A stretch of DNA of 64,000 nucleotides from Mariprofundaceae bacterium. GTDB taxonomy: Bacteria > Pseudomonadota > Zetaproteobacteria > Mariprofundales > Mariprofundaceae. How positions within the stretch are numbered: the stretch's first letter is position 1; each line of letters starts with the position of its first letter. Shown here piece by piece: positions 1 to 64,000 of the stretch. The position numbers and the translations under genes are program-made. The notes beneath the pieces were generated by a model. It made no database searches, was not told the DNA's origin, and saw only the letters and a list, made by a program, of their open reading frames with translations. The stretch is taken from the NCBI GenBank assembly GCA_021772895.1, contig JAJFLC010000001.1:62001-126000 (forward strand), written 5' to 3'.

Positions 1-1
1 G

Positions 2-61
2 GTGGAGACTATTGCACTTTATGCATTGGTTATTGCGTTTATCATTATGGGGCAGGGTTAA
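2..61 (+). CDS. atpE: ATP synthase F0 subunit c, C-terminal end (partial)
   Basis: The last 19 codons of a gene that begins before the window. They read VETIALYALVIAFIIMGQG and then TAA at 59-61. This is the C-terminal transmembrane helix of the ring-forming F0 c subunit. In this family the Glu two residues into the fragment is the ion-binding carboxylate. The residue after it is Thr rather than the Ala usual in proton-type rings; Na+-binding rings have a hydroxyl there, but the decisive N-terminal Gln lies outside the window. The position just before an F0 b-type gene supports the call. Confidence 0.8.
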   Translation: METIALYALVIAFIIMGQG

Positions 62-65
62 ACTT

Positions 66-602
66 TTGTCTCCAGTTTATGCGGCAGAAATCAAAGGTCT
101 GCCACAATTTGACGTGACGCATTTCACCTCTGAGGTGTTTTGGACAGTGATCTCATTTCTTTTCCTTCTTTTTATTCTTCAGCGGTTTGTTTTACCAAGG
201 ATCTATCGTGTGCTTGATCAAAGAGTTAGCAAAATTAGAGATGAGTTGTCTGAGGCAGAATTAATACGTGAAGAGAGTGTAATTGTATTGGAAACATACC
301 AGTCTGAATTGAGAGGACTGGAGAATGAGGCGCAAAAAATATTGGAGGAGGCCCGTAGTAAGGCGGTCTGTTTTCATGATGATGCAATAAAAAAAATAGA
401 AGCTGAACTGAAGCAGAAAAAATTACTTTTTAGAGGTGAAATGGAATTTGCCAAAGAACAGGCATTGGAAGAGGTGAGATCCCTTTCAGTTGAAATTGCT
501 ATGGATGTCACAGAAAAATTGATGATAAACACACTGAATCAAAGTGATATAGAAAAAGAAGTTGAAAGCGCAATTAAGGAATTAAATGATCGCAAAAACT
601 GA
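66..602 (+). CDS. atpF: ATP synthase F0 subunit b or b'
   Basis: Peripheral stalk subunit of the F1F0 ATP synthase. After a short N-terminal segment there is one hydrophobic helix (FWTVISFLFLLFILQRFVLP), followed by a long charged helix rich in Glu, Lys, Arg and Ala, the usual b/b' architecture. The motif PQFDVTHFTSEVFW resembles b' subunits. Start is uncertain: TTG at 66 just after the atpE stop is preferred (about 178 aa), but the frame is open to TTG 12 and ATG 21 inside atpE. The upstream stretch has Arg and Lys scattered through it and is not a convincing signal peptide. No second b gene and no F1 genes follow; aroE comes 42 bp downstream, so F0 and F1 are encoded separately. Confidence 0.85.
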   Translation: MSPVYAAEIKGLPQFDVTHFTSEVFWTVISFLFLLFILQRFVLPRIYRVLDQRVSKIRDELSEAELIREESVIVLETYQSELRGLENEAQKILEEARSKAVCFHDDAIKKIEAELKQKKLLFRGEMEFAKEQALEEVRSLSVEIAMDVTEKLMINTLNQSDIEKEVESAIKELNDRKN

Positions 603-644
603 GCTTTTTGACATGTGAAGTTCAAATCTTTACGCTAACGAGGC

Positions 645-1532
645 GTGAGAATCAATGGAAAAACAAAGCTGTTTGGAATTATAGGCAATCCAATCGAACA
701 TTCACTTTCGCCAGTGTTTCAGTCCCGCTTTTTAAAGCAAAGTGGCGTGGATGCAGTGTATGTTCCGTTCTGCGTGAAGGAGGATGATATTGAGTCCGCA
801 ATTCGGGGGCTATGGGCATTAAATATTCAGGGCTTTAATGTGACAGTGCCTCATAAGGAGAGTGTCATTCCGTATGTTGAACTGGATGATAGCGCCAGAT
901 TGATTGGAGCGGTGAATACTGTGACGCGCAGTGAATCCGGCTGGCAAGCAACCAATACCGATTGGATCGGCTTTGCAGCGGCGATGGATGCTGTTGGTGT
1001 TGATTCGAATGCGGGAAATGTTCTGATGTTTGGTGCTGGTGGAACTGCCAAAGCAGTTGTTCATGCTTTATCCCAACGGAAAGTTTCCAGACTGTATATT
1101 TGTAATCGTAGCCAGGATCGGGCTGAAGCGCTTGCGACAGATGCAAGAGCGCACTATCCTCATATGGATTGTGAAGTGGTTGAATGGAGAGCTGATGATG
1201 TTGAGGCGGCCAGTTTGAAATCAGGTGTGATTATTAATACAACCTCGATTGGTTTGAAAGGTGAGAGTGATTTCCCTTTTGTCTTGCCTGGTAAAGGTGC
1301 CGCGATTGATGCTGTATATCGCCCGGATGGAAATACTGTGTTTTGTAACACAGCACGGGCCAGTGGAAGGGTGAGTATTGATGGCCTGCCAATGTTGGTT
1401 GCCCAGGGAGCTGCATCATTTTCAACATGGCATGATGTGGACAGTCCGGATTACCTAGAGATATTGCGATGGACTGAAACACAGATTAATCGTTCGCCGG
1501 TGAGTTTGCCGGGTTGGGAGAGTGCCGCATGA
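645..1532 (+). CDS. aroE: Shikimate dehydrogenase (NADP+)
   Basis: Reduces 3-dehydroshikimate to shikimate in aromatic amino acid synthesis. It has the substrate-binding SLS motif (Ser20, Ser22), the catalytic Lys71 in NVTVPHKE, Asp106 in NTDWIGF, and the nucleotide-binding loop GAGGTAKA at residues 130-137 followed by NRSQDRA. At 295 aa it is slightly longer than typical (about 270-280). GTG at 645 is the only start in frame because TAA at 636 closes the frame upstream; a GAGG sits very close to it. Its stop overlaps the pilB start by 4 nt (ATGA), so it is translationally coupled to the pilus operon. Confidence 0.95.
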   Translation: MRINGKTKLFGIIGNPIEHSLSPVFQSRFLKQSGVDAVYVPFCVKEDDIESAIRGLWALNIQGFNVTVPHKESVIPYVELDDSARLIGAVNTVTRSESGWQATNTDWIGFAAAMDAVGVDSNAGNVLMFGAGGTAKAVVHALSQRKVSRLYICNRSQDRAEALATDARAHYPHMDCEVVEWRADDVEAASLKSGVIINTTSIGLKGESDFPFVLPGKGAAIDAVYRPDGNTVFCNTARASGRVSIDGLPMLVAQGAASFSTWHDVDSPDYLEILRWTETQINRSPVSLPGWESAA

Positions 1533-3226
1533 AGCAGACACGTCTTGGGGATATTTTGCTGAGAAAGCAGGTTATTACCAAAGAGCAATTGGAAAATGTT
1601 CAGCGCGAAATGAAGTTGAATGGCGATACGCTAACGGCACAGCTGGTTAAACAGAATATTTTCACAGAAATTGACCTTGCAAAATTTATTGGGAAATCTT
1701 TTGGGCGACCGGTCATTGATCTGGATAAGGTTGAGATTGATCCGGAGATCACCAAGCTGTCGGTAGATGTCATGCGTAAAAATATGGCCATACCCATCCA
1801 GAGAAAAGGCAATGTGATTACACTTGCCGTGGCTGACCCTTATGACATCAACAGCCTGGATGAAATTGCCTTTATCAGTGGCAGTCAGGTTGATGTGGTC
1901 ATTGTTCCAGAGAGTCAGCTGCTTGTGAAGTTCGATGAAATGAGCGGATCCGCTCATGAGCTCGAAGATGTTATGGGTGAGCTTGGTGCCAATGATATGG
2001 AAATCATTGATACTGAAGAAGCCCAATTTGATGAAAACAGTATGGCAACGGAGAGTGCAGGCGCTCCAATTGTTAAACTGGTCAATCTGATACTGCTTGA
2101 TGCTATTAAGCGCGATGCTTCAGATATTCATATTGAACCCTATGAGAAACTGATTCGGGTCCGTTATCGAATCGATGGTGTGTTGCACGAAATTATGCGC
2201 CCTCCAATGAAGATGCGCGATGCGATTGTTTCACGTATTAAGATTCAGGCACGCCTTGATATTTCAGAACGCCGTCTTCCTCAGGATGGACGAATCAAAT
2301 TAAGGCTGTCAAAAGCAAAAACGGTAGATTTCCGTGTTTCCGTGCTTCCAACACTGTTTGGTGAAAAGGTCGTGATGCGTTTGCTTGATCCATCTAATTT
2401 ACAGCTGGATATGACCAAGCTGGGGTATGAAGAGGCTGATCTCAAAAACTTCCAACAGGCGATTCATCAGGCTTATGGCATGGTGCTGGTGACCGGGCCG
2501 ACAGGATCCGGTAAAACAGTGAGTCTTTATTCTGCTGTTGCTGAATTGAATCAGCCAGGTTCAAACATCTGTACGGCAGAAGATCCTGTTGAGTTTAACT
2601 TTATGGGCATTAATCAGGTGAATGTGCATCCTCAGATTGGTTTAGACTTTCCTGCTGCGCTGCGTTCATTTTTACGTCAGGACCCTGATATTATTCTGAT
2701 CGGTGAAATCCGGGATCAGGAAACAGCAGCGATCGGGATTAAGGCAGCATTAACAGGACATCTGGTGTTAGCAACATTGCATACCAACGATGCGCCTTCA
2801 ACGATGACACGGATGATTAATATGGGTATTGAATCATTTCTTGTGGGCTCAGCGGTCAATCTTGTGACCGCTCAGCGCCTGGCTAGACGCAACTGTGCTG
2901 AATGTTCTGAAGCTATTGAAGTTCCTGTCGCAGCACTTATTGATGCCGGTGTGAAAAATGAGGATGCCGGAAACTTTGCACCCATGCATGGCAAAGGATG
3001 TGCTGTTTGTAATGGCACGGGTTATAAAGGGCGAGTGGGAATCTATCAGGTGATGCCTGTGTATGATGAAATTCGTGATGCGGTGTATGCCGGGAAAAAC
3101 AGTGATGAAATTAATACGATTGCTGTATCAAAAGGTGTGAAAACACTACGGATGGCAGCGTTAAATAAAGTGAAAGAGGGCGCGATTTCACTCGAAGAGT
3201 GTTTACGTGTAACGGTGGCTGACTGA
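1529..3226 (+). CDS. pilB: Type IV pilus assembly ATPase PilB (GspE/PilB family)
   Basis: Cytoplasmic hexameric ATPase that powers pilus extension. The N-terminal MshEN/GspE_N domain covers about residues 1-150. Core motifs are Walker A GPTGSGKT near residue 322, Asp box TAEDPVEF, Walker B PDIILIGEIRDQET near 388, and His box TLHTNDAP. A four-Cys zinc motif (CAEC then CAVC) starts near residue 454. ATG 1529 overlaps the aroE stop and has a GGGAGAG ribosome site; an in-frame TTG at 1514 is less likely. The stop overlaps the pilC start (TGATG). MshEN domains in this family can bind cyclic di-GMP, which is knowledge of the family and not shown here. Confidence 0.96.
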   Translation: MKQTRLGDILLRKQVITKEQLENVQREMKLNGDTLTAQLVKQNIFTEIDLAKFIGKSFGRPVIDLDKVEIDPEITKLSVDVMRKNMAIPIQRKGNVITLAVADPYDINSLDEIAFISGSQVDVVIVPESQLLVKFDEMSGSAHELEDVMGELGANDMEIIDTEEAQFDENSMATESAGAPIVKLVNLILLDAIKRDASDIHIEPYEKLIRVRYRIDGVLHEIMRPPMKMRDAIVSRIKIQARLDISERRLPQDGRIKLRLSKAKTVDFRVSVLPTLFGEKVVMRLLDPSNLQLDMTKLGYEEADLKNFQQAIHQAYGMVLVTGPTGSGKTVSLYSAVAELNQPGSNICTAEDPVEFNFMGINQVNVHPQIGLDFPAALRSFLRQDPDIILIGEIRDQETAAIGIKAALTGHLVLATLHTNDAPSTMTRMINMGIESFLVGSAVNLVTAQRLARRNCAECSEAIEVPVAALIDAGVKNEDAGNFAPMHGKGCAVCNGTGYKGRVGIYQVMPVYDEIRDAVYAGKNSDEINTIAVSKGVKTLRMAALNKVKEGAISLEECLRVTVAD

Positions 3227-4419
3227 TGGCGATTTTTTTATGGGAAGCAAAAACAAAACAGGGGCAGCCTAAAAGTGGTGAGCTAGATGTTGCAAACAAG
3301 GATATTGCAACTGCAAGCATAAGGCGACAGGGCCTGATTGAGATCAAGGTTAAGAAAAAACCAATCGAGATCGAAATTTTTCCTGAAAAAGTTGTTGATA
3401 AAGATATCAGTATCTTTTTCAGGCAACTTTCAACGATGATTAATGCGGGTTTGCCATTGGTTCAGTGTTTTGAGCTTGCTGAACGGGGAGCTGAAAAAAA
3501 GTCACTGGTTAAACTTTTAAAAGGCATTCGTACTGAATTGGAGGGTGGTTCTCCGTTGGGAGAAACGCTACGCAAGTTCCCCAAAGAGTTCGACCGTCTG
3601 ACCTGCTCATTGGTCGAGGCGGGTGAGCAGGGCGGTATTTTGGATTCAATTCTTTTACGTCTCTGCACTTACAAAGAGAAAGCTTTAGCACTTAAAAGTA
3701 AAATCAAATCAGCCATGGTTTATCCGGCTGCGATCCTGGTGGTATCATTTATTGTGACTTCAGTATTGATGATTTTTGTGATTCCTGTGTTTAGTGAAAT
3801 GTTTTCCAGCTTTGGTGCAGAGCTTCCGGGTCCAACCAAGATCGCCATGGCCATTTCAGACATATTTGTCGAATATTGGTATATTGTTTTGTTTGCACCT
3901 TTCGTATTGGTGTATGCAATCAAGGCGATTTACAAAACGCCCCAAGGGCATTATCAACTTGATAAGCTGCTGCTTAACCTTCCTGTTATTGGCAATGTGC
4001 TTCGTAAAGGTGCAGTGGCACGTTTTTGTCGGACATTCTCAACCTTGTCGGCTGCCGGGGTTCCGATTTTGGAATCACTTGACACGGTGGCGGAGACCTC
4101 AGGTAATGTGGTGATTGAAGAGGTGATTTTAAAGACAAAAGATTCGATCAGTCAGGGTATGACACTGACGGCGCCTTTAGAGGCCAGCGGTGTGTTTCCT
4201 GTGATGGTGACACAAATGATATCAATCGGTGAGCAGACGGGTAGCCTTGAAGAAATGCTTTCCAAAATTGCAGATTTTTACGAAGAAGAAGTTGATACAG
4301 CAGTTGATAATATGACTGCGTTGATGGAGCCTCTTATTATGGCCTTTTTGGGTGTTGTAATTGGTGGGCTGGTGATTGCGATGTACTTGCCTATCTTCCA
4401 GATGGCTTCGGTTGTTTAA
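3226..4419 (+). CDS. pilC: Type IV pilus inner-membrane platform protein PilC (GspF family)
   Basis: Inner-membrane platform protein connecting PilB to the growing pilus. The 397 aa contain two T2SSF domains (about residues 65-190 and 270-390), each with the FFRQLSTMINAGLPL or FCRTFSTLSAAGVPI type motif. Three hydrophobic segments are visible near residues 165-190, 215-235 and 370-390. Length is typical (about 400 aa). The ATG lies in the TGATG overlap with pilB. Confidence 0.95.
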   Translation: MAIFLWEAKTKQGQPKSGELDVANKDIATASIRRQGLIEIKVKKKPIEIEIFPEKVVDKDISIFFRQLSTMINAGLPLVQCFELAERGAEKKSLVKLLKGIRTELEGGSPLGETLRKFPKEFDRLTCSLVEAGEQGGILDSILLRLCTYKEKALALKSKIKSAMVYPAAILVVSFIVTSVLMIFVIPVFSEMFSSFGAELPGPTKIAMAISDIFVEYWYIVLFAPFVLVYAIKAIYKTPQGHYQLDKLLLNLPVIGNVLRKGAVARFCRTFSTLSAAGVPILESLDTVAETSGNVVIEEVILKTKDSISQGMTLTAPLEASGVFPVMVTQMISIGEQTGSLEEMLSKIADFYEEEVDTAVDNMTALMEPLIMAFLGVVIGGLVIAMYLPIFQMASVV

Positions 4420-4466
4420 GAAGAGAGCTTAATTTATCTAACATGATACTTAACAAGTAGGTTCTG

Positions 4467-6077
4467 ATGATAGAAGCCAGTCCCACGCTGATAGATATCC
4501 ATGAGGGGCGTGTGCGCTTGAAGAAGCTATTGGGTTATCGGGCTCTTGCTTCGGCAGTGATCTTGTTTGCTACGGCGTATTTTTTCTATATGCCAGCACC
4601 TTCATCACAACGTCCATTATTTATTACGATAGCATTGACGTTTTTGCTTTTTACTGGCTTGGAATGGAGCTTGATTCGCTCAAGGGTTTCTTTTTCGATA
4701 CAGGTTTTTGCCCAGTTTGCATTCGATATGTTGCTGGTACTTGGTCTGGTTGTATTAACAGGTGGTATCCAGAGTCCTTTTGTGTTCCTGTTTGGCTTGA
4801 TTATTATTGCAGCGGGAACACAGTCGCATGTATTGATTGTTCTGCTGATTTCAATCATGGCCTGTATGTGTTATCTGGCTGCGATTTATGGATTTTCACT
4901 GTGGCAAAGTTTGCCAATTTCTTCATCTGAAACCTTACATATACTACTTCAAACTTCCGCACTTTTTCTTGTGGGTGGTGTCATGGCTGCGATTGCCAGA
5001 CGACATGCCAGTCTACAGCAAGAGAGCCGTCAGGCTGTTCGACAGCATCGCCGTTTAAGAGAGCTTCATGAACAAGTCGTGAGCACGATGCAGGAAGGTG
5101 TTGTGATTTTAGATGAGGCATTACATATTCAGGATTGCAACCCATCAGCTTATCGCTTGCTTGCCATAAACCATAGTTTGTCATGGATAACATTGCGTGA
5201 AATTGCTGACGTTCCTGATGCGTTGATTGATTTCTTTGATTTTTCTAAAAACCAAACATTTCAGTGTGAGTGGAAAACGGCATCAGGTGCATGTCTTGTG
5301 ACTGCCGCTGCACTTCCCGGGCATGATCCATCTGCACACTGGTTATTAACACTGGTTGATATCAGTGATGTAAGAAAGTTGGAAAGAAAACTGGCTGAGC
5401 AGGATAAACTCGCTGCTATGGGGCGTATGGTCGCGATGTTAGCACATGAAATTCGAAATCCGTTGCAGACAATCGGCCAATCTGTTGAATTGATGAGAAC
5501 GGTTGTTAAAAATAAACAGGAGGATATTCAGCGAATTCTGACGGAAGAGATCCATCGCCTGAATCGGCTGGTTTCGGATATGCTTGATTATGTTCAGCCA
5601 TTAACACCTGAGCCGATTCCTGTTTTATGTTCAGAACTTATAGGCTCTTCGGTTGTGCAGGTTGATATGAAGGGAGCGTATGGGGTGACGTGGCGATGCG
5701 ATCTTGATTCATTGACGGTTGATCCTGATCATTTTCGTTTGGTGTTAGATAATCTGCTACGAAATGCTGTTGAGGCAAGTAGCCGTCCCAATACAGTTGA
5801 GATCACACTCGGACTCGCAAATGGTACGGGAGGAGCGTGTTGGGAACTATCGGTTGCGGATCAGGGTGGCGGTATTGCTGAAGAGATGAAAGGGTCTCTT
5901 TTTGAACCTTTTGCGACAGGACGGACATCGGGAATTGGCCTTGGTTTGGCAACAGTTTGGCAGGTTTGTCAAATGAATGACTGGTATGTTAATGTAGAAA
6001 TGCTTGAGGATGGTAGTAAGTTCATTATTCGAGGAGATGTTAAATTTGTTGAACCCAGGGAAGTGGTAAGTGGCTGA
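4467..6077 (+). CDS. pilS: Sensor histidine kinase PilS
   Basis: Membrane kinase of the PilS-PilR two-component system that controls pilin transcription. The N-terminal 180 residues contain about six hydrophobic helices. A PAS-like region covers roughly 200-310. The HisKA phosphoacceptor lies in MLAHEIRNPLQT (His near 327), and the HATPase domain shows the N box DNLLRNAVEA and G boxes DQGGG and GIGLGLATV. ATG 4467 has an AAGTAGG ribosome site. The 3' end overlaps pilR by 8 nt. Its place between pilC and pilR fits PilS rather than another NtrB-like kinase. Confidence 0.92.
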   Translation: MIEASPTLIDIHEGRVRLKKLLGYRALASAVILFATAYFFYMPAPSSQRPLFITIALTFLLFTGLEWSLIRSRVSFSIQVFAQFAFDMLLVLGLVVLTGGIQSPFVFLFGLIIIAAGTQSHVLIVLLISIMACMCYLAAIYGFSLWQSLPISSSETLHILLQTSALFLVGGVMAAIARRHASLQQESRQAVRQHRRLRELHEQVVSTMQEGVVILDEALHIQDCNPSAYRLLAINHSLSWITLREIADVPDALIDFFDFSKNQTFQCEWKTASGACLVTAAALPGHDPSAHWLLTLVDISDVRKLERKLAEQDKLAAMGRMVAMLAHEIRNPLQTIGQSVELMRTVVKNKQEDIQRILTEEIHRLNRLVSDMLDYVQPLTPEPIPVLCSELIGSSVVQVDMKGAYGVTWRCDLDSLTVDPDHFRLVLDNLLRNAVEASSRPNTVEITLGLANGTGGACWELSVADQGGGIAEEMKGSLFEPFATGRTSGIGLGLATVWQVCQMNDWYVNVEMLEDGSKFIIRGDVKFVEPREVVSG

Positions 6078-7416
6078 TATTTTGTTGGTGGAAGATGAGG
6101 CAAATGCCCGTCAGGTATTAACGCTGGGGCTGGAAGGACGAGGACATATCGTTGCGGAAGCCGCAGGTCTTGAAGAAGCACAGGCATTGCTGGAATCAAG
6201 GGGTTTTGACATCGTTCTGACAGACTTGCGAATGAATGGTTATGATGCGGGTATTGATGTTGTACGTATGGCAGTGGATCTTTGTCCAAGAGCCAAGGTG
6301 TTACTTCTGACTGCTTATGCAAGTGCAGAAACAGCGGTTGAAGCCATGCGACTAGGGGCTTTTGATTACCTAACCAAACCCGTGTCTTCTGAAGAGCTGG
6401 GTCAGGCGATTGAGAGAGCGCTTGCTGAAAATGATGATGCTTTTGTTGAGCATCAATCGGCAATAAAAGATGAGGTTTTTGTAGGTGAATCAACGTTGAT
6501 GCAACGTGTTCGTGAGCGTTTGCTGCGGGCCGCAGCAAGAGATTTCACAGTGTTAATCAGTGGGGAGTCTGGCACAGGTAAAGAGTTGGCGGCTCGTTTT
6601 GTGCATAAACACTCTCCACGTGGCTCAGGTCCATTTATGCCTGTTCATTGTGGTGCAATTCCTGAAGGTTTGTTTGAATCTGAGTTGTTTGGCCATTGTA
6701 AAGGTTCTTTTACTGGTGCAGACAGTGACCGTATGGGTTTGATTGAGTCGTCCGATGGTGGAACCTTATTTCTCGATGAAATTGGTGAAATGCCTATGGC
6801 AGCTCAGGTGAAGCTGTTGCGTGTTTTACAGGATATGAAGGTGCGCAGGGTAGGAGAGGAGACAGAGCGCAAGGTTGATGTTCGGATCATTGCTGCAAGC
6901 AATCGCAATTTGGGTGAGGCTGTACAGCAGGGCATTTTTCGCGAAGATTTGTTTTATCGACTGAATGTTGTACCCATCCATATGCCAGCCCTTCGCCAAA
7001 GGCGTGAAGACATTCCTGCATTGGTGATGTCATTGCTAAAACATTGGGGTGGAGAACACACACATATTTCTGATGTATGTATGCAGCGTTTATCGAAACT
7101 TCCATTGTTAGGGAATGTCAGGGAGCTTGAAAACTTGCTGCAACGATTACTTGCTTTGTCTGATGGAGATTCACTTGATGAATCATTGCTCGATGACTTT
7201 TACCCTGACACAGGGAGCAGTTCGCTGACGCTGAATGATTTGAAGCAACAGGGAGGTAATCTTGATCAGGCGTTAGAAAGTATTGAACGACAGTTGCTTT
7301 CTGAAGCGTTGCAGGAATCCAAAGGGAATGCAACAAAAGCGGCCAGTATTCTTGGCATCAGCTTTCGTTCAATTCGTTATCGATTAAAAAAATTAGGTAT
7401 GAAGGAGCCTTCTTAG
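6070..7416 (+). CDS. pilR: Sigma-54-dependent response regulator PilR
   Basis: NtrC-family activator, partner of PilS; in other bacteria it drives pilA from a sigma-54 promoter. The receiver domain has its phospho-Asp in LTDLRMNG near residue 53. The AAA+ domain has Walker A GESGTGKE near 164, a GSFTGA loop for sigma-54 contact (PilR proteins often carry Ser here where NtrC has Ala) and Walker [13 protein letters not shown] Fis-type helix-turn-helix ([20 protein letters not shown]) ends the protein. The start is GTG at 6070 within pilS. No pilA gene is visible in the window. Confidence 0.93.
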
Positions 7417-8189
7417 TGGAGATGACATGGTTCATAACATTGTCGGCAGGTGTGTTTGGGCTGATATTCGGAAGTTTTGCCAATGTCTGTGTCCATCGTA
7501 TCCCTTTACGTTTATCTGTGGTGACACCGGGGAGTCGGTGCCCATCCTGTGAACGTGCAATTGTCTGGTATGATAATATTCCGCTGCTCTCATGGTTGTT
7601 TTTGAGTGGTAAGTGCCGCTATTGCAAAACAAAAATTTCAATGCGTTATCCAGTTCTTGAACTCTTGATGGGTATAAGTTGGGCAGGCCTTGCATGGCAT
7701 TTTGGTTTAAGCATGATGTTATTACAGGCTTTGTTACTGGTTAGTCTGTTGTGGGTACTTACCTTGATTGATTTGGAGACGGGTCTGCTTCCTAATGTAC
7801 TGACATTTCCCGGCATTGGGATTGGGCTGATGTTTGCCTATGGGTTTGGATATTTACAGGATGCAGTGATAGGTGCGGTTGTTGGTTATGGTGCTTTTTG
7901 GATCATTGCACGACTGTTTTTACTTATCACTGGTCGTGAAGGCATGGGTTATGGAGATTTTAAGTTGCTCGCCATGTTGGGTGCTTTTATGGGCTGGCAG
8001 GCTCTTCCATTTATTGTGTTTGTTTCATCATTTGTTGGCGCTGTCGTTGGTAGCATTATTTTGCTTGTAGCAAAAAAACATATGCGCGCTGAGATTCCAT
8101 TTGGCCCTTACCTTGCCGCCGCAGGTATGATCTGGTTTTTGTGGGGAGCTGATATTCTTCAATGGTATACTGAACTGATTCGTGTCTGA
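7416..8189 (+). CDS. pilD: Prepilin leader peptidase / N-methyltransferase PilD
   Basis: Integral membrane aspartic protease that cleaves and N-methylates type IV prepilins. The cytoplasmic zinc loop carries two CxxC pairs (CPSC near residue 43, CRYC near 67). The two catalytic Asp residues are in LIDLETGLLPN (near 118) and the GYGD motif (near 178). About eight hydrophobic helices fill the 257 aa, the normal size. GTG 7416 overlaps the pilR stop by one base; an ATG two codons on (7422) is an equally good start. Confidence 0.95.
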   Translation: MEMTWFITLSAGVFGLIFGSFANVCVHRIPLRLSVVTPGSRCPSCERAIVWYDNIPLLSWLFLSGKCRYCKTKISMRYPVLELLMGISWAGLAWHFGLSMMLLQALLLVSLLWVLTLIDLETGLLPNVLTFPGIGIGLMFAYGFGYLQDAVIGAVVGYGAFWIIARLFLLITGREGMGYGDFKLLAMLGAFMGWQALPFIVFVSSFVGAVVGSIILLVAKKHMRAEIPFGPYLAAAGMIWFLWGADILQWYTELIRV

Positions 8190-8802
8190 CGAAAGGGGGT
8201 ATGCCAAACCTCCGATTGTTGGGTTAACGGGAGGTATTGGAAGTGGAAAAAGCACGGTGGCATCCATGTTTGTTGATCTGGGCATTCCAGTGCTTGATTT
8301 GGACAAGGTGGGGTATCAGGTCACAAAACCTGGAAGTAAGGGGCTTGCAGCGCTTGTTGAACACTTTGGAGAAATAATTCTTGATGGCAAAAAATTAAAC
8401 AGGGCAAGGTTGGCAGAGATATGTTTTGCCAGTGATGATAAGACCCAACAACTGAATCGAATTGTTCACCCGCTCATTTGGCAAGAAGCAAACAGATGGC
8501 AAAAAAAACAGAGAACGGCTTATACTGTCATAGAGGCTTCTGCCCTGATTGAGTCAGGGGGGGGTGAGCGGGTTGATATTATTGTTGTAGTCATAGCTGG
8601 GATGCAGACCAGAAAATATAGAGCGTTAAAACGCAAGGGTATGACTGAAAAAACCTTTGATGCTATCATTGCCAGACAGTGTAGTGATGATCAACGTTTA
8701 AATACCGCTGATTATTTGATTCGAAACAATGGAGATATGAAAGCACTGAAAAGGGAAGTAAATGCTTTGCACACAAAGTTGGCAGAACATTTTGGTGGTT
8801 GA
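8182..8802 (+). CDS. coaE: Dephospho-CoA kinase
   Basis: Catalyses the last step of coenzyme A synthesis, phosphorylating the 3'-hydroxyl of dephospho-CoA. The P-loop is GLTGGIGSGKST near residue 15, followed by the family pattern DLDKVGYQV and a C-terminal RNNGD...LKREV segment. It has 206 aa, typical. GTG 8182 lies inside the end of pilD (8-nt overlap); an ATG at 8201 is out of frame. pilD-coaE adjacency is common in proteobacterial pilus clusters. Confidence 0.93.
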   Translation: MSDERGYAKPPIVGLTGGIGSGKSTVASMFVDLGIPVLDLDKVGYQVTKPGSKGLAALVEHFGEIILDGKKLNRARLAEICFASDDKTQQLNRIVHPLIWQEANRWQKKQRTAYTVIEASALIESGGGERVDIIVVVIAGMQTRKYRALKRKGMTEKTFDAIIARQCSDDQRLNTADYLIRNNGDMKALKREVNALHTKLAEHFGG

Positions 8803-8964
8803 CACGCTTCGAGTGCTTCGGTAGCAATGCATTTGTTGCCAAGTCAGGCATCGTTTCCGCCGGTCAATAAGATAAATCTTTTCTGATCTCATTAATAATC
8901 CCGTGCTGCTGTTTATTTTCAATTTTCAGCCTATCACAACCCTTAAAAACGACCTGGAGTAAGC

Positions 8965-10695
8965 ATGTCTGCTACTGAAAATGTTATTGAAGAAAGCAAA
9001 GCGAAGAGTGATTCACCTGTAGTGAATGAAGCGACTGCTGAAAAGAAACCGGTTCGCCGGGCACGTCGAAAGAAAGTGGCGGATGAGCCAGCAGCGGAAA
9101 CTCAAACTCCGAAAATAGCTGTAGACTCAATTTCTACAACAGAAAAAAAACCAGATCAGGAAAAACCTGTTCGTCGTACACGCCGTAAAAAAGTTTCAGA
9201 TGAGCCAGTGCAGGAGAGCAAAGCGCCAGAAATAGCGGCAAATCCAGCTTCTGTAGACAGTGGCTCTGATCAGGAGAAACAGGCCGAACCCGTTTCAGAA
9301 GAGGGACGACAGAATAAACCACGTAGTAAAGGGCGGAATGGCAAGTGGAATAATGGCGATCGTAATGACCGTGGAGGACGCAAACGTAAGTTTGAGCAGG
9401 AAGAAGAACCGATTTCCGATGAGTTTGCAGGGGTAACGCTGCACCTGCGTGATGTGTCTGAGATGAACCCGACAGAGTTGCTTGCAAAGGCTGATTCTCT
9501 CGGTATTGATAACCTGGCAGGTATGCGCAAACAGGAGCAGGTCTCTGCAATTTTGCGCGCACACGCGCTTCGTGGCGGCACCATCCATAGTGAAGGCGTG
9601 CTTGAAATTCTCCCCGATGGTTTTGGTTTCCTTCGCTCTTCGGATGCAAATTATCTTGCGGGCCCGGATGATGTTTATGTTTCCATTCATCAGGTTCGTA
9701 AATTCTTCCTGCGCAAGGGTGATACCATTACCGGAGAAATTCGCCCACCACGTCGAGGCGAACGTTATTTCGCATTGAAGACGGTTGATGGGATCAATGG
9801 TGGAAGTCCTGAAAATGCACGGACTAAGATTTTGTTCGATAATCTGACACCGCTTTATCCGGATCAGCGTCTTCATATGGAGATTGAAAACCCAACCAAC
9901 AAAGATATGACCGGGCGCATCATTGATCTCGTCTCGCCTATTGGTAAAGGTCAGCGTGGCCTTTTGGTCGCACCGCCTCGTACGGGCAAGACGATGATGA
10001 TGCAGTCAATTGCACATTCAATTGCAGCCAATCACCCGGAAGTGGTTTTGATTGTTCTTTTAATCGATGAGCGTCCTGAAGAAGTAACTGATATGAAACG
10101 CTCAGTGCGGGGGGAGGTTGTCTCTTCAACCTTTGATGAACCGGCTCAGCGTCATGTGCAGGTTGCCGAAATGGTTATTGAGAAGGCAAAACGTTTGGTT
10201 GAGCATGGCAAAGATGTTGTGATTCTTCTTGATTCGATTACCCGTCTGGCACGTGCCTACAATACTGTAGTACCATCATCCGGCAAGATTCTCTCCGGTG
10301 GTGTGGATTCTAATGCGCTGCATCGTCCAAAACGTTTCTTTGGCGCTGCGCGTAACATTGAGGGTGGTGGTTCATTAACAATTCTTGCAACTGCATTGGT
10401 GGATACCGGCTCGAAGATGGATGAAGTGATCTTTGAAGAGTTCAAGGGCACGGGTAATATGGAGATCAAACTTGAACGCAAGCTGGTTGATAAACGTGTA
10501 TTCCCTGCGATTGATATTGCGCCATCAGGCACGCGTAAAGAAGAGCTGCTGACAGAACGTGATGACCTGCAAAAGGTTTGGGTGATTCGTAAAATTCTTT
10601 CACCCATGAACACAGTGGATGCGATGGAATTTTTACTGGATAAACTGGGTTCGACCAAAAACAACGCTGAATTTTTTGATAAGATGAATCAGTAA
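8965..10695 (+). CDS. rho: Transcription termination factor Rho with basic N-terminal extension
   Basis: Hexameric RNA helicase that terminates transcription. Residues 1-155 are a low-complexity Lys/Arg/Glu-rich extension containing a duplicated block (PVRRARRKK and PVRRTRRKK, about 40 residues apart). The Rho_N domain starts near 160 ([15 protein letters not shown]), the RNA-binding cold-shock domain near 210 ([10 protein letters not shown]), Walker A is [10 protein letters not shown] near 335, and the R-loop region [13 protein letters not shown] is near 460. Total length is 576 aa against about 420 in E. coli; the difference is the extension. ATG 8965 has a CTGGAGTA ribosome site. Confidence 0.97.
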
Positions 10696-10734
10696 CGATC
10701 AGATACGGCTACGAAGCGGCCCGGTAAGGGGACT

Positions 10735-10944
10735 GGATGGAAAAGTGTTATCGTTGTTGGCGCCACATCCGGTATTGGCCGGGCTACAGCGAAAGTGCTG
10801 GTGCCCAATGGCTATCAAGTAGGTGTTACTGGGTGAAGAATTGAATTGCTTAAAAGCCTTTGTGATGAGTTTGCAGGTAAGATATTTATCAAGCCGATGG
10901 ACCTGACACATCCGGAACAGGCAGCCCCGCAGATCTATATTTCG
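10735..10944 (+). pseudogene. Short-chain dehydrogenase remnant (N-terminal part, interrupted)
   Basis: The frame from 10738 reads KSVIVVGATSGIGRATAKVL, the Rossmann TGxxxGIG signature of short-chain dehydrogenases, then NGYQVGVTG, an in-frame TGA at 10834-10836, and more family-like sequence (RIELLKSLCDEF, KPMDLTHPEQAA) before similarity fades. There is no start codon with a ribosome site and no catalytic YxxxK part. It is a decayed 5' fragment in the 340-bp gap between rho and the convergent HAD gene. Confidence 0.7.
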
Positions 10945-11037
10945 ATATGTAAAAAGAAGAAGCTGGTTTATATCACTCGGCGGTGGCGAATCATTGCTTG
11001 GTTACTGAAACTATTGCCTGATGTTATTTACAATAAA

Positions 11038-11676
11038 TTATAAACTGGTTGATGAGAACTGATCAGGCAGATGATGAAATGAAGGTATATGGTAATCCCA
11101 TGTGCCTTTTTTTGTTTCATGCGTGATCCAGACGGTTTTACAGCCCAGTGCAGCAGCAGCGGCCAGATTATCCGGCATATCATCTACAACCAGCGTACGG
11201 CCTGGTGTGCCGCCTTCTTTTTCAATCAGCATGGCCAACGTCTCTTTGCAGGGTTTAGGGATGTAACGATGAAAACGAATGTCGTAGATGCGTTCGAAGT
11301 GGTGAAGTACGCCAAGTGTTTCAAGGATGCGTTCGGCATGCTCATGGATGCCATTGGTATGGATTATTTTTCGGCCCGGAAGCCGTGTCAGGGCTTTATC
11401 CAGTGCTTTGTCTTCTGAGAGGATTTCGTGGGCATTGATGTTGTGTACGTCATGCAGGAATGCTTCCGGCTCCATGCCGTGGTGCAACATCATACCGCGC
11501 AGGGTTGTGCCATATTCCTTCCAGTATTTTACACGCAGTTCGTTGGCTGTTTTGGAGTCTATTTCCAGTTCTTTCGCTACAAAAGCAGTCATGCGTTTGT
11601 CCATGCGTGCAAATACGCCGGAATCGGCGGCATACAGTGTGTTGTCGAGGTCAATAACAGCTAAATCAAATGGCAT
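11038..11676 (-). CDS. HAD-family phosphatase, pyrimidine 5'-nucleotidase type
   Basis: Haloacid dehalogenase fold hydrolase. Motif I is VIDLDNTLY with nucleophile and acid/base Asp9 and Asp11; motif II is the Thr in HTNG; motif III is a Lys in RYIPKPCKE; motif IV is VVDDMPDN. The DxDNTLY form and the helical cap between motifs I and II match the SDT1-like pyrimidine 5'-nucleotidase subfamily, which removes phosphate from UMP/CMP or related metabolites. The substrate here is not proven. It has 212 aa and is convergent with rho. Confidence 0.8.
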   Translation of the reverse strand: MPFDLAVIDLDNTLYAADSGVFARMDKRMTAFVAKELEIDSKTANELRVKYWKEYGTTLRGMMLHHGMEPEAFLHDVHNINAHEILSEDKALDKALTRLPGRKIIHTNGIHEHAERILETLGVLHHFERIYDIRFHRYIPKPCKETLAMLIEKEGGTPGRTLVVDDMPDNLAAAAALGCKTVWITHETKKGTWDYHIPSFHHLPDQFSSTSL

Positions 11677-11756
11677 GGTTGGATGTTACCAGAATTGTAA
11701 GATAGAAAATGATTTAATTACATCGTGAATAGCTAAGGGATTTATAAGCGATGATG

Positions 11757-12173
11757 TCAGAGTGGCATCAACATATGGTAAAGATTAAATCCTTTAACGT
11801 AATCTTCAACCTGAGCAACCGTTTTGTAACCCAACCTCAAGTATAGTTTTACGGCTTTTTCATTCAATGTTTGTAAACAAATAGATTTACAGCCATTTTC
11901 TCTGGCGATTTCCAGTGCGAGGGCGTGGATTTTTGTTCCATATCCCTGATTTCTATATTTTTCATTCACCCAAATTTGATCTAAATAGAATTTACCAAAA
12001 TGTATTTTACCTGTTGCACCGCCAATGATTTGTGTACCCAATTTCAAATGAATGGTCTTGTTGACGGGTTCGATACCACCTACTTCAGATAATCCATATT
12101 GGCTTATAGCATCTGTAATGGGCCTGGAATCTTCTGCGCTTGGGTTGTCTATTTTTATCAGTTTGATGTTCAT
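11757..12173 (-). CDS. GNAT-family N-acetyltransferase
   Basis: A 138-aa single-domain acetyltransferase. The acetyl-CoA pyrophosphate loop is visible as RNQGYGTKIHALALEIARENG (R/QxxGxG/A type), preceded by the strand FYLDQIWVNEKY and followed by LQTLNEKAVKLYLRLGY, the usual C-terminal half. The acceptor substrate cannot be predicted. Its start codon immediately follows the stop of the upstream kinase-like gene, so the two are probably co-transcribed. Confidence 0.8.
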   Translation of the reverse strand: MNIKLIKIDNPSAEDSRPITDAISQYGLSEVGGIEPVNKTIHLKLGTQIIGGATGKIHFGKFYLDQIWVNEKYRNQGYGTKIHALALEIARENGCKSICLQTLNEKAVKLYLRLGYKTVAQVEDYVKGFNLYHMLMPL

Positions 12174-12686
12174 TTAATGATCAACGGCGAGTGTTTTCTG
12201 TTCGTATTTGATGATACTGAACCCTTCATTTGCTGAAGGAGCCTGAAAATATTGAGTGATGGCATCAAAAGTTGCTTCTGAGGTAAATGCTGCATTAGCG
12301 GGCATGTTTTTGCTTCTTTCTTTTAATTGTTGTTTGCATATGTCATCGCTGACATCTACAAAATGCAGGGTATGTGAAACATTTGCCTGCTCATAGATGT
12401 TACGAAACCAGTTGCGTTGATCTCTGGTATTCCCGGGAAAATCGAGAACCACGGATACACCTTGAGAAAGCAGGGATTGGATGTGCGCTGATAATATGTT
12501 TTGCAAGCGAGCTGCGTATTTTATGTAACCTGAGATATCAATAATTTCTTCTGGATAGAGCTGGGCTAACCAATCATCTTCACTTAACAGGATTGCATGG
12601 TGCTGATCGGCCAGTTTTTTGGCTAATGTGGATTTTCCCGCAGCCATTTTCCCACAAAAGAAGTGTAGTGTTGCGTTTCTGTTCAT
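12174..12686 (-). CDS. AAA/P-loop kinase-like protein
   Basis: A 170-aa P-loop NTPase. The Walker A motif CGKMAAGKSTLAKKL lies at residues 11-25, a Walker B-like VSVVLDFPGNTRDQRN near 90, and a lid-like RSKNMP. Small kinases of this type phosphorylate metabolites or antibiotics, and zeta-toxin-like proteins share the fold. No specific substrate is indicated. The adjacent GNAT gene suggests a two-gene modification unit of the resistance or detoxification kind, which is inference. Confidence 0.7.
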   Translation of the reverse strand: MNRNATLHFFCGKMAAGKSTLAKKLADQHHAILLSEDDWLAQLYPEEIIDISGYIKYAARLQNILSAHIQSLLSQGVSVVLDFPGNTRDQRNWFRNIYEQANVSHTLHFVDVSDDICKQQLKERSKNMPANAAFTSEATFDAITQYFQAPSANEGFSIIKYEQKTLAVDH

Positions 12687-12704
12687 CTCTTCTCAGTCAT
12701 CTTT

Positions 12705-14204
12705 TTAACTCTCTTTTGGAATTTTATCTTTCCAGGGGTGTGCGGCTTCCAGTTGGCCTGCCAACATGAATAGTATCCTATCATTGCCTTCGGCAGTCAT
12801 AAAGTGTGCGCCATGAGGCAGTCCATCGCTACCCCAATAGAGTGGTACAGACATGGCCGGCTGACCGGTCATGTTAGCAATGGGTGTAAAGGGTGTTTGA
12901 TATAAAGATTTATCAATGAGCGTATCGAGAAAATGATTGTTGAGCACTTTTTTTCCAAGCCCTGTAGAAATCAAAAAACGCATCACTGTTTTTTCAATGC
13001 CAGTTGGATCAAGGTCATGGCTTGCTAAAGGTGGCGTTGCGACTGTGGGTGTTAAAATCACATCATACTTTTGATGCAGTCCGGTCATGTGTTGAGCGGT
13101 ATTTTCCCATACCTGCAAAGCTGCATTCACCTGTTCAGGTTTGATACCGCTACCAACGAGTGACATAAAACGGGTGTTTAATTCAATATCAAGGTTCTTC
13201 ACCTCAACACCCAGAAGGTTGGCCATATTAACAACATCTTTGTATGTGTAGTGAAATACAATGGTTAAAAAAGCCCGCATCAATTCCCTGCCATCAAAAC
13301 CCCATGGTATGTTTTCAACATGGTGCCCCAAAGCTTCGCACTGCTTTGCTGCGGCTTCCGCTGCATGGATGCATTCATGATGTACGGGTGTTTTTGTTGG
13401 AGCTTCTGTGATGAGTCCAATTTTTAATGCTGGAGATTTTTGTGTAATTGAGAGGAGGTAGCTGTTTTTTCCTGGTTCTGAAATGAAATTGTTTGCCCTG
13501 GTATTCTCAGTGACTAAATCAAGATAAGCGGCGCTGTCCCGTACTGAAATGGATGAAACATGACTGACTACGGCGCCACCCCAAGCATTTGCCATGTTTT
13601 CGTATTGATTCAACTGTCTTGATGGTTTGAACCCAAAAATACCACAATACGAAGCTGGTAATCTGATTGAACCGCCGCCATCGCTGGAATAAGCCATCGG
13701 CACGACCCTTGCCGCAACAGCGGCAGAACTTCCGCCGCTGGAACCACCGGCATTTTTTGTTAAATCCCACGGGTTGCGTGTTGCTGTAAAAGCAGCCGGG
13801 TTGGTGAGAGAAGACGTGCCTAATTCGGATGTGTTGGTTTTACCAAAGGTAATAAATCCTGCGGCATTCAATCTTTTTACCATATCGCTATCTTCAGCCG
13901 GAATATATGTTTTCATTGCTTTACTGCCGTTAGACATTGGAAAACCCGCAAAGGGCAACATAAGATCTTTCACAAGAAAAGGTACACCACTAAAAAGGCT
14001 GCTTTTATCCAATTTCATGATGAGTGACTCAGCTAAAGAATCCATTTGGCATGTCACGGCATGAAGCTGTGGATTTACTCTTGAGAGACGGTCTTGTGCT
14101 TCAGCGAGTAATTCGGCAGGTGAGACTTCACCTTTTTTAACCAGCGCTGCCAAACCAAGTGCATCGTATGTGTGATATTCAGAAAAAGGGTTCATGTTTT
14201 TCAC
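12705..14204 (-). CDS. Amidase-signature family hydrolase
   Basis: Ser-cisSer-Lys amidase. Catalytic Lys is in FLVKDL near residue 80; the amidase signature GGSSGGSSAAVAARVVP starts near 153; the nucleophile Ser is in SDGGGSIRLPAS. At 499 aa it is close to other free-standing amidases. It is related to GatA but lies outside a gatCAB cluster, and the window has a separate true gatA. It probably cleaves a small-molecule amide; the substrate is unknown. ATG at 14204 or the one three codons later could be used. Confidence 0.85.
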   Translation of the reverse strand: MKNMNPFSEYHTYDALGLAALVKKGEVSPAELLAEAQDRLSRVNPQLHAVTCQMDSLAESLIMKLDKSSLFSGVPFLVKDLMLPFAGFPMSNGSKAMKTYIPAEDSDMVKRLNAAGFITFGKTNTSELGTSSLTNPAAFTATRNPWDLTKNAGGSSGGSSAAVAARVVPMAYSSDGGGSIRLPASYCGIFGFKPSRQLNQYENMANAWGGAVVSHVSSISVRDSAAYLDLVTENTRANNFISEPGKNSYLLSITQKSPALKIGLITEAPTKTPVHHECIHAAEAAAKQCEALGHHVENIPWGFDGRELMRAFLTIVFHYTYKDVVNMANLLGVEVKNLDIELNTRFMSLVGSGIKPEQVNAALQVWENTAQHMTGLHQKYDVILTPTVATPPLASHDLDPTGIEKTVMRFLISTGLGKKVLNNHFLDTLIDKSLYQTPFTPIANMTGQPAMSVPLYWGSDGLPHGAHFMTAEGNDRILFMLAGQLEAAHPWKDKIPKES

Positions 14205-14310
14205 CTCAAATATTTTGAATCAATGCAGGCGAAAAATAGAAAAACAAATTTTTGAGTATTCATGAGTGTGATTGTCAGGCATATATTTTCTCTCTCTTAC
14301 AGTAAAGCGA

Positions 14311-14634
14311 TTATCCGATAATTTTGTATTGGCCAGGTGAAACTGTGATGGGTTCAGGAAAGCCATTGCCAAGTACCTTCATGCCATCGTTGTTTTCACC
14401 ACTATTATCTAATGTTGCAGCGTTTATTACTGCGTTGTACGCATCATAAGATTCCCATACAACAATGTTGATGAAATTGAATTTGTTTTTTTCATTGATC
14501 GAACGATAAAAAGTTGAGCTAACAAAGCCTGCTTGCTGGCGAAAATATTCAACATATTCATCCCGGATTTTTATCGCCTGCCTTTCCATGCCTGTTGGCA
14601 CTTCGATACTGTTGATGATGCTTATTTGCTCCAT
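14311..14634 (-). CDS. Antibiotic biosynthesis monooxygenase (ABM) domain protein
   Basis: A 107-aa protein with the ferredoxin-like ABM/dimeric alpha-beta barrel pattern: N-terminal strand ISIINSIEVPTG, helix with RDEYVEYFRQQAGFVSSTFYRS, and NFINIVVWESYDAYNAV. Members act as heme-degrading or quinol monooxygenases or have no known activity. The role here is unknown. Confidence 0.75.
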   Translation of the reverse strand: MEQISIINSIEVPTGMERQAIKIRDEYVEYFRQQAGFVSSTFYRSINEKNKFNFINIVVWESYDAYNAVINAATLDNSGENNDGMKVLGNGFPEPITVSPGQYKIIG

Positions 14635-14709
14635 GAGTCATATCCTTTTTTATTCGTTGGCATTGTATAGGGTTGTGCGCATTTGCAGTGCCACTTTTTG
14701 CCAGATATA

Positions 14710-15189
14710 TCAGAGACCCAGCTCGGATAACGTTGGGTGTTCGTCTGGCCTGCGACCTAAAGGCCAGTGATATTTACATTCCGACTCTTCAATCGCGAGA
14801 TCATTGATGCTCGCGATACGACGCTGCATCAGACCATGTTCATCAAATTCCCAATTCTCATTGCCATAGGAACGGAACCAGTTGCCAGCATGATCATGCC
14901 ATTCATAAGCAAAACGAACTGCAATGCGTGCGCCGTCAAATGCCCATAATTCTTTGATCAGGCGGTAGTCCATTTCTTTGGCCCATTTGCGCTGGAGGAA
15001 TGTCACAATTGCCTCGCGCCCTGAAAGAAATTCAGCACGGTTTCTCCAAATGCTATCAGAGGTATAAGCGAGCGAAACCCGTTCAGGCTCACGTGTGTTC
15101 CATGCATCTTCAGCCATGCGTACTTTTTGAGTTGCTGTTTCGCGGGTAAAAGGCGGAAAGGGAGGGCGAGTATTTTGCGCTGCTGACAT
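14710..15189 (-). CDS. Nuclear transport factor 2-like (SnoaL/DUF1348) protein
   Basis: A 159-aa cone-shaped NTF2-fold protein. The stretches [35 protein letters not shown] and [15 protein letters not shown] are characteristic of the DUF1348 family, as is the C-terminal [12 protein letters not shown]. No activity is assigned to the family. It lies with redox-type genes in the accessory stretch. Confidence 0.8.
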
Positions 15190-15235
15190 GTGATCTGTTC
15201 TCCTTGAATTGTATCGTGATTGTTTAAAAGTTGAG

Positions 15236-16211
15236 TTACAAAATTTCTATGACGATCTTACCATTTGCCTGGTTCTGGTCTATTAAGGTGTGCGCTTCAC
15301 GGAGCTTTTCGAACGGAAACGTTGGACCCAGCCTGATTTTCAATGTGCCGGATTCGACAAGGGAGACATATGCCTGAAGCTGAGCGTGTGTAATGTTGGA
15401 TGAATCGCCTCTGTATGACGTTAACTTTACGCCTGTGGGAATATCACCCATGGGTTCAAACTCAGGTAAAGTCCACTGACCACCAAGAATGCCAGTCATA
15501 CACACAATGCCACCCTGTCGGGCTGCTTGTAGCGAATCCAGCAATGTTGTTGTTCCAACCAGTTCCAGTACACGATCAAAGCCATCTGGATGGATGTTTC
15601 GGGCTTGAAGTACGATCGAACCATCATCTATAATCACATGTTTTGCGCCTGCATCCATGAGTTCGCTGATCTTTTCTTTATTCCGGGTTGTCGCGGTGAC
15701 CTCAAGTCCAGCCGCATTTGCCAGAGCCATCGTTGCAAAGCCAATGGAGGATGTTGCACCTCTGATTAATAGATTTTTTGCCCTTTCAATTTCAAGGCCG
15801 GTATGGAGAGATCCATGTGCTGTTTGTAACATTTCCGGCAAAGCGCCAAGGGTTTTCCAGTCCAGTTTTGATTCGATTGAAAACACATGTTGATGCGGAA
15901 CAAGCACATACTCCGCGTATGAACCATCAAATGTTCTGCCCATTCCGCCCATCATTGCCATCACACGCTGGCCGGGTAGCAGATCGCAATCCGGTGCAGC
16001 AACAACTTCACCTACACACTCAATGCCAAGCACCCGGGGGGAACTTTACGGATGGCGATTCCCCTCGTCTTGTGAACCATTCAGATCGATTGAGCCCAAA
16101 TGCGTGGTTACGAATCAAAACCCATCCGCTTCGCGGACTTGGCTTGGGTAACGTTTGAAGTTGCAGCTTTTCTGCACCCCCGGGTTCTTTGATGACGTAT
16201 GCGCGCATCAT
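15236..16211 (-). pseudogene. Zinc-type alcohol dehydrogenase / quinone oxidoreductase-like, frameshifted
   Basis: Medium-chain dehydrogenase split over two frames. The N-terminal part (from ATG 16211) runs MRAYVIKEPGGAEKLQLQTL to VKFP; the C-terminal part runs LGIECVGEVVAAPDCDLLPG to VIEIL and contains a Rossmann loop (GATSSIGFATMALA) and the family ending [16 protein letters not shown]. The frames join if one base is removed from the run of six G at 16036-16041 (C on the coding strand), giving VKFPRVLGIE. Either a recent homopolymer insertion or a sequencing error; both halves are otherwise undamaged. About 325 aa if restored. Confidence 0.85.
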
Positions 16212-16247
16212 CTTTGTGTGTTCCCGTGAATGATAGCAAACGGTTGC

Positions 16248-16655
16248 TTATGCATTGATATATCTCAATAACTTAATGTCGCCAATGTCGTCTGAAAAAC
16301 CATATTGTTTATAGAATTCTTCAAGTTCAGGAAGGCAATAAAGCTCAAAGTGTTTTACTTCGATAAGTTGTTTATTGTTTTTAATGAGAGACATGAGATG
16401 GTTTCCTAAACCTGAATTTCTACATTCTTCGGCAATAGTAATATCGAAAATTAAAGCTTTGAACGTGAAATCAGTGATAACTCTGGCAAAGCCCTTCAAT
16501 GTGTCATTTTTGTCGACTAAACCAATACAGACCTGAGAACCTTCAACGCCTTTGATGGTTTCTTCAAGGGAGCGGTCTTGAGTCCACCACTGATTTTGAT
16601 ATAAGTGATGTAGTTGCTCTATCTGTTTTGATGTTAATGCGTATATTTCTTTCAT
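16248..16655 (-). CDS. GNAT-family N-acetyltransferase
   Basis: A 135-aa acetyltransferase with the coenzyme A loop as EECRNSGLGNHLMSLIKNN, preceded by the strand ALIFDITIAEE and followed by ELYCLPELEEFYKQYGF. Substrate unknown. It begins 28 bp after the end of an attC-like site on the same strand, the position of an integron cassette gene. Confidence 0.8.
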   Translation of the reverse strand: MKEIYALTSKQIEQLHHLYQNQWWTQDRSLEETIKGVEGSQVCIGLVDKNDTLKGFARVITDFTFKALIFDITIAEECRNSGLGNHLMSLIKNNKQLIEVKHFELYCLPELEEFYKQYGFSDDIGDIKLLRYINA

Positions 16656-16683
16656 TATTTTACGGTAAATAGACCCTGTTTAT

Positions 16684-16757
16684 GCTAACGATTAAGCTAA
16701 GGGGCCGCAAAAAACCGCGCAACTGTTTTGCGACCCAACTTGAGCATCTTGTTATGT
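16684..16757 (-). mobile_element. attC-like integron recombination site (isolated)
   Basis: A 74-bp imperfect palindrome. Read on the minus strand it starts ACATAAC, has a left arm with CTCAAGTTGGGTCGC and a right arm GCGGCCCCTTAGCTTAATC, and ends GTTAGC. The arms pair over about 12 positions with one extra base on the left, as in bona fide attC sites, and the AAC/GTT ends are conserved. A GNAT gene follows on the same strand. No integrase is visible. Confidence 0.65.
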
Positions 16758-16808
16758 GTTTATTTTATATATGTACCAGAATATTATCTAGGCGACGTCG
16801 AGAGTTAG

Positions 16809-16988
16809 GAGGTTTTGCGTTGTAATCCTCTTCTGGATGATGATAACGATGGTATCGATGATGAACATGACACAGACGACGCAGGTGAGTCTTGTTCGTG
16901 TACAGACGGTTCTTCTGGCGAATGGGTTGAAAGGGTTGTTGCACCAGGTCTTGGCATCAAGACTTACCGTGAAGTTTTTGGTCAATAA
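16809..16988 (+). pseudogene. C-terminal remnant of an Asp-rich (thrombospondin-3-like) protein
   Basis: The plus-strand frame is open from 16809 (TAG at 16806 closes it) to TAA at 16986. It reads NPLLDDDNDGIDDEHDTDD, a calcium-binding type 3 repeat pattern of secreted proteins, then SCSCTDGSSGEWVERVV and a terminal LGIKTYREVFGQ. There is no credible start codon: an AGGAGG at 16807 lies only 2 nt from a TTG. It looks like the tail of a larger exported protein whose body has been lost, followed by a good terminator. Confidence 0.5.
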
Positions 16989-17013
16989 ACACTGATATTA
17001 CGGATTGACGTTT

Positions 17014-17048
17014 AAAAAAAGGCTTTGGGTTACTCCAAAGCCTTTTTT
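17014..17048. terminator. Bidirectional rho-independent terminator
   Basis: Stem GGCTTTGG (17021-17028) pairs with CCAAAGCC (17035-17042) around a six-base loop, with an A run before and a T run after. It can end transcription from the Asp-rich remnant (plus) and from kdsB (minus). Confidence 0.85.
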
Positions 17049-17263
17049 ATTCAACTTGTGGGCGCTAGATAGCCAAAATAAGTTGGTTTATTGAAGTGTT
17101 TTTTTTGCAATGATTTTGCTGAAAAATTGGTGTTTTGGCTATTTAATAATGAAAATAATTGTTAAGTTGTATTAAATAATTCATTTTTTATTGTTTTTAC
17201 TATTTCTTTAAATTATTTATAGAAAATTCAGCTTGATCAGGGTCATAAATAAACCAATCAACT
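17049..17263. other. AT-rich intergenic stretch
   Basis: About 215 bp downstream of kdsB, visibly much richer in A+T than the neighbours, with long T runs. I see no coding frame, RNA or repeat in it. Confidence 0.6.
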
Positions 17264-17995
17264 TTAACCCTCTCGATTTGAGCCGACGATGATTTTTTCA
17301 GCGCGAATAAGATCTTCCGGTGTATCCACGCCAACACAGTTAAAATCGCCAATATTTACAGCAATGGAATAACCATGATGCAAGACGCGCAGCTGTTCCA
17401 GTGATTCAGCTTGCTCAGTTTCACAGGCTGTTAACTCCGGGTAGATGAGCAGAAAGGCTTTGCGGTAGGCGTAGAGACCGACATGTTGTAATGGGTTGCC
17501 ACCTTCACTTCTCGGGAATGGAATCGCTGCCCGACTGAAATAGAGAGCCTGCCCTTTTGCATCACAGACAACCTTCACCACATTGGGGTCATGAAAACCT
17601 GCATCGCTTTGAATCGGGTGCGCCAGCGTTGCCATCGAAAGTTTATGATCGTGGCGGAAAGGTTCTGCGACTGCTTTGATCGCTTCCGGGTCAATCAAAG
17701 GCTCATCACCTTGCACATTGACCACAACATCACAGTCAATATCCCGCATCGCTTCGGCCAGACGTTCACTGCCACTGCTGTGATCTGCGCGTGTCATACA
17801 TACTTTGGCACCATGTTCGCGGGCTACCCTGGCAATGCGATCATCGTCAGTCGCGACATATACATCACCAATATTGGCGGCTTTGGCACGTGCAATCACA
17901 TGCGCAATCATCGGTTTGCCTGCCAGCTCGGCCAACGGTTTACCCGGAAAACGAGTCGAATCGTATCTGGCAGGGATGCCGATGGCGATTTTCAT
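17264..17995 (-). CDS. kdsB: 3-deoxy-manno-octulosonate cytidylyltransferase (CMP-Kdo synthetase)
   Basis: Activates Kdo as CMP-Kdo for lipopolysaccharide core synthesis. The nucleotide-binding N terminus IPARYDSTRFPGKPLAEL is diagnostic, with VNVQGDEPLI near residue 95 and AIPFPRS near 165. ATG 17995 gives 243 aa, the family length; an upstream ATG at 18019 would add eight unrelated residues. It is downstream of an hldA-like kinase on the same strand, forming an LPS sugar cluster. Confidence 0.95.
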   Translation of the reverse strand: MKIAIGIPARYDSTRFPGKPLAELAGKPMIAHVIARAKAANIGDVYVATDDDRIARVAREHGAKVCMTRADHSSGSERLAEAMRDIDCDVVVNVQGDEPLIDPEAIKAVAEPFRHDHKLSMATLAHPIQSDAGFHDPNVVKVVCDAKGQALYFSRAAIPFPRSEGGNPLQHVGLYAYRKAFLLIYPELTACETEQAESLEQLRVLHHGYSIAVNIGDFNCVGVDTPEDLIRAEKIIVGSNREG

Positions 17996-18037
17996 GATTG
18001 GGTTATATCCCAATTGCACAGATGCATTGCGCGTTGC

Positions 18038-18115
18038 TTATTTGGGTTTATCAAACTTCATTCCTTGTGGGTTGCCTGCACCTGTTTGGGGCAGGGGCAT
18101 ATAATAGGTAATCAT
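18038..18115 (-). CDS. Possible 25-aa microprotein coupled to the heptose kinase gene
   Basis: A short frame reading MITYYMPLPQTGAGNPQGMK and five more residues, then TAA. Its ATG overlaps the stop of the upstream kinase gene as ATGA, the same coupling as between true genes in this window. It fills most of the gap to kdsB. There is no family assignment; it may be chance. Confidence 0.3.
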   Translation of the reverse strand: MITYYMPLPQTGAGNPQGMKFDKPK

Positions 18116-19035
18116 GTTGAGTGTGCTGCAATTTCATCCCAGGTTGCGGTGGCGGTGCCAACTTTTCCGACCACAACACCCGCTGCAAGATTGGCTGTTT
18201 GTGCGGCTTTGAGTGGATCATCACCACGGGCCAGACATGTGGTGAATGTGGCAATGACGGTATCACCGGCACCGGTGACATCAAACACATCGCGGGCAGC
18301 CGTTGGGATATGGTGGCACTTGTCACCATCAAACAGCGTCATGCCGCGCTCAGAGCGGGTAACCAGAGCATAGGTCAGATCCAGCTTCTGATGCAATGCT
18401 CTTGCAATGCTCTCAACATGTGAATCTTCATTGATAGCATGCATATTCGCCATGGCCGCCGCTTCAGAGAGGTTGGGTGTGATCAGTGTGGCATGTTTGT
18501 ACGCATCGGTGTGTTCAGGTTTGGGATCAACGGCAATGATTTTCCCATCAAGATGTGGGATCAAACGTTTAAGAAAATCCGGTGTTAACAGGCCTTTTCC
18601 GTAGTCAGAAAGAATCACTGCATTTGCGGTGGATAATGTTTCCAGAATACGCTTTTCGATCTCATTCTGTGTTTCAGGTTGGGCCGGGTCAGTCCATTCC
18701 CGGTCATAACGAACCACCTGTTGATGGCGTGCAATAATACGTGTTTTGACAGCGGTTGGCCGCTGGTTGTATTTGGTGAGTACCCCGGAATTATCAGCAT
18801 CGAGCTCGGTCAGTTGCTGATGTACCCATTGGCCGGGTTCATCATCACCGACCATACCAAACATGGCTGAATTCTGGCTCAGTGCATGCAGATTTCGAAT
18901 CACATTGGCTGAGCCACCGAGCCTGCGATCAATCGACTCAACATTCACAACAGGGACAGGGGCTTCAGGCGAGATGCGTGAAACATCGCCCATCACAAAT
19001 TCATCGACGATAATGTCGCCCACAACAAGAATCAT
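18112..19035 (-). CDS. hldA: D-glycero-beta-D-manno-heptose-7-phosphate kinase (PfkB family)
   Basis: Ribokinase-type kinase of ADP-heptose synthesis for LPS inner core. The N-terminal VVGDIIVDEFVMGDVSRISP and LGGSANVIRNL match the HldE/RfaE kinase domain; the PfkB signature with the catalytic Asp is DVTGAGDTVIA. It has about 307 aa and lacks the C-terminal nucleotidyltransferase domain of bifunctional HldE, hence HldA; a separate HldC would be needed and is not in the window. ATG 19035 has a strong AAGGAGGAG site; an upstream in-frame ATG at 19053 overlaps that site. Confidence 0.88.
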   Translation of the reverse strand: MILVVGDIIVDEFVMGDVSRISPEAPVPVVNVESIDRRLGGSANVIRNLHALSQNSAMFGMVGDDEPGQWVHQQLTELDADNSGVLTKYNQRPTAVKTRIIARHQQVVRYDREWTDPAQPETQNEIEKRILETLSTANAVILSDYGKGLLTPDFLKRLIPHLDGKIIAVDPKPEHTDAYKHATLITPNLSEAAAMANMHAINEDSHVESIARALHQKLDLTYALVTRSERGMTLFDGDKCHHIPTAARDVFDVTGAGDTVIATFTTCLARGDDPLKAAQTANLAAGVVVGKVGTATATWDEIAAHST

Positions 19036-19078
19036 AATGCTCCTCCTTCCCAAATAAACGCAGGCTGCGTTGCTCGTT

Positions 19079-19340
19079 GTTCATTTGGATTAAACCAAAC
19101 TTCACGCCTCGCGCCTTGCCTGCGTTTATTTGGAAGGTAAGAAACAGGTGCGGTGGTTTGTGGTTCATTTGGATCAAACCAAACTTCATGCCTTGCGCCT
19201 TGCCTGCGTTTATTTGGGACATAAGAAACAGATGCGGTGGTTTGTGGTTCATTTGGATTAAACCAGGCTTCACGCCTCGTGCCTTGCTTGTGTTTATTTG
19301 GGATGCCAGCAGGTTTGGTGGTTTGTGGTTTATTTGAATG
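19079..19340. repeat. 84-bp direct tandem repeat, about three copies plus partials
   Basis: Copies begin at 19079, 19163 and 19247 (period exactly 84 bp), with a degenerate partial start near 19328 and a partial copy upstream near 19050. Each unit contains GTTCATTTGGATTAAACC, a CGCCTCGCGCCTTGCCTGCG segment, GTTTATTTGG and TGCGGTGGTTTGTGGTT. The period is a multiple of three, so a minus-strand frame (19032-19412) stays open through all copies with a repeated peptide containing KRRQGAR and PNEPQTT. It also overlaps the hldA start region and I regard it as a DNA repeat rather than a gene. Confidence 0.85.
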
Positions 19341-19368
19341 TATTAGTAAGACAGACATCATGTTTGTG

Positions 19369-20328
19369 TTATTTATCATGAAAACGAGCTTCCAGTGTTT
19401 TGACAAATGCACCTGCTTTCAGGTATTCATTCCCGTACTTGAGGAGTTTGCAGATGCGTCGCTGCAGGTAAGCCGGACGCAGATTATAGGTGAGGGCGTT
19501 GTAACGGTAGATCGCAGTTTTGGTACGTTCTGCCTCTTCGGTATTGATCTGAAAATTTTCAGGCACGATTGTTTTGCGGAAGAGAATCTGGATATCCGGG
19601 TTGGCCTCATCTGTGAACTTTTCGACCACCTCAAAGCCGCACTTGGTAGCCATGGCGATCAGTGTATTCGGTGTGAAATTGTAGATGTGCGCAAAATGAA
19701 AAAGACGACCAAATGTGGCAAAGGGCGCGGCAATGTTTGGGCACTCAATATAAAGAAGACCATCCTCTTTAAGCAGGCCTCTGATATGTGAGAGTGCACG
19801 TGTGGGTGATGAAAAATGCTCAATCACATGGATCAGCAGGATGACATGTTTATCGCTACTGCTTTCCAGATCGTAGAGGTTGGTATTGGTGACATCGGCA
19901 TGAAGTGTATCGCGTGTGTAGGCATTAAAGCCTGTATTGGGTTCGATGCCGGAGGCCTGATAACCCGCAGCTTCAAAGTTTTTTACGGTACAGCCAATGC
20001 CTGCGCCGACTTCGAAGACGTCTGTTTGTGCAGGAATATGAGGTGCGAGTTGTTTCAATATCCGTGCGCCATTGTTCCATGCCCGCATGATCCGGCGGGT
20101 TGAGGGGGAGCTTTCACCATGATAATCACGTCGATAATCTTTGGCATAATAGGCACTTACTTCTTCTTCACTGGGCACAGGGAGATGGGATACCAGCCCA
20201 CATCCGTTGCACAGGCCCGTGGTCAGTGAGGAACCATGGCGATCTTTTTCGGAGATGACAGAAAATTGATTGCTGCCACAAAGATCACATGTCTGAAGAT
20301 TATCTGGCTGATTCAATATCGACTCCAC
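19369..20328 (-). CDS. Class I SAM-dependent methyltransferase with N-terminal zinc ribbon
   Basis: A 319-aa protein. Two Cys pairs (CDLCGS near residue 15 and CNGCGL near 40) form a zinc ribbon, followed by a Methyltransf_23-type domain with the SAM loop VFEVGAGIGC near 105, acidic IEPN, and HVIEHFSSP. Such enzymes typically methylate sugars or nucleotide sugars of surface polysaccharides; the neighbouring kdsB and hldA agree with that, but the acceptor is unknown. Confidence 0.82.
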   Translation of the reverse strand: MESILNQPDNLQTCDLCGSNQFSVISEKDRHGSSLTTGLCNGCGLVSHLPVPSEEEVSAYYAKDYRRDYHGESSPSTRRIMRAWNNGARILKQLAPHIPAQTDVFEVGAGIGCTVKNFEAAGYQASGIEPNTGFNAYTRDTLHADVTNTNLYDLESSSDKHVILLIHVIEHFSSPTRALSHIRGLLKEDGLLYIECPNIAAPFATFGRLFHFAHIYNFTPNTLIAMATKCGFEVVEKFTDEANPDIQILFRKTIVPENFQINTEEAERTKTAIYRYNALTYNLRPAYLQRRICKLLKYGNEYLKAGAFVKTLEARFHDK

Positions 20329-20484
20329 CCTTTAGAGATACAACTAAAACCGAGAAAAAACTAAAAAAACACAAACCATTCAAAAGTCCGAAACTATCTC
20401 AGGACCGTTTGGAACGGCTGCAAAGTGTGGAGTATAAGCAGGAAATGTCCGGCTTACCACGGGTCTGCACTTCTCCGACACATG

Positions 20485-21561
20485 TTATCCAAAAGAGGCT
20501 TTACTGCGACGGGCAGTGACCTCGGTTTTTAGCTGGCCACATGCCGCAGAGATTTCATCGCCTTTTGATTTGCGCACAACAGTCACCATGCCCGCGTTAA
20601 CCAGAATCGACCGAAATGCCGAAACCGTTGCATCATCCGGACGTTGAAATGTCGTGCCCGAAAAAGGGTTGAATGGTAGCAGGTTGATTGTGCATCCAAG
20701 CCCGTCCAACAGTGTGATCAGGCGCCTGGCATCCTCACTGGAATCGTTGATGCCTCCGAGCATGACATATTCGATCAATACCCGGTTTTTATCTTTGAAC
20801 TTAATATATTCACGTACAGCCGTCATCAGTTCGGCAATCGGATATTTTGCATTGATCGGTATGATCTGGCTGCGGACGTCATCGGTGGTGGCATTGAGTG
20901 AAACGGCCAGATTACATGGCAGTTCATCTTCAATCATCCGGTAAATACCGGGCACCAGCCCTGATGTAGAGAGCGTAACGCGGTGAGGTGAAAATGCCAG
21001 ACCCAGCGGATCGGTCACGATGCGGACAAATTTGGCAACCTCTTCATAGTTGTGCAGTGGTTCACCCATGCCCATCAGCACAAGATTACGAATTTCCTGA
21101 TCCGAGATGTCACGGGCAGTCATCACCTGAGAAACCATTTCTGCAGCACTCAGGTTACGGGTGAGACCTGCGGTTGCGGTCAGACAAAACTGACAGCCCA
21201 CGGCGCATCCAACCTGTGTTGAGATGCATTGAGTCAGTCGTTTCGGACCGGGAATAAGAACAGTTTCAACTTCTTTGCCATCCGGCATGCGCAGTAGCAT
21301 TTTATGTGTGCCATCTTCGGCCATGCGATTGGCCATACATTCCGGTTTGAGTTGCCCGACATGACCGTCAAGATAATCATAAAGTGCATGTGGGAGATCA
21401 GGAATCTGGCGGGTATCGGTGATACCATGGCGAAATACCCAGGCATTGAGTTGTTTTGCATGTACGGATTTGACCTCGGCTTGTTGGCAGAGATGCAGGA
21501 GATCCGCATGATCCATGCCGATCAGGGCAGGGGGCGTTTTAGTGGTTATGTTTGAGTGCAT
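20485..21561 (-). CDS. rlmN: Dual-specificity RNA methyltransferase RlmN (23S A2503 / tRNA A37)
   Basis: Radical SAM enzyme placing the C2 methyl on A2503 of 23S rRNA and A37 of some tRNAs. The cluster-binding motif is CAVGCQFC near residue 120, followed by GLTRNLSAAEMVSQV; the conserved GMGEPLHNY is present; the second catalytic Cys is in SAACGQL near the C terminus. The 358 aa are typical. About 150 bp separates it from the methyltransferase downstream. Confidence 0.96.
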   Translation of the reverse strand: MHSNITTKTPPALIGMDHADLLHLCQQAEVKSVHAKQLNAWVFRHGITDTRQIPDLPHALYDYLDGHVGQLKPECMANRMAEDGTHKMLLRMPDGKEVETVLIPGPKRLTQCISTQVGCAVGCQFCLTATAGLTRNLSAAEMVSQVMTARDISDQEIRNLVLMGMGEPLHNYEEVAKFVRIVTDPLGLAFSPHRVTLSTSGLVPGIYRMIEDELPCNLAVSLNATTDDVRSQIIPINAKYPIAELMTAVREYIKFKDKNRVLIEYVMLGGINDSSEDARRLITLLDGLGCTINLLPFNPFSGTTFQRPDDATVSAFRSILVNAGMVTVVRKSKGDEISAACGQLKTEVTARRSKASFG

Positions 21562-21569
21562 AAGCGGTT

Positions 21570-21619
21570 TTTTAAATAAAAATGGATGGTCTGCTCAGGG
21601 TTGAACAAGACCATCCAAA
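21570..21619 (-). terminator. Rho-independent terminator of fdxA
   Basis: A 10-bp perfect stem, TGGATGGTCT (21583-21592) with AGACCATCCA (21608-21617), followed on the minus strand by a T-rich tract (complement of 21571-21582). It lies between the ferredoxin stop and rlmN. Confidence 0.85.
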
Positions 21620-21669
21620 TGTACGATTTAAGGCTGTTGATTTAAAGGCGGTCGATGAAGATCGATCGA

Positions 21670-22014
21670 CTAAAGACCAAACTTGGCCTTGTTGGCAGCA
21701 ACGTCTTCAGCTGAAGGTGGCTCATGATCTTTCACTTCTGCCAGATCAAAGGAGTCACGATCCGTATCGCACAGATCATTCAGGGCGATGTCACCTTCAA
21801 AAACCTCGGGCACATCTTCTTCAGGATAGATCGCTTCCCAAGGGCATTCAGGCTCACAGACTGCACAGTCAATGCACTCTTCAGGAGAGATAAACAGCAT
21901 ATTCGGGTGCTCTTCCGATACATCTTTGGGCTGATAAAAGCAGTCGACCGGGCATACAGCAACACACGCTGTATCAACACAATCTTTACAAAGCTGGGTA
22001 ACAACAAAGGCCAT
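21670..22014 (-). CDS. fdxA: 7Fe ferredoxin (3Fe-4S / 4Fe-4S), FdxA type
   Basis: Small electron carrier of 114 aa. The first cluster region reads [18 protein letters not shown] and the second [18 protein letters not shown], the Cys spacing of the seven-iron FdxA/FdI family, with the acidic C-terminal tail usual for it. It is monocistronic with its own terminator. The electron partner is not shown; the nearby glycolate oxidase genes are not known to need it. Confidence 0.93.
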
Positions 22015-22105
22015 GATTCAACCTCTCCAATATTTATATTGCGCCGCACTCTAGCACGGCATTTCATCGGTCGCTATGGGCATTCATGCGGACCCATGGC
22101 GAGGC

Positions 22106-23284
22106 TCAACTGCTGTAAATCACCTGTGCTGCAGCAAGGGCAACGCCATGTTTAACCGGTGCGTCGAGCCTGCCCAATACATCATCGAGTGCACTCAGGC
22201 ATTTTAATACATTCTCTTTACGACAGGCGTGACCCATCAAGCCAATGCGCCACACTTTATTTGCCATGGGGCCGAGGCCAGCACCAATTTCAAGGTTATA
22301 ATCGTTTAACAACAGACCACGAACCGTGGCATCATCCACACTCTCTGGAATGCTGACTGCATTGAGCTGTGACAGACGTTCAGATGCCGGAACGATAAAG
22401 TTCAGACCCATGGCTTCCAATCCGGCCTTTAAGGCATTGTGGTGATGGCTGTGGCGTTTCCATGCATTTTCCAACGTCTCATTTTCTAACATTACCAAAG
22501 CTTCATGCAGGCCATAAAGGGCGTTGATCGGTGCGGTGTGATGATAAGCACGTTTGGCACCGCTGCCCCAATAACCCATCACCAGATTCAGATCGAGGAA
22601 CCAGCTTTGCACCTTGCTTGTGCGGCTTCGGATTTTCTCCAGTGCAGCCTCAGAGAAGCTGACAGGTGAGAGCCCCGGTGTGCAGGAGAGACATTTTTGT
22701 GTGCCGGAATAAATCGCATCAATACCCCAATCATCCACACGAAGTTCTGAACCGCCGAGTGAGGTGACCGCATCAACAATGGTGAGGCAATCATATTGAT
22801 GGGCGAGTGCCACCAGTGTTTTGGCATCGGAGATGGCTCCGGTGGATGTTTCAGCATGCACAAAGGCAACAAGTTTGGCATCAGGATTGGCTTTTAAAGC
22901 ATCTTCGAGTTTGCCTGCATCCACAGCACGGCCCCACTCATCTTCAACCATCACAGGGATGCCGCCGCAACGCTCGACATTCTCTTTCATGCGTCCACCA
23001 AATACACCGTTTTGGCAGATAATCACGGTATCTCCCGGCTCCACCAGATTAACAAAGCAGGTTTCCATACCCGCTGATCCGGGCGCAGACACTGGCATGG
23101 TCATCGCATTTTTTGTCTGGAAAGCATATTGAAGCAGTGTCTTCATCTCATCCATCATGCCCACAAACAGGGGGTCAAGATGACCGATGGTCGGCCTACC
23201 CATGGCTTCAAGAATGCGCGGGTGCACATCAGAAGGGCCGGGGCCCATCAGGGTACGTTGTGGCGGATGAAATGATGCTGTCAT
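22106..23284 (-). CDS. PLP-dependent alanine/serine-glyoxylate aminotransferase
   Basis: Class V aminotransferase of 392 aa. MGPGPSDVHPRILEAM, the PLP Lys in YSGTQKCLSCTPGLSP near residue 198, and HAETSTG match the AGXT/serine-pyruvate family. It would transaminate glyoxylate to glycine with alanine or serine as donor. It lies 155 bp downstream of glcF on the same strand, so the four genes form a glycolate to glyoxylate to glycine route. Confidence 0.92.
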   Translation of the reverse strand: MTASFHPPQRTLMGPGPSDVHPRILEAMGRPTIGHLDPLFVGMMDEMKTLLQYAFQTKNAMTMPVSAPGSAGMETCFVNLVEPGDTVIICQNGVFGGRMKENVERCGGIPVMVEDEWGRAVDAGKLEDALKANPDAKLVAFVHAETSTGAISDAKTLVALAHQYDCLTIVDAVTSLGGSELRVDDWGIDAIYSGTQKCLSCTPGLSPVSFSEAALEKIRSRTSKVQSWFLDLNLVMGYWGSGAKRAYHHTAPINALYGLHEALVMLENETLENAWKRHSHHHNALKAGLEAMGLNFIVPASERLSQLNAVSIPESVDDATVRGLLLNDYNLEIGAGLGPMANKVWRIGLMGHACRKENVLKCLSALDDVLGRLDAPVKHGVALAAAQVIYSS

Positions 23285-23439
23285 ACAAAACCTCTCAATA
23301 TTTTGTGGGCTAAACTATAAAAAGAAATGCAAACAATGCATCCCCATGATTCCTGCGGTTATGCTGGCACGCCGATACTGTGATTTAAAACAACTGCCAT
23401 GATGTGCTTTTTCGAGGTTTTGACTGCGTTGGTTAGCGG

Positions 23440-24654
23440 TCAATATTCGTGTGGCATGAGTAGTGTCAGCCAATGCTGAACGGAAAGATCTGTGCCGCTT
23501 TGCATATGATGCAGGCATCCGATATTAGCTGTGGCGATCAGTTCCGGTTGTCCTGTGGTTAAGGCGGCCAGCTTATGATCACGCAGTTGTTCGGCGAGTT
23601 CCGGTTGAAGAATCGAATAACTACCTGCCGATCCACAACAGAGATGGGCATCCTGTACAGGCGATAGCTCATAACCGATATGTGTCAGAATGGATTCAAC
23701 CACGCCATTGAGTTTTTGCCCGTGTTGCAGCGTGCATGGTGCGTGAAAAGCGATGCGTTTGGGTTCGGTCAATTTAAACGGAGAGAGATCTTCACCGTGC
23801 AGGATTTCAGCGATGTCTTTGGTGGCATTTGAGATGCGTGCGGCTTTATCGGCATAGTCAGGATCAAGGCGAAGAAGATAACCATACTCCTTGATTTCCA
23901 GTGCGCAGGCGCTGGCTGTGGAGATGATGGCTTCGACACCCAGATCAAGGAACGGCAGCCAGGCATCGATATTGGCACGAACACGATTCAAACCTGCCTC
24001 TTTGGCATTCAGATGATTTTCAACCGCACCACAGCATTGCGCCATCTGTGTTCGCATCGTTTCTATGCCGAGCCTGTCCAGCAGACCTGCTGAAGCGATA
24101 TCAATTTCCGGCGACATGGCTGGTTGCACACAACCTTCGATGAGAAGCACCTTGCGTTGATGCTGTGTTGTTGGAAAAGAAGGTGTTTGTTGCCGGGCGG
24201 GGATCTTTTTTTGTAATTTTTCTGGCAGCAGAGGTTTAAACCTTTGGCCCAGCGCGAGGAAAAAAGAGAAGCGGGCGCGATAGGGAAGGATTCGTATTAA
24301 CAAACCTCGTAACACACGCTGTTTGAAAGGACGTTTCACCTTTTGTTCTGCTATGGTTTTGCCGATTTCAGCCAGATGTGCGTATGCCACGCCGGAAGGG
24401 CAGGTGGTTTCGCAGGCGCGGCAGCTCAGACAGCGATCCAGATGATCCAGTGTGGTGGCGGTAGCTTGATTGGATTCCATCATCTCCTTGATCAGGTAAA
24501 TGCGCCCACGTGGCCCATCCAGTTCATCGCCGAGCAGCTGATAGGTTGGGCAGGTTGCAGTGCAAAAGCCGCAGTGTACGCAGGAGCGGAGAATATCATC
24601 TGCTTCCCGGCCTGTCGGGGTGGAGAGCAGGTCAGGTATGATTTTTGTTTGCAT
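23440..24654 (-). CDS. glcF: Glycolate oxidase iron-sulfur subunit
   Basis: Electron-transfer subunit of the membrane-associated GlcDEF complex. Two 4Fe-4S motifs are visible: CVHCGFCTATCPTY near residue 25 and CLSCRACETTCPSG near 77. Two CCG domains follow, with CCGAVENH and LCCGSAGSY. The 404 aa match the family. Start ATG 24654 directly abuts the glcE stop. Confidence 0.94.
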   Translation of the reverse strand: MQTKIIPDLLSTPTGREADDILRSCVHCGFCTATCPTYQLLGDELDGPRGRIYLIKEMMESNQATATTLDHLDRCLSCRACETTCPSGVAYAHLAEIGKTIAEQKVKRPFKQRVLRGLLIRILPYRARFSFFLALGQRFKPLLPEKLQKKIPARQQTPSFPTTQHQRKVLLIEGCVQPAMSPEIDIASAGLLDRLGIETMRTQMAQCCGAVENHLNAKEAGLNRVRANIDAWLPFLDLGVEAIISTASACALEIKEYGYLLRLDPDYADKAARISNATKDIAEILHGEDLSPFKLTEPKRIAFHAPCTLQHGQKLNGVVESILTHIGYELSPVQDAHLCCGSAGSYSILQPELAEQLRDHKLAALTTGQPELIATANIGCLHHMQSGTDLSVQHWLTLLMPHEY

Positions 24655-25776
24655 TCAGAGTTCCCTGTACATCCGGCCCGGATTAAGAATGTTGGCGGGA
24701 TCAAAAGCATGTTTGACGCGGTGGTGAAGCTGCATGAGTGCTGGTGCGAGCGGGGCGAACACTTCACCTTCCCTGTTTCCATGTGGGCTCCCGTCACTGT
24801 TTTCGTTTCTGTTTGTGGCGCTGTTTTTATCTCTGAATAGCGATGCGGTCCCGCCAGCGTTGTGTGCAAGTTTTTGAATGTCATCAAAAGAAAGGTCGCT
24901 TTTTAACCAGCGTTGGGTGCCGCCCCAGCCGATGAACCAGTCCTGCTCATCAATGGCTTCGGTTTGAATGTGTGCGGCAGCCTGTGGAACAGAAAAACGC
25001 CATAACGGACGTGGATCATCATCAAAATAAGCAAGTGTGTGTTCACGCAACGCTTTCCAAAAGCTCCAGCCATCTTCAAAAAGATCGCCATCGATCTGTT
25101 GGCGACTTTTTTCGACGGCTGATGGTGTGCCACAAACCCGAAAATAGATGCGTTTGCCATCGGCTGCCATGGCGGTAACCGGAAGGGGTGTGGCGGCCCA
25201 TCGATTCATAATTTCAATGGCGGCAGGAAAGTCTGCATTCAGTGTAAGGGTCTGCTCGGCAAGCCTGTGTGGAAGCACCTTGAGCGAGAGATCCAGAAGC
25301 AGTCCCAATGTGCCAAGGCTTCCGGCCATCAGGCGGGTGACATCAAAACCGGCAACATTTTTCATCACCTCGCCGCCAAAATGCATCAGCTCACCTTTGC
25401 CATTGATGATGTTACAGCCGAGCATGAAATCGCGGCAGGAACCTGCATATGGGCGGCGTGGGCCGGAGAAGTTGCATGCAACAGTGCCGCCAATGGTTGC
25501 ATGTTCTCCAAAGTGGGGAGGATCAAAGGGTAATCTCTGGCGATGTTCATCGAGTGTGTCTGCAATCTCGGTCAGTGGTGTGCCCGCGCGGGCAGTGATC
25601 ATCAACTCACTGGGTTGATAATGAATGATTCCTGTATGACCGCTGACGTGCAGCGGGGAACCGACCGGGGTGCGCCCATACCATGATTTGCTGTTGCCAC
25701 CGATGATATTCAGGGGTGTTTTGGATTGATAAGCAGTCTGAACAGTTTGTTGGAGTTCGTTGGAGAGATCAGGCAT
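24655..25776 (-). CDS. glcE: Glycolate oxidase FAD-binding subunit
   Basis: FAD_binding_4 protein of 373 aa, shorter than GlcD. It has ARAGTPLTEIADTLDEHRQ, the flavin-loop PHFGEHATIGGTVACNFSG and MKNVAGFDVTRLMAGSLGTL, typical of GlcE. It works with GlcD and GlcF to oxidise glycolate to glyoxylate, passing electrons to the quinone pool. Its ATG overlaps the glcD stop by 1 nt. Confidence 0.93.
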   Translation of the reverse strand: MPDLSNELQQTVQTAYQSKTPLNIIGGNSKSWYGRTPVGSPLHVSGHTGIIHYQPSELMITARAGTPLTEIADTLDEHRQRLPFDPPHFGEHATIGGTVACNFSGPRRPYAGSCRDFMLGCNIINGKGELMHFGGEVMKNVAGFDVTRLMAGSLGTLGLLLDLSLKVLPHRLAEQTLTLNADFPAAIEIMNRWAATPLPVTAMAADGKRIYFRVCGTPSAVEKSRQQIDGDLFEDGWSFWKALREHTLAYFDDDPRPLWRFSVPQAAAHIQTEAIDEQDWFIGWGGTQRWLKSDLSFDDIQKLAHNAGGTASLFRDKNSATNRNENSDGSPHGNREGEVFAPLAPALMQLHHRVKHAFDPANILNPGRMYREL

Positions 25777-27254
25777 CAGAAACGCTCCAGTTCAGGGTGT
25801 GGTAGCTGGCCATCATGCACATGCATGCGTCCGAGCTCCGCACAGCGGTGAAGTGTCGGGATCGCTTTGCCGGGATTGAGTAACTTGTCCGGGTCGAAGG
25901 CATGTTTGATCGCAAAAAACTGTTCGAGTTCATGTTGGTGAAACTGCACACACATGGAATCAAGTTTTTCCACGCCAACACCATGCTCTCCGGTAATGCT
26001 TCCACCGACCTCAACACAGAGGGCCAGGATTTTTTTGCCAAACGCCTCCGTTTGCTCCAGTTCACCCGGTTTGTTGGCATCGTAAAGAATCAACGGGTGC
26101 ATATTACCATCACCTGCGTGAAATACATTGGCAACAGGCAGCTGATATTCGGCAGACCACTGGGCAATCTTTTTTAATACACCGGGCAGTGCAGCTTTGG
26201 GAATCGTGCCATCCATACAATAATAGTCCGGCGCGAGACGTCCGACTGCCGGAAACGCAGCTTTGCGTCCTGCCCAGAACTGAAGTCGTTCCGCTTCATT
26301 TTGAGAGGTTCTGATCTCTGTGGCTCCGGCTGCGTGCAGCACTTTTTCAACACTTTGAATATGATCGTGTACACCCGCTTCTGTGCCATCGACTTCACAT
26401 AGCAAAATAGCCTCGGCTGCCGGGTAACCGGCCTTGGCAAAGGCCTCTGCGGCTTCAATGGCAAGCCTGTCCATCATCTCCAACCCTGCCGGAACAATGC
26501 CGGCTGCAATGATGTCGGCAACGGCTTGACCGGCTTTTTCGACATCATCAAATGCAGCCAATACGACTTGTGCCAGTTCAGGTTTGGGCAGCAGTTTGAC
26601 TGTGACTTCGACAATGATACCAAGCAAACCTTCAGAACCATGCATGAGTGCAAGCAGATCATAACCCGGTGAATCCAGAACATTGCCACCGAGTTCGATT
26701 AACTCGCCCTGCGTGTTAAGAAACTTGATACCCATGACATTATGTACGGTAAGGCCATATTTCAGGCAGTGCACACCGCCCGAGTTTTCGGCCACGTTGC
26801 CTCCAATCGTGCAGGCAATCTGAGAGGATGGGTCCGGGGCATAGTAGAAATTCAGATGGCGAACGGCTTCAGAGATTGCAAGGTTGCGGACACCGGGTTG
26901 AACCACAGCGGTTCGGTTGTCCACATCGATATCTAACACCTTATTAAATTTGGCCAATGATAGGAGCACAGCATCTTCAATCGGCATGGCACCGCCGGAA
27001 AGACCTGTGCCTGCACCGCGAGCCACCACAGGAACCTGTGCTGCATGGCAATGTTTGAGTATGGCCTGTGCCTCTTCAAGTGTGTTCGGAAGCACCACCA
27101 TGGCAGGCTGTTGTTTATAAACAGAGAGCCCGTCGCACTCGTAAGGCGCAAGCGCTTCCGGTGTTGTGAGCAGTGAATCAGCAGTGACCAGCTTGGTCAT
27201 TTCAAATGTGAACGTTTGCCAGTCGGTCGGTGTTTTTGCCATGTTTGTAGACAT
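25776..27254 (-). CDS. glcD: Glycolate oxidase subunit GlcD (FAD-linked)
   Basis: Catalytic flavoprotein. FAD-binding region: VPVVARGAGTGLSGGAMP near residue 80; CTIGGNVAENSGGVHCLKYG near 140; C-terminal GEHGVGVEK followed by AFDPDKLLNPGKAIP. About 492 aa from ATG 27254; ATG at 27275 and 27242 are in frame and no ribosome site clearly decides. First gene of the glcD-glcE-glcF-aminotransferase run, divergent from dnaE. Confidence 0.94.
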   Translation of the reverse strand: MSTNMAKTPTDWQTFTFEMTKLVTADSLLTTPEALAPYECDGLSVYKQQPAMVVLPNTLEEAQAILKHCHAAQVPVVARGAGTGLSGGAMPIEDAVLLSLAKFNKVLDIDVDNRTAVVQPGVRNLAISEAVRHLNFYYAPDPSSQIACTIGGNVAENSGGVHCLKYGLTVHNVMGIKFLNTQGELIELGGNVLDSPGYDLLALMHGSEGLLGIIVEVTVKLLPKPELAQVVLAAFDDVEKAGQAVADIIAAGIVPAGLEMMDRLAIEAAEAFAKAGYPAAEAILLCEVDGTEAGVHDHIQSVEKVLHAAGATEIRTSQNEAERLQFWAGRKAAFPAVGRLAPDYYCMDGTIPKAALPGVLKKIAQWSAEYQLPVANVFHAGDGNMHPLILYDANKPGELEQTEAFGKKILALCVEVGGSITGEHGVGVEKLDSMCVQFHQHELEQFFAIKHAFDPDKLLNPGKAIPTLHRCAELGRMHVHDGQLPHPELERF

Positions 27255-27428
27255 GTGAAAAAAGATGCAATGCAATCGACATGGCGTCCACCCTTTTCAA
27301 TGTAAGGAGATTCATTTGTGTTCAGGCCCGGTGGCGTTTAGACTGGATTGAACACATGAAGTCTGGAAATGGCAGCATAGGAAAAATGTTCATAGACGAT
27401 TTTTTTATAAGCCTGCTAGTCTAGGCCG

Positions 27429-30400
27429 ATGCGTTTTTCGCCCTTTGTGCATCTGCATAATCATTCTGACTTTTCCCTGTTGTCCGCCGCGATGTCTGTG
27501 CAAGACATGTTGGACAGGGCTGTTGAACTTCGTCAGCCAGCGGTTGCTTTGACGGATTATGGTAACCTGTTTGGGGCCATTGAGTTTTATTCCAAAGCGA
27601 TGCGGCTTGGTATCAAGCCGATTTTGGGCTGTGAGTTTAATCTGTGTGATGATCATACAAAACGTATCAGCGAAGGCCCGCGTGCGCCCAGGTTTCCACA
27701 GATCGTGCTTTTGGCACGCAACAATCATGGTTGGCAAAACCTGATGAAACTTGTTTCCATCGGTTACCTTGATGGTTTTTATTACAAACCCCGAATTGAT
27801 AAAAAACTGCTCAAAACGTTTGGTGAAGGGCTGATTGCACTTTCATCAGGATGGAATGGTGAGATTGAACAGTTTTTGCAGAAGGGCAAAGATGCAGAGG
27901 CAAAACAGGCGGCACTGACATACAAAGAGATATTCCCTGCCGATTGTTTTTTTATCGAGTTACAACGTCATGGATCGGCTGCTCAGGAAGGTATTAATCG
28001 ACAATTGATTGAGATTGCGCATGAGCTTGATATACCACTGGTTGCCAGCAATAACGCACATTTTTTGACGCGAGAGGATTTTCACGCTTTTGAAGCGATG
28101 CTGGCACTACAGCAAAACAGAACCATTCATGATGATGTCTCCGGTCATTTCACACCCGAGTGTTATCTTAAATCGTATGAAGAGATGGAATCGCTGTTTG
28201 AGGAGGTGCCGGAGGCACTTGAAAACACGCTTCATATCGCCAATCGTTGTAATGTAGACCTTCAATTTGGCCATTATCAGTTGCCTGATTTTCAGACGCC
28301 GGATGGCACGGATCTCAAACATTATATCCGTGTGCTCTCCAAAGAGGGGCTGGATAAACGTTGGGGGGTTATTGTTGCACACTTTCCTGAGGCAGAGCGC
28401 GAGGAATACGACAAACGCCTTGAATTCGAGCTGAATGTTATCGAGCAAATGGGGTTTCCCGGTTATTTTCTGATTGTGGCAGATTTTATCATGTGGGCAA
28501 AAAATCATGAGATTCCAGTTGGCCCTGGTCGTGGTTCCGGTGCGGGTTCGCTGGTCGCCTATGTGTTGGGCATCACCAACCTTGACCCTATAAAATATGG
28601 ATTGCTCTTCGAACGTTTTCTTAATCCTGAACGTGTTTCGATGCCCGATTTTGATATTGATTTTTGCATGAGCAGACGTGAGGAAGTGATCCACTACGTC
28701 ACCAAAAAATATGGTGAAGATAAGGTCGCACAGATCATTACTTACGGCTCAATGAAGGCGAAAGCGGTGGTGCGGGATGTTGGCCGTGTATTGGGCATGG
28801 AACTTAGCAAGGTCAATATGATTGCCAAGCTGATCCCCAATGATCTGAAAATGACCCTTGAAAAAGCATTGGTTGAAGAGGCCCGATTGACCAAGATGAT
28901 CAAAGAAGATGATGAGGTGGGACGTCTGTTTGAGCTTGGTTCACGTCTTGAAGGCATGCACCGAAATGCAGGGACACATGCGGCAGGTGTGATTATTGGC
29001 CGGGATCCATTGGTGGATACTGCACCGCTATTCAAGGTGTCGCGTGAAGATGGTCAGGTTGTGCAATGGGACATGATCAATTCGGAAAAGGTTGGTTTGA
29101 TCAAGTTTGACTTTTTGGGTTTAAAAACGCTGACAGTGATTGATTTGGCCTGTCGTTTGATTCGTCAGCAAAAGGGTTGTGAAAGATTCGATATTGAGAC
29201 CATTCCATTGAATGATGCTGAAACCTTTAAGCTCATGCAGCGCGGCCAGACGGGCGCAGTGTTTCAGGTGGAATCCTCTGGCATGCGTGACTTGCTCACA
29301 CGGCTCAAGCCGGACTGCTTTGAGGATATCATTGCGCTGGTAGCACTTTATCGTCCGGGTCCATTGGAATCCGGCATGGTGGATACATATATTGAGTGTA
29401 AACACGGGCGTCAGGAGATTGTGTATCAGGTGCCGCAGTTAAAACCTATCCTACAGGAAACCAATGGTGTGATTCTTTATCAGGAACAGGTGATGAAGAT
29501 CGCGCAGGAACTGGCGGGGTATACACTGGGACAAGCGGATATGCTCAGGCGAGCGATGGGTAAAAAGAAAGCGGAAGAGATGGCTGAGCAACGCAAATTT
29601 TTTATGGAGGGTGCCGAAAAACAAAAAGTGCCTGCCGATAAAGCCGAGCAAATTTTTGATTTGATGGAAAAGTTTGCAGGTTATGGTTTTAATAAGTCAC
29701 ATTCGGCTGCTTATGCACTGATTTCCTACCAGACAGCTTATCTGAAGACGCATTATACGCAGGCTTTCATGGCCGCGACTTTCTCCTGTGATATGGGATC
29801 AACCGATAAAGTGGCAACGCTGGTGAATGATTGCCAGACGATGGGTATGGAAATCTTTCCACCGGATATTAATGCTTCTGACTGGGGGTTCATTCCGGAA
29901 GAAAAAGGCATTCGGTATGGTCTTGGTGCGATCAAGGGCGTGGGTGAAGCTGTGATTCTTGAGATGGTCAGTACGCGCAAGGAGAGCGGTGTTTTCACCT
30001 CCTTTGAAGATATGATTCTTCGCTTGCCTGAACGGACGATGAATAAACGAACCTGTGAGGCCCTGATGAAAGCCGGCGCGATGCATGCTGTGATACCACA
30101 TGTACATGCAGGCATTGAAGGCATGGCTGAAGCGCTGGATGAAGCGGTTCGCAGGCGTAAAGAGAAATTAAGCCAGCAGTCAGCGCTTTTTGAAGTGGCC
30201 GAGCCGAGCGGTGATGGCGATGGCCTTTTTCCCGGTCTGCCGGAGTGGAGTCAGGGTGAGTGTCTACAGGCTGAACGTGACGTATTGGGTTTTTACCTGA
30301 CAGGTCATCCTTTGGAAGCATACATGATCCATTGCAGTGGCCTTGGCGATATCAATTTAAGTCAGCTTGGTGATGTGGCAGATCAGTCCAGTGTTGTGAT

Positions 30401-30950
30401 TCCGATTGGTGTCAGTTCGATCAGAGAATATAAAGCAGCGCGTGGTATGATGGCTTTTATTCAGGTTGAAGATCTTTTTGGCAGAGCAGAAGCGGTTTGT
30501 TTTGCTAAAATTTATGAAGCCAGCCGTGAAATATGGCACATGGACCAGCCTTTGTTGTTGGCAGCGCGTGTGGACAAATCCAAGGATGAACCTGCACTGA
30601 TTGTAGAGGCAATCGAACCGCTGGAGAAGATGCTGCCGGAGCTTGTTGCCAGGGTGCGGGTTGAGAGTAGTAGTATTGCCTGGGATGAAGCTACAATTGT
30701 AAATATTGATAACTTGAAACACGAAAAATCGGGACATGTCCGGTTTCAGTTTCATGTACGACTTCCAGATGGCAGCATTGCCGAGTTGGAATCAAAACCA
30801 ATGCTGTGCTGGGATCATGATGTTGCAACATGGTTTAAAACATGTTTTGGCTCAGATTCTGTGCATGTCCAGTGCCGAACATGGAAGCCTGAAATAACAG
30901 GTGGAAATAACAGGAATCATTGGAGAAATGCTAAAAATGCAAAAGCGTAA
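27429..30950 (+). CDS. dnaE: DNA polymerase III alpha subunit
   Basis: Replicative polymerase, 1173 aa as in other proteobacteria. The N-terminal PHP domain begins FVHLHNHSDFSLL. Polymerase catalytic Asp residues lie in MPDFDIDFC (near 406-408) and IKFDFLGLKT (near 559), close to E. coli positions 401, 403 and 555. A helix-hairpin-helix region and a C-terminal OB-fold segment (IPIGVSSIREYKAARG onward) complete the protein. It is 11 bp upstream of accA, an adjacency common in proteobacteria. Confidence 0.98.
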   Translation: MRFSPFVHLHNHSDFSLLSAAMSVQDMLDRAVELRQPAVALTDYGNLFGAIEFYSKAMRLGIKPILGCEFNLCDDHTKRISEGPRAPRFPQIVLLARNNHGWQNLMKLVSIGYLDGFYYKPRIDKKLLKTFGEGLIALSSGWNGEIEQFLQKGKDAEAKQAALTYKEIFPADCFFIELQRHGSAAQEGINRQLIEIAHELDIPLVASNNAHFLTREDFHAFEAMLALQQNRTIHDDVSGHFTPECYLKSYEEMESLFEEVPEALENTLHIANRCNVDLQFGHYQLPDFQTPDGTDLKHYIRVLSKEGLDKRWGVIVAHFPEAEREEYDKRLEFELNVIEQMGFPGYFLIVADFIMWAKNHEIPVGPGRGSGAGSLVAYVLGITNLDPIKYGLLFERFLNPERVSMPDFDIDFCMSRREEVIHYVTKKYGEDKVAQIITYGSMKAKAVVRDVGRVLGMELSKVNMIAKLIPNDLKMTLEKALVEEARLTKMIKEDDEVGRLFELGSRLEGMHRNAGTHAAGVIIGRDPLVDTAPLFKVSREDGQVVQWDMINSEKVGLIKFDFLGLKTLTVIDLACRLIRQQKGCERFDIETIPLNDAETFKLMQRGQTGAVFQVESSGMRDLLTRLKPDCFEDIIALVALYRPGPLESGMVDTYIECKHGRQEIVYQVPQLKPILQETNGVILYQEQVMKIAQELAGYTLGQADMLRRAMGKKKAEEMAEQRKFFMEGAEKQKVPADKAEQIFDLMEKFAGYGFNKSHSAAYALISYQTAYLKTHYTQAFMAATFSCDMGSTDKVATLVNDCQTMGMEIFPPDINASDWGFIPEEKGIRYGLGAIKGVGEAVILEMVSTRKESGVFTSFEDMILRLPERTMNKRTCEALMKAGAMHAVIPHVHAGIEGMAEALDEAVRRRKEKLSQQSALFEVAEPSGDGDGLFPGLPEWSQGECLQAERDVLGFYLTGHPLEAYMIHCSGLGDINLSQLGDVADQSSVVIPIGVSSIREYKAARGMMAFIQVEDLFGRAEAVCFAKIYEASREIWHMDQPLLLAARVDKSKDEPALIVEAIEPLEKMLPELVARVRVESSSIAWDEATIVNIDNLKHEKSGHVRFQFHVRLPDGSIAELESKPMLCWDHDVATWFKTCFGSDSVHVQCRTWKPEITGGNNRNHWRNAKNAKA

Positions 30951-30961
30951 GGAGCAGAGAG

Positions 30962-31921
30962 ATGGCCTATAGTTATCTTGAATTTGAGCGTCCCATTGCC
31001 GAATTAACAGAAAAAATTGATGAGTTGTCACAGATGGGTGCCGATTCAGAGGTGAATATTGCTGATGAAGTAGAGCGCTTGCGAAAGAAGCGGGATAAAC
31101 TTGTTGAACAGACCTATAGCAAGGCAGATCGTGGGCAGATGGCTCAGTTATCACGCCATCCGGATCGGCCGAATTTCCTTGATTATGTCCCGATGCTGTT
31201 TGATGATTTTCAGGAGCTTCATGGTGACCGTGCCTTTGCTGATGATGGTGCGATTGTAGGTGGCATTGCTAAATTTCGTGAGCTTTCTGTGATGATTGTT
31301 GGACATCAGAAAGGGCGTAATACCAAAGAGAAACTCAAACGCAATTTTGGTATGGCCCGGCCAGAAGGGTACCGCAAAGCACTGCGCCTGTTTAAGTTGG
31401 CTGAACGTTTTGATATGCCTGTTTTAACGTTCATTGATACAGCAGGTGCATGGCCGGGCATTGATGCCGAAGAGCGAGGGCAGAGTGAGGCGATTGCACG
31501 TAACCTGATGGATCTGGCGGTCTTGAAGGTACCTGTGATTTGTACCGTGATTGGTGAAGGCGGTTCCGGTGGCGCTTTAGCGATTGGTGTGGGCGATCGT
31601 CTTTTTATGCAGCAACTGACCATCTACTCGGTGATTTCACCGGAAGGCTGTGCCGCGATTCTTTGGCGGGATCGCAAGTTTGCCGATGAAGCTGCGGAGG
31701 CACTGAAGCCGACAGCGAAGGATTTGGAAACGTTGAATTTAATTGACGCGATTATCCCGGAACCTGCTGAAGGTGCACATCGTAACCCTGAAGCTGCGGC
31801 GGAAATGATGGCAGATGTTCTGGATAAGGCATTGAGAGAATTGTTAAAAACGCCTGTTGAAAAATTGCTTGAAGCACGTGAAGCCCGTTTGCGTCAGCTT
31901 GGAGTGTTTAACGGAGAATAG
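30962..31921 (+). CDS. accA: Acetyl-CoA carboxylase carboxyltransferase subunit alpha
   Basis: Alpha half of the carboxyltransferase that makes malonyl-CoA for fatty acid synthesis. Conserved FLDYVPMLFDDFQELHGDR, GHQKGRNTKEKLKRNFGM, TFIDTAGAWPGI and GEGGSGGALAIGVGD are present. It has 319 aa, standard. The start follows AAGGAGCAGAG. No zinc finger, as expected for AccA. Confidence 0.97.
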   Translation: MAYSYLEFERPIAELTEKIDELSQMGADSEVNIADEVERLRKKRDKLVEQTYSKADRGQMAQLSRHPDRPNFLDYVPMLFDDFQELHGDRAFADDGAIVGGIAKFRELSVMIVGHQKGRNTKEKLKRNFGMARPEGYRKALRLFKLAERFDMPVLTFIDTAGAWPGIDAEERGQSEAIARNLMDLAVLKVPVICTVIGEGGSGGALAIGVGDRLFMQQLTIYSVISPEGCAAILWRDRKFADEAAEALKPTAKDLETLNLIDAIIPEPAEGAHRNPEAAAEMMADVLDKALRELLKTPVEKLLEAREARLRQLGVFNGE

Positions 31922-32151
31922 CATTTGGGCATGAGGGGTCTCCTTTTTGCCTTGAGTTTGCCTTGAGGCTGCCTTGAAGAGAGTCATCGATGATTCTGGT
32001 ATATTTGATGAAAATGATGTTTGCACATGCAGAGAGAGTTTTCATACCCTTTAATTGTATCGGATGATTTGATTGGCGTGGCTTTCTTCTTGTTCTGACC
32101 GTGCATATTCGTATGCTTCGCCGTCTTCTACTGTAAAGCTGTTACGATTCT
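31922..32151. other. Intergenic region upstream of tRNA-Ser
   Basis: About 230 bp with short GCCTTGAG-type direct repeats at 31951-31979 and no convincing coding frame. It probably contains the promoter of the stable RNAs that follow, but I cannot pick one site with confidence. Confidence 0.4.
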
Positions 32152-32241
32152 GGAGAGATGTCTGAGTGGTTTAAGGAGCACGCTTGGAAAGCGTGTGTAT
32201 TCGTAAGGGTACCGAGGGTTCGAATCCCTCTCTCTCCGCCA
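32152..32241 (+). tRNA. tRNA-Ser (anticodon GGA)
   Basis: A 90-nt class II tRNA including an encoded CCA. The acceptor GGAGAGA pairs with TCTCTCC; the anticodon stem CACGC/GCGTG closes the loop TTGGAAA (anticodon GGA); a long variable arm is present; the T arm is GAGGG-TTCGAAT-CCCTC. GGA reads UCC and UCU serine codons. Confidence 0.97.
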
Positions 32242-32325
32242 GATTTGTTATACAGTAAAAGGCAGAAGTCTTTTGGGAAATTATATCTGTTTGAGCCATG
32301 TCTGACTGGCTTGCAGATACCCTGT

Positions 32326-32444
32326 GTCACCCGAGTTGGGCCCCGCACGGCAGGTTCTTGTGAACCCCGTCAGGTCCGGAAGGAAGCAGCGGCAACGAGC
32401 GATCAGCGCGTTGCGGATTTGTCCGGCTCGGGTGGCGCTTTTTT
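32326..32444 (+). ncRNA. ffs: Signal recognition particle 4.5S RNA with terminator
   Basis: The SRP domain IV core GGTCCGGAAGGAAGCAGC is at 32371-32388. The outer stem GTCACCCGAG (32326-32335) pairs along its whole length with CTCGGGTGGC (32427-32436), with one G-U. A T run at 32439-32444 follows, so the terminal stem also serves as terminator. The small Alu-less form is the rule in Gram-negatives. It guides membrane protein targeting with Ffh. Confidence 0.95.
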
Positions 32445-32499
32445 AAGCTGACCAGCAAAGTCTCGCAATCAATAGCGAATCCCTGATACACTTTAGCTC

Positions 32500-33660
32500 A
32501 TGGTTCTGGATCGTTATATCCTGCGTATTTGGCTGGCGCCTTTTTTAGGTTTCCTCGTTATTGTTACCGGTGTGTTATTGCTTGGCCGTGTGCTGAAGCT
32601 GTTAGGCATGTTTGCAGATAAAGGCATTGACTGGAGCATCATGGCAACCATGCTGATGGCAATCATCCCTTATTTTTTATTAATTACAGTTCCGATCGCA
32701 TTCTTTTTTGCCATGCAAGGGATGTTTCTACGTCTCTATCAAGGCAGTGAAATGGATGCGCTGCGCGCCTCTGGCATCTCTTATATCAGACTGCTTCGCC
32801 CCATCATTCTAATCGCTGTGCTTTTATGGCTGTTTTTAACGGTGACAGCACTTTATTGGGTTCCTGAAGGGCAAAAGTCTTTCCAGGGATTATTTGTGGC
32901 CATTCAAAAAGCAAAACCGGCACCTGGTTTTGATCCTCAACGTTTTAATCAGAATCTGGAGGATTTTACTGTTTATGTTGAAGGCAAAGATGAGCAAGGT
33001 GATTTGCATGGCTTTATCCTGGAAGATCGGCGTTCGAGTGTGGCTGTTGTGTACGTTGCAGAGCGGGCCCGTGTTAAAAGAGAGGGACCCTATCTAAATT
33101 TTATTCTGTATAAGGGGACACGACTTGAAGGTTCAATGTCGAGTCTTCGTTCGCTGGCATTTGATCAATATCAGGTCTCGATTAGCCTTGGCACACTTGG
33201 TTTGCTTAAGGTACCTGTGTGGCGAGCCAGAGTGTTTGAAATGGGTGCCGGAGAGCTTTGGAAAGAGGCTTTTGATGTCAAACGTTTGGATGCGATTGCC
33301 GAATTAAATCGGCGTTTACTGTTGCCAACAACGGTGATTGTTCTGATGTTTTTCTGTCTTCCGGTTTCGGCAACGCCAAAACGTTCGGGCAAAGCCGGAG
33401 CCTATATTGCAGGCACTGCACTGATACTGCTGATTTATAATGTTCAGGTTGTACTGCATCAGCAGGTGATTGGCGGAAATATCCCATGGTGGGGCATGTG
33501 GCTGGGGCAATTGATGTTTTTAAGTATAGCGGTGTGGGCGTTTTCCCGGACATGTCAGGATCGTTTGCCATCGTTGATGTTATGGATTACCCGGCTTTAT
33601 TCACCCGTTCATGAAAAACTTAGAAAGCTTATAAGACAACGTTCAGATATTCAGACATAG
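32500..33660 (+). CDS. lptF: LPS export ABC permease, LptF/LptG (YjgP/YjgQ) family
   Basis: A 386-aa permease: N-terminal LDRYILRIWLAPFL, three hydrophobic helices up to about 125, a periplasmic beta-jellyroll region (residues 130-270), then three more helices. RLYQGSEMDALRASG is the coupling motif with the LptB ATPase. No second permease lies next to it, whereas many genomes have lptF-lptG in tandem, so assignment to F rather than G is tentative. Confidence 0.85.
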   Translation: MVLDRYILRIWLAPFLGFLVIVTGVLLLGRVLKLLGMFADKGIDWSIMATMLMAIIPYFLLITVPIAFFFAMQGMFLRLYQGSEMDALRASGISYIRLLRPIILIAVLLWLFLTVTALYWVPEGQKSFQGLFVAIQKAKPAPGFDPQRFNQNLEDFTVYVEGKDEQGDLHGFILEDRRSSVAVVYVAERARVKREGPYLNFILYKGTRLEGSMSSLRSLAFDQYQVSISLGTLGLLKVPVWRARVFEMGAGELWKEAFDVKRLDAIAELNRRLLLPTTVIVLMFFCLPVSATPKRSGKAGAYIAGTALILLIYNVQVVLHQQVIGGNIPWWGMWLGQLMFLSIAVWAFSRTCQDRLPSLMLWITRLYSPVHEKLRKLIRQRSDIQT

Positions 33661-33715
33661 ATGTAAAAAATGATTTCAGGCTGTTGAGGCATGAGATGTT
33701 TTTTGTACTATCCAA

Positions 33716-34276
33716 TCAGGCGCGCTCGATGTATTCGCCGTTTTCAGTGTTCACTTTTACCTTGGTGCCGGATTCCAGATAGGGTGGAACCATGATCGGT
33801 GCACCTGTTTCCAGTACACCGGGTTTGTACGAACTTGTGGCTGTTTGCCCTTTAATCGAAGCATCACACTCCGTTACGGTCAGCACCACACTTTGGGGAA
33901 GCTTCACGTTCAGTGGCCGTTCGTCATGGAATTCCACTTCCACCATCATTTCAGGCAGCAGGTAAGGTTTGGCATTTTCCATCATATTTTCATGCAGAGC
34001 GATTTGATCATACGTTTCCATGTCCATGAAGTGGTAGTCGCCCGAATCTTCATAGAGATACTGCATGGAACGTTGAGAAAGTATGGTGCGTTCTGCCCGT
34101 TCAGTTGAGTTGAAACGTTTGTTGGTTTTGGTGCCAGTCTCGATATTACGCATTTCTACTTGCATGCAGGCGACACCTTTTCCGGGTGTTACATGTTTGG
34201 TTTTCATCACTTTCCAGAGGCCACCATCGATTTCCAGAATATTTCCAGTACGGATGGCTGTTACATTTATTTGCAT
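33716..34276 (-). CDS. efp: Translation elongation factor P
   Basis: Relieves ribosome stalling at polyproline. Three-domain protein of 186 aa from ATG 34276; residues TKHVTPGKGVA contain the exposed loop Lys that is modified in EpmA-type systems. A KOW-like N-terminal domain and two OB domains (ending NTENGEYIERA) are recognisable. An upstream ATG at 34363 would add 29 non-family residues and is rejected. Confidence 0.96.
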   Translation of the reverse strand: MQINVTAIRTGNILEIDGGLWKVMKTKHVTPGKGVACMQVEMRNIETGTKTNKRFNSTERAERTILSQRSMQYLYEDSGDYHFMDMETYDQIALHENMMENAKPYLLPEMMVEVEFHDERPLNVKLPQSVVLTVTECDASIKGQTATSSYKPGVLETGAPIMVPPYLESGTKVKVNTENGEYIERA

Positions 34277-34381
34277 CGTTTCACTCCACAAGTGACAATA
34301 TCGAATCTTCTTTTTAAAACGGGTCGAGACGATAGCTATTACGCTCTTTTTCAGCAAGGGCACAGGCAGTCACAGGAGCTT

Positions 34382-35188
34382 ATGATAATAGATACCCCAG
34401 TTCAGGAATCCATGGACCAGTTCATTCTGGAGGCCTCTCCTACAAAAGATATGAGCAGTTCTATAGAACGTTGCATGGAGATGTTTGCTGCATACCTGTT
34501 GCATTATTCTGATCTTTATCAGGATGATGAATCATGGGATGAGGAGGAAGTTCAGGAGTGGGAGGCAGCGCTCGGGCAATATGTGGAAAACCTGTTTGAT
34601 GGTGATGCTGAGCCGACAACGGAACTGGGGAGTTTGCCGGTCTCTCTTTTGGAACCTGAACATTTCCGTGATTTTCTGGGCTGGTTTATATTGCGAGAAC
34701 CCGGCGTCGACAGCCTCGAAGTGAAGTTGCAGGCTGAATTGTTGCTGCAATGGGTGAAGTTTTTGCATGGCAAACACTGGATTGAAAGTGGAGATTATAT
34801 TTCCTTCCTTGAAAGTATTCAGGAAATCAAGGATGAAGCGATGCGCGCGGCACAGGCGGCACATATACTGTTTCATTATGTGCGATTGGGTGGCGGTGTT
34901 TCTCCTCGCCATCGAGGCAAACGTTTTGACCAGTTTGTTGAAGGGCATGCCCGGGTTTCAAAACTGGAAGAGAAATCTGTATCACTGCAATTTGACAATA
35001 AAAAAATGGAAATTGGCCCTGTTGCATTGCCGGAGGAGATTAGTCGCCATTTAAAATGTGGTGATGTACTGGATATTGAGTTGGGCTCCAGAGGCGGAAC
35101 CTGGTTGATTGTGGATATCGGCCCGGTTTACCCTAATGAGGTGTACGTTGATGCGGATGAGTTTGATATTCCAGAGAAACTGTCTTAA
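34382..35188 (+). CDS. Conserved-looking hypothetical protein
   Basis: I do not recognise this 268-aa protein. It is soluble and acidic in its N-terminal half (DDESWDEEEVQEWEAAL), has helical segments around residues 100-160, a basic patch SPRHRGKRFDQF near 180, and a C-terminal domain with alternating strands ending GPVYPNEVYVDADEF. ATG 34382 has an ACAGGAGC ribosome site; the frame is open further upstream across the efp start but that part is not protein-like. It is divergent from efp and convergent with the beta-helix gene. Confidence 0.7.
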   Translation: MIIDTPVQESMDQFILEASPTKDMSSSIERCMEMFAAYLLHYSDLYQDDESWDEEEVQEWEAALGQYVENLFDGDAEPTTELGSLPVSLLEPEHFRDFLGWFILREPGVDSLEVKLQAELLLQWVKFLHGKHWIESGDYISFLESIQEIKDEAMRAAQAAHILFHYVRLGGGVSPRHRGKRFDQFVEGHARVSKLEEKSVSLQFDNKKMEIGPVALPEEISRHLKCGDVLDIELGSRGGTWLIVDIGPVYPNEVYVDADEFDIPEKLS

Positions 35189-35242
35189 TTTTCAATCAGC
35201 TGCTTTTGGTATAGGACACCGAAATACATTCGATGTTTTGGA

Positions 35243-37102
35243 TCAAAAAGAGGCATTGCCTCCACCATCAGCACTGCCTGTAGGCAGATTTCCGGCATAA
35301 TCTTTACCATTACCTGAAGCTCTATTGTTTGCGTAGAAGTTTTGCGGCCCATTGGCCGGGTGCGCAAAGTTAATGCCCTTTCCTTTTAATGAATCGGTGA
35401 TGAGATTTTCTTCGATCATATTGTCTGAACCCAATACGTGGATATTATTCTGTTTGTTGCTTGTAACCGTATTTCCTTTGATTTGGCAGTCATTACCCAC
35501 AGAAATACCACCTTTTCCAGGTGTGTCTGCCTTATTGTTCAGGCTCACAGTATTGAAAAGTACGGTTGAACCATCCGACGCCTGAATGCCCCATCCTGAG
35601 TTGTTGGAGATGGTATTTCCGATCAGTGTAGTGGTTCCGGCAAAGATCCCGGTACCTGCATTGTCATAAACGCTATTGTCTTTGATTGAGCTTCCTGTCG
35701 CAGAAATACCGTATTCACCTTTGTTGGCATATACGGTGTTACCTATCATGGTACTGCCATTTTCGGCTGAAATGCCATTGCCATGATTGGAACGGGAAAT
35801 GCTGCTGCGAATGATGGCGTTGGCACCTGTGGCAATGCCAACAGAGCTGTTTCCCCAAGCCATACATTCGTCGATCAAGGTGCCGGATGAAAAGGCAAAG
35901 ATGCCTCCGGATCCATTGTTGATCACACGAATCTGAATGATACGGTGGCCATCACCGGAAGAGGTGAAAATACCGGCGGCTCCAAATTCGCGAATGGTAC
36001 CATTTTGAACTGTGACGTTGCTTGTTCCATCCAGAGATATGCCATTTGCCTTTGAACCATCACCCGTGATGGAAAAACCCATGAGATCGATCGTTACGTT
36101 ATTGCTCTTTACATCGATGCCATGTTGTTTTGAGACTTTCAAATCAGCAGTAAGGAAATATGAGCCTGATTTGGATATTGTGAAAGGCAAGGCTTTGATG
36201 GGCGTGCGTACTTCACTCTGTGCAGCTGCGATAATTGCTTTGGCTTGCATACCATCAAGCAGATCAGCATCGAGTTTTGATCCTTTCCCGCCTTTGATTT
36301 TTTTTGCCGTGATGGTGTGGTCGGCAATGTCTTCAGCCTTGATTGAGGCGTTGCGAATCTGCTTGCCTGTGATGCTATTGGCTGCGATCTGTTTGTTACT
36401 GATTGTATCTTTAAGTTCGGAAAATTTTGTGGTTTTTTGATGGTGGACGGAAGGCTTCTGTGCATGGGCATAAATGTCTTTTTGAGTACTGGCTCCAATC
36501 TTTGCTGCGGTGATCTGGTGGGGGTTATGGTTGTTTTTGATATGCTGTTGCAGTGCCTGATTTGACGCGTCATTAGTGGCAGAGGGAGTGTGATCGATAG
36601 AGATGTTCGCCGCACTTGTATGGATCGCAACAGGGATATGGGTGTTGATGGGGGTATTTGTAGACGTTGAAGCAGGCGCAGATGTGGTTTTTGTGGATGA
36701 AGGCCGTGTGTCTGAAACCCGTGCAGATCGAATTGGTTTTTTGCGAAAAATTTCACGGGGTTTTTGTTCCTCTGCATTGCCAGCACGAATGCCGAGAAAA
36801 TGTAACTTTTCCCAACGAATAGATGCTGATTCAAAAGGTGTTTTTGAACCCAGATCAACATGAAACGTTCCATTTTTTACTTTGACACCAGACTGTTTTT
36901 CGACCCAGACTTTGCTTGATGCATTGCCCTCATAGAGCGTAAACGTGATATCAAAACTGCCACTCAGTGGTGAACCATTCGGGTCAATCAAAAAGCCTTC
37001 ATATTCAATCGCATGTGCCATAGCAGGCGATAGAGCCATGAGAAAAACAGCAATCAATTGAAGTAATATGCCCTTGTCAGATTTAAAGGTGAATGAATTC
37101 AT
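35243..37102 (-). CDS. Secreted right-handed parallel beta-helix repeat protein
   Basis: A 619-aa exported protein. Signal peptide at residues 1-31 ends AMAHA. Then a beta domain with SFDITFTLYEG (about 34-110), a long Ser/Thr/Pro/Ala/Asn-rich linker (to about 185), a tail-fibre-like NHNPHQITAAKIGAS, an ITGKQIRNASIKAED repeat zone, and from about 305 a NosD/pectate-lyase-type beta-helix made of imperfect turns (GISATGSSIKDNSVYDN, GIFAGTTTLIGNTISNN). Probably surface-exposed and carbohydrate-binding or adhesive; no catalytic residues could be assigned. 39 bp downstream of purB. Confidence 0.75.
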   Translation of the reverse strand: MNSFTFKSDKGILLQLIAVFLMALSPAMAHAIEYEGFLIDPNGSPLSGSFDITFTLYEGNASSKVWVEKQSGVKVKNGTFHVDLGSKTPFESASIRWEKLHFLGIRAGNAEEQKPREIFRKKPIRSARVSDTRPSSTKTTSAPASTSTNTPINTHIPVAIHTSAANISIDHTPSATNDASNQALQQHIKNNHNPHQITAAKIGASTQKDIYAHAQKPSVHHQKTTKFSELKDTISNKQIAANSITGKQIRNASIKAEDIADHTITAKKIKGGKGSKLDADLLDGMQAKAIIAAAQSEVRTPIKALPFTISKSGSYFLTADLKVSKQHGIDVKSNNVTIDLMGFSITGDGSKANGISLDGTSNVTVQNGTIREFGAAGIFTSSGDGHRIIQIRVINNGSGGIFAFSSGTLIDECMAWGNSSVGIATGANAIIRSSISRSNHGNGISAENGSTMIGNTVYANKGEYGISATGSSIKDNSVYDNAGTGIFAGTTTLIGNTISNNSGWGIQASDGSTVLFNTVSLNNKADTPGKGGISVGNDCQIKGNTVTSNKQNNIHVLGSDNMIEENLITDSLKGKGINFAHPANGPQNFYANNRASGNGKDYAGNLPTGSADGGGNASF

Positions 37103-37141
37103 GAAGGAACCTCTGGTTAGCCATAGAGCGATGACACGTCG

Positions 37142-38536
<1,395 letters not shown>

Positions 38537-38687
38537 TCAGAGGGTCAGCGTCGAAATGTACACAGTTTCGATTGATTTCTAAAGAAAGTGAGGTAATGAT
38601 AGCTGCTGTGCTTTTTTGCCAGCAGGCATTTTGTCAATTCCTGCAGTTGATGGCAGGCTTATTTTTAATGTCGAAGGAGACATTTTC

Positions 38688-39080
38688 ATGAATACATGGG
38701 TGCGTATAGCGGCAGTCTTGATACTATCACTTAGCTTTTCAGAATCTTTAATTGCTGAAGAGGAAAGTGTTTTTACGCCTGATGCAGCGCGTGGCGCAGC
38801 AATTTTTGGCGCGATTTGTGTGCATTGCCATTTGATCAGCTATGAAGAGAGCCGTATGGGTGCGCCGGGATTGAAGGGTGTACTTGAACGTTATGATGCA
38901 AAGTGGCTGGATCAGTGGATTAAGTCGCCTGAAGCTTTTGCTAAAAAGGATGAAACAGCGGCTGACCTTCTCGGTTCGAATAAACATGGTTTGAAAATGC
39001 CGACATTTCCTGCGATGCAGAATGACCAGAAGCGGGCAGACATCATTGAATATCTCAAGACGTTAAAAGGCGATGAATAG
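38688..39080 (+). CDS. Periplasmic monoheme cytochrome c
   Basis: A 130-aa class I c-type cytochrome. A signal peptide (residues 1-23, VLILSLSFSESLIAEE) is followed by one heme site CVHCH near residue 44; the distal Met is likely in LKMPTFPAM. ATG 38688 has an AAGGAGA site; upstream in-frame starts are outside it. It stands alone between purB and gatB with its own terminator. It would shuttle electrons in the periplasm; partners are not indicated. Confidence 0.9.
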   Translation: MNTWVRIAAVLILSLSFSESLIAEEESVFTPDAARGAAIFGAICVHCHLISYEESRMGAPGLKGVLERYDAKWLDQWIKSPEAFAKKDETAADLLGSNKHGLKMPTFPAMQNDQKRADIIEYLKTLKGDE

Positions 39081-39120
39081 CTGGTGCGCTGATTGCTTGC
39101 AGCTAATGAGCAAAAGCTTT

Positions 39121-39159
39121 AAAAGCGACGCAGGGTTAACTTCTGCGTCGCTTTTTTTA
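39121..39159. terminator. Rho-independent terminator between cytochrome c and gatB
   Basis: A 10-bp perfect stem AGCGACGCAG (39124-39133) with CTGCGTCGCT (39143-39152), followed by seven T and preceded by an A run, so it can also act on the minus strand for gatB. Confidence 0.9.
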
Positions 39160-39180
39160 ATCTTCCCGAAATTTCCGTCG

Positions 39181-40611
39181 TTATTCGTTCAATAATGCTT
39201 TGAGTCGCTGATTGACCATGCCCGGGTTGGCCTGACCTTTGGAGGCTTTCATCACCTGACCTACAAAGAAACCCATCAGTTTGTCTTTGCCACCACGGTA
39301 ACCTTCTACCTGAGCAGGGTTGGCATGCATCACCGCTTGAATGATGGCATCAATGGCACCGCTGTCGGTCACCTGTTTCAGGCCTTTCTCTTCAATAATG
39401 CGATCGGCATCTGCACCTGACTCCATCATGGCATCCAGCACATCCTTGGCGATTTTTCCAGAGATGGTGTCATCCGCGATACGATCGAGCAGGCCTGCCA
39501 GTGAACTGGCAGATACGGGGGAATCTGTAATGTCTTTGCCAGCCTCTTTTAAGCGACCGAGAAGTTCATTTGCCATCCAGTTGGCACACCGTTTCGGGTC
39601 AGCCGGATGTGCTGCAACCAGTGATTCATACCATACGGAAAGTTTGCGTGTTTGGCTGAGTACATCCGCATCATAAGGCGAGAGACCAAATTCGACTTCA
39701 AAACGTTGGCGAAGCTGGCCTGGTAACTCCGGCATACCTGCTTTAATGGCATCCACTTCTTTTTGTGAAACCCGCAGTGGTGGCAGATCAGGCTCGGGGA
39801 AGTAGCGATAATCATGTGCTTCTTCCTTGCTTCGCATCGAACGGGATTCATTTTTAACTGAATCCCACAGGCGTGACTCCTGAACCACTTCACCACCATC
39901 TTCAATGACTTCAATTTGACGCAATACTTCATAATCGATGGCTTGTTTGATGAAGCGAAAGGAGTTCATATTTTTTAATTCAGTCCGTGTGCCAAAGGGT
40001 TCGCCGGGGCGACGTACGGAGACATTGGCATCACAGCGGAACTGGCCTTTTTCCATGTCCGCACCCGAGACCTCAAGGAAACGGATCAACTGGTGAAGCT
40101 GTTTCAGATAAGCGATGGCTTCATCGGCATTGCGCATGTCCGGTTCGGATACAATCTCCATCAACGGTACACCTGAACGATTCAAGTCGATATGAGAAAC
40201 ACCTTCCAATCCTTCGTGCATGGATTTTCCGGCATCTTCCTCCATATGAATACGGGTCACACCAATGCGTTTTTCACCCGCTTTGGTTGGGATATCAATA
40301 TAGCCACCTTCCACAATCGGTACGGCAAACTGTGAAATCTGGTAACCTTTGGGAAGATCAGGATAAAAATAGTTTTTACGGTCGAATTTAGATTCCAGAT
40401 TGATTTTGGCATCAATGGCAAGGCCGGTCAGGATGGATTTATCAACGGCTACGGTATTGAGTACAGGCAATTGCCCGGGCATGCCCAAACAGACCGGGCA
40501 GGTCTGAGAGTTGGGTTCCGCACCAAATTCTGTAGAGCAACCACAGAAGGCTTTGGTTTTGGTATTGATTTGGCAATGAACTTCAAGTCCAATCACAGTT
40601 TCCCAACTCAT
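39181..40611 (-). CDS. gatB: Asp-tRNA(Asn)/Glu-tRNA(Gln) amidotransferase subunit B
   Basis: tRNA-binding and kinase subunit of GatCAB, which makes Gln-tRNA or Asn-tRNA by amidating mischarged t[23 protein letters not shown] at the N terminus, [15 protein letters not shown], and [17 protein letters not shown] are family signatures; a YqeY-like tail domain ends the protein. ATG 40611 gives 476 aa and a 4-nt ATGA overlap with gatA. Confidence 0.97.
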
Positions 40612-42092
40612 GTTGCACCCCCGCCAAAAGCTTCCGGCGTTTTTGCAGTCCAATCTGTGGCTGATTCATAGGCACTTGCAGCACCGAGCAGTGTGTCTTC
40701 CTGCCATGCAGGCGCAATCCACTGTAAACCCACCGGCATATTGTCTGCAAAACCACATGGTTGAGAGAGCCCGGGAAGCCCGGCCAGATTGACAGCAATG
40801 GTGAAGATATCTGATAAGTACATCGTCAACGGGTCATCGGTTTTTTCACCGAGCTTGAATGCAGTCACCGGGCTTGTGGGGGTGGCGATGATATCGACCT
40901 GTTCGAAGGCTTTGATAAAATCCTGCTGAATGAGCGTGCGAACCTGCTGGGCTTTTAGATAATAGGCATCGTAATAGCCGGATGAAAGTGCAAATGCACC
41001 GGTAAGGATTCGGCGTTTGACTTCTGATCCAAAACCTTCATCACGGGAGCGTGTGTACATATCCAGCAGATCTTCAGGGTTGTCACAGCGATGACCAAAA
41101 CGAACACCATCATAACGTGATAAATTGGCTGAGGCTTCGGATGGGGCAATCACGTAGTAAACAGCGACTGCGTATTTTGTGTGAGGCAGCGAGATATCCA
41201 CAATCTCAGCACCAAGCTCTTCACATTGTTTGAGTGCGGCTTCAACCGTGGTTCGCACTGCATCATCCATGCCATCAACAAAATACTCTTTTGGACGGCC
41301 AATTTTCAGGCCTTTCATGTCTGTTTTGTCACATGCGGCAAGCCACTCGTTGAGTGAAGAGATACCGGGTGCATCGGTGACAGAGGTTGCATCGGCACTG
41401 TCATGGCCTGAAATGGCAGCCGTAATCATTGCGCTGTCTTTTACAGTGCGTGTCATCGGGCCAGCCTGATCCAGTGATGAAGCAAAGGCGATAATGCCAC
41501 GGCGTGATACGCGGCCATAGGTTGGTTTGAGTCCTGTAATACCGCATAAAGATGCAGGCTGACGAATCGAACCGCCGGTATCGGTGCCCAGTGCAGCCGG
41601 AGTCAGTGCGGCGGCCACGGCAGATGCAGAACCACCCGATGAGCCGCCGGGAATGGTATCGGTATTCCAGGGGTTTCGGCATGGGCCGAATGCAGATGTT
41701 TCAGTGGATGAACCCATGGCAAATTCATCCATATTGGTTTTACCTACCAGCACAGCACCGGCTTCTTTCAGTTTGGTAATCACATGTGCGTCATAGGGCG
41801 CATGAAAATCTTTCAGGATATTGGAGCAGCACTGTGTCGGTCCATCCTGTGTGCAGAAAATATCTTTTACTGCAATTGGTAGCCCTTCAAGCGGGCGTGC
41901 TTCATGTTTAGAACGGTATTTGTCCGAAGCTTCTGCCTGTGCCAGTACATGTTCAGGATCAATGTGTACAAAAGCATTGAGCGTATTGTTATGCGCAGCA
42001 ATGCGATCCAGATAAGATTTTGCAACCTCAACGGCAGATGTTTCACCTGCATCGAGACGTGTTTTGATTTCAGATAATGAACTAAATGGCAT
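40608..42092 (-). CDS. gatA: Asp-tRNA(Asn)/Glu-tRNA(Gln) amidotransferase subunit A
   Basis: Glutaminase subunit that supplies ammonia to GatB. Amidase-signature catalytic triad: Lys in IAVKDIFC near 75, Ser in [15 protein letters not shown] near 150, nucleophile Ser in [13 protein letters not shown] near 175. The 494 aa are typical. It lies 3 nt after gatC, in the order gatC-gatA-gatB. Confidence 0.97.
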
Positions 42093-42095
42093 GGT

Positions 42096-42374
42096 TTATT
42101 CGATCACCTTCGGCACAACATAAAGGCCGGATTCAATTTTAGGGGAAGGTTTCTGCAAATCTTCACGGCGATTGCTATTGGTCACAATATTTGCACGAAG
42201 TGGCATGGCAGCATCATGAGGGTGGGCTGTGGCAGGCACGCCTTCGGTAGTCACTTCAGAAAGTGCCTCGATATACCCCAGGATTCCTGAGAGCTGTGGC
42301 CCCAGTTCTGAAGCTTCATTTTCAGTCAGTTTAATGCGAGCCAGCATCGCGATTTTATTAACATCAATATCCAT
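42096..42374 (-). CDS. gatC: Asp-tRNA(Asn)/Glu-tRNA(Gln) amidotransferase subunit C
   Basis: A 92-aa stabilising subunit that wraps around GatA. VNKIAMLARIKLTENEASEL and the C-terminal DLQKPSPKIESGLYVVPKVIE, with the Leu, Tyr and Val-Pro pattern, are typical of GatC. First gene of the operon. Confidence 0.94.
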   Translation of the reverse strand: MDIDVNKIAMLARIKLTENEASELGPQLSGILGYIEALSEVTTEGVPATAHPHDAAMPLRANIVTNSNRREDLQKPSPKIESGLYVVPKVIE

Positions 42375-42484
42375 TGAATCGGCCCCTGTAAAAGTTGGCG
42401 CGAAGCTTATCCCTATTTAGGTATGAATTGAACCTTGAAAGGTTTACAAGTGCATCAGCTCGATGTTTGTGCCATAAATGCGAC

Positions 42485-43105
42485 ATGATAAAACGATATT
42501 TCGTTACGCTGCTGCTGATCCTTTTTTCCAGCATATTGTTTTCGGCCTGTTCATCACAACCACAGCTTCCACAATTATCACCGGATGCAACGATACTGGC
42601 TTTTGGCGATAGCCTGACCTATGGCAGTGGTGTTGAGAAAAGTGAAAGTTATCCCGCAGCCCTTTCACGCCTGACAGGGTTTAAAGTCATCAATGCAGGG
42701 GTTCCGGGTGAAGTAACCGATGCAGGGCTTTCCCGTCTTGCCGGTGTGTTGGAAGAAGTTCAGCCAAGTCTGATGATTTTGTGTCATGGCGGTAACGATC
42801 TGCTCAGAAAGCAGGATATGAATAAGGTAGAAGATAATCTTCGGGCTATGATTGGTTTGGCCAAGCAGCAGGGGATATCGGTGATATTGATTGCAGTGCC
42901 AAGGCCGGGATTATTGTTAAGTCCACCAGCGTTTTATGCTCAGATTGCCAAGGCGATGAAAGTTCCTTTCGAAGCAGATGTATTGTCCGATGTGCTTTCG
43001 AAACGCTCGCTTAAATCAGATCAAATTCATCCAAACCGGGAAGGTTATCAAATGATAGCTGAATCGATTTATAAGTTAATGAAAGAGAGAGGGCTGATTC
43101 GTTGA
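42485..43105 (+). CDS. SGNH-family lipoprotein esterase (TesA-like)
   Basis: A 206-aa SGNH hydrolase. Block I AFGDSLTYGSG holds the catalytic Ser, block II Gly is in NAGVPGE, block III is HGGNDLL, block V has Asp and His in DQIHPN. The N terminus is a lipoprotein signal with lipobox FSAC (Cys near residue 21), so it is probably membrane-tethered. It resembles TesA/arylesterases acting on lysophospholipids or acyl esters. An in-frame start at 42395 would precede the lipoprotein signal and is rejected. Confidence 0.88.
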   Translation: MIKRYFVTLLLILFSSILFSACSSQPQLPQLSPDATILAFGDSLTYGSGVEKSESYPAALSRLTGFKVINAGVPGEVTDAGLSRLAGVLEEVQPSLMILCHGGNDLLRKQDMNKVEDNLRAMIGLAKQQGISVILIAVPRPGLLLSPPAFYAQIAKAMKVPFEADVLSDVLSKRSLKSDQIHPNREGYQMIAESIYKLMKERGLIR

Positions 43106-43161
43106 ATGACCGTTTGAAATGAATGTCGAAAGCGGATATTCGCGTCTTCATCGATCAATAA

Positions 43162-43190
43162 CAAAAAAAGGCCGCAATACGGCCCTTTTT
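43162..43190. terminator. Bidirectional terminator
   Basis: GGCCG (43170-43174) and CGGCC (43180-43184) around CAATA, flanked by an A run and a T run. It serves the SGNH esterase on plus and the small lipoprotein on minus. A second perfect stem, GTCTAC/GTAGAC at 43203-43220, abuts the lipoprotein stop. Confidence 0.85.
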
Positions 43191-43220
43191 TAGAGAGTGA
43201 TAGTCTACTATTTCGTAGAC

Positions 43221-43361
43221 TTATTCTTTTTTCTCATCATCGCCTACAACCCAGTCATAGGCATCACTGGATGCCTCTTTAGTTGAGTCCCAAGCGCTTT
43301 CCATAGTTGCGCAACCAGTCAGGCCAAATGCAACGATCATAATCCAAAATAAATTTTTCAT
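43221..43361 (-). CDS. Small lipoprotein (46 aa)
   Basis: A short protein starting MKNLFWIMIVAFGLTGCATM, with a clear lipobox LTGC (Cys17), then an acidic tail that includes SAWDSTKEASSDAYDW and ends in a charged KKE. GGAGGCGGCT lies directly before the ATG at 43361. The mature peptide would be about 30 residues. Related small lipoproteins (entericidin-like or osmotically induced) are common, but no function can be assigned. The DSTKEASSDAYDW pattern is amphipathic. Confidence 0.8.
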   Translation of the reverse strand: MKNLFWIMIVAFGLTGCATMESAWDSTKEASSDAYDWVVGDDEKKE

Positions 43362-43647
43362 AGCCGCCTCCTTAACTATCAGAATGATGATATTCCAATG
43401 TCAGTGTGGAGACTGCTAAAATAAATGTGAGCTTAATGTGAAACCCGTCACAAAAACTAAGCATCAATAAAAAGAGGAGCCGAAGGGCTTTATATTTAAA
43501 AATATGTGCTTTTTGGATGCATGAGAAAAAGGACAGCTTTATTCTGGCCTTTTTTATTATCCCTCAAAGTACATGCTGTGTGACCTGTTTGTTCACTCTG
43601 ACTCTGCCACAACCAGTCATTCAGCACTTTAGGGATAATTAAGTATT
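43362..43647. other. Non-coding region with a terminator-like hairpin
   Basis: Contains a likely terminator at about 43525-43556 (AAAAAGG-CAG against CTG-GCCTTTTTT) and a small AGCC-GAAG-GGCT hairpin near 43480 followed by an AT-rich stretch. No coding frame is seen. Confidence 0.5.
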
Positions 43648-43896
43648 ATGTTTCCGGAATTCCGGGTAAATGCCGTTTCTCCTGCAGTTGTGAAGACGCC
43701 CATTTATGAATCATTCATTGAACCCGGCAAGATCGATGAAACGCTTGCTACGTTTGATGGATTTCATCCAATTGGACGGATTGGCACAACAGAAGATGTT
43801 GCCAATGCGATAAACTTCCTGCTCAGCGATGAATCGAGCTGGGTAACAGGTGCCATTTGGGATGTGGATGGCGGCGTCATCGCTGGCCGGAATTGA
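43648..43896 (+). pseudogene. Short-chain dehydrogenase C-terminal fragment
   Basis: An 82-codon frame reading [19 protein letters not shown], then [20 protein letters not shown], then [18 protein letters not shown]: the last third of a classical short-chain dehydrogenase. The NAD-binding and catalytic YxxxK parts are absent and TAA lies just upstream in frame. It is not the missing end of the 10.7-kb fragment in any obvious way. Expression is unlikely. Confidence 0.75.
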
Positions 43897-43925
43897 AACC
43901 CTTCCGGGTGGTTGGCGAATAGCTA

Positions 43926-45140
43926 TCATTCTAGAGACTTTAGCGTACTGTGCAAACGTTGGGTTAGATGTTTTGGGTGAACTTTAGTCAAAGACACTGA
44001 ATCACATTTTTGAAATTCACAGAACTGTGTAATGGCGTCTACAAATGCAGTCATGACTAAATCTTCATCAACTGTGTGTTGTTTCAAATGTAGCGATTTG
44101 ATTTCCAAATGGCTGGTTTTTCGATGGGCTTTACAATCCATCTGCCCAATAAATTCATCGCGGTAAAGTAGCGGCAGGCAAAAGTAGCCATACTGACGTT
44201 TGGCTGCGGGCAGATAACATTCTATCTGATAGTCGAATTGAAACAGGGATTTGAGGCGTTCGCGCTGAATCACACTGTTGTCGAATGGTGAAAGAATCAA
44301 CATGCGGTTGTTCAATCGGGGAAGGGGGCGTTCGAGTGCACCCGCTTCCAATATAAACAGTTCGCCACTGCTCACTTGCACTTGTTCTAAAGCGTGCTGC
44401 GCCAACCTTTCGTTTACCAGGGCTTTCACAGCTTTGCGTAGTTCAGCATTTCGGCGCTGGTAGGTCAGCCCTTTGAGTGAAACAAGCCCATGGCAGCGCA
44501 ACTGTTGCTCTACAATGTGCGCCGCAAACTCTTCCATGCTGGGCATGTGTGAATTGACGTGCGATGGCAGTACCCTCTCGGTTAGATCATATGTTTTTTG
44601 GAAACCTTCTCGGTCGCAAACCATGAGGTCGCCTTGCATATATAGCTGTTCGAGTGCCTTTTTGGCTGGTTTCCAGTCCCACCAGCCTGCACGTTTTGTG
44701 GTGTTGGTTTCTATATCTCGGGATCGTATCGGGCCATCTGAACGTATGCGAACCAACAGTTCGTTCATGAGCTTCTTATCAGGGTTTTTATACCAATGCG
44801 TTTGACCGCTTTTAATGGCGTGTTTGTAAGGTAAGGAGAAGCGAAAATCAGCGATGGGAAGAAAAGCTGCCGCGTGTGTCCAATACTCAAAAATGTCTCC
44901 GTCGAGCAACATTTGATTTGTCATGGCTGGCTTGAACTTAGGCACTCTAGCGTGAAAAACATGATGGTGAGCTCGTTCCACCACCGATATGGTGTCGATC
45001 TGTACATAACCTATGTGGTTAATCGCTTTACGTGCTCCCGCCAAACCACGTCCATGGGACTGGGCCTGCAATAAACCTTGAGCAGCCAGGGCAAGGCGGC
45101 GTAAACGCGCCAGCTCTTGTGGATGTTTAATTTCGATCAT
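43926..45140 (-). CDS. HTH_42 / YcaQ-type DNA glycosylase-like protein
   Basis: A 404-aa winged-helix protein of the HTH_42 (DUF1006) family. GYVQIDTISVVERAHHHV contains the Q-x-D motif of the YcaQ (AlkX) branch, whose members unhook DNA interstrand crosslinks; AlkZ has Q-x-Q instead. Winged-helix segments and a C-terminal beta domain (YGYFCLPLLYRDEFIGQMDCKAHR split over residues 310-335) match. It starts 11 nt after an attC-like site, which marks it as integron cassette cargo. Confidence 0.82.
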   Translation of the reverse strand: MIEIKHPQELARLRRLALAAQGLLQAQSHGRGLAGARKAINHIGYVQIDTISVVERAHHHVFHARVPKFKPAMTNQMLLDGDIFEYWTHAAAFLPIADFRFSLPYKHAIKSGQTHWYKNPDKKLMNELLVRIRSDGPIRSRDIETNTTKRAGWWDWKPAKKALEQLYMQGDLMVCDREGFQKTYDLTERVLPSHVNSHMPSMEEFAAHIVEQQLRCHGLVSLKGLTYQRRNAELRKAVKALVNERLAQHALEQVQVSSGELFILEAGALERPLPRLNNRMLILSPFDNSVIQRERLKSLFQFDYQIECYLPAAKRQYGYFCLPLLYRDEFIGQMDCKAHRKTSHLEIKSLHLKQHTVDEDLVMTAFVDAITQFCEFQKCDSVSLTKVHPKHLTQRLHSTLKSLE

Positions 45141-45150
45141 GATCAGGTAT

Positions 45151-45239
45151 GTCTAACGCCCGCAATCACCGGGCCGCGACGGGTGATTGTTCATTTGAAA
45201 ACGCCCGGCTTCGCGACTCGGCGCATTGCATCGTTATGC
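45151..45239 (-). mobile_element. attC-like integron recombination site
   Basis: An 89-bp imperfect palindrome. On the minus strand it begins GCATAAC, whose TAA is the stop codon of the YdeI-like gene, and ends GTTAGAC, matching GTTRRRY. The arms GCAATGCGCCGAGTCGC and (reverse) GCAATCACCGGGCCGC pair with G-T wobbles, as expected of attC. The YcaQ-like gene starts just after it. Confidence 0.8.
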
Positions 45240-45836
45240 CTTTTTTGTCTTTTTGAAGCCAAAGCCCGGATTCTCTTCGCGGACAAGCATGTCCATGAAC
45301 TTTGCAAATCGTCTCTGTCTGGTTTCGGGTTTCTTTGCACTTGTCAATCCGTACGCGATGACATAACGACTCGATTTGTTAAGCGTTTCAAAAAACTGTT
45401 TCGCCTTCGGCTTGCTCTCCAGTGCTGCCAGGAAATCTGCGGGCACTTTCATTTCACTTGTCACATAGGCGTTCTCCCACCGGCTGTCCGCTTTGGCAGC
45501 ACGAATATGCACGAGCCCTGACTCCGTCATCCGACCCTCGCTTATCAAACGCTCTGCATGCTCTCTGTTCCTTTTTGACCAGTTGCTTCGCGCTTTCCGG
45601 GGAGTAATTCGCTGGAAATAGGCTTGGTCATCGATTGACTTTTTGACGCCGTCGATCCAGCCCCAGCACAGTGACTCAATCACGACATCGTCCCAAGTCA
45701 CGCTCGGAATACCAGTCTTTTTCTTGAATATCTTCACCCACAGCTCACTTTCGGTGGCGTGATTCACCTTGAGCCACTGGCCGAGATCTTTCGGCGTTGC
45801 AAAGGTCATGATTCTCGCTGGATCGGGTTCAGGCAT
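45234..45836 (-). CDS. YdeI/OmpD-associated family protein
   Basis: A 200-aa protein of the YdeI/OmdA family. SELWVKIFKKKTGIPSVTWD, CWGWIDGVKKSIDD, RITPRKARSNWSKRN and PADFLAALESKPKA are characteristic. The family has been linked to bacteriocin tolerance and contains a DUF1801-like domain; the biochemical role is unknown. The stop codon lies inside an attC-like site and its start follows another, so it is an integron cassette gene. Confidence 0.85.
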   Translation of the reverse strand: MPEPDPARIMTFATPKDLGQWLKVNHATESELWVKIFKKKTGIPSVTWDDVVIESLCWGWIDGVKKSIDDQAYFQRITPRKARSNWSKRNREHAERLISEGRMTESGLVHIRAAKADSRWENAYVTSEMKVPADFLAALESKPKAKQFFETLNKSSRYVIAYGLTSAKKPETRQRRFAKFMDMLVREENPGFGFKKTKKA

Positions 45837-45855
45837 GAAACTGGATTTTTTTTCG

Positions 45856-45940
45856 GCCTAACGGCTGCATTCATTTGCGCCACGATGAACTAACTGAAAC
45901 CCGCTGAACTTTCAGCGTCAAATGGAATAATTTGTTATGA
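45856..45940 (-). mobile_element. attC-like integron recombination site
   Basis: An 85-bp imperfect palindrome ending on the minus strand with GTTAGGC (perfect GTTRRRY) and starting TCATAAC. The arms TTCCATTTGACGC and (reverse) TTCATTTGCGC pair with an unpaired extra base, and a small central hairpin (CGCTGA/TCAGCG) is visible. It precedes the YdeI-like gene by 20 nt. Confidence 0.75.
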
Positions 45941-46329
45941 GCAAAATAGAACAGAAAATCCCGACTCCTTTGTATTGGCAGTGTGATTGTGGATGGTATG
46001 GCACTGCTGACAAAATGACAAAAGATACTTATTGCTGCCCTGATTGCGGCGGTTTTGACGACCCGGCTGCATGCGCTCGTTATGGAGATTCACGTCGCGT
46101 CCTTTCTCTGCTTCAAGAGTTTTGCTTCTTTAACCATTTTTCCGAAATCACGGCCCTGGGCACGTTTCTCAGCCAAAGTTGCTGTTGCCAAAGCATTCTC
46201 GCGCCGCAATTTCTGGTAATTAGCCAATCTGCGACTATCGAGTATATTCTCTTCTATGGCCTGCAGCACGGCACATCCAGGTTCGGTCACGTGATTACAA
46301 TCAGCAAACTGGCATTGCATCGCCAATAG
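45937..46329 (+). CDS. Zinc-ribbon-like small ORF antisense to the RsgA-like gene end
   Basis: The first 50 residues are protein-like and carry four Cys in ribbon spacing (CDCGW, then CCPDCGG) after MSKIEQKIPTPLYWQ; GTTATG of the adjacent attC provides the start codon. From about 46090 the frame runs antisense through the 3' end of the RsgA-like gene and is probably not conserved. It is either a truncated opposite-strand cassette gene or a chance frame; the Cys pattern argues for the former. Confidence 0.4.
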   Translation: MSKIEQKIPTPLYWQCDCGWYGTADKMTKDTYCCPDCGGFDDPAACARYGDSRRVLSLLQEFCFFNHFSEITALGTFLSQSCCCQSILAPQFLVISQSATIEYILFYGLQHGTSRFGHVITISKLALHRQ

Positions 46330-47145
46330 CTCGATGTCCTCGAAGACTGTTCCTATTGAGTGTTCGATTTCAGCCACCCTCAGCTCTCGTATGCCTGGGA
46401 CGTCAATAAGAAGCCCGCCGGAAGGTAGTTGGTGTAATTCGCGATGAGTTGTTGTGTGGCGCCCCTTCTTGTCTTGCTCCCGAATCTCGCTTGTTGCGGC
46501 CAATGGGTTCTCTGCAAGTGCATTTAGGATTGTGGACTTACCAACGCCAGAAGACCCCACGAGCGCTGCAGTAGAATTGTCGTCTATCCAGGCACGTACG
46601 CCATCTAATGTAGTAGGATCAAGGGCGTTAGTTGTTTCAACCGGCACACCAGCTTGAATGCTGCGTGCACGACTAATGTAGGTATCCGTATCATCAGTAA
46701 GGTCGGTTTTCGTAAGAACGATAACAGGCATCGCTCCCGCCTCAACGCACAATGTTAGATATCTCTCCAAGCGTGATTCTTTAAACTCTTCGTTGCAAGA
46801 TGTGACTATGAGCAAGGTGTCTATATTCGCCGCTATGGGCTGAATTTCAGTGCTACTACCCGCACCGATGCGCTTGAATAGACTTTTTCTTTCAAGCACT
46901 TGCTCAATTCTCGTAAGCGATTCATCAAGCACAACCCAATCGCCAACTGTCGGCCGATCAATTGCTGTAGCCTGTCGCAAGGTGGGCGACAGTTCTACCG
47001 ATCGCTTACCCGCATCGCAGATAACCGTGCTTTTCGAGCGTTGCACTGACGTTACGCGCCCTAGACAGTTCCCCGGTATACTCGTGCCCGCTATTTGTTG
47101 TGTAAAAAAGGGCACAAGACCAAGTTTTTGCAGTGCTTCACTCAT
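46090..47145 (-). CDS. rsgA: Ribosome small subunit-dependent GTPase A, RsgA-like (cassette-borne)
   Basis: Circularly permuted GTPase that helps 30S maturation. Motif order is G4 LTKTDL (Asn replaced by Thr), G1 VGSSGVGKSTILNAL, G3 DVPGIREL. The C-terminal zinc knuckle is CQFADCNHVTEPGC. It has an N-terminal OB region and 351 aa, close to E. coli RsgA. It sits between attC-like sites, an unusual location for a housekeeping GTPase, so it may be a second, divergent copy; a core copy would lie outside the window. Confidence 0.85.
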   Translation of the reverse strand: MSEALQKLGLVPFFTQQIAGTSIPGNCLGRVTSVQRSKSTVICDAGKRSVELSPTLRQATAIDRPTVGDWVVLDESLTRIEQVLERKSLFKRIGAGSSTEIQPIAANIDTLLIVTSCNEEFKESRLERYLTLCVEAGAMPVIVLTKTDLTDDTDTYISRARSIQAGVPVETTNALDPTTLDGVRAWIDDNSTAALVGSSGVGKSTILNALAENPLAATSEIREQDKKGRHTTTHRELHQLPSGGLLIDVPGIRELRVAEIEHSIGTVFEDIELLAMQCQFADCNHVTEPGCAVLQAIEENILDSRRLANYQKLRRENALATATLAEKRAQGRDFGKMVKEAKLLKQRKDAT

Positions 47146-47163
47146 AGTTGAGATCTATTATCT

Positions 47164-47252
47164 CCATAACGCTTTAATAACCTGACGCCGTGAGCGGAGG
47201 CCTGTTTTTTAGGCCGTAGCTCATGGTGGTCAGGTTGATTTGATGGTTAGGC
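47164..47252 (-). mobile_element. attC-like integron recombination site
   Basis: An 89-bp palindrome reading on the minus strand GCCTAAC at the start (perfect RYYYAAC, its TAA the stop of the upstream cassette gene) and GTTATGG at the end. The arms TCAACCTGACC and (reverse) ATAACCTGACGCC pair well; GGCCT/AGGCC makes the inner stem. The RsgA-like gene starts about 19 nt downstream. Confidence 0.82.
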
Positions 47253-47591
47253 ATTATATTTCTGCTCATCCAATAAATCTTGAAGCTGGTGATTGTTTTC
47301 AAACATAAATTCCACTCCTTTTGGGAGCAAGTTCCAACTACCTAAACCTTCTTTTTTGTTGTTTACTCTTTGAATGTATCCATGTTTCTCTAGATTTATT
47401 AATTTTAACTCAAGCTCAAGTGGTGCGTATTTGTCATGGTGTTCAGCCAGTTCACTAGTAGACATAGGTATGCCTGTTTCATAAGCGTCGTGAAGTAAGT
47501 ATGTCATAAAATATGCATCAGCATCGTCTGGCAAATATTTAATTGATTGCACTATTTTTTTGCCGGAGTCTTTTTTTGCTGCAAAATCCAT
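47247..47591 (-). CDS. Soluble winged-helix-like domain, possibly expressed as a frameshift fusion
   Basis: A 114-codon frame, MDFAAKKDSGKKIV onward, ending EQKYNA with its TAA in attC. IPMSTSELAEHHDKYAPLEL and LELKLINLEKHGYIQRV look like a winged-helix recognition region, followed by SWNLLPKGVEFM. No family is recognised. The apparent ATG at 47591 has no ribosome site and lies inside the upstream 34-codon frame; a -1 shift at A_AAA_AAG (47570-47576) would join that frame to residue 8 of this one and give a 136-aa membrane-anchored protein. Confidence 0.6.
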   Translation of the reverse strand: MDFAAKKDSGKKIVQSIKYLPDDADAYFMTYLLHDAYETGIPMSTSELAEHHDKYAPLELELKLINLEKHGYIQRVNNKKEGLGSWNLLPKGVEFMFENNHQLQDLLDEQKYNA

Positions 47592-47656
47592 GCAACAACA
47601 ACAGCTAGTATTGTTGCGAAAGCTCCAATTATTGCTGCTATTATTGATGATTCCAT
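47552..47656 (-). CDS. Small single-span membrane protein (34 aa) or fusion N terminus
   Basis: Reads MESSIIAAIIGAFATILAVV then VAWILQQKKTPAKK and a stop. The single hydrophobic helix covers residues 5-25 with a positive C-terminal end, an N-out/C-in anchor. It overlaps the next gene out of frame. Codons 27-29 (CAA AAA AAG) contain an exact A_AAA_AAG slippery heptamer, so the same ribosomes may produce both the short peptide and a longer fusion. Confidence 0.6.
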   Translation of the reverse strand: MESSIIAAIIGAFATILAVVVAWILQQKKTPAKK

Positions 47657-47673
47657 AATGTATTTATTATTGC

Positions 47674-47700
47674 CTAATGCCCGCGTTAAGCGGAAGAACT
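47674..47700 (-). mobile_element. Degenerate attC-like half site
   Basis: On the minus strand CCGCTTAACGCGGGCATTAG closely resembles the right arm and R' box of attC sites (GTTAGGC changed to ATTAGGC). A matching left arm is not apparent upstream. It marks the outer border of the cassette array. Confidence 0.45.
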
Positions 47701-47740
47701 AGGTAATAGCATGACTTGCTTTTCCATCTATTACGCTCCT

Positions 47741-47950
47741 TTATATGGACTTGATTTCCTTGCTATCGGATATTACGTTATCAATAAGGAATAAGGAGCC
47801 AGATTGCCGACATACCCATTGAAGGTCAATTCGAAAGCGAAATTTCGTCCTATCAATAGGGCCAGCTCGATTGATTGTAAATAATGCGTTCTTTCCTGCC
47901 TTCCATGCTATTGTGATAGTGATTATGAAGGGGTTGGATATACAGTCTTT
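47741..47950 (-). pseudogene. 69-codon open frame lacking a start
   Basis: An open frame on the minus strand from TGA at 47951 to TAA at 47741 with protein-like composition (TKFRFRIDLQWV, then SGSLFLIDNVISDSKEIKSI) and no ATG, GTG or TTG. It may be the tail of a broken cassette gene. Directly downstream AAAGGAGCG precedes a 13-codon frame MEKQVMLLPSSSA that ends inside the attC half site. Neither can be assigned a function. Confidence 0.3.
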
Positions 47951-47976
47951 TCAGCATTTAAGACTATTCATGTGAT

Positions 47977-48006
47977 AAAAAAACCGGGCTTAAGGCCCGG
48001 TTTTTA
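47977..48006 (-). terminator. Rho-independent terminator of ppiD
   Basis: Stem CCGGGC (47984-47989) with GCCCGG (47995-48000) around a five-base loop, with seven A before and five T after; bidirectional. It lies about 40 bp past the ppiD stop. Confidence 0.9.
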
Positions 48007-48041
48007 ACTGTTTGGCTAAAGCAAGATCTTAAGCGATCAGG

Positions 48042-49955
48042 TTAAAGGCGCTCAAGAACATCTTCATGTATAATGATATCGTGATTGTCGCGTACGGTTG
48101 CCATCCAACGGGCAAAGCGTACGGCCCCTTTTGATTTTTCCACTTCAAGGCGCATGGCTTTTTTCTGTGCTTCAAATTCGCTTTCAGCAGGTGCCATAAC
48201 ATCTTTCACCTGAACGACCGCAAAACCTTTGGATACTTCAATGAGGGATGAAATAGCAGAGCCTTTGGCAGTTTTGAACGCTTGTTCCAGCATATCAGGT
48301 ACCAGCCAGTCTGCTTCATCGCCAATGCCGTTGTTACGTACGGGTTTGGAGATGTATTTTGGCTGGCCATAGCTTTGTGCCAGTTGGTCTAAAGTCTCGC
48401 TGTTTGCTTTAGCCAGAATTTCTTTTGCAAGTGTTTTGGCCTGAGCTTGAGCCTTTGCATTGCGTGCATCCTGATAGATCTGAGTGGCGGCATCAGCAAA
48501 GCTTAAGGTGTCCGGTTCAATGCGTTCCAGAACTTCGATGCTAACAAAGCGGCCATCATCTAACTCCTGAATGTTTATTGATTCACCGGGTAGCGAAGAG
48601 AAAGCGGAGTCGGATAATGCTTTGTCACTTCCCAACAGGGCATTGCCAGCCACTTCGGCTGCACTGATAGGGCCGATGTCGATGCTTGTAAGGCCCAGGC
48701 TTTTGGCTGCAACGGAGAGTGAATCTTCCATACCTAACGTGTTATCAAGCTCTTGTGATACTTTGTAAGCTTCTTCTTTTGCCTTCTCAATGCGGATGTT
48801 GGCCGCCAGAGAATCATAGACATCTTTTAACGGCGTCACTTCAGCAATTTTAACATCTTTGAGCTGGATGATATGAAATCCATATGTGGTTTCGATGATG
48901 TCACTGATTTCATCTTTTGCGAGATTGAAAACGGCTTCTTCAAATTCAGGAAGCATCGCACCCCGGGGGAAGAAACCCAGATCGCCGCCTTTTGTTGCGG
49001 TGATATCATCAGAAGTGTCTTTGGCAACGGTCGCAAAATCTTCACCTGCAGCCAGACGGGCTTTGACTGCTTCGATTTTTTTAGAGGCAGTGCTACGTGT
49101 CGCTTCATCGGCATCTTTGCTGTTGCGAATCAGGATATGGCTGGCACGCCGTTGTTCAGGTTTGGCAAATTCTGATTTGCGATCATTATAAGCAGCTTCT
49201 ACATCAGCAGCATCAATGACCATATCGCTTGCAAATGTTTCGGGTGAAATTTCAACGGCGGTTAGTTTGACTTTTAGAGGCGAACGATATTTATCGAGAT
49301 TGGCTTCGTAGTAGTCACGGGCCTGCGTTTCATCCATGGTGATTTTCTTAAGCATGCTTGCTGGATCAACGATAACAGCAGAAAGAACGCGCTGTTCAAA
49401 TTCGAGACTGAAATGATCGTGAATGTCTTTATCGCTCACCTGAGCAGAGCCGACAACAGCTTTCTGAAGTGCATCAACCATCAGATTCAGTCGCTGTTCA
49501 TCTTCGTAATCACGTGTGGTTCTGAAGCCCATGTTGCGTGTGATAATTTTATAACGACTGGCATCAAATCCATTGGGTGATTGAAAGGCAGGGTTGGCCT
49601 TTAAGCTGGCAACCAGAGAGGCCTCCGGTGCGGTCAAACCTGTCTGATAGGCTTCATCAAGCATCAATTTGCGGTTGATCAGTGTCTGGATTGTTTCATC
49701 TTTCAGATTGAATTGCGCAATGAGCTCTTTAGAAAACTGACTGCCCAACATGGCGCGATAGTTGTTTATCTGGCGCTCATAGGCCTGCTTAAAAGCGCTA
49801 TCAACAATAGGCTTTCCATCCACTTCAGCAACGGTTTGCACCTGATTGCCCATGAAATAATCACCGACACCCCATAAGGCGAATGAGAGAGCGATACCGA
49901 CAAGGATGACTTTCGCGATCCATGATTGTGCTTGATTGCGCATTGATTCGAGCAT
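48042..49955 (-). CDS. ppiD: Periplasmic folding chaperone PpiD (SurA-N / parvulin)
   Basis: Membrane-anchored periplasmic chaperone. One transmembrane helix (IAKVILVGIALSFALWGVGD, near residues 13-32) is followed by a SurA-like N-terminal chaperone domain, a parvulin domain near residues 255-360 (RRASHILIR, KGGDLGFFPRGAMLPEFEEA, TTYGFHIIQLKDVK) and a C-terminal chaperone part. The start at ATG 49955 gives 637 aa with a GGGGGAAA site; the ORF extends 11 codons upstream without a good signal. Confidence 0.93.
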   Translation of the reverse strand: MLESMRNQAQSWIAKVILVGIALSFALWGVGDYFMGNQVQTVAEVDGKPIVDSAFKQAYERQINNYRAMLGSQFSKELIAQFNLKDETIQTLINRKLMLDEAYQTGLTAPEASLVASLKANPAFQSPNGFDASRYKIITRNMGFRTTRDYEDEQRLNLMVDALQKAVVGSAQVSDKDIHDHFSLEFEQRVLSAVIVDPASMLKKITMDETQARDYYEANLDKYRSPLKVKLTAVEISPETFASDMVIDAADVEAAYNDRKSEFAKPEQRRASHILIRNSKDADEATRSTASKKIEAVKARLAAGEDFATVAKDTSDDITATKGGDLGFFPRGAMLPEFEEAVFNLAKDEISDIIETTYGFHIIQLKDVKIAEVTPLKDVYDSLAANIRIEKAKEEAYKVSQELDNTLGMEDSLSVAAKSLGLTSIDIGPISAAEVAGNALLGSDKALSDSAFSSLPGESINIQELDDGRFVSIEVLERIEPDTLSFADAATQIYQDARNAKAQAQAKTLAKEILAKANSETLDQLAQSYGQPKYISKPVRNNGIGDEADWLVPDMLEQAFKTAKGSAISSLIEVSKGFAVVQVKDVMAPAESEFEAQKKAMRLEVEKSKGAVRFARWMATVRDNHDIIIHEDVLERL

Positions 49956-50161
49956 TATTTCCCCCGAAAACTTAATAAAGTACCTCAAATTTGAGGAGTC
50001 GGGACGCTACTTAAGGGAAATGCGATCGGCAAGGTATGGATTTTAGGTGAGGATCTGATTTTAATGAATAATAGCGAATCATCATGTGCAAATCGTGTCT
50101 CATATATTGCTTTGTGATGTAAGACACTTGTAATTCCTGCAAGGCTGCTTATAAACACGGT

Positions 50162-50983
50162 ATGCAAACATGGCAGTCATATATCGAAGGTTGGCACTGG
50201 CGCGCGGAGCGTGTGGGTGAGTTTACGCTCTATCTCTTTAATGGGGTGATCAGATTTTGTTGTTTATTATGGGATGTTTTGGGGATGTGCCTGAAAATGC
50301 AATGGCTTTCCCGTCCTGCCGTGACACATGTGGTGATTCGACAAATTTATTTCACAGGGATTCAGGGGCTGCCGTGGGTGCTGTTTTTTGCCCTTGGGGC
50401 AGGTGTTATTGCTGTTTACAATATTGTGGTGTTTGCCCAGCAAATTCAGGATCTTTCGCTGATTGGAACGTTGATGAACTGGGTGCTGATTCAGGAAATG
50501 GCACCGTTTATGGTCTCTATTTTCCTTCTTGCCAGATCGGGTGTGGCGGTTGTGACAGAGATTGGCAATATGCATGTGCGGGGAGAAGATGCGTTTCTTC
50601 GCAGTATGGGGGTGCATCCCTATGAATATCTGCACCTGCCACGCGTGATTGCTTTTGCTGTGTGCGGATTGATTTTGACCTTTCTTTTTGTGGCTGTATC
50701 GGTGTGGGTTGGAGGTCTGGTTGTCTCCTGGACTCAGACGATGAATTTTTTCGAATATTTTCTTGAAGTGCGACGTGGCGCTGATATTGAAATGCTGTTG
50801 GTGATGATGGTGAAGGGCCTGTGTTTTCCGATGTTATCGTGTATGCTTTTGCTGGATCAGGCGTGCCGTGCGGGGCGGGATCCGAATCAAATTCCGATTA
50901 GAGCAACCAATGGGGTGTTGGGATCGTTGATTCTGATGGTTCTTCTGGATGTGATCTGGATCCTTATAAGGAGCTTTGTGTGA
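50162..50983 (+). CDS. mlaE: MlaE/YrbE-family ABC lipid transport permease
   Basis: Permease of an MCE-type phospholipid transporter in the inner membrane. About five hydrophobic helices; the coupling region EIGNMHVRGEDAFLRSMGV near residues 140-158 is the family EIGxM motif. PRAGRDPNQI-like text near the end (CRAGRDPNQIPI) is more divergent than in MlaE of gammaproteobacteria. At 273 aa it fits the family. It opens an operon of overlapping genes. Confidence 0.88.
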   Translation: MQTWQSYIEGWHWRAERVGEFTLYLFNGVIRFCCLLWDVLGMCLKMQWLSRPAVTHVVIRQIYFTGIQGLPWVLFFALGAGVIAVYNIVVFAQQIQDLSLIGTLMNWVLIQEMAPFMVSIFLLARSGVAVVTEIGNMHVRGEDAFLRSMGVHPYEYLHLPRVIAFAVCGLILTFLFVAVSVWVGGLVVSWTQTMNFFEYFLEVRRGADIEMLLVMMVKGLCFPMLSCMLLLDQACRAGRDPNQIPIRATNGVLGSLILMVLLDVIWILIRSFV

Positions 50984-51648
50984 GTGATGTGTTGAAATGG
51001 GATGATATTCAGCTATTTGGCGATCTGCTTAAGGCCGATGCTGTCTCCCGCGGCGTGAATGTACGGATTGTGATGAACACGCGTTTTCAATACGCATTCC
51101 TGAGTTTAATGTTTCCTGAAATGGGGATCCAGGGGTCGTTGGCTTCATCCATTTGGCTGGAGAGTGCTGGAAAAAAATATCCGGCTGGCACACCTGAATT
51201 TTGTCTGAAAGTGGGGAGTATGATCAGACATCGTGGCTTGATGGCAAATTTGAGTTTGAGAGAAAACCTGTTGTTACCATTTCTTTATTGTGCTGATGAT
51301 GATTGTTTGCAAAAGGCAAAACAGGAAGTGGATGAAGTGGCAGCGTTTCTTGAGCTGGAAGGTCTTGATACACAGGCTGGTGAACGCTCCAATTATACAC
51401 ATGCCTTGATCAGTCTGGGGCATTGTATGTTACAAAAACCGGATGTGATCGTTGCGCAGGAGGTGCATGTTGGTATGACGCCTGATCGACTCAAACGTTT
51501 TAAAAACAAGACAAGAGAAGCATTGGAAACTTCAGGTGCAGGCATACTTTATTTGAGTGCTTCAACAGATGAAGGCTCGGGCATAAAATTTGTTCGGACA
51601 CATGAAATTGTTGATGATTCGGTACCGGATGTGAGTGGTATATGGTGA
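50980..51648 (+). CDS. Degenerate MlaF-like ABC ATPase homologue (no Walker A)
   Basis: A 222-aa protein in the place of the MlaF ATPase, overlapping mlaE by 4 nt (GTGA). It keeps the outline of an ABC domain: RHRGLMANLSLRENLLLPFL aligns with the post-Q-loop segment of MlaF, and LISLGHCMLQKPDVIVAQEV with the signature helix and Walker B. But no GxxGxGKS/T loop is present (the region reads IVMNTRFQYAFLSLMFPEM), the LSGG signature is missing and the Walker B Asp is gone (VIVAQE). ATP hydrolysis is therefore unlikely. Homology is inferred from position and these weak alignments. Confidence 0.65.
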   Translation: MSDVLKWDDIQLFGDLLKADAVSRGVNVRIVMNTRFQYAFLSLMFPEMGIQGSLASSIWLESAGKKYPAGTPEFCLKVGSMIRHRGLMANLSLRENLLLPFLYCADDDCLQKAKQEVDEVAAFLELEGLDTQAGERSNYTHALISLGHCMLQKPDVIVAQEVHVGMTPDRLKRFKNKTREALETSGAGILYLSASTDEGSGIKFVRTHEIVDDSVPDVSGIW

Positions 51649-52655
51649 AGCAGGAAGATTTTGTTTCGAGCATGCGCCGACAGGTTGGCTGGTTTGTTAT
51701 TTTTGGTGTTGGCATATTACTTTTACTGCTTTTAGTCACCAGTGTGCGAACGAATGTATTTGCAAAACAGTTTTATATCTACTTTTTCCCTCCTTCCGCA
51801 GGGTCATTTTATGAAGGCCAGCCGGTGAAATTTCAAGGTTTTGCGATTGGACATGTCGATAAGATTGATTTGGAAGAAGGTGGTAAGGTAAAGATTACCC
51901 TGGAACTTCTGGAGCGTTATCGACACATGATTCATGAAGGTTCTGTTGCGAAGGTGGTGAAAGAGGGTTTGATCGGGGAGCAGGTTGTTGAAGTGACTGC
52001 AGGAGATGAAAAAGAGCTGGCTATTAATGATGGTGATGTGCTGGGTTATGAAACAGAAGCCTCTTTTGAACAGTTGTTGGCAGATATTAAGCCTGCGGTG
52101 GGTAACGCCAATGTACTTTTGCGGGAGCTGGCTTCGTTGGCGATCTGGTTGAATGATCCTTATGGTGATGTGCGTATTGCCATGTCCGGTTTAAGAGAGG
52201 TGACGGAGGGCGTAAGGGCCGGGAAGCTCGAAGCTATGATCGAGCAGAGTACGGCTACGCTGATGCATCTGCAAAAATTTGCCAAAGAACTCAATCAGCA
52301 GAATGTTGCACAGGGCTTGGCTTCTTCATTAAAGCTAATGACACGTATTCTTAATGATGTGCGTCCGTTGGCAGAAACCATGGGTAAAGAAGGGCCAGCG
52401 ACTGTTGAGCATATGAATGCGTTACTCAAAAATGTGGATCAGCTCTCAAAGGCTTTGAATATCGTTGCATCCGACCTCTCAGAATTGACACCTGAATTGC
52501 CTGGACTGGCACGCGAATCAAAAGCGACGATTGAAGAAATAAACAACCTGATTAAAAACCTTCAGGGTTCCTGGCTTGTTGGTGGTGATGGCAAAGGTGA
52601 AACAAAAGATGAAGATGCGGTTGCAGCACCTCCCGCCCTGGATCTACGACCATGA
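51642..52655 (+). CDS. mlaD: MCE-domain protein, MlaD-like
   Basis: Periplasmic lipid-binding component. A transmembrane helix (residues 15-33) is followed by the MCE domain at about 40-115 (GSFYEGQPVKFQGFAIGHVD, SVAKVVKEGLIGEQVVEVT), then a long helical tail of 200 residues with coiled-coil character and a Lys/Glu end. It has 337 aa, longer than E. coli MlaD (183), like PqiB/tail-bearing MlaDs. It overlaps both neighbours by 4-7 nt. Confidence 0.9.
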   Translation: MVKQEDFVSSMRRQVGWFVIFGVGILLLLLLVTSVRTNVFAKQFYIYFFPPSAGSFYEGQPVKFQGFAIGHVDKIDLEEGGKVKITLELLERYRHMIHEGSVAKVVKEGLIGEQVVEVTAGDEKELAINDGDVLGYETEASFEQLLADIKPAVGNANVLLRELASLAIWLNDPYGDVRIAMSGLREVTEGVRAGKLEAMIEQSTATLMHLQKFAKELNQQNVAQGLASSLKLMTRILNDVRPLAETMGKEGPATVEHMNALLKNVDQLSKALNIVASDLSELTPELPGLARESKATIEEINNLIKNLQGSWLVGGDGKGETKDEDAVAAPPALDLRP

Positions 52656-53530
52656 AAGCAGTGATTTTTTTCTTCTGTTTGCTGATGTTGACAGCGTGTG
52701 GAAGTTCAGGCCAAAAAGAGGTGATTGAAAATCCTTATGCAGAGAGGATGAAAGAGCTTACTCACAATGGTGTGAGTGCCATGCAGCGTGAACGATGGCT
52801 GGTCGCAGAGAAACTGTTTGACCGTGCACTTCATGCAGCCCAGTTGGCCAATGATTCGAATTTAATTGCTCGCGCCTGGTATAATCTTGGGGTGTTGTAT
52901 GTCTCCAAAGGTGACTATGAACAAGCTGTTACTGCGTTAAAAAAAACCATGAGAGTGGCAGCACAACATCAATTGGCAGTGACACATCTGCGGGCTAAAA
53001 CTGCGTTGGCACTGTTACGTCAAAAACAGGGGCATGCAGCCTGGCGGCCAGATGCTTTCAGTGCTTCGATGCCAATGGATTTACATCTTAGTTTGGCGCG
53101 GTTGGCGCAGTTACAGAAAAGATACAATGTTGCCCGGCGTGAGTATGCATTTGTATTAAAGAAAAAAGTTTCGGACAGGGCTTCCGTGCTTTATCAAATC
53201 GAGGCGCATATGGGTATGGCCTTGCTTGCTGATCAGCAAGCAGATGAAGGTGCAGTGAAGCAAGGTGTTCATCAGGTTTTGGAGATGAGTAGAAAAGTGG
53301 GTGCGCCAAGGCTGGCAGCACATGCGCTGCTTTTAAGTGCGAAGTGGGAAAAAAACCTAATATCAAAAGATGATTCCTTGCAGGATGCATTGGTGATCTA
53401 CCAGAGATTGCAGGATGTGCGTGGCCAAAAAGATGTTCTTGCTCAGTTGATCACAGTTGCTGAGAAACAGAGTGATCAAATGCGGCTGAAGTCGTTGCAG
53501 GAACAGTTACATACGCTGGAAGTGAAGTAG
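52652..53530 (+). CDS. TPR lipoprotein of the Mla-type operon
   Basis: A 292-aa lipoprotein: signal with lipobox LTAC (Cys near 16), then tetratricopeptide-like helices from about residue 35, of which ARAWYNLGVLYVSKGDYEQA is the clearest repeat, with weaker ones to the C terminus. In MCE operons a lipoprotein such as MlaA or PqiC links to the outer membrane; a TPR protein here may be an assembly or docking factor, which is inference. ATGA overlap with mlaD. Confidence 0.8.
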   Translation: MKAVIFFFCLLMLTACGSSGQKEVIENPYAERMKELTHNGVSAMQRERWLVAEKLFDRALHAAQLANDSNLIARAWYNLGVLYVSKGDYEQAVTALKKTMRVAAQHQLAVTHLRAKTALALLRQKQGHAAWRPDAFSASMPMDLHLSLARLAQLQKRYNVARREYAFVLKKKVSDRASVLYQIEAHMGMALLADQQADEGAVKQGVHQVLEMSRKVGAPRLAAHALLLSAKWEKNLISKDDSLQDALVIYQRLQDVRGQKDVLAQLITVAEKQSDQMRLKSLQEQLHTLEVK

Positions 53531-53635
53531 AATGATTGAATTAGCACTTCCTTAAGATATTTACTTTGGGGATATTCTTTTAAGTGTAGGGTGTGGTTTG
53601 TAATTCCAGAAAAACAGGCGAGGCGTTAACTTTAA

Positions 53636-53977
53636 ATGAATTCAAAAACCGGGTTTGTGATTGAAGAAAAACAGGAGAGTTCAGATGCTGTTTGTCTGTA
53701 CGTAACAGGTGATTTAGATTCTCATACTTCATCTTTGCTTAGGGATAAAATGAATGCGGGCTTTTCCAGCGGATTGAAACAGATTCATATTGTCCTTGCT
53801 GATGTTCCGCGTATGGACTCATCCGGGATTGCAACGCTTGTTGAAGGGCTCCGGTGGAGCAAATTACCAGAAAAGAAATTTATTCTCTCCGGGCTGACTG
53901 ATGCTGTATACGATCTGTTTGTTTTGTCTAAACTTGAGAGCGAGTTTGAAATTTTGGCAACGGGTGCGAAGTCTTGA
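53636..53977 (+). CDS. STAS-domain protein (MlaB-like or anti-sigma antagonist-like)
   Basis: A 113-aa STAS domain: [17 protein letters not shown], then [17 protein letters not shown], with the Ser-Ser pair at the position phosphorylated in SpoIIAA. In Mla systems MlaB is a STAS protein binding the ATPase, and position in this operon suggests that role. SpoIIAA-like regulation is the alternative. It lies 105 bp downstream of the TPR gene and overlaps ubiD by 4 nt. Confidence 0.82.
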
Positions 53978-55467
53978 GTTTTTCTGATTTGCGAGGGTTT
54001 ATCAAAACACTTGAGTCTCAGGGGAAATTAAAACGAATAAAAACGCAGATCAACTCCGAGCTGGAAGTGACTGAAATTTCTGATCGTGTATTGCAACAAG
54101 GCGGCCCGGCACTGCTTTTTGAGAACGTTAAAAACCATACAATGCCGATGCTTACCAACCTGTTTGGTACTGCGGATAGAATCGCACTGGGCATGGGTCG
54201 AGACTCTGCCGATGAACTATCTGAAGTTGGCGAGTTACTGGCTTATTTGAAAGAGCCTGAACCTCCCAAGGGTTTAAAAGATGCCATTGGAAAGTTGCCA
54301 ATATTGAAACAAGTGTTGCACATGTCGCCAAAAATTGTGAAAAAGGCGGCATGGCAGGAGATTGTATTCAAAGGTGATGATGTCGACCTAGGATGTTTAC
54401 CTATTCAGACCTGCTGGCCAGAAGATGCTGCACCATTGATCACATGGGGGCTGGTGGTGACAAAAGGACCGCATAAGGAGCGTCAAAATTTAGGCATATA
54501 CCGTCAGCAAGTGCTTGGAAAAAACAAATTGATTATGCGCTGGCTCAAACATCGTGGTGGGGCTCAGGATCATCAAGAGGCCAAGGCGAAAAAGGGAGCA
54601 GGGAAAGAGGCAGCAGGCGCCGCACATGAAAAGTTCCCGTGCGCAGTTGTGATTGGTGCTGATCCGGCGACCATTTTGGCAGCGGTAACCCCCATTCCTG
54701 ACACACTTTCCGAATATCAGTTTGCAGGGCTATTGCGTGGTGAAAAAACGTTATTAACCGATTGTCTGACGATTCCCTTGCAGGTGCCAGCCAGCGCCGA
54801 GATTGTATTGGAAGGATATATCTCTTTTGATGAATATGCGGATGAGGGCCCATTTGGTGACCATACCGGCTATTACAATGAGGTTGAGCGATTCCCGGTT
54901 TTTACAGTTGAAACGCTGTCGATGCGTAAAGATGCAATTTACCATTCGACACACACAGGCAAGCCACCTGATGAACCTGCGATTTTGGGTTTGGCATTTA
55001 ACGAAGTGTTTGTGCCCATCTTGAAAAAACAGTTCCCTGAGATTATCGATTTTTATCTTCCAATGGAAGGATGCTCTTATCGGGTGGCAGTTGTTTCGAT
55101 TCGCAAGGGGTACGCGGGGCATGCCAAACGTGTGATGTTTGGCATTTGGTCGTATCTCAGGCAATTCATGTATACGAAGTTTATCATTGTCGTAGATGAA
55201 GATATTGATTGTCGTTCATGGCCGGAAGTGATTTGGGCTATATCAACACGGTCTGATCCTGTACGTGATTTTACGATGGTCGAACATACGCCGATTGATT
55301 ATCTTGATTTTGCTTCACCGATTGCGGGGCTTGGTTCTAAAGTGGGTATTGATGCAACCAATAAGTGGCAGGGAGAGACAGAGCGTGAATGGGGGAGGCC
55401 CATTGCCATGAGTGAAAAGGTTAAAAACCATGTGGATGAGATATGGGATACGTTGGACTTGGTGTGA
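53974..55467 (+). CDS. ubiD: UbiD-family prenylated-FMN decarboxylase
   Basis: 3-octaprenyl-4-hydroxybenzoate decarboxylase-like enzyme, 497 aa (E. coli UbiD 497). It needs prenyl-FMN made by a UbiX not seen here. Motifs: [63 protein letters not shown] broken across residues 220-245, and [11 protein letters not shown] containing the metal/substrate region. Start TTG 53974 in a TTGA overlap with the STAS gene. It would act in ubiquinone synthesis. Confidence 0.93.
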
Positions 55468-55542
55468 GTGTTTTTGCTATGCTGAGTCACAGGCTGATTG
55501 GCGGAGTGTCATGATCGCAGGCATTTGCACAGTGGGTGGAAT

Positions 55543-57492
55543 ATGCAGATAACAAAAATTGCCATTGCTACGGTTTTATTTGTTCTTTTAGGGGCTGTTG
55601 TCGTCTATTTTGAAGTTTCAGATTCAGATTATGGCGTGGTTCACAATGAGAATGTGGAACTGGGGAAAGCAGCGTATAAAGATGGCAGATATGAAGAGGC
55701 ATTTCGTCGATTTGAAACAGCAGGCAAGCGTGGGGAGGTTGAAGGGCAATATCGCTTAGCACTGATGCATGAGCAGGGAAAAGGTGTTAAACGGGATGAT
55801 GTGCAGGCTGTTCGCTGGTTCAGGATGGCAGCAAAACAGGGGTATGCTCTTGCTCAATATCAACTTGCAACACATATGGAACATGGCCGTGGTGTGCAGG
55901 CTGAGCCGAAAGAAATAGCTACGTGGTATCAATTGGCTGCAAACAAAGGTGTGCCTGCCGCGATGTTTCGGGTTGCAACGTTGTATGCCGAAGGGCGCGG
56001 TGTTGAGCAGAGTGATAAACATGCGCTGGAGTGGGTTCTTAAAGCTGAAAAAAAAGGTGTTGTGGAGGCTGAGGCATATCGGCAACAGCTCATTTCACGG
56101 ATAAAAAACAAAGCCAAAACTGGTGATGCTAAAGCGCAGTTTATGTTGGCCATGATGTATCACGATGCGAGTGGTGTGGCGTTTAATGCACGGAAATCAT
56201 TAACTTGGTTGAAAAAAGCAGCAGACTCTTCTCATGTTGGCGCGCAATTTGAGTTGGGAAGGATAAGGGCTTTAGGGGCTGGTGCTGCACCGGATGACCA
56301 AAAAGCATTTCACTGGTTTTTACAGGCTTCACAAGGGGAACATGTGAAAAGCATATCAGCTTTGGGAGTGATGTACGCGCTGGGTCGCGGAACGAAAAAA
56401 AACCTGGATCAGGCAGAATATTGGATGCACAAGGCTGCTGATCAAGGTGATGTCAGGTCACAATATAACCTTGGGATTTTGTATGCTGAGGTTTTAAAGG
56501 GTGAGAAAAACGACAATCAAAACGATAAAGAGGCACTTAAGTGGTTGATGAAAGCCGCAGAAACAGGTTTTTCACAGGCTCAGAATAACCTTGCAGTGAT
56601 GTATGCGACAGGTCGTTCAGGTACCGCATCCAATATGAAAAAAACTTTGTACTGGTTGCAAAAAGCCGCTGCAAATAGTGATAAAGCGCGATTAAATCTG
56701 GGACTTATTTATGCGCGAGGCATTGGTGTGGCTGTTAATGATGATGAGGCTGCACGCTGGTTGTTTAAGGCAGAAGCGAGTGGCAATGCTCGTGCGCAGG
56801 CTGTGCTTGGGCTTTTTTATGATTTAGGACGGGGTGTAGGTCGTAGCGAAAGTGAGGCGGCAAAATGGTACCATCGTGCTGAACAGCTGGGCGATGCAGA
56901 TGCAACCTATAATCTTGCGGTTCTTTATCATAATGGGCAAGGGCTGGAGCGTAATCTGATTCAGGCGTCCCGACTGTTTCAAAAACTGGTAAATCGTGGT
57001 GATGCAGCAGCTCAAAACATACTGGGAAGCATGTATGCTGAGGGCCGAGGTGTAGATTTTAATCCGGCTTTGGGTGCGAAGTTGTATCGGGATGCTGCAA
57101 GTCAGGGAAACGTGATGGCTCAGTTTAATTTAGGAAATGTTTACCGCAGGGGTGATGGTGTAGATCAGAATGATAAAAAAGCGGTTGCCTGGTACAAAAA
57201 AGCAGCTGAGAAAAACTATGCCCCTGCTGAAAATGCTTTGGGTTATATGTATGCAGAAGGGCGTGGGGTGGACAAAGATAAAAAAGCTGCCAAACGGTGG
57301 TTTGAGGCCGCATACACGCATGGTTTGTCTGCTGCGAATCAAAATTTAAGCAAGTTGAGAAGCAATGCCAGCGGGTATACGCTCATGAGTACACAAATCG
57401 AGAATAAAGTTCATGCAACGATCTTGACTGAAATGCCGTTTGATCTGAATCGCTGGTTGGAAATTGATCGAATCCCAAGCCTTGGATTATAA
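55543..57492 (+). CDS. Long Sel1-repeat protein, membrane anchored
   Basis: A 649-aa protein. One N-terminal hydrophobic helix (ITKIAIATVLFVLLGAVVVY) anchors it; the rest is about fourteen Sel1-like repeats of about 36 residues (YRLALMHEQGKGVKRDDVQA, AENALGYMYAEGRGVDKDKK). Such arrays are scaffolds for protein assembly, often periplasmic. ATG 55543 has a GGGTGGA site; an upstream TTG in frame is weak. No enzymatic domain. It precedes the cobalamin riboswitch without a visible terminator. Confidence 0.88.
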   Translation: MQITKIAIATVLFVLLGAVVVYFEVSDSDYGVVHNENVELGKAAYKDGRYEEAFRRFETAGKRGEVEGQYRLALMHEQGKGVKRDDVQAVRWFRMAAKQGYALAQYQLATHMEHGRGVQAEPKEIATWYQLAANKGVPAAMFRVATLYAEGRGVEQSDKHALEWVLKAEKKGVVEAEAYRQQLISRIKNKAKTGDAKAQFMLAMMYHDASGVAFNARKSLTWLKKAADSSHVGAQFELGRIRALGAGAAPDDQKAFHWFLQASQGEHVKSISALGVMYALGRGTKKNLDQAEYWMHKAADQGDVRSQYNLGILYAEVLKGEKNDNQNDKEALKWLMKAAETGFSQAQNNLAVMYATGRSGTASNMKKTLYWLQKAAANSDKARLNLGLIYARGIGVAVNDDEAARWLFKAEASGNARAQAVLGLFYDLGRGVGRSESEAAKWYHRAEQLGDADATYNLAVLYHNGQGLERNLIQASRLFQKLVNRGDAAAQNILGSMYAEGRGVDFNPALGAKLYRDAASQGNVMAQFNLGNVYRRGDGVDQNDKKAVAWYKKAAEKNYAPAENALGYMYAEGRGVDKDKKAAKRWFEAAYTHGLSAANQNLSKLRSNASGYTLMSTQIENKVHATILTEMPFDLNRWLEIDRIPSLGL

Positions 57493-57525
57493 CACTATAG
57501 ATTTTTTCTGACTTCTTTGTAAGGT

Positions 57526-57740
57526 TCGCTCTGCTTTGGGTGCTTTGATGATGTTTCTCATTATCAAGTGAAACGGGAAGTCCGGTGCGGTTTGTTGAGT
57601 CGATATGATTCAATGACCAAATCCGGCGCAGCCCCCGCTACTGTAAGCCTGACAACGCTGTTTGGACGCCACTGGTATTGATTGATATCGGGAAGGCATG
57701 GACAGCTGAGGATGATGGCAAGCCAGGAGACCGGCCCAAT
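57526..57740 (+). promoter_or_regulatory. Cobalamin (AdoCbl-type) riboswitch
   Basis: Contains the conserved pieces in order: GTGAAACGGGAAG at 57568-57580, a CGGTGCGG segment, CGCAGCCCCCGCTACTGTAAGC-type core at 57627-57648, and the B12 box GCCAGGAGACCGGCC at 57722-57736. About 155 bp follow before btuB, with a GTCTC/GAGAC hairpin at 57772-57786 that may be part of the expression platform. Excess cobalamin would be expected to lower btuB operon expression. Confidence 0.95.
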
Positions 57741-57894
57741 GCAGGAAATCTACGGATTTCAACTGGATTGGGTCTCGGTGGGAGACTGAAGCTGGGTCAG
57801 GCAACCTGTTTGCCGGCTTATCTTATGCCCTATTTTCCGCTGTGAACCAGTCCGCATAAAATATATATGCGCGGCGGGCGCAACAGGAATAAAA

Positions 57895-59817
57895 ATGAAA
57901 CAACAAATCAAACTGGCAATCATGGTACTGTTATCTATGCCACTGACTGCTTATGCTCAGGATGATCTGGGTACAATTAATGTGACAGGCAATCGAATCG
58001 AATCGCCTTCTATTCAATCCTCCAAATCAATCACTGTTATTAGCCGGGATGAGATCAAAGCATCGCATGCTGAAAATGTTGCTGACCTATTCAAAGGGCA
58101 GACAGGCATGACTGTGCGAGATACATCCGGAACCGGTGCAAAGGCAATTGTTGATTTAGGTGGTTTTGGTGATTCGGCGGCGTCAAATAAGGTTGTGTTG
58201 ATCGATGGACGCCGTATCAGTAGTCCTGACCTTTCCGAGGCGGATTGGACTCAAATTCCATTGGATCAGATTGAGCGGATTGAAATTGTGCATGGTGCAG
58301 GCTCGGTTCTTTATGGTGATGGTGCTGTGGGTGGCGTGATTAACATCATTACCCGTATTCCAGAGGCGGGTGGCAAAGTGATGCTCGGGGGAGGAAGTTT
58401 TGGCACCCAAAACAGTCAAATCCGGATCGGAGCGGATACCGAAAAGTTACGTTTGGAATTGAATCTTTCGGGATTAAAAACGGATGGTTATCGTGATAAT
58501 GGCCGCTTGGAGCGTTACGATGGTGGGGCACGTTTTGAAGCGGATATCAGTGATATGATTATGTGGTATGGTAGCGGCAATCATCATACTGATCGATTCG
58601 GTTTGCCGGGTGATCTGACACAGACACAGGTCAATGCCAACCCAAGACAAACCACAGAAGCGGAAAACTATGGCACGACCAAGGATGATTTTATCAATTC
58701 AGGCCTGTTAGCGAATTTTGGACCGGTCGAGCTTGATCTTCCCGTGTCATTTCGCCGACGTGATTCATCTGCGCATTTTGGAGGTCTGTTTCCGTTTGAT
58801 TCCAGCAGTATACTGCGCACGATTTCGACACGTCCGAAAATAACTGTTGCGCATGAACATAGCGCTTTCAATACACAACTGGTTGCGGGTCTCGATATTG
58901 ATAACGTGAAGGGTACGGTTTCAGGTCTGGATGCTAAACGTGACCGGACGGGTTATTATGGTCAGATCAATGTCTCCGATAGGGATGCGAATTATGTGCT
59001 TTCCGGTGGTCTTCGTTCCGAGAGCTTAAACGATGCACTGAATGATGGCAGTAGTGCTATTTCGAACCGGCTGACGGCTTATGATATTGGTGCATCCATC
59101 GGGTTTGGTGATTTTCGCTTGCGTTTGAATCACAATCGCTCGGTGCGTTTTCCAAGGCTGGATGAACGTACAGAGTTTTTGCCACCGACCTTTGCAGCAA
59201 GTTTCCGTTCCGATCTGTTACCGCAAACCGGCCTGCATTATAATGCCAGCTTGCGTTATGATGCTGATACGGCATGGCTGGAGGTCTCTTATCAACATGC
59301 AAAGCTAAAGAATGAGATTTATCTTGATCCCACGGTTGGTTTCTTTGGTACGAACAGTAATTATATCGACCCGACCTTACACCGCATTTTTACTGTCGCT
59401 GGCTTCTGGCACGTCAGTGATTTGGCCCAACTGAGTGCTAATTATTCATGGGTAAAAGCTGTTTTTCAGGGCGGATCATTTGATGGGAATGATATCCCTG
59501 GCGTGTCGAAAAACCGTGTAGGCATCCATGTGAAATCGGACTGGGTAGAGGGTTTTTCCACAACGTTGCATGGCACTTATGTGGGTGCATCCTATCTGAT
59601 TAATGACCAGCTAAATACTCGGCAGCAAGTGAATTCTTATTTTCTCCTCGATGCTGTGGCATCTTATCGTTGGCAAGGGGCTGAGGTATTTGTGCGTGTG
59701 GATAACCTGACCAATAAAAAATATATCAGTACCGGCGCTGTGTCATCTGCGGGCCTCATTGGTTTGTACCCGGCGGCAACGATCAGTATCCGGACTGGGG
59801 TGAGTTATAACTTCTAA
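57895..59817 (+). CDS. btuB: TonB-dependent vitamin B12 receptor BtuB
   Basis: Outer membrane cobalamin receptor, 640 aa. Signal peptide 1-21 (ends AYAQ); TonB box region LGTINVTGNR; plug domain with IVHGAGSVLYGDGAVGGVIN near residue 140; beta-barrel ending GVSYNF with terminal Phe. BtuB identity rests on the upstream riboswitch and downstream btuFCD; TonB receptors for other corrinoids or siderophores look similar. ATG 57895 has an ACAGGAAT site. Confidence 0.92.
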   Translation: MKQQIKLAIMVLLSMPLTAYAQDDLGTINVTGNRIESPSIQSSKSITVISRDEIKASHAENVADLFKGQTGMTVRDTSGTGAKAIVDLGGFGDSAASNKVVLIDGRRISSPDLSEADWTQIPLDQIERIEIVHGAGSVLYGDGAVGGVINIITRIPEAGGKVMLGGGSFGTQNSQIRIGADTEKLRLELNLSGLKTDGYRDNGRLERYDGGARFEADISDMIMWYGSGNHHTDRFGLPGDLTQTQVNANPRQTTEAENYGTTKDDFINSGLLANFGPVELDLPVSFRRRDSSAHFGGLFPFDSSSILRTISTRPKITVAHEHSAFNTQLVAGLDIDNVKGTVSGLDAKRDRTGYYGQINVSDRDANYVLSGGLRSESLNDALNDGSSAISNRLTAYDIGASIGFGDFRLRLNHNRSVRFPRLDERTEFLPPTFAASFRSDLLPQTGLHYNASLRYDADTAWLEVSYQHAKLKNEIYLDPTVGFFGTNSNYIDPTLHRIFTVAGFWHVSDLAQLSANYSWVKAVFQGGSFDGNDIPGVSKNRVGIHVKSDWVEGFSTTLHGTYVGASYLINDQLNTRQQVNSYFLLDAVASYRWQGAEVFVRVDNLTNKKYISTGAVSSAGLIGLYPAATISIRTGVSYNF

Positions 59818-59845
59818 GTTCATCAGCTTTTGGCCATGGATAGCA

Positions 59846-60463
59846 GTGAGTATTGTTGTCCATGGTCTGGCTGTGATGGTCTGGCTTGTTTCGTGGCCCG
59901 ATGATGAGTTGTCAACTTCGGATGGTGTTGTAAACATTGAGTTGATTCAGATTGTGTCAAAGATGGCGCCAAAAACAGTTGTTGAAACAGATGCAGTTTC
60001 TCATGATGATATCTCACAACGCTCTGAGATGATGAATAGTCAGGCCGTGGAAACAGGATCAGCACCCGTCCAGATGTCAGTAAAGCTGGCACCAAAAACC
60101 AGTATTGAAACAGACAAACAGGTGGTTGCCAGCTCCAAGAAAGAAGAGTCTCCAGGTCTGGATGTTTCAAATCAGGACAGGGTGGTAGGGCAGGCAAAAG
60201 CTCAAAAAAGATGGGAGCGGGTTCGAGCAAAACTTGAGGAAAAAAAATGGTATCCTGCCAGTGCCCGGCGACGTGGGATTCAGGGAAACGTTGAGCTCGG
60301 TTTTTCGCTGAATAAAGAGGGATACACCAGATACACCACTGTTTTGACTGGCTCAGGTTATGCGATGCTTGATCAGGCAGCATTGGAGACGGTGAAGCGG
60401 GCAGAGCCATTTCCTGCGAATGGCGGAGAATATCGTTTCAAATTACGCTTTAGCCGATTATGA
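59846..60463 (+). CDS. tonB: TonB-like energy transducer
   Basis: A 205-aa protein with an N-terminal membrane helix (VVHGLAVMVWLVSWP), a linker with repeated APKTVVETD / APKTSIETD instead of a Pro-rich stretch, and a C-terminal TonB domain (KKWYPASARRRGIQGNVELGF, ALETVKRAEPFP). It couples proton motive force to BtuB. The start is weak: GTG 59846 is used, but the coding sense extends upstream (KFISFWPWIA) to TGA at 59801 without another standard start. Dedicated TonB, stop overlaps btuF by 4 nt. Confidence 0.85.
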   Translation: MSIVVHGLAVMVWLVSWPDDELSTSDGVVNIELIQIVSKMAPKTVVETDAVSHDDISQRSEMMNSQAVETGSAPVQMSVKLAPKTSIETDKQVVASSKKEESPGLDVSNQDRVVGQAKAQKRWERVRAKLEEKKWYPASARRRGIQGNVELGFSLNKEGYTRYTTVLTGSGYAMLDQAALETVKRAEPFPANGGEYRFKLRFSRL

Positions 60464-61275
60464 AAACATTGCTCATCACAGCCATTTTGTTGCTGTTGCC
60501 ACTGCATGCAAATGCCGAACGCATTCTGGCACTCTCACCGCATGCATGTGAAATACTGGCGGCCATCGGTGCTGTGAATGACATCGTGGGTACTGTTGAA
60601 TACTGTGATTATCCTGAATCAGTCACGCGATTACCCAAAGTGGGTAGTTATAATCGCATTCAGGTTGAATCAGCCATGCTACTCAAACCGACACTTGCCG
60701 TTGTGATGAATGATGGAACAAAGGCAGTGAAAAAACTTCGAAAGCTGGGTGTGCGCGTGATCGTCAGTAATCCAACAACCATCAGTGATATGTTGCTTGA
60801 GATCAAACGTCTGGGATCGTTTAGTGGGCATGTTCAGGAAGCGGAAATGCTGGTTAAGAGGCTTACACAGCGTTTGAGTGATTTGGATGTTATGAAAGCC
60901 AGAAGAAAAATTCCGGTTTTTTATGAAATATGGTTCGATCCATTGATCGCTGCGGGTGGGGGCAGTCGCATTCACGATGTGTTAAATCGGGCAGGACTTG
61001 AAAATGTGTTTGCCGAACTTCCAATGGAAGGGCCAAAGGTTAATGTTGAAGCTGTGCTTCGTGCTGCTCCGGAAGTGATTATTGTTCCAACCGAAAACAG
61101 AAATGTTGCGGAACGGGAAAAATTCTGGAAACAATGGTTGGGTGAAGATATTACGGTCATTTCAGTGCATGCAGACTTATTGCATCGGCCAACGCCGCGT
61201 TTGCTTGATGGGCTGGAAGAGCTAATGAAAAAAATTGCGCTGCTACCTATGCAGCAGGCTGGCCAGCATGAATAA
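60460..61275 (+). CDS. btuF: Vitamin B12 periplasmic binding protein
   Basis: ABC-type substrate-binding protein, 271 aa. Signal peptide 1-19 (HANAE); RILALSPHACEILAAIGA; VGSYNRIQVESAMLLKPTLAV; PLIAAGGGSRIHDVLNRAG; helical backbone fold of cluster III proteins. Genomic position between the receptor and the BtuCD transporter supports B12 or cobinamide as ligand. Confidence 0.9.
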   Translation: MKTLLITAILLLLPLHANAERILALSPHACEILAAIGAVNDIVGTVEYCDYPESVTRLPKVGSYNRIQVESAMLLKPTLAVVMNDGTKAVKKLRKLGVRVIVSNPTTISDMLLEIKRLGSFSGHVQEAEMLVKRLTQRLSDLDVMKARRKIPVFYEIWFDPLIAAGGGSRIHDVLNRAGLENVFAELPMEGPKVNVEAVLRAAPEVIIVPTENRNVAEREKFWKQWLGEDITVISVHADLLHRPTPRLLDGLEELMKKIALLPMQQAGQHE

Positions 61276-62203
61276 GATAAAAATATCAGGTTTTGTAATT
61301 TTATCGTTTGTGTTGGTTTATATTGCTTTGGGCATTGGGCAGGCATGGATTAACCCTTTTTTTCCTGCAAGCGCTATGGAACAGACTATTTTATGGGAGT
61401 TACGAATCCCACGATTGTTGATTGCGTTTGCAGTGGGTGGTTTGTTGGCACTGGCGGGAAGCTGGTTTCAGGTGTTATTGGGTAACCCGTTGGCTGAACC
61501 TTACGTGCTTGGCGTGGCGGGTAGTGCAGCCAGTGGTGCAATTTTGATGTTAATGATGGCTGCGGGCTCGGTTTGGTTGATGTCAGCAGGGGCATTTGCA
61601 GGTGCGTTGGTGGGCATTGTCATTGTGATGGCATTTGTACATTTGGGAACAGGGCGATTGTTGCTTGCCGGTGTTGTACTTGCCGCATTCTGGGGCGCAT
61701 TCATCACATTATTATTGGCATTGATGCCGGAACATGACATTTCTGTAGCTTTTGCCTGGATGATGGGAGACCTGTCTGATTCTGATATTCCGGTCGCTGT
61801 TTTGTTGATCGTTTGGGTGATTGCTTTGGTGTATGGCCTTTTTCTTTCACGATCATTGGATGCGCTGTTGCTCGGTGAAAAGCATGCAACGATGCTGGGT
61901 GTTGATGTGCCAAAATTAAGACGTGTACTGCTGCTTCTTGCTTCTTTTGTGACTGCAATTGCTGTGACTGCTGCTGGAACGATTGGTTTTGTAGGGCTTG
62001 TGATTCCGCATTTGATGCGATTGGTGTTTGGAAGTTTGCATCGGATGGTGCTCCCGGCTTCTGCAATTGGCGGCGGTTTGTTGTTAATGTTGGCAGATGC
62101 GGCTTCCAGAAGTGTTATTGCCCCGGCTGAGTTACCTGTGGGGGTGTTGACTGCAATGATTGGTGTACCGTTATTCTTATGGCTATTGCTGAAAAAAACA
62201 TGA
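61268..62203 (+). CDS. btuC: Vitamin B12 ABC permease
   Basis: FecCD-family permease with about ten hydrophobic helices in 311 aa. PRLLIAFAVGGLLALAGSWFQ, NPLAEPYVLGVAGSAASGA and the cytoplasmic GTIGFVGLVIPHLMRLVFG are family hallmarks. ATG 61268 overlaps the btuF stop by 8 nt; an ORF start at 61235 within btuF is rejected. Confidence 0.92.
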   Translation: MNKIKISGFVILSFVLVYIALGIGQAWINPFFPASAMEQTILWELRIPRLLIAFAVGGLLALAGSWFQVLLGNPLAEPYVLGVAGSAASGAILMLMMAAGSVWLMSAGAFAGALVGIVIVMAFVHLGTGRLLLAGVVLAAFWGAFITLLLALMPEHDISVAFAWMMGDLSDSDIPVAVLLIVWVIALVYGLFLSRSLDALLLGEKHATMLGVDVPKLRRVLLLLASFVTAIAVTAAGTIGFVGLVIPHLMRLVFGSLHRMVLPASAIGGGLLLMLADAASRSVIAPAELPVGVLTAMIGVPLFLWLLLKKT

Positions 62204-62949
62204 AGGTGGGCAGGCGTGTGTTTGAAATAAGGGGGCTGTCACTTGTAAGGGGAAGCCGGGCATTGTTTCGAGGCCTGAATGTTGAAGCTGTAGCAGGAAG
62301 TGTGATTGCGATTATCGGGCCAAATGGAGCAGGGAAATCAAGTTTCCTGATGGCACTTGCAGGCATGCTTGAACCTGTTGCAGGTGAATGTGTGATACAG
62401 GATCAGGCGGTGGGAGGGTATTCCAAAGCTGAACTGGCAACACTTGTTGCGTGGCAGGGTGAGCTTCCCCCCACCGAATTTGGATTGACGGTGGAACAAC
62501 GATTGAACCTTGCAGGCACGGGGGATGCTGATTCGTTTCAACATGTGATAAAAGAGATGGATATTGATGCTTTGCTATCACGAAACCTGGCCGAACTTTC
62601 CAGTGGTGAAAGACAACGTGTAGAGATTGCCTCAGTGATGTTGCGTGATTGCCCATTATGGTTATTTGATGAACCAACTTCACATCTTGATTTGCAGCAT
62701 CAGGTTACATGCATGAAGATGTTTCGCACCGAGGCCCAAAAGGAACGTGTGATTGTCACTGTACTGCATGATATTCAACAAGCTGCATCGGTAGCGGATC
62801 AAGTTATATTGATTGATGGCAAGGGTGGTGCTGAGTGTGGTGATGTGAAGGCTATGATGAAAGCTGAAAAGCTTGAGTCACTTTTCAATGTGAAATTAAC
62901 CACGGTAGTTCTGGATGATGGTGAAGTGCATTTGCCGGATTATCACTGA
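62200..62949 (+). CDS. btuD: Vitamin B12 ABC transporter ATP-binding protein
   Basis: ATPase of BtuCD. Walker A GPNGAGKSSFLM, signature LSSGERQRVEIASVMLR (Ser for Gly at the second position), Walker B LWLFDEPTSHLDLQHQ, and VLHDIQQAA with the switch His. ATG 62200 overlaps the btuC stop (ATGA); ATG 62179 in frame would start inside btuC. It has 249 aa, typical. Confidence 0.93.
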   Translation: MKVGRRVFEIRGLSLVRGSRALFRGLNVEAVAGSVIAIIGPNGAGKSSFLMALAGMLEPVAGECVIQDQAVGGYSKAELATLVAWQGELPPTEFGLTVEQRLNLAGTGDADSFQHVIKEMDIDALLSRNLAELSSGERQRVEIASVMLRDCPLWLFDEPTSHLDLQHQVTCMKMFRTEAQKERVIVTVLHDIQQAASVADQVILIDGKGGAECGDVKAMMKAEKLESLFNVKLTTVVLDDGEVHLPDYH

Positions 62950-62991
62950 TATGGAATTGATACGTTAATTGGTTAATTATAGAGGGAACGA

Positions 62992-63528
62992 ATGAAATCA
63001 CGGGATAAACGAACAGGATTGATTGTAGTCAACACCGGTGAAGGGAAAGGTAAATCTTCCAGTGCCTTTGGTATGGCATTTCGGGCCGCGGGCTGGGGCA
63101 TGAAGGTGTGTGTGATCCAGTTTATCAAAGGCAAATGGAAAACAGGTGAGCAGAAAGCCGCCGAAAAATTTGATCATATTGAATGGCATGTATTGGGAGA
63201 TGGATTTACCTGGGATACCAAAAATCCGGAGCAGGACATCAAAACCAGTCGTGAGATATGGGCGTTATGTAAAGAAAAAGTGCGCTCGGAAGCGTTTGAT
63301 ATGCTGGTTTGGGACGAGATTAATTATTGCACAGGTTATGGCTGGATTGAGGGAAAAGAGGTTGCAGACTTTCTTGAGCAGGAGCGCCCCGCGTGGATGC
63401 ATGTGATTTTGACAGGAAGAAATGCGGCACCTGAAGTGATTGAAATTGCACATACCGTGACTGAAATGGGCATGGTAAAGCACGCTTATGAGCAGGGTAT
63501 TGATGCAACACAAGGCATCGAATTCTGA
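62992..63528 (+). CDS. cobO: Cob(I)yrinic acid a,c-diamide adenosyltransferase (CobO/BtuR/CobA)
   Basis: ATP:corrinoid adenosyltransferase, 178 aa. P-loop NTGEGKGKSSSAFGMAFRA near residue 14; VCVIQFIKGKWKTGE; DMLVWDEINYCTGYGW; ILTGRNAAPEVIEIAHTVTEM; all family signatures of the CobA/CobO type. It converts imported or synthesised corrinoid to the adenosyl form. Last complete gene of the B12 operon. Confidence 0.96.
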   Translation: MKSRDKRTGLIVVNTGEGKGKSSSAFGMAFRAAGWGMKVCVIQFIKGKWKTGEQKAAEKFDHIEWHVLGDGFTWDTKNPEQDIKTSREIWALCKEKVRSEAFDMLVWDEINYCTGYGWIEGKEVADFLEQERPAWMHVILTGRNAAPEVIEIAHTVTEMGMVKHAYEQGIDATQGIEF

Positions 63529-64000
63529 TGAATGTTTTGTTGGCTCATGGCTCATCTGATGGTCGACATGGAGAACAGGTTCATCAACTTTGCGAACAGG
63601 TTTCCAGGCTTTTAGATGAACCTGTGCAGGCTGGATTTTTAAGCGAAAAAAAATTGCCGCAGAGGGCGCGCGTGTTGCCGTTGTTTCTGGGTGGTGGTGA
63701 ACATATGAGCCGGGATGTTCCAATGTTGATCGAAGCATCCGGGGGAGAAGTTTTGCCACCTTTGAATGCAAACCTGATGGCAGAGATGGCTTTTGATCTT
63801 GCGACACATGGGAAACGTAAAGTAAATGTATTGTTTGCAGCATACCGATTCGCTGATTTTAAAATGCTAAATGCGGCGCTCTATCGGCTGAATAAACGTT
63901 GCAGTAAAATGGCGCTGGCTTCGATGCATTCGGAACCTTCAGTGACAAGTGTATTGCAACATTGGTTTGAACAGAGCGTGACGAACATTCAGTTGCAACC
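63528..64000 (+). CDS. CbiX-like sirohydrochlorin cobaltochelatase (partial, cut by window end)
   Basis: ATG at 63528 overlaps the cobO stop (TGATG) and the frame stays open to the end of the window (157 codons). MNVLLAHGSSDGRHGEQVHQ carries the metal-binding His of the CbiX/SirB chelatases, followed by RARVLPLFLGGGEHMSRDVP with a second conserved His. CbiX inserts Co2+ into sirohydrochlorin early in B12 synthesis. Presence here suggests more corrin genes beyond the window. The C-terminal part is unseen. Confidence 0.75.
   Translation, partial: MNVLLAHGSSDGRHGEQVHQLCEQVSRLLDEPVQAGFLSEKKLPQRARVLPLFLGGGEHMSRDVPMLIEASGGEVLPPLNANLMAEMAFDLATHGKRKVNVLFAAYRFADFKMLNAALYRLNKRCSKMALASMHSEPSVTSVLQHWFEQSVTNIQLQ

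Follow-up and report, generated by a model that had tools for sequence, protein, structure and literature searches.

A frame-broken orphan gene with tandem slippery heptamers in what looks like an integron-type cassette of a Mariprofundaceae bacterium

Do two overlapping reading frames on the minus strand of a Mariprofundaceae contig encode one protein or two and, if one, how is the break between the frames crossed? The sequence-only reading of this window (the whole stretch of DNA analysed here, 64,000 nucleotides) had proposed that a membrane anchor and a soluble domain are joined by a -1 frameshift on A_AAA_AAG. Its observation is confirmed, as the heptamer, its coordinates and the 136-aa joined translation are exact in the minus-strand sequence, and its interpretation is partly supported, as the two frames are one unit and probably a single protein. 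That reading lacked the second in-phase heptamer, the overlap TAGTG and the integron-type cassette context (Table 1), the last of which is the new content of the finding.

Table 1. Coordinates of the frames, junction elements and candidate cassette features in the window.
Feature	Positions	Strand	Description	Basis
Membrane frame, 34 codons, MESSIIAAIIGAFATILAVVVAWILQQKKTPAKK*	47552..47656	minus	Hydrophobic helix, then lysines	Translation
Heptamer 1, A_AAA_AAG	47570..47576	minus	In frame with ATG 47656; inside seven-A run 47577-47571, G at 47570	
Heptamer 2, A_AAA_AAA	47555..47561	minus	Same phase as heptamer 1; abuts UAG	Sequence
TAGTG	47550..47554	minus	Membrane-frame stop sharing one base with soluble-frame GTG start	Sequence
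Soluble frame, ATG-first ORF, 114 aa (MDFAAKK...)	47247..47591	minus	Winged helix predicted from ~residue 21	
attC-like site 1	47164..47252	minus	GCCTAACCATCAAATCAACCTGAC...GTCAGGTTATTAAAGCGTTATGG; GCCTAAC ... GTTATGG boxes, long imperfect hairpin, closes cassette	
attC-like site 2	45151..45239	minus	GCATAAC ... GTTAGAC; 3' of YdeI/OmdA-like gene	
Putative cassette, ~508 bp	47170..47677	minus	TTAGGC... to G/TTATGG cut	Inferred from sequence
RsgA-like GTPase gene	46090..47145	minus	Directly after attC-like site	

Read on the minus strand from the ATG at 47656, the membrane frame proceeds to ... TTG CAG CAA AAA AAG ACT CCG GCA AAA AAA TAG, the TAG ending at 47552. The interval in which the frame could change extends from about residue 29 to this stop and contains two seven-A runs (47577-47571 and 47561-47555) nine bases apart. 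A -1 slip on A_AAA_AAG would give MESSIIAAIIGAFATILAVVVAWILQQKK followed by DSGKKIVQSIKYLPDD..., a joined product of 136 aa in the soluble frame ending at 47247, and a -1 slip on A_AAA_AAA (47561-47555) would enter the same soluble frame (...QQKKTPAKKIVQS); the trans-frame peptides for the two slips would be QQKKDSGK or QQKKTPAKKIVQ. Started instead at the GTG at 47552, the soluble frame is 101 aa long. The earlier argument that the ATG-first soluble frame has no ribosome site is true as far as it goes, but inspection of the sequence found no Shine-Dalgarno before any of the three candidate starts (soluble ATG 47591, membrane ATG 47656 and GTG 47552), the ribosome site of the membrane ATG being no better than that of the soluble frame.

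Their surroundings support the view that the two frames form one unit: together the frames are the sole evident content of what looks like one integron-type gene cassette, with the membrane ATG 21 bases inward of the cut in the left core and the soluble-frame TAA (47249-47247) inside the GCCTAAC box of the candidate attC site at 47252-47164. Folded as DNA, this site forms a hairpin with an extrahelical (bulged) base, and the bottom strand is favoured (-18.4 kcal/mol, z -4.56) over the top (-15.5 kcal/mol, z -3.50). When the window was scanned for core boxes around one unbranched hairpin, this site and one other emerged (-36 to -45 kcal/mol), against a chance expectation of 0.03-0.05 per 64-kb window in 150 first-order Markov controls; the criterion cited for the scan is a site of up to ~107 nt with an MFE of -30 or lower, a looser one giving 0.75 chance hits per window. 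The attC core-box consensus is RYYYAAC and GTTRRRY, against which GCCTAAC fits and GTTATGG has two deviations at the first site, while at the second GCATAAC has one deviation and GTTAGAC fits. The left core reads ATTAGGC (47678), not GTTAGGC, and no attC-type fold was found at the left cassette end (z -1.4 and -1.25), which may be either a decayed attC or an attI. A further core-like site, GCCGTTAGGC, lies at 45862, before the YdeI-like gene. Between the first cassette and the terminator of ppiD, some 320 bp (47678-48000) show no clear gene; a decayed attI or attC may lie there.

The array (45151-47678 on the minus strand) consists, in order, of the frame-broken gene, an rsgA-like gene, a YdeI/OmdA-like gene and an AlkZ-like glycosylase gene. 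No match over cut-off to the integron integrase TIGR02249 was found in the genome, which gave only weak matches to distant tyrosine recombinases, as did control genomes. Clusters of attC sites without an integron integrase are known as CALIN, with a threshold of two sites (PMC9024848), and with its two attC-like sites and no integron integrase found in the genome the array looks like one of these. It shares with integron cassettes and CALIN the stop in the first core box, the bottom-strand-favouring hairpin, a second site in the same orientation 1.9 kb on, the accessory genes and the lack of an integrase over cut-off; it differs in that the right core GTTATGG and the left core ATTAGGC depart from GTTRRRY, and in being short.

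The cassettes sit here downstream of ppiD. Several of the family's other genomes, including one from the same genus, have tRNA-Ala and then a trpE-like gene (named from its translation) after ppiD, and still other genomes have different genes there. The RsgA-like protein is ~44% identical in its N-terminal part to rsgA of a same-genus genome, and this, together with the changed ppiD neighbourhood, fits acquisition of the cassettes. With the N-terminal query, the RsgA-like gene was the genome's only match, and it may be an acquired rsgA that acts as the sole copy. Near a core-like site, a small ORF on the plus strand (45937-46329) has cysteine pairs like those of a zinc ribbon (CDCGWYG...CCPDCGG); it has no Pfam match and may be a cassette gene that lies the other way round. 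Beside the array, the plus strand at 43648-43896 carries a truncated short-chain dehydrogenase gene that retains just a C-terminal fragment (matching adh_short_C2 at profile positions 166-235 alone).

Many cassette genes are orphans, and within the collections searched the frame-broken gene is one by sequence comparison. No usable homologue of the joined 136-aa protein was found in genomes of the genus, family and class, in 399 genomes of the phylum, or among genome contigs, plasmids, phages and viral contigs, the genome contigs having also been searched with a degenerate profile (A1) of conservative query substitutions, whose rows after the first are artificial. Three weak matches from the genus and family were rejected, two (L003, L005) because they appear to be Rrf2/NsrR-type regulators and one (L004) because it lies in an unrelated frame. 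Neither half alone had a homologue in these searches; the anchor matched only itself, and in plasmids and phages a low-complexity filter may hide matches to it. The description of the first seven soluble residues as out-of-family filler presupposes a family, and none was found.

What the protein might be is suggested by its translation and a structural model. The membrane part is one strongly hydrophobic helix (GRAVY 2.8 over residues 5-25), the lysines following its first 29 residues, and this arrangement suggests an N-out, C-in topology. A single-sequence AlphaFold2 model of the soluble frame gave helix-helix-helix-strand-strand-helix (pLDDT 71.9, pTM 0.59), with low confidence over residues 1-20 of the ATG-first ORF and the winged helix beginning after them. 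The best PDB matches of the model were MarR family regulators (E 4.9e-4, TM-score ~0.5), and the soluble part is accordingly described here as a predicted MarR-like winged helix. Among profiles, there was no convincing Pfam, NCBIfam, PHROG or PADLOC family (none over cut-off in Pfam or NCBIfam), the weak match being to LexA_DNA_bind (E 0.023). The predicted fold, the best PDB matches and this weak profile match are what it shares with MarR/PadR-type winged helices, from which it differs in its low identity (~17%), in the TM-score of ~0.5 from a single-sequence model and, if the halves are joined at all, in its N-terminal membrane helix.

To judge how unusual the heptamers are, in-frame occurrences were counted in 50 long ORFs of the 64-kb window (18,419 codons). 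With five A_AAA_AAG and 12 A_AAA_AAA, about 0.009 and 0.02, respectively, would be expected in 34 codons, and the presence of both in the membrane frame is unusual and above chance. The cassette is, however, A+T-rich (GC 0.37 vs 0.46 for the window), the linker is rich in lysine, and A runs are also natural sites of indels, which makes the heptamer weak evidence for slippage as against deletion.

We favour the reading that one gene was broken by the deletion of one A, and give it about an even chance of being right. The original product would have been a single protein of ~136 aa, in which a short charged linker connects a membrane helix at the N-terminus to a MarR-like winged helix in the cytoplasm; one A would then have been lost from one of the two adjacent seven-A runs, breaking the frame, which ribosomes would restore at a low basal rate at most. 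Such a deletion would account for everything with a single event. The start and stop of the gene bound a single cassette, which an attC-like site closes, and the low-confidence residues ahead of the modelled winged helix appear to behave as a linker would. Frame-shifted orphan singletons found with GeneTack, which resemble this locus in having adjacent overlapping frames and no homologue and differ in that here a slippery heptamer lies at the junction, are expected to be gene overlaps in 33% and sequencing errors or indels in 67% of cases, and 4010 pseudogene clusters were reported in the same study vs 146 recoding clusters (Antonov et al., 2013; PMC3711429). The A may have been lost by real mutation, the cassette gene being an orphan, or else through an assembly error; the assembly does not handle homopolymers badly in general, with 22 A/T runs of at least seven bases lying well inside the window's long ORFs, which makes a plain sequencing error less likely and a real mutation likelier. 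Against a deletion stand the failure to find a continuous-frame homologue and the two correctly phased heptamers, which in 34 codons exceed chance. Standard decoding, with no frameshift, would suffice if the locus instead encoded two coupled proteins: a membrane peptide of 34 aa with a single helix, and a soluble winged helix of ~101 aa for which ribosomes would reinitiate at TAGTG (or start at the internal ATG). The exact overlap of stop and start speaks for such coupling, the modelled winged helix starts well past the GTG and would be kept whole, and small membrane toxins are similar in size and charge to such a peptide, a lead only. Integron cassettes usually hold one ORF, and a pair in so small a cassette would be less typical; this counts against coupling, as do the missing Shine-Dalgarno before the GTG and the internal ATG, the weakness of a GTG start relative to ATG and the lack of a homologue of either half alone. 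Several of the candidates of Antonov et al. (PMC3711429) gave reinitiated downstream products and not frameshift products, and the third of orphan cases expected as gene overlaps also favours coupling, which we nevertheless consider unlikely.

A programmed -1 slip on A_AAA_AAG or A_AAA_AAA, yielding the 34-aa membrane peptide together with a fixed share of a 136-aa anchored winged-helix protein, has the least support among the three main readings, and we regard it as improbable. The heptamer is an exact member of the strongest E. coli class (PMC4066793), a second, in phase with it, precedes the stop, and programmed slips are said in PMC3711429 to occur mostly in mobile elements. A stem (GGCAAA/TTTGCC) begins ~5 nt past heptamer 1, with -7.8 kcal/mol and, in the best of several windows (51 nt), z -2.28; over 71 nt and 121 nt z is -1.06 and -0.07, not significant. 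By eye, the upstream sequence (GTTGCATGGATTTTGCAGC) contains no GGAG/AGGA-like word that could act as a Shine-Dalgarno stimulator, and unstimulated E. coli heptamers reach at most ~10 times a background of 0.055%, i.e. ~0.5% (PMC4066793). Such heptamers are moreover ordinary in the window's long ORFs, and A_AAA_AAG is found in 68 E. coli genes (PMC9307594). What the locus has in common with dnaX and IS3-type -1 frameshifting is A_AAA_AAG, followed after 5 nt by a possible stem and at close range by the stop of the short product; here, in contrast, the Shine-Dalgarno stimulator is absent, the stem weak and the gene an orphan. The earlier comparison with dnaX therefore overstates the site, since dnaX has stimulators that are missing or weak here, and the programmed link it served finds no support beyond the heptamer itself, with a marginal stem, no stimulator, heptamers common in intact-looking ORFs of the window and no homologue found. 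A basal slip of less than ~1% is likely in any case, but would not amount to a programme. The two seven-A runs, nine bases apart, would also permit slippage at the transcript level or an A tract subject to phase variation, the frame being restored in some transcripts or cells by an A added by the polymerase or in replication; against this are the 22 equal runs inside the window's long ORFs and the length of the runs, seven bases being short for efficient slippage, and we think it very improbable.

The finding mainly sets an orphan gene, probably encoding a single protein, in an integron-type array without an integrase, and it illustrates that a lone heptamer is weak evidence where many ordinary genes of a genome carry one. 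No integron cassette gene with recoding is known to us, and a literature search on such genes found no paper. That this mobile cassette gene has two products, a small membrane peptide and a membrane-tethered winged-helix regulator made by a -1 slip at the tandem heptamers, is quite doubtful; a genuine slip would add integron cassettes to the classes of mobile element that use recoding, and the ribosome would set the ratio of the peptide to the membrane-bound regulator.
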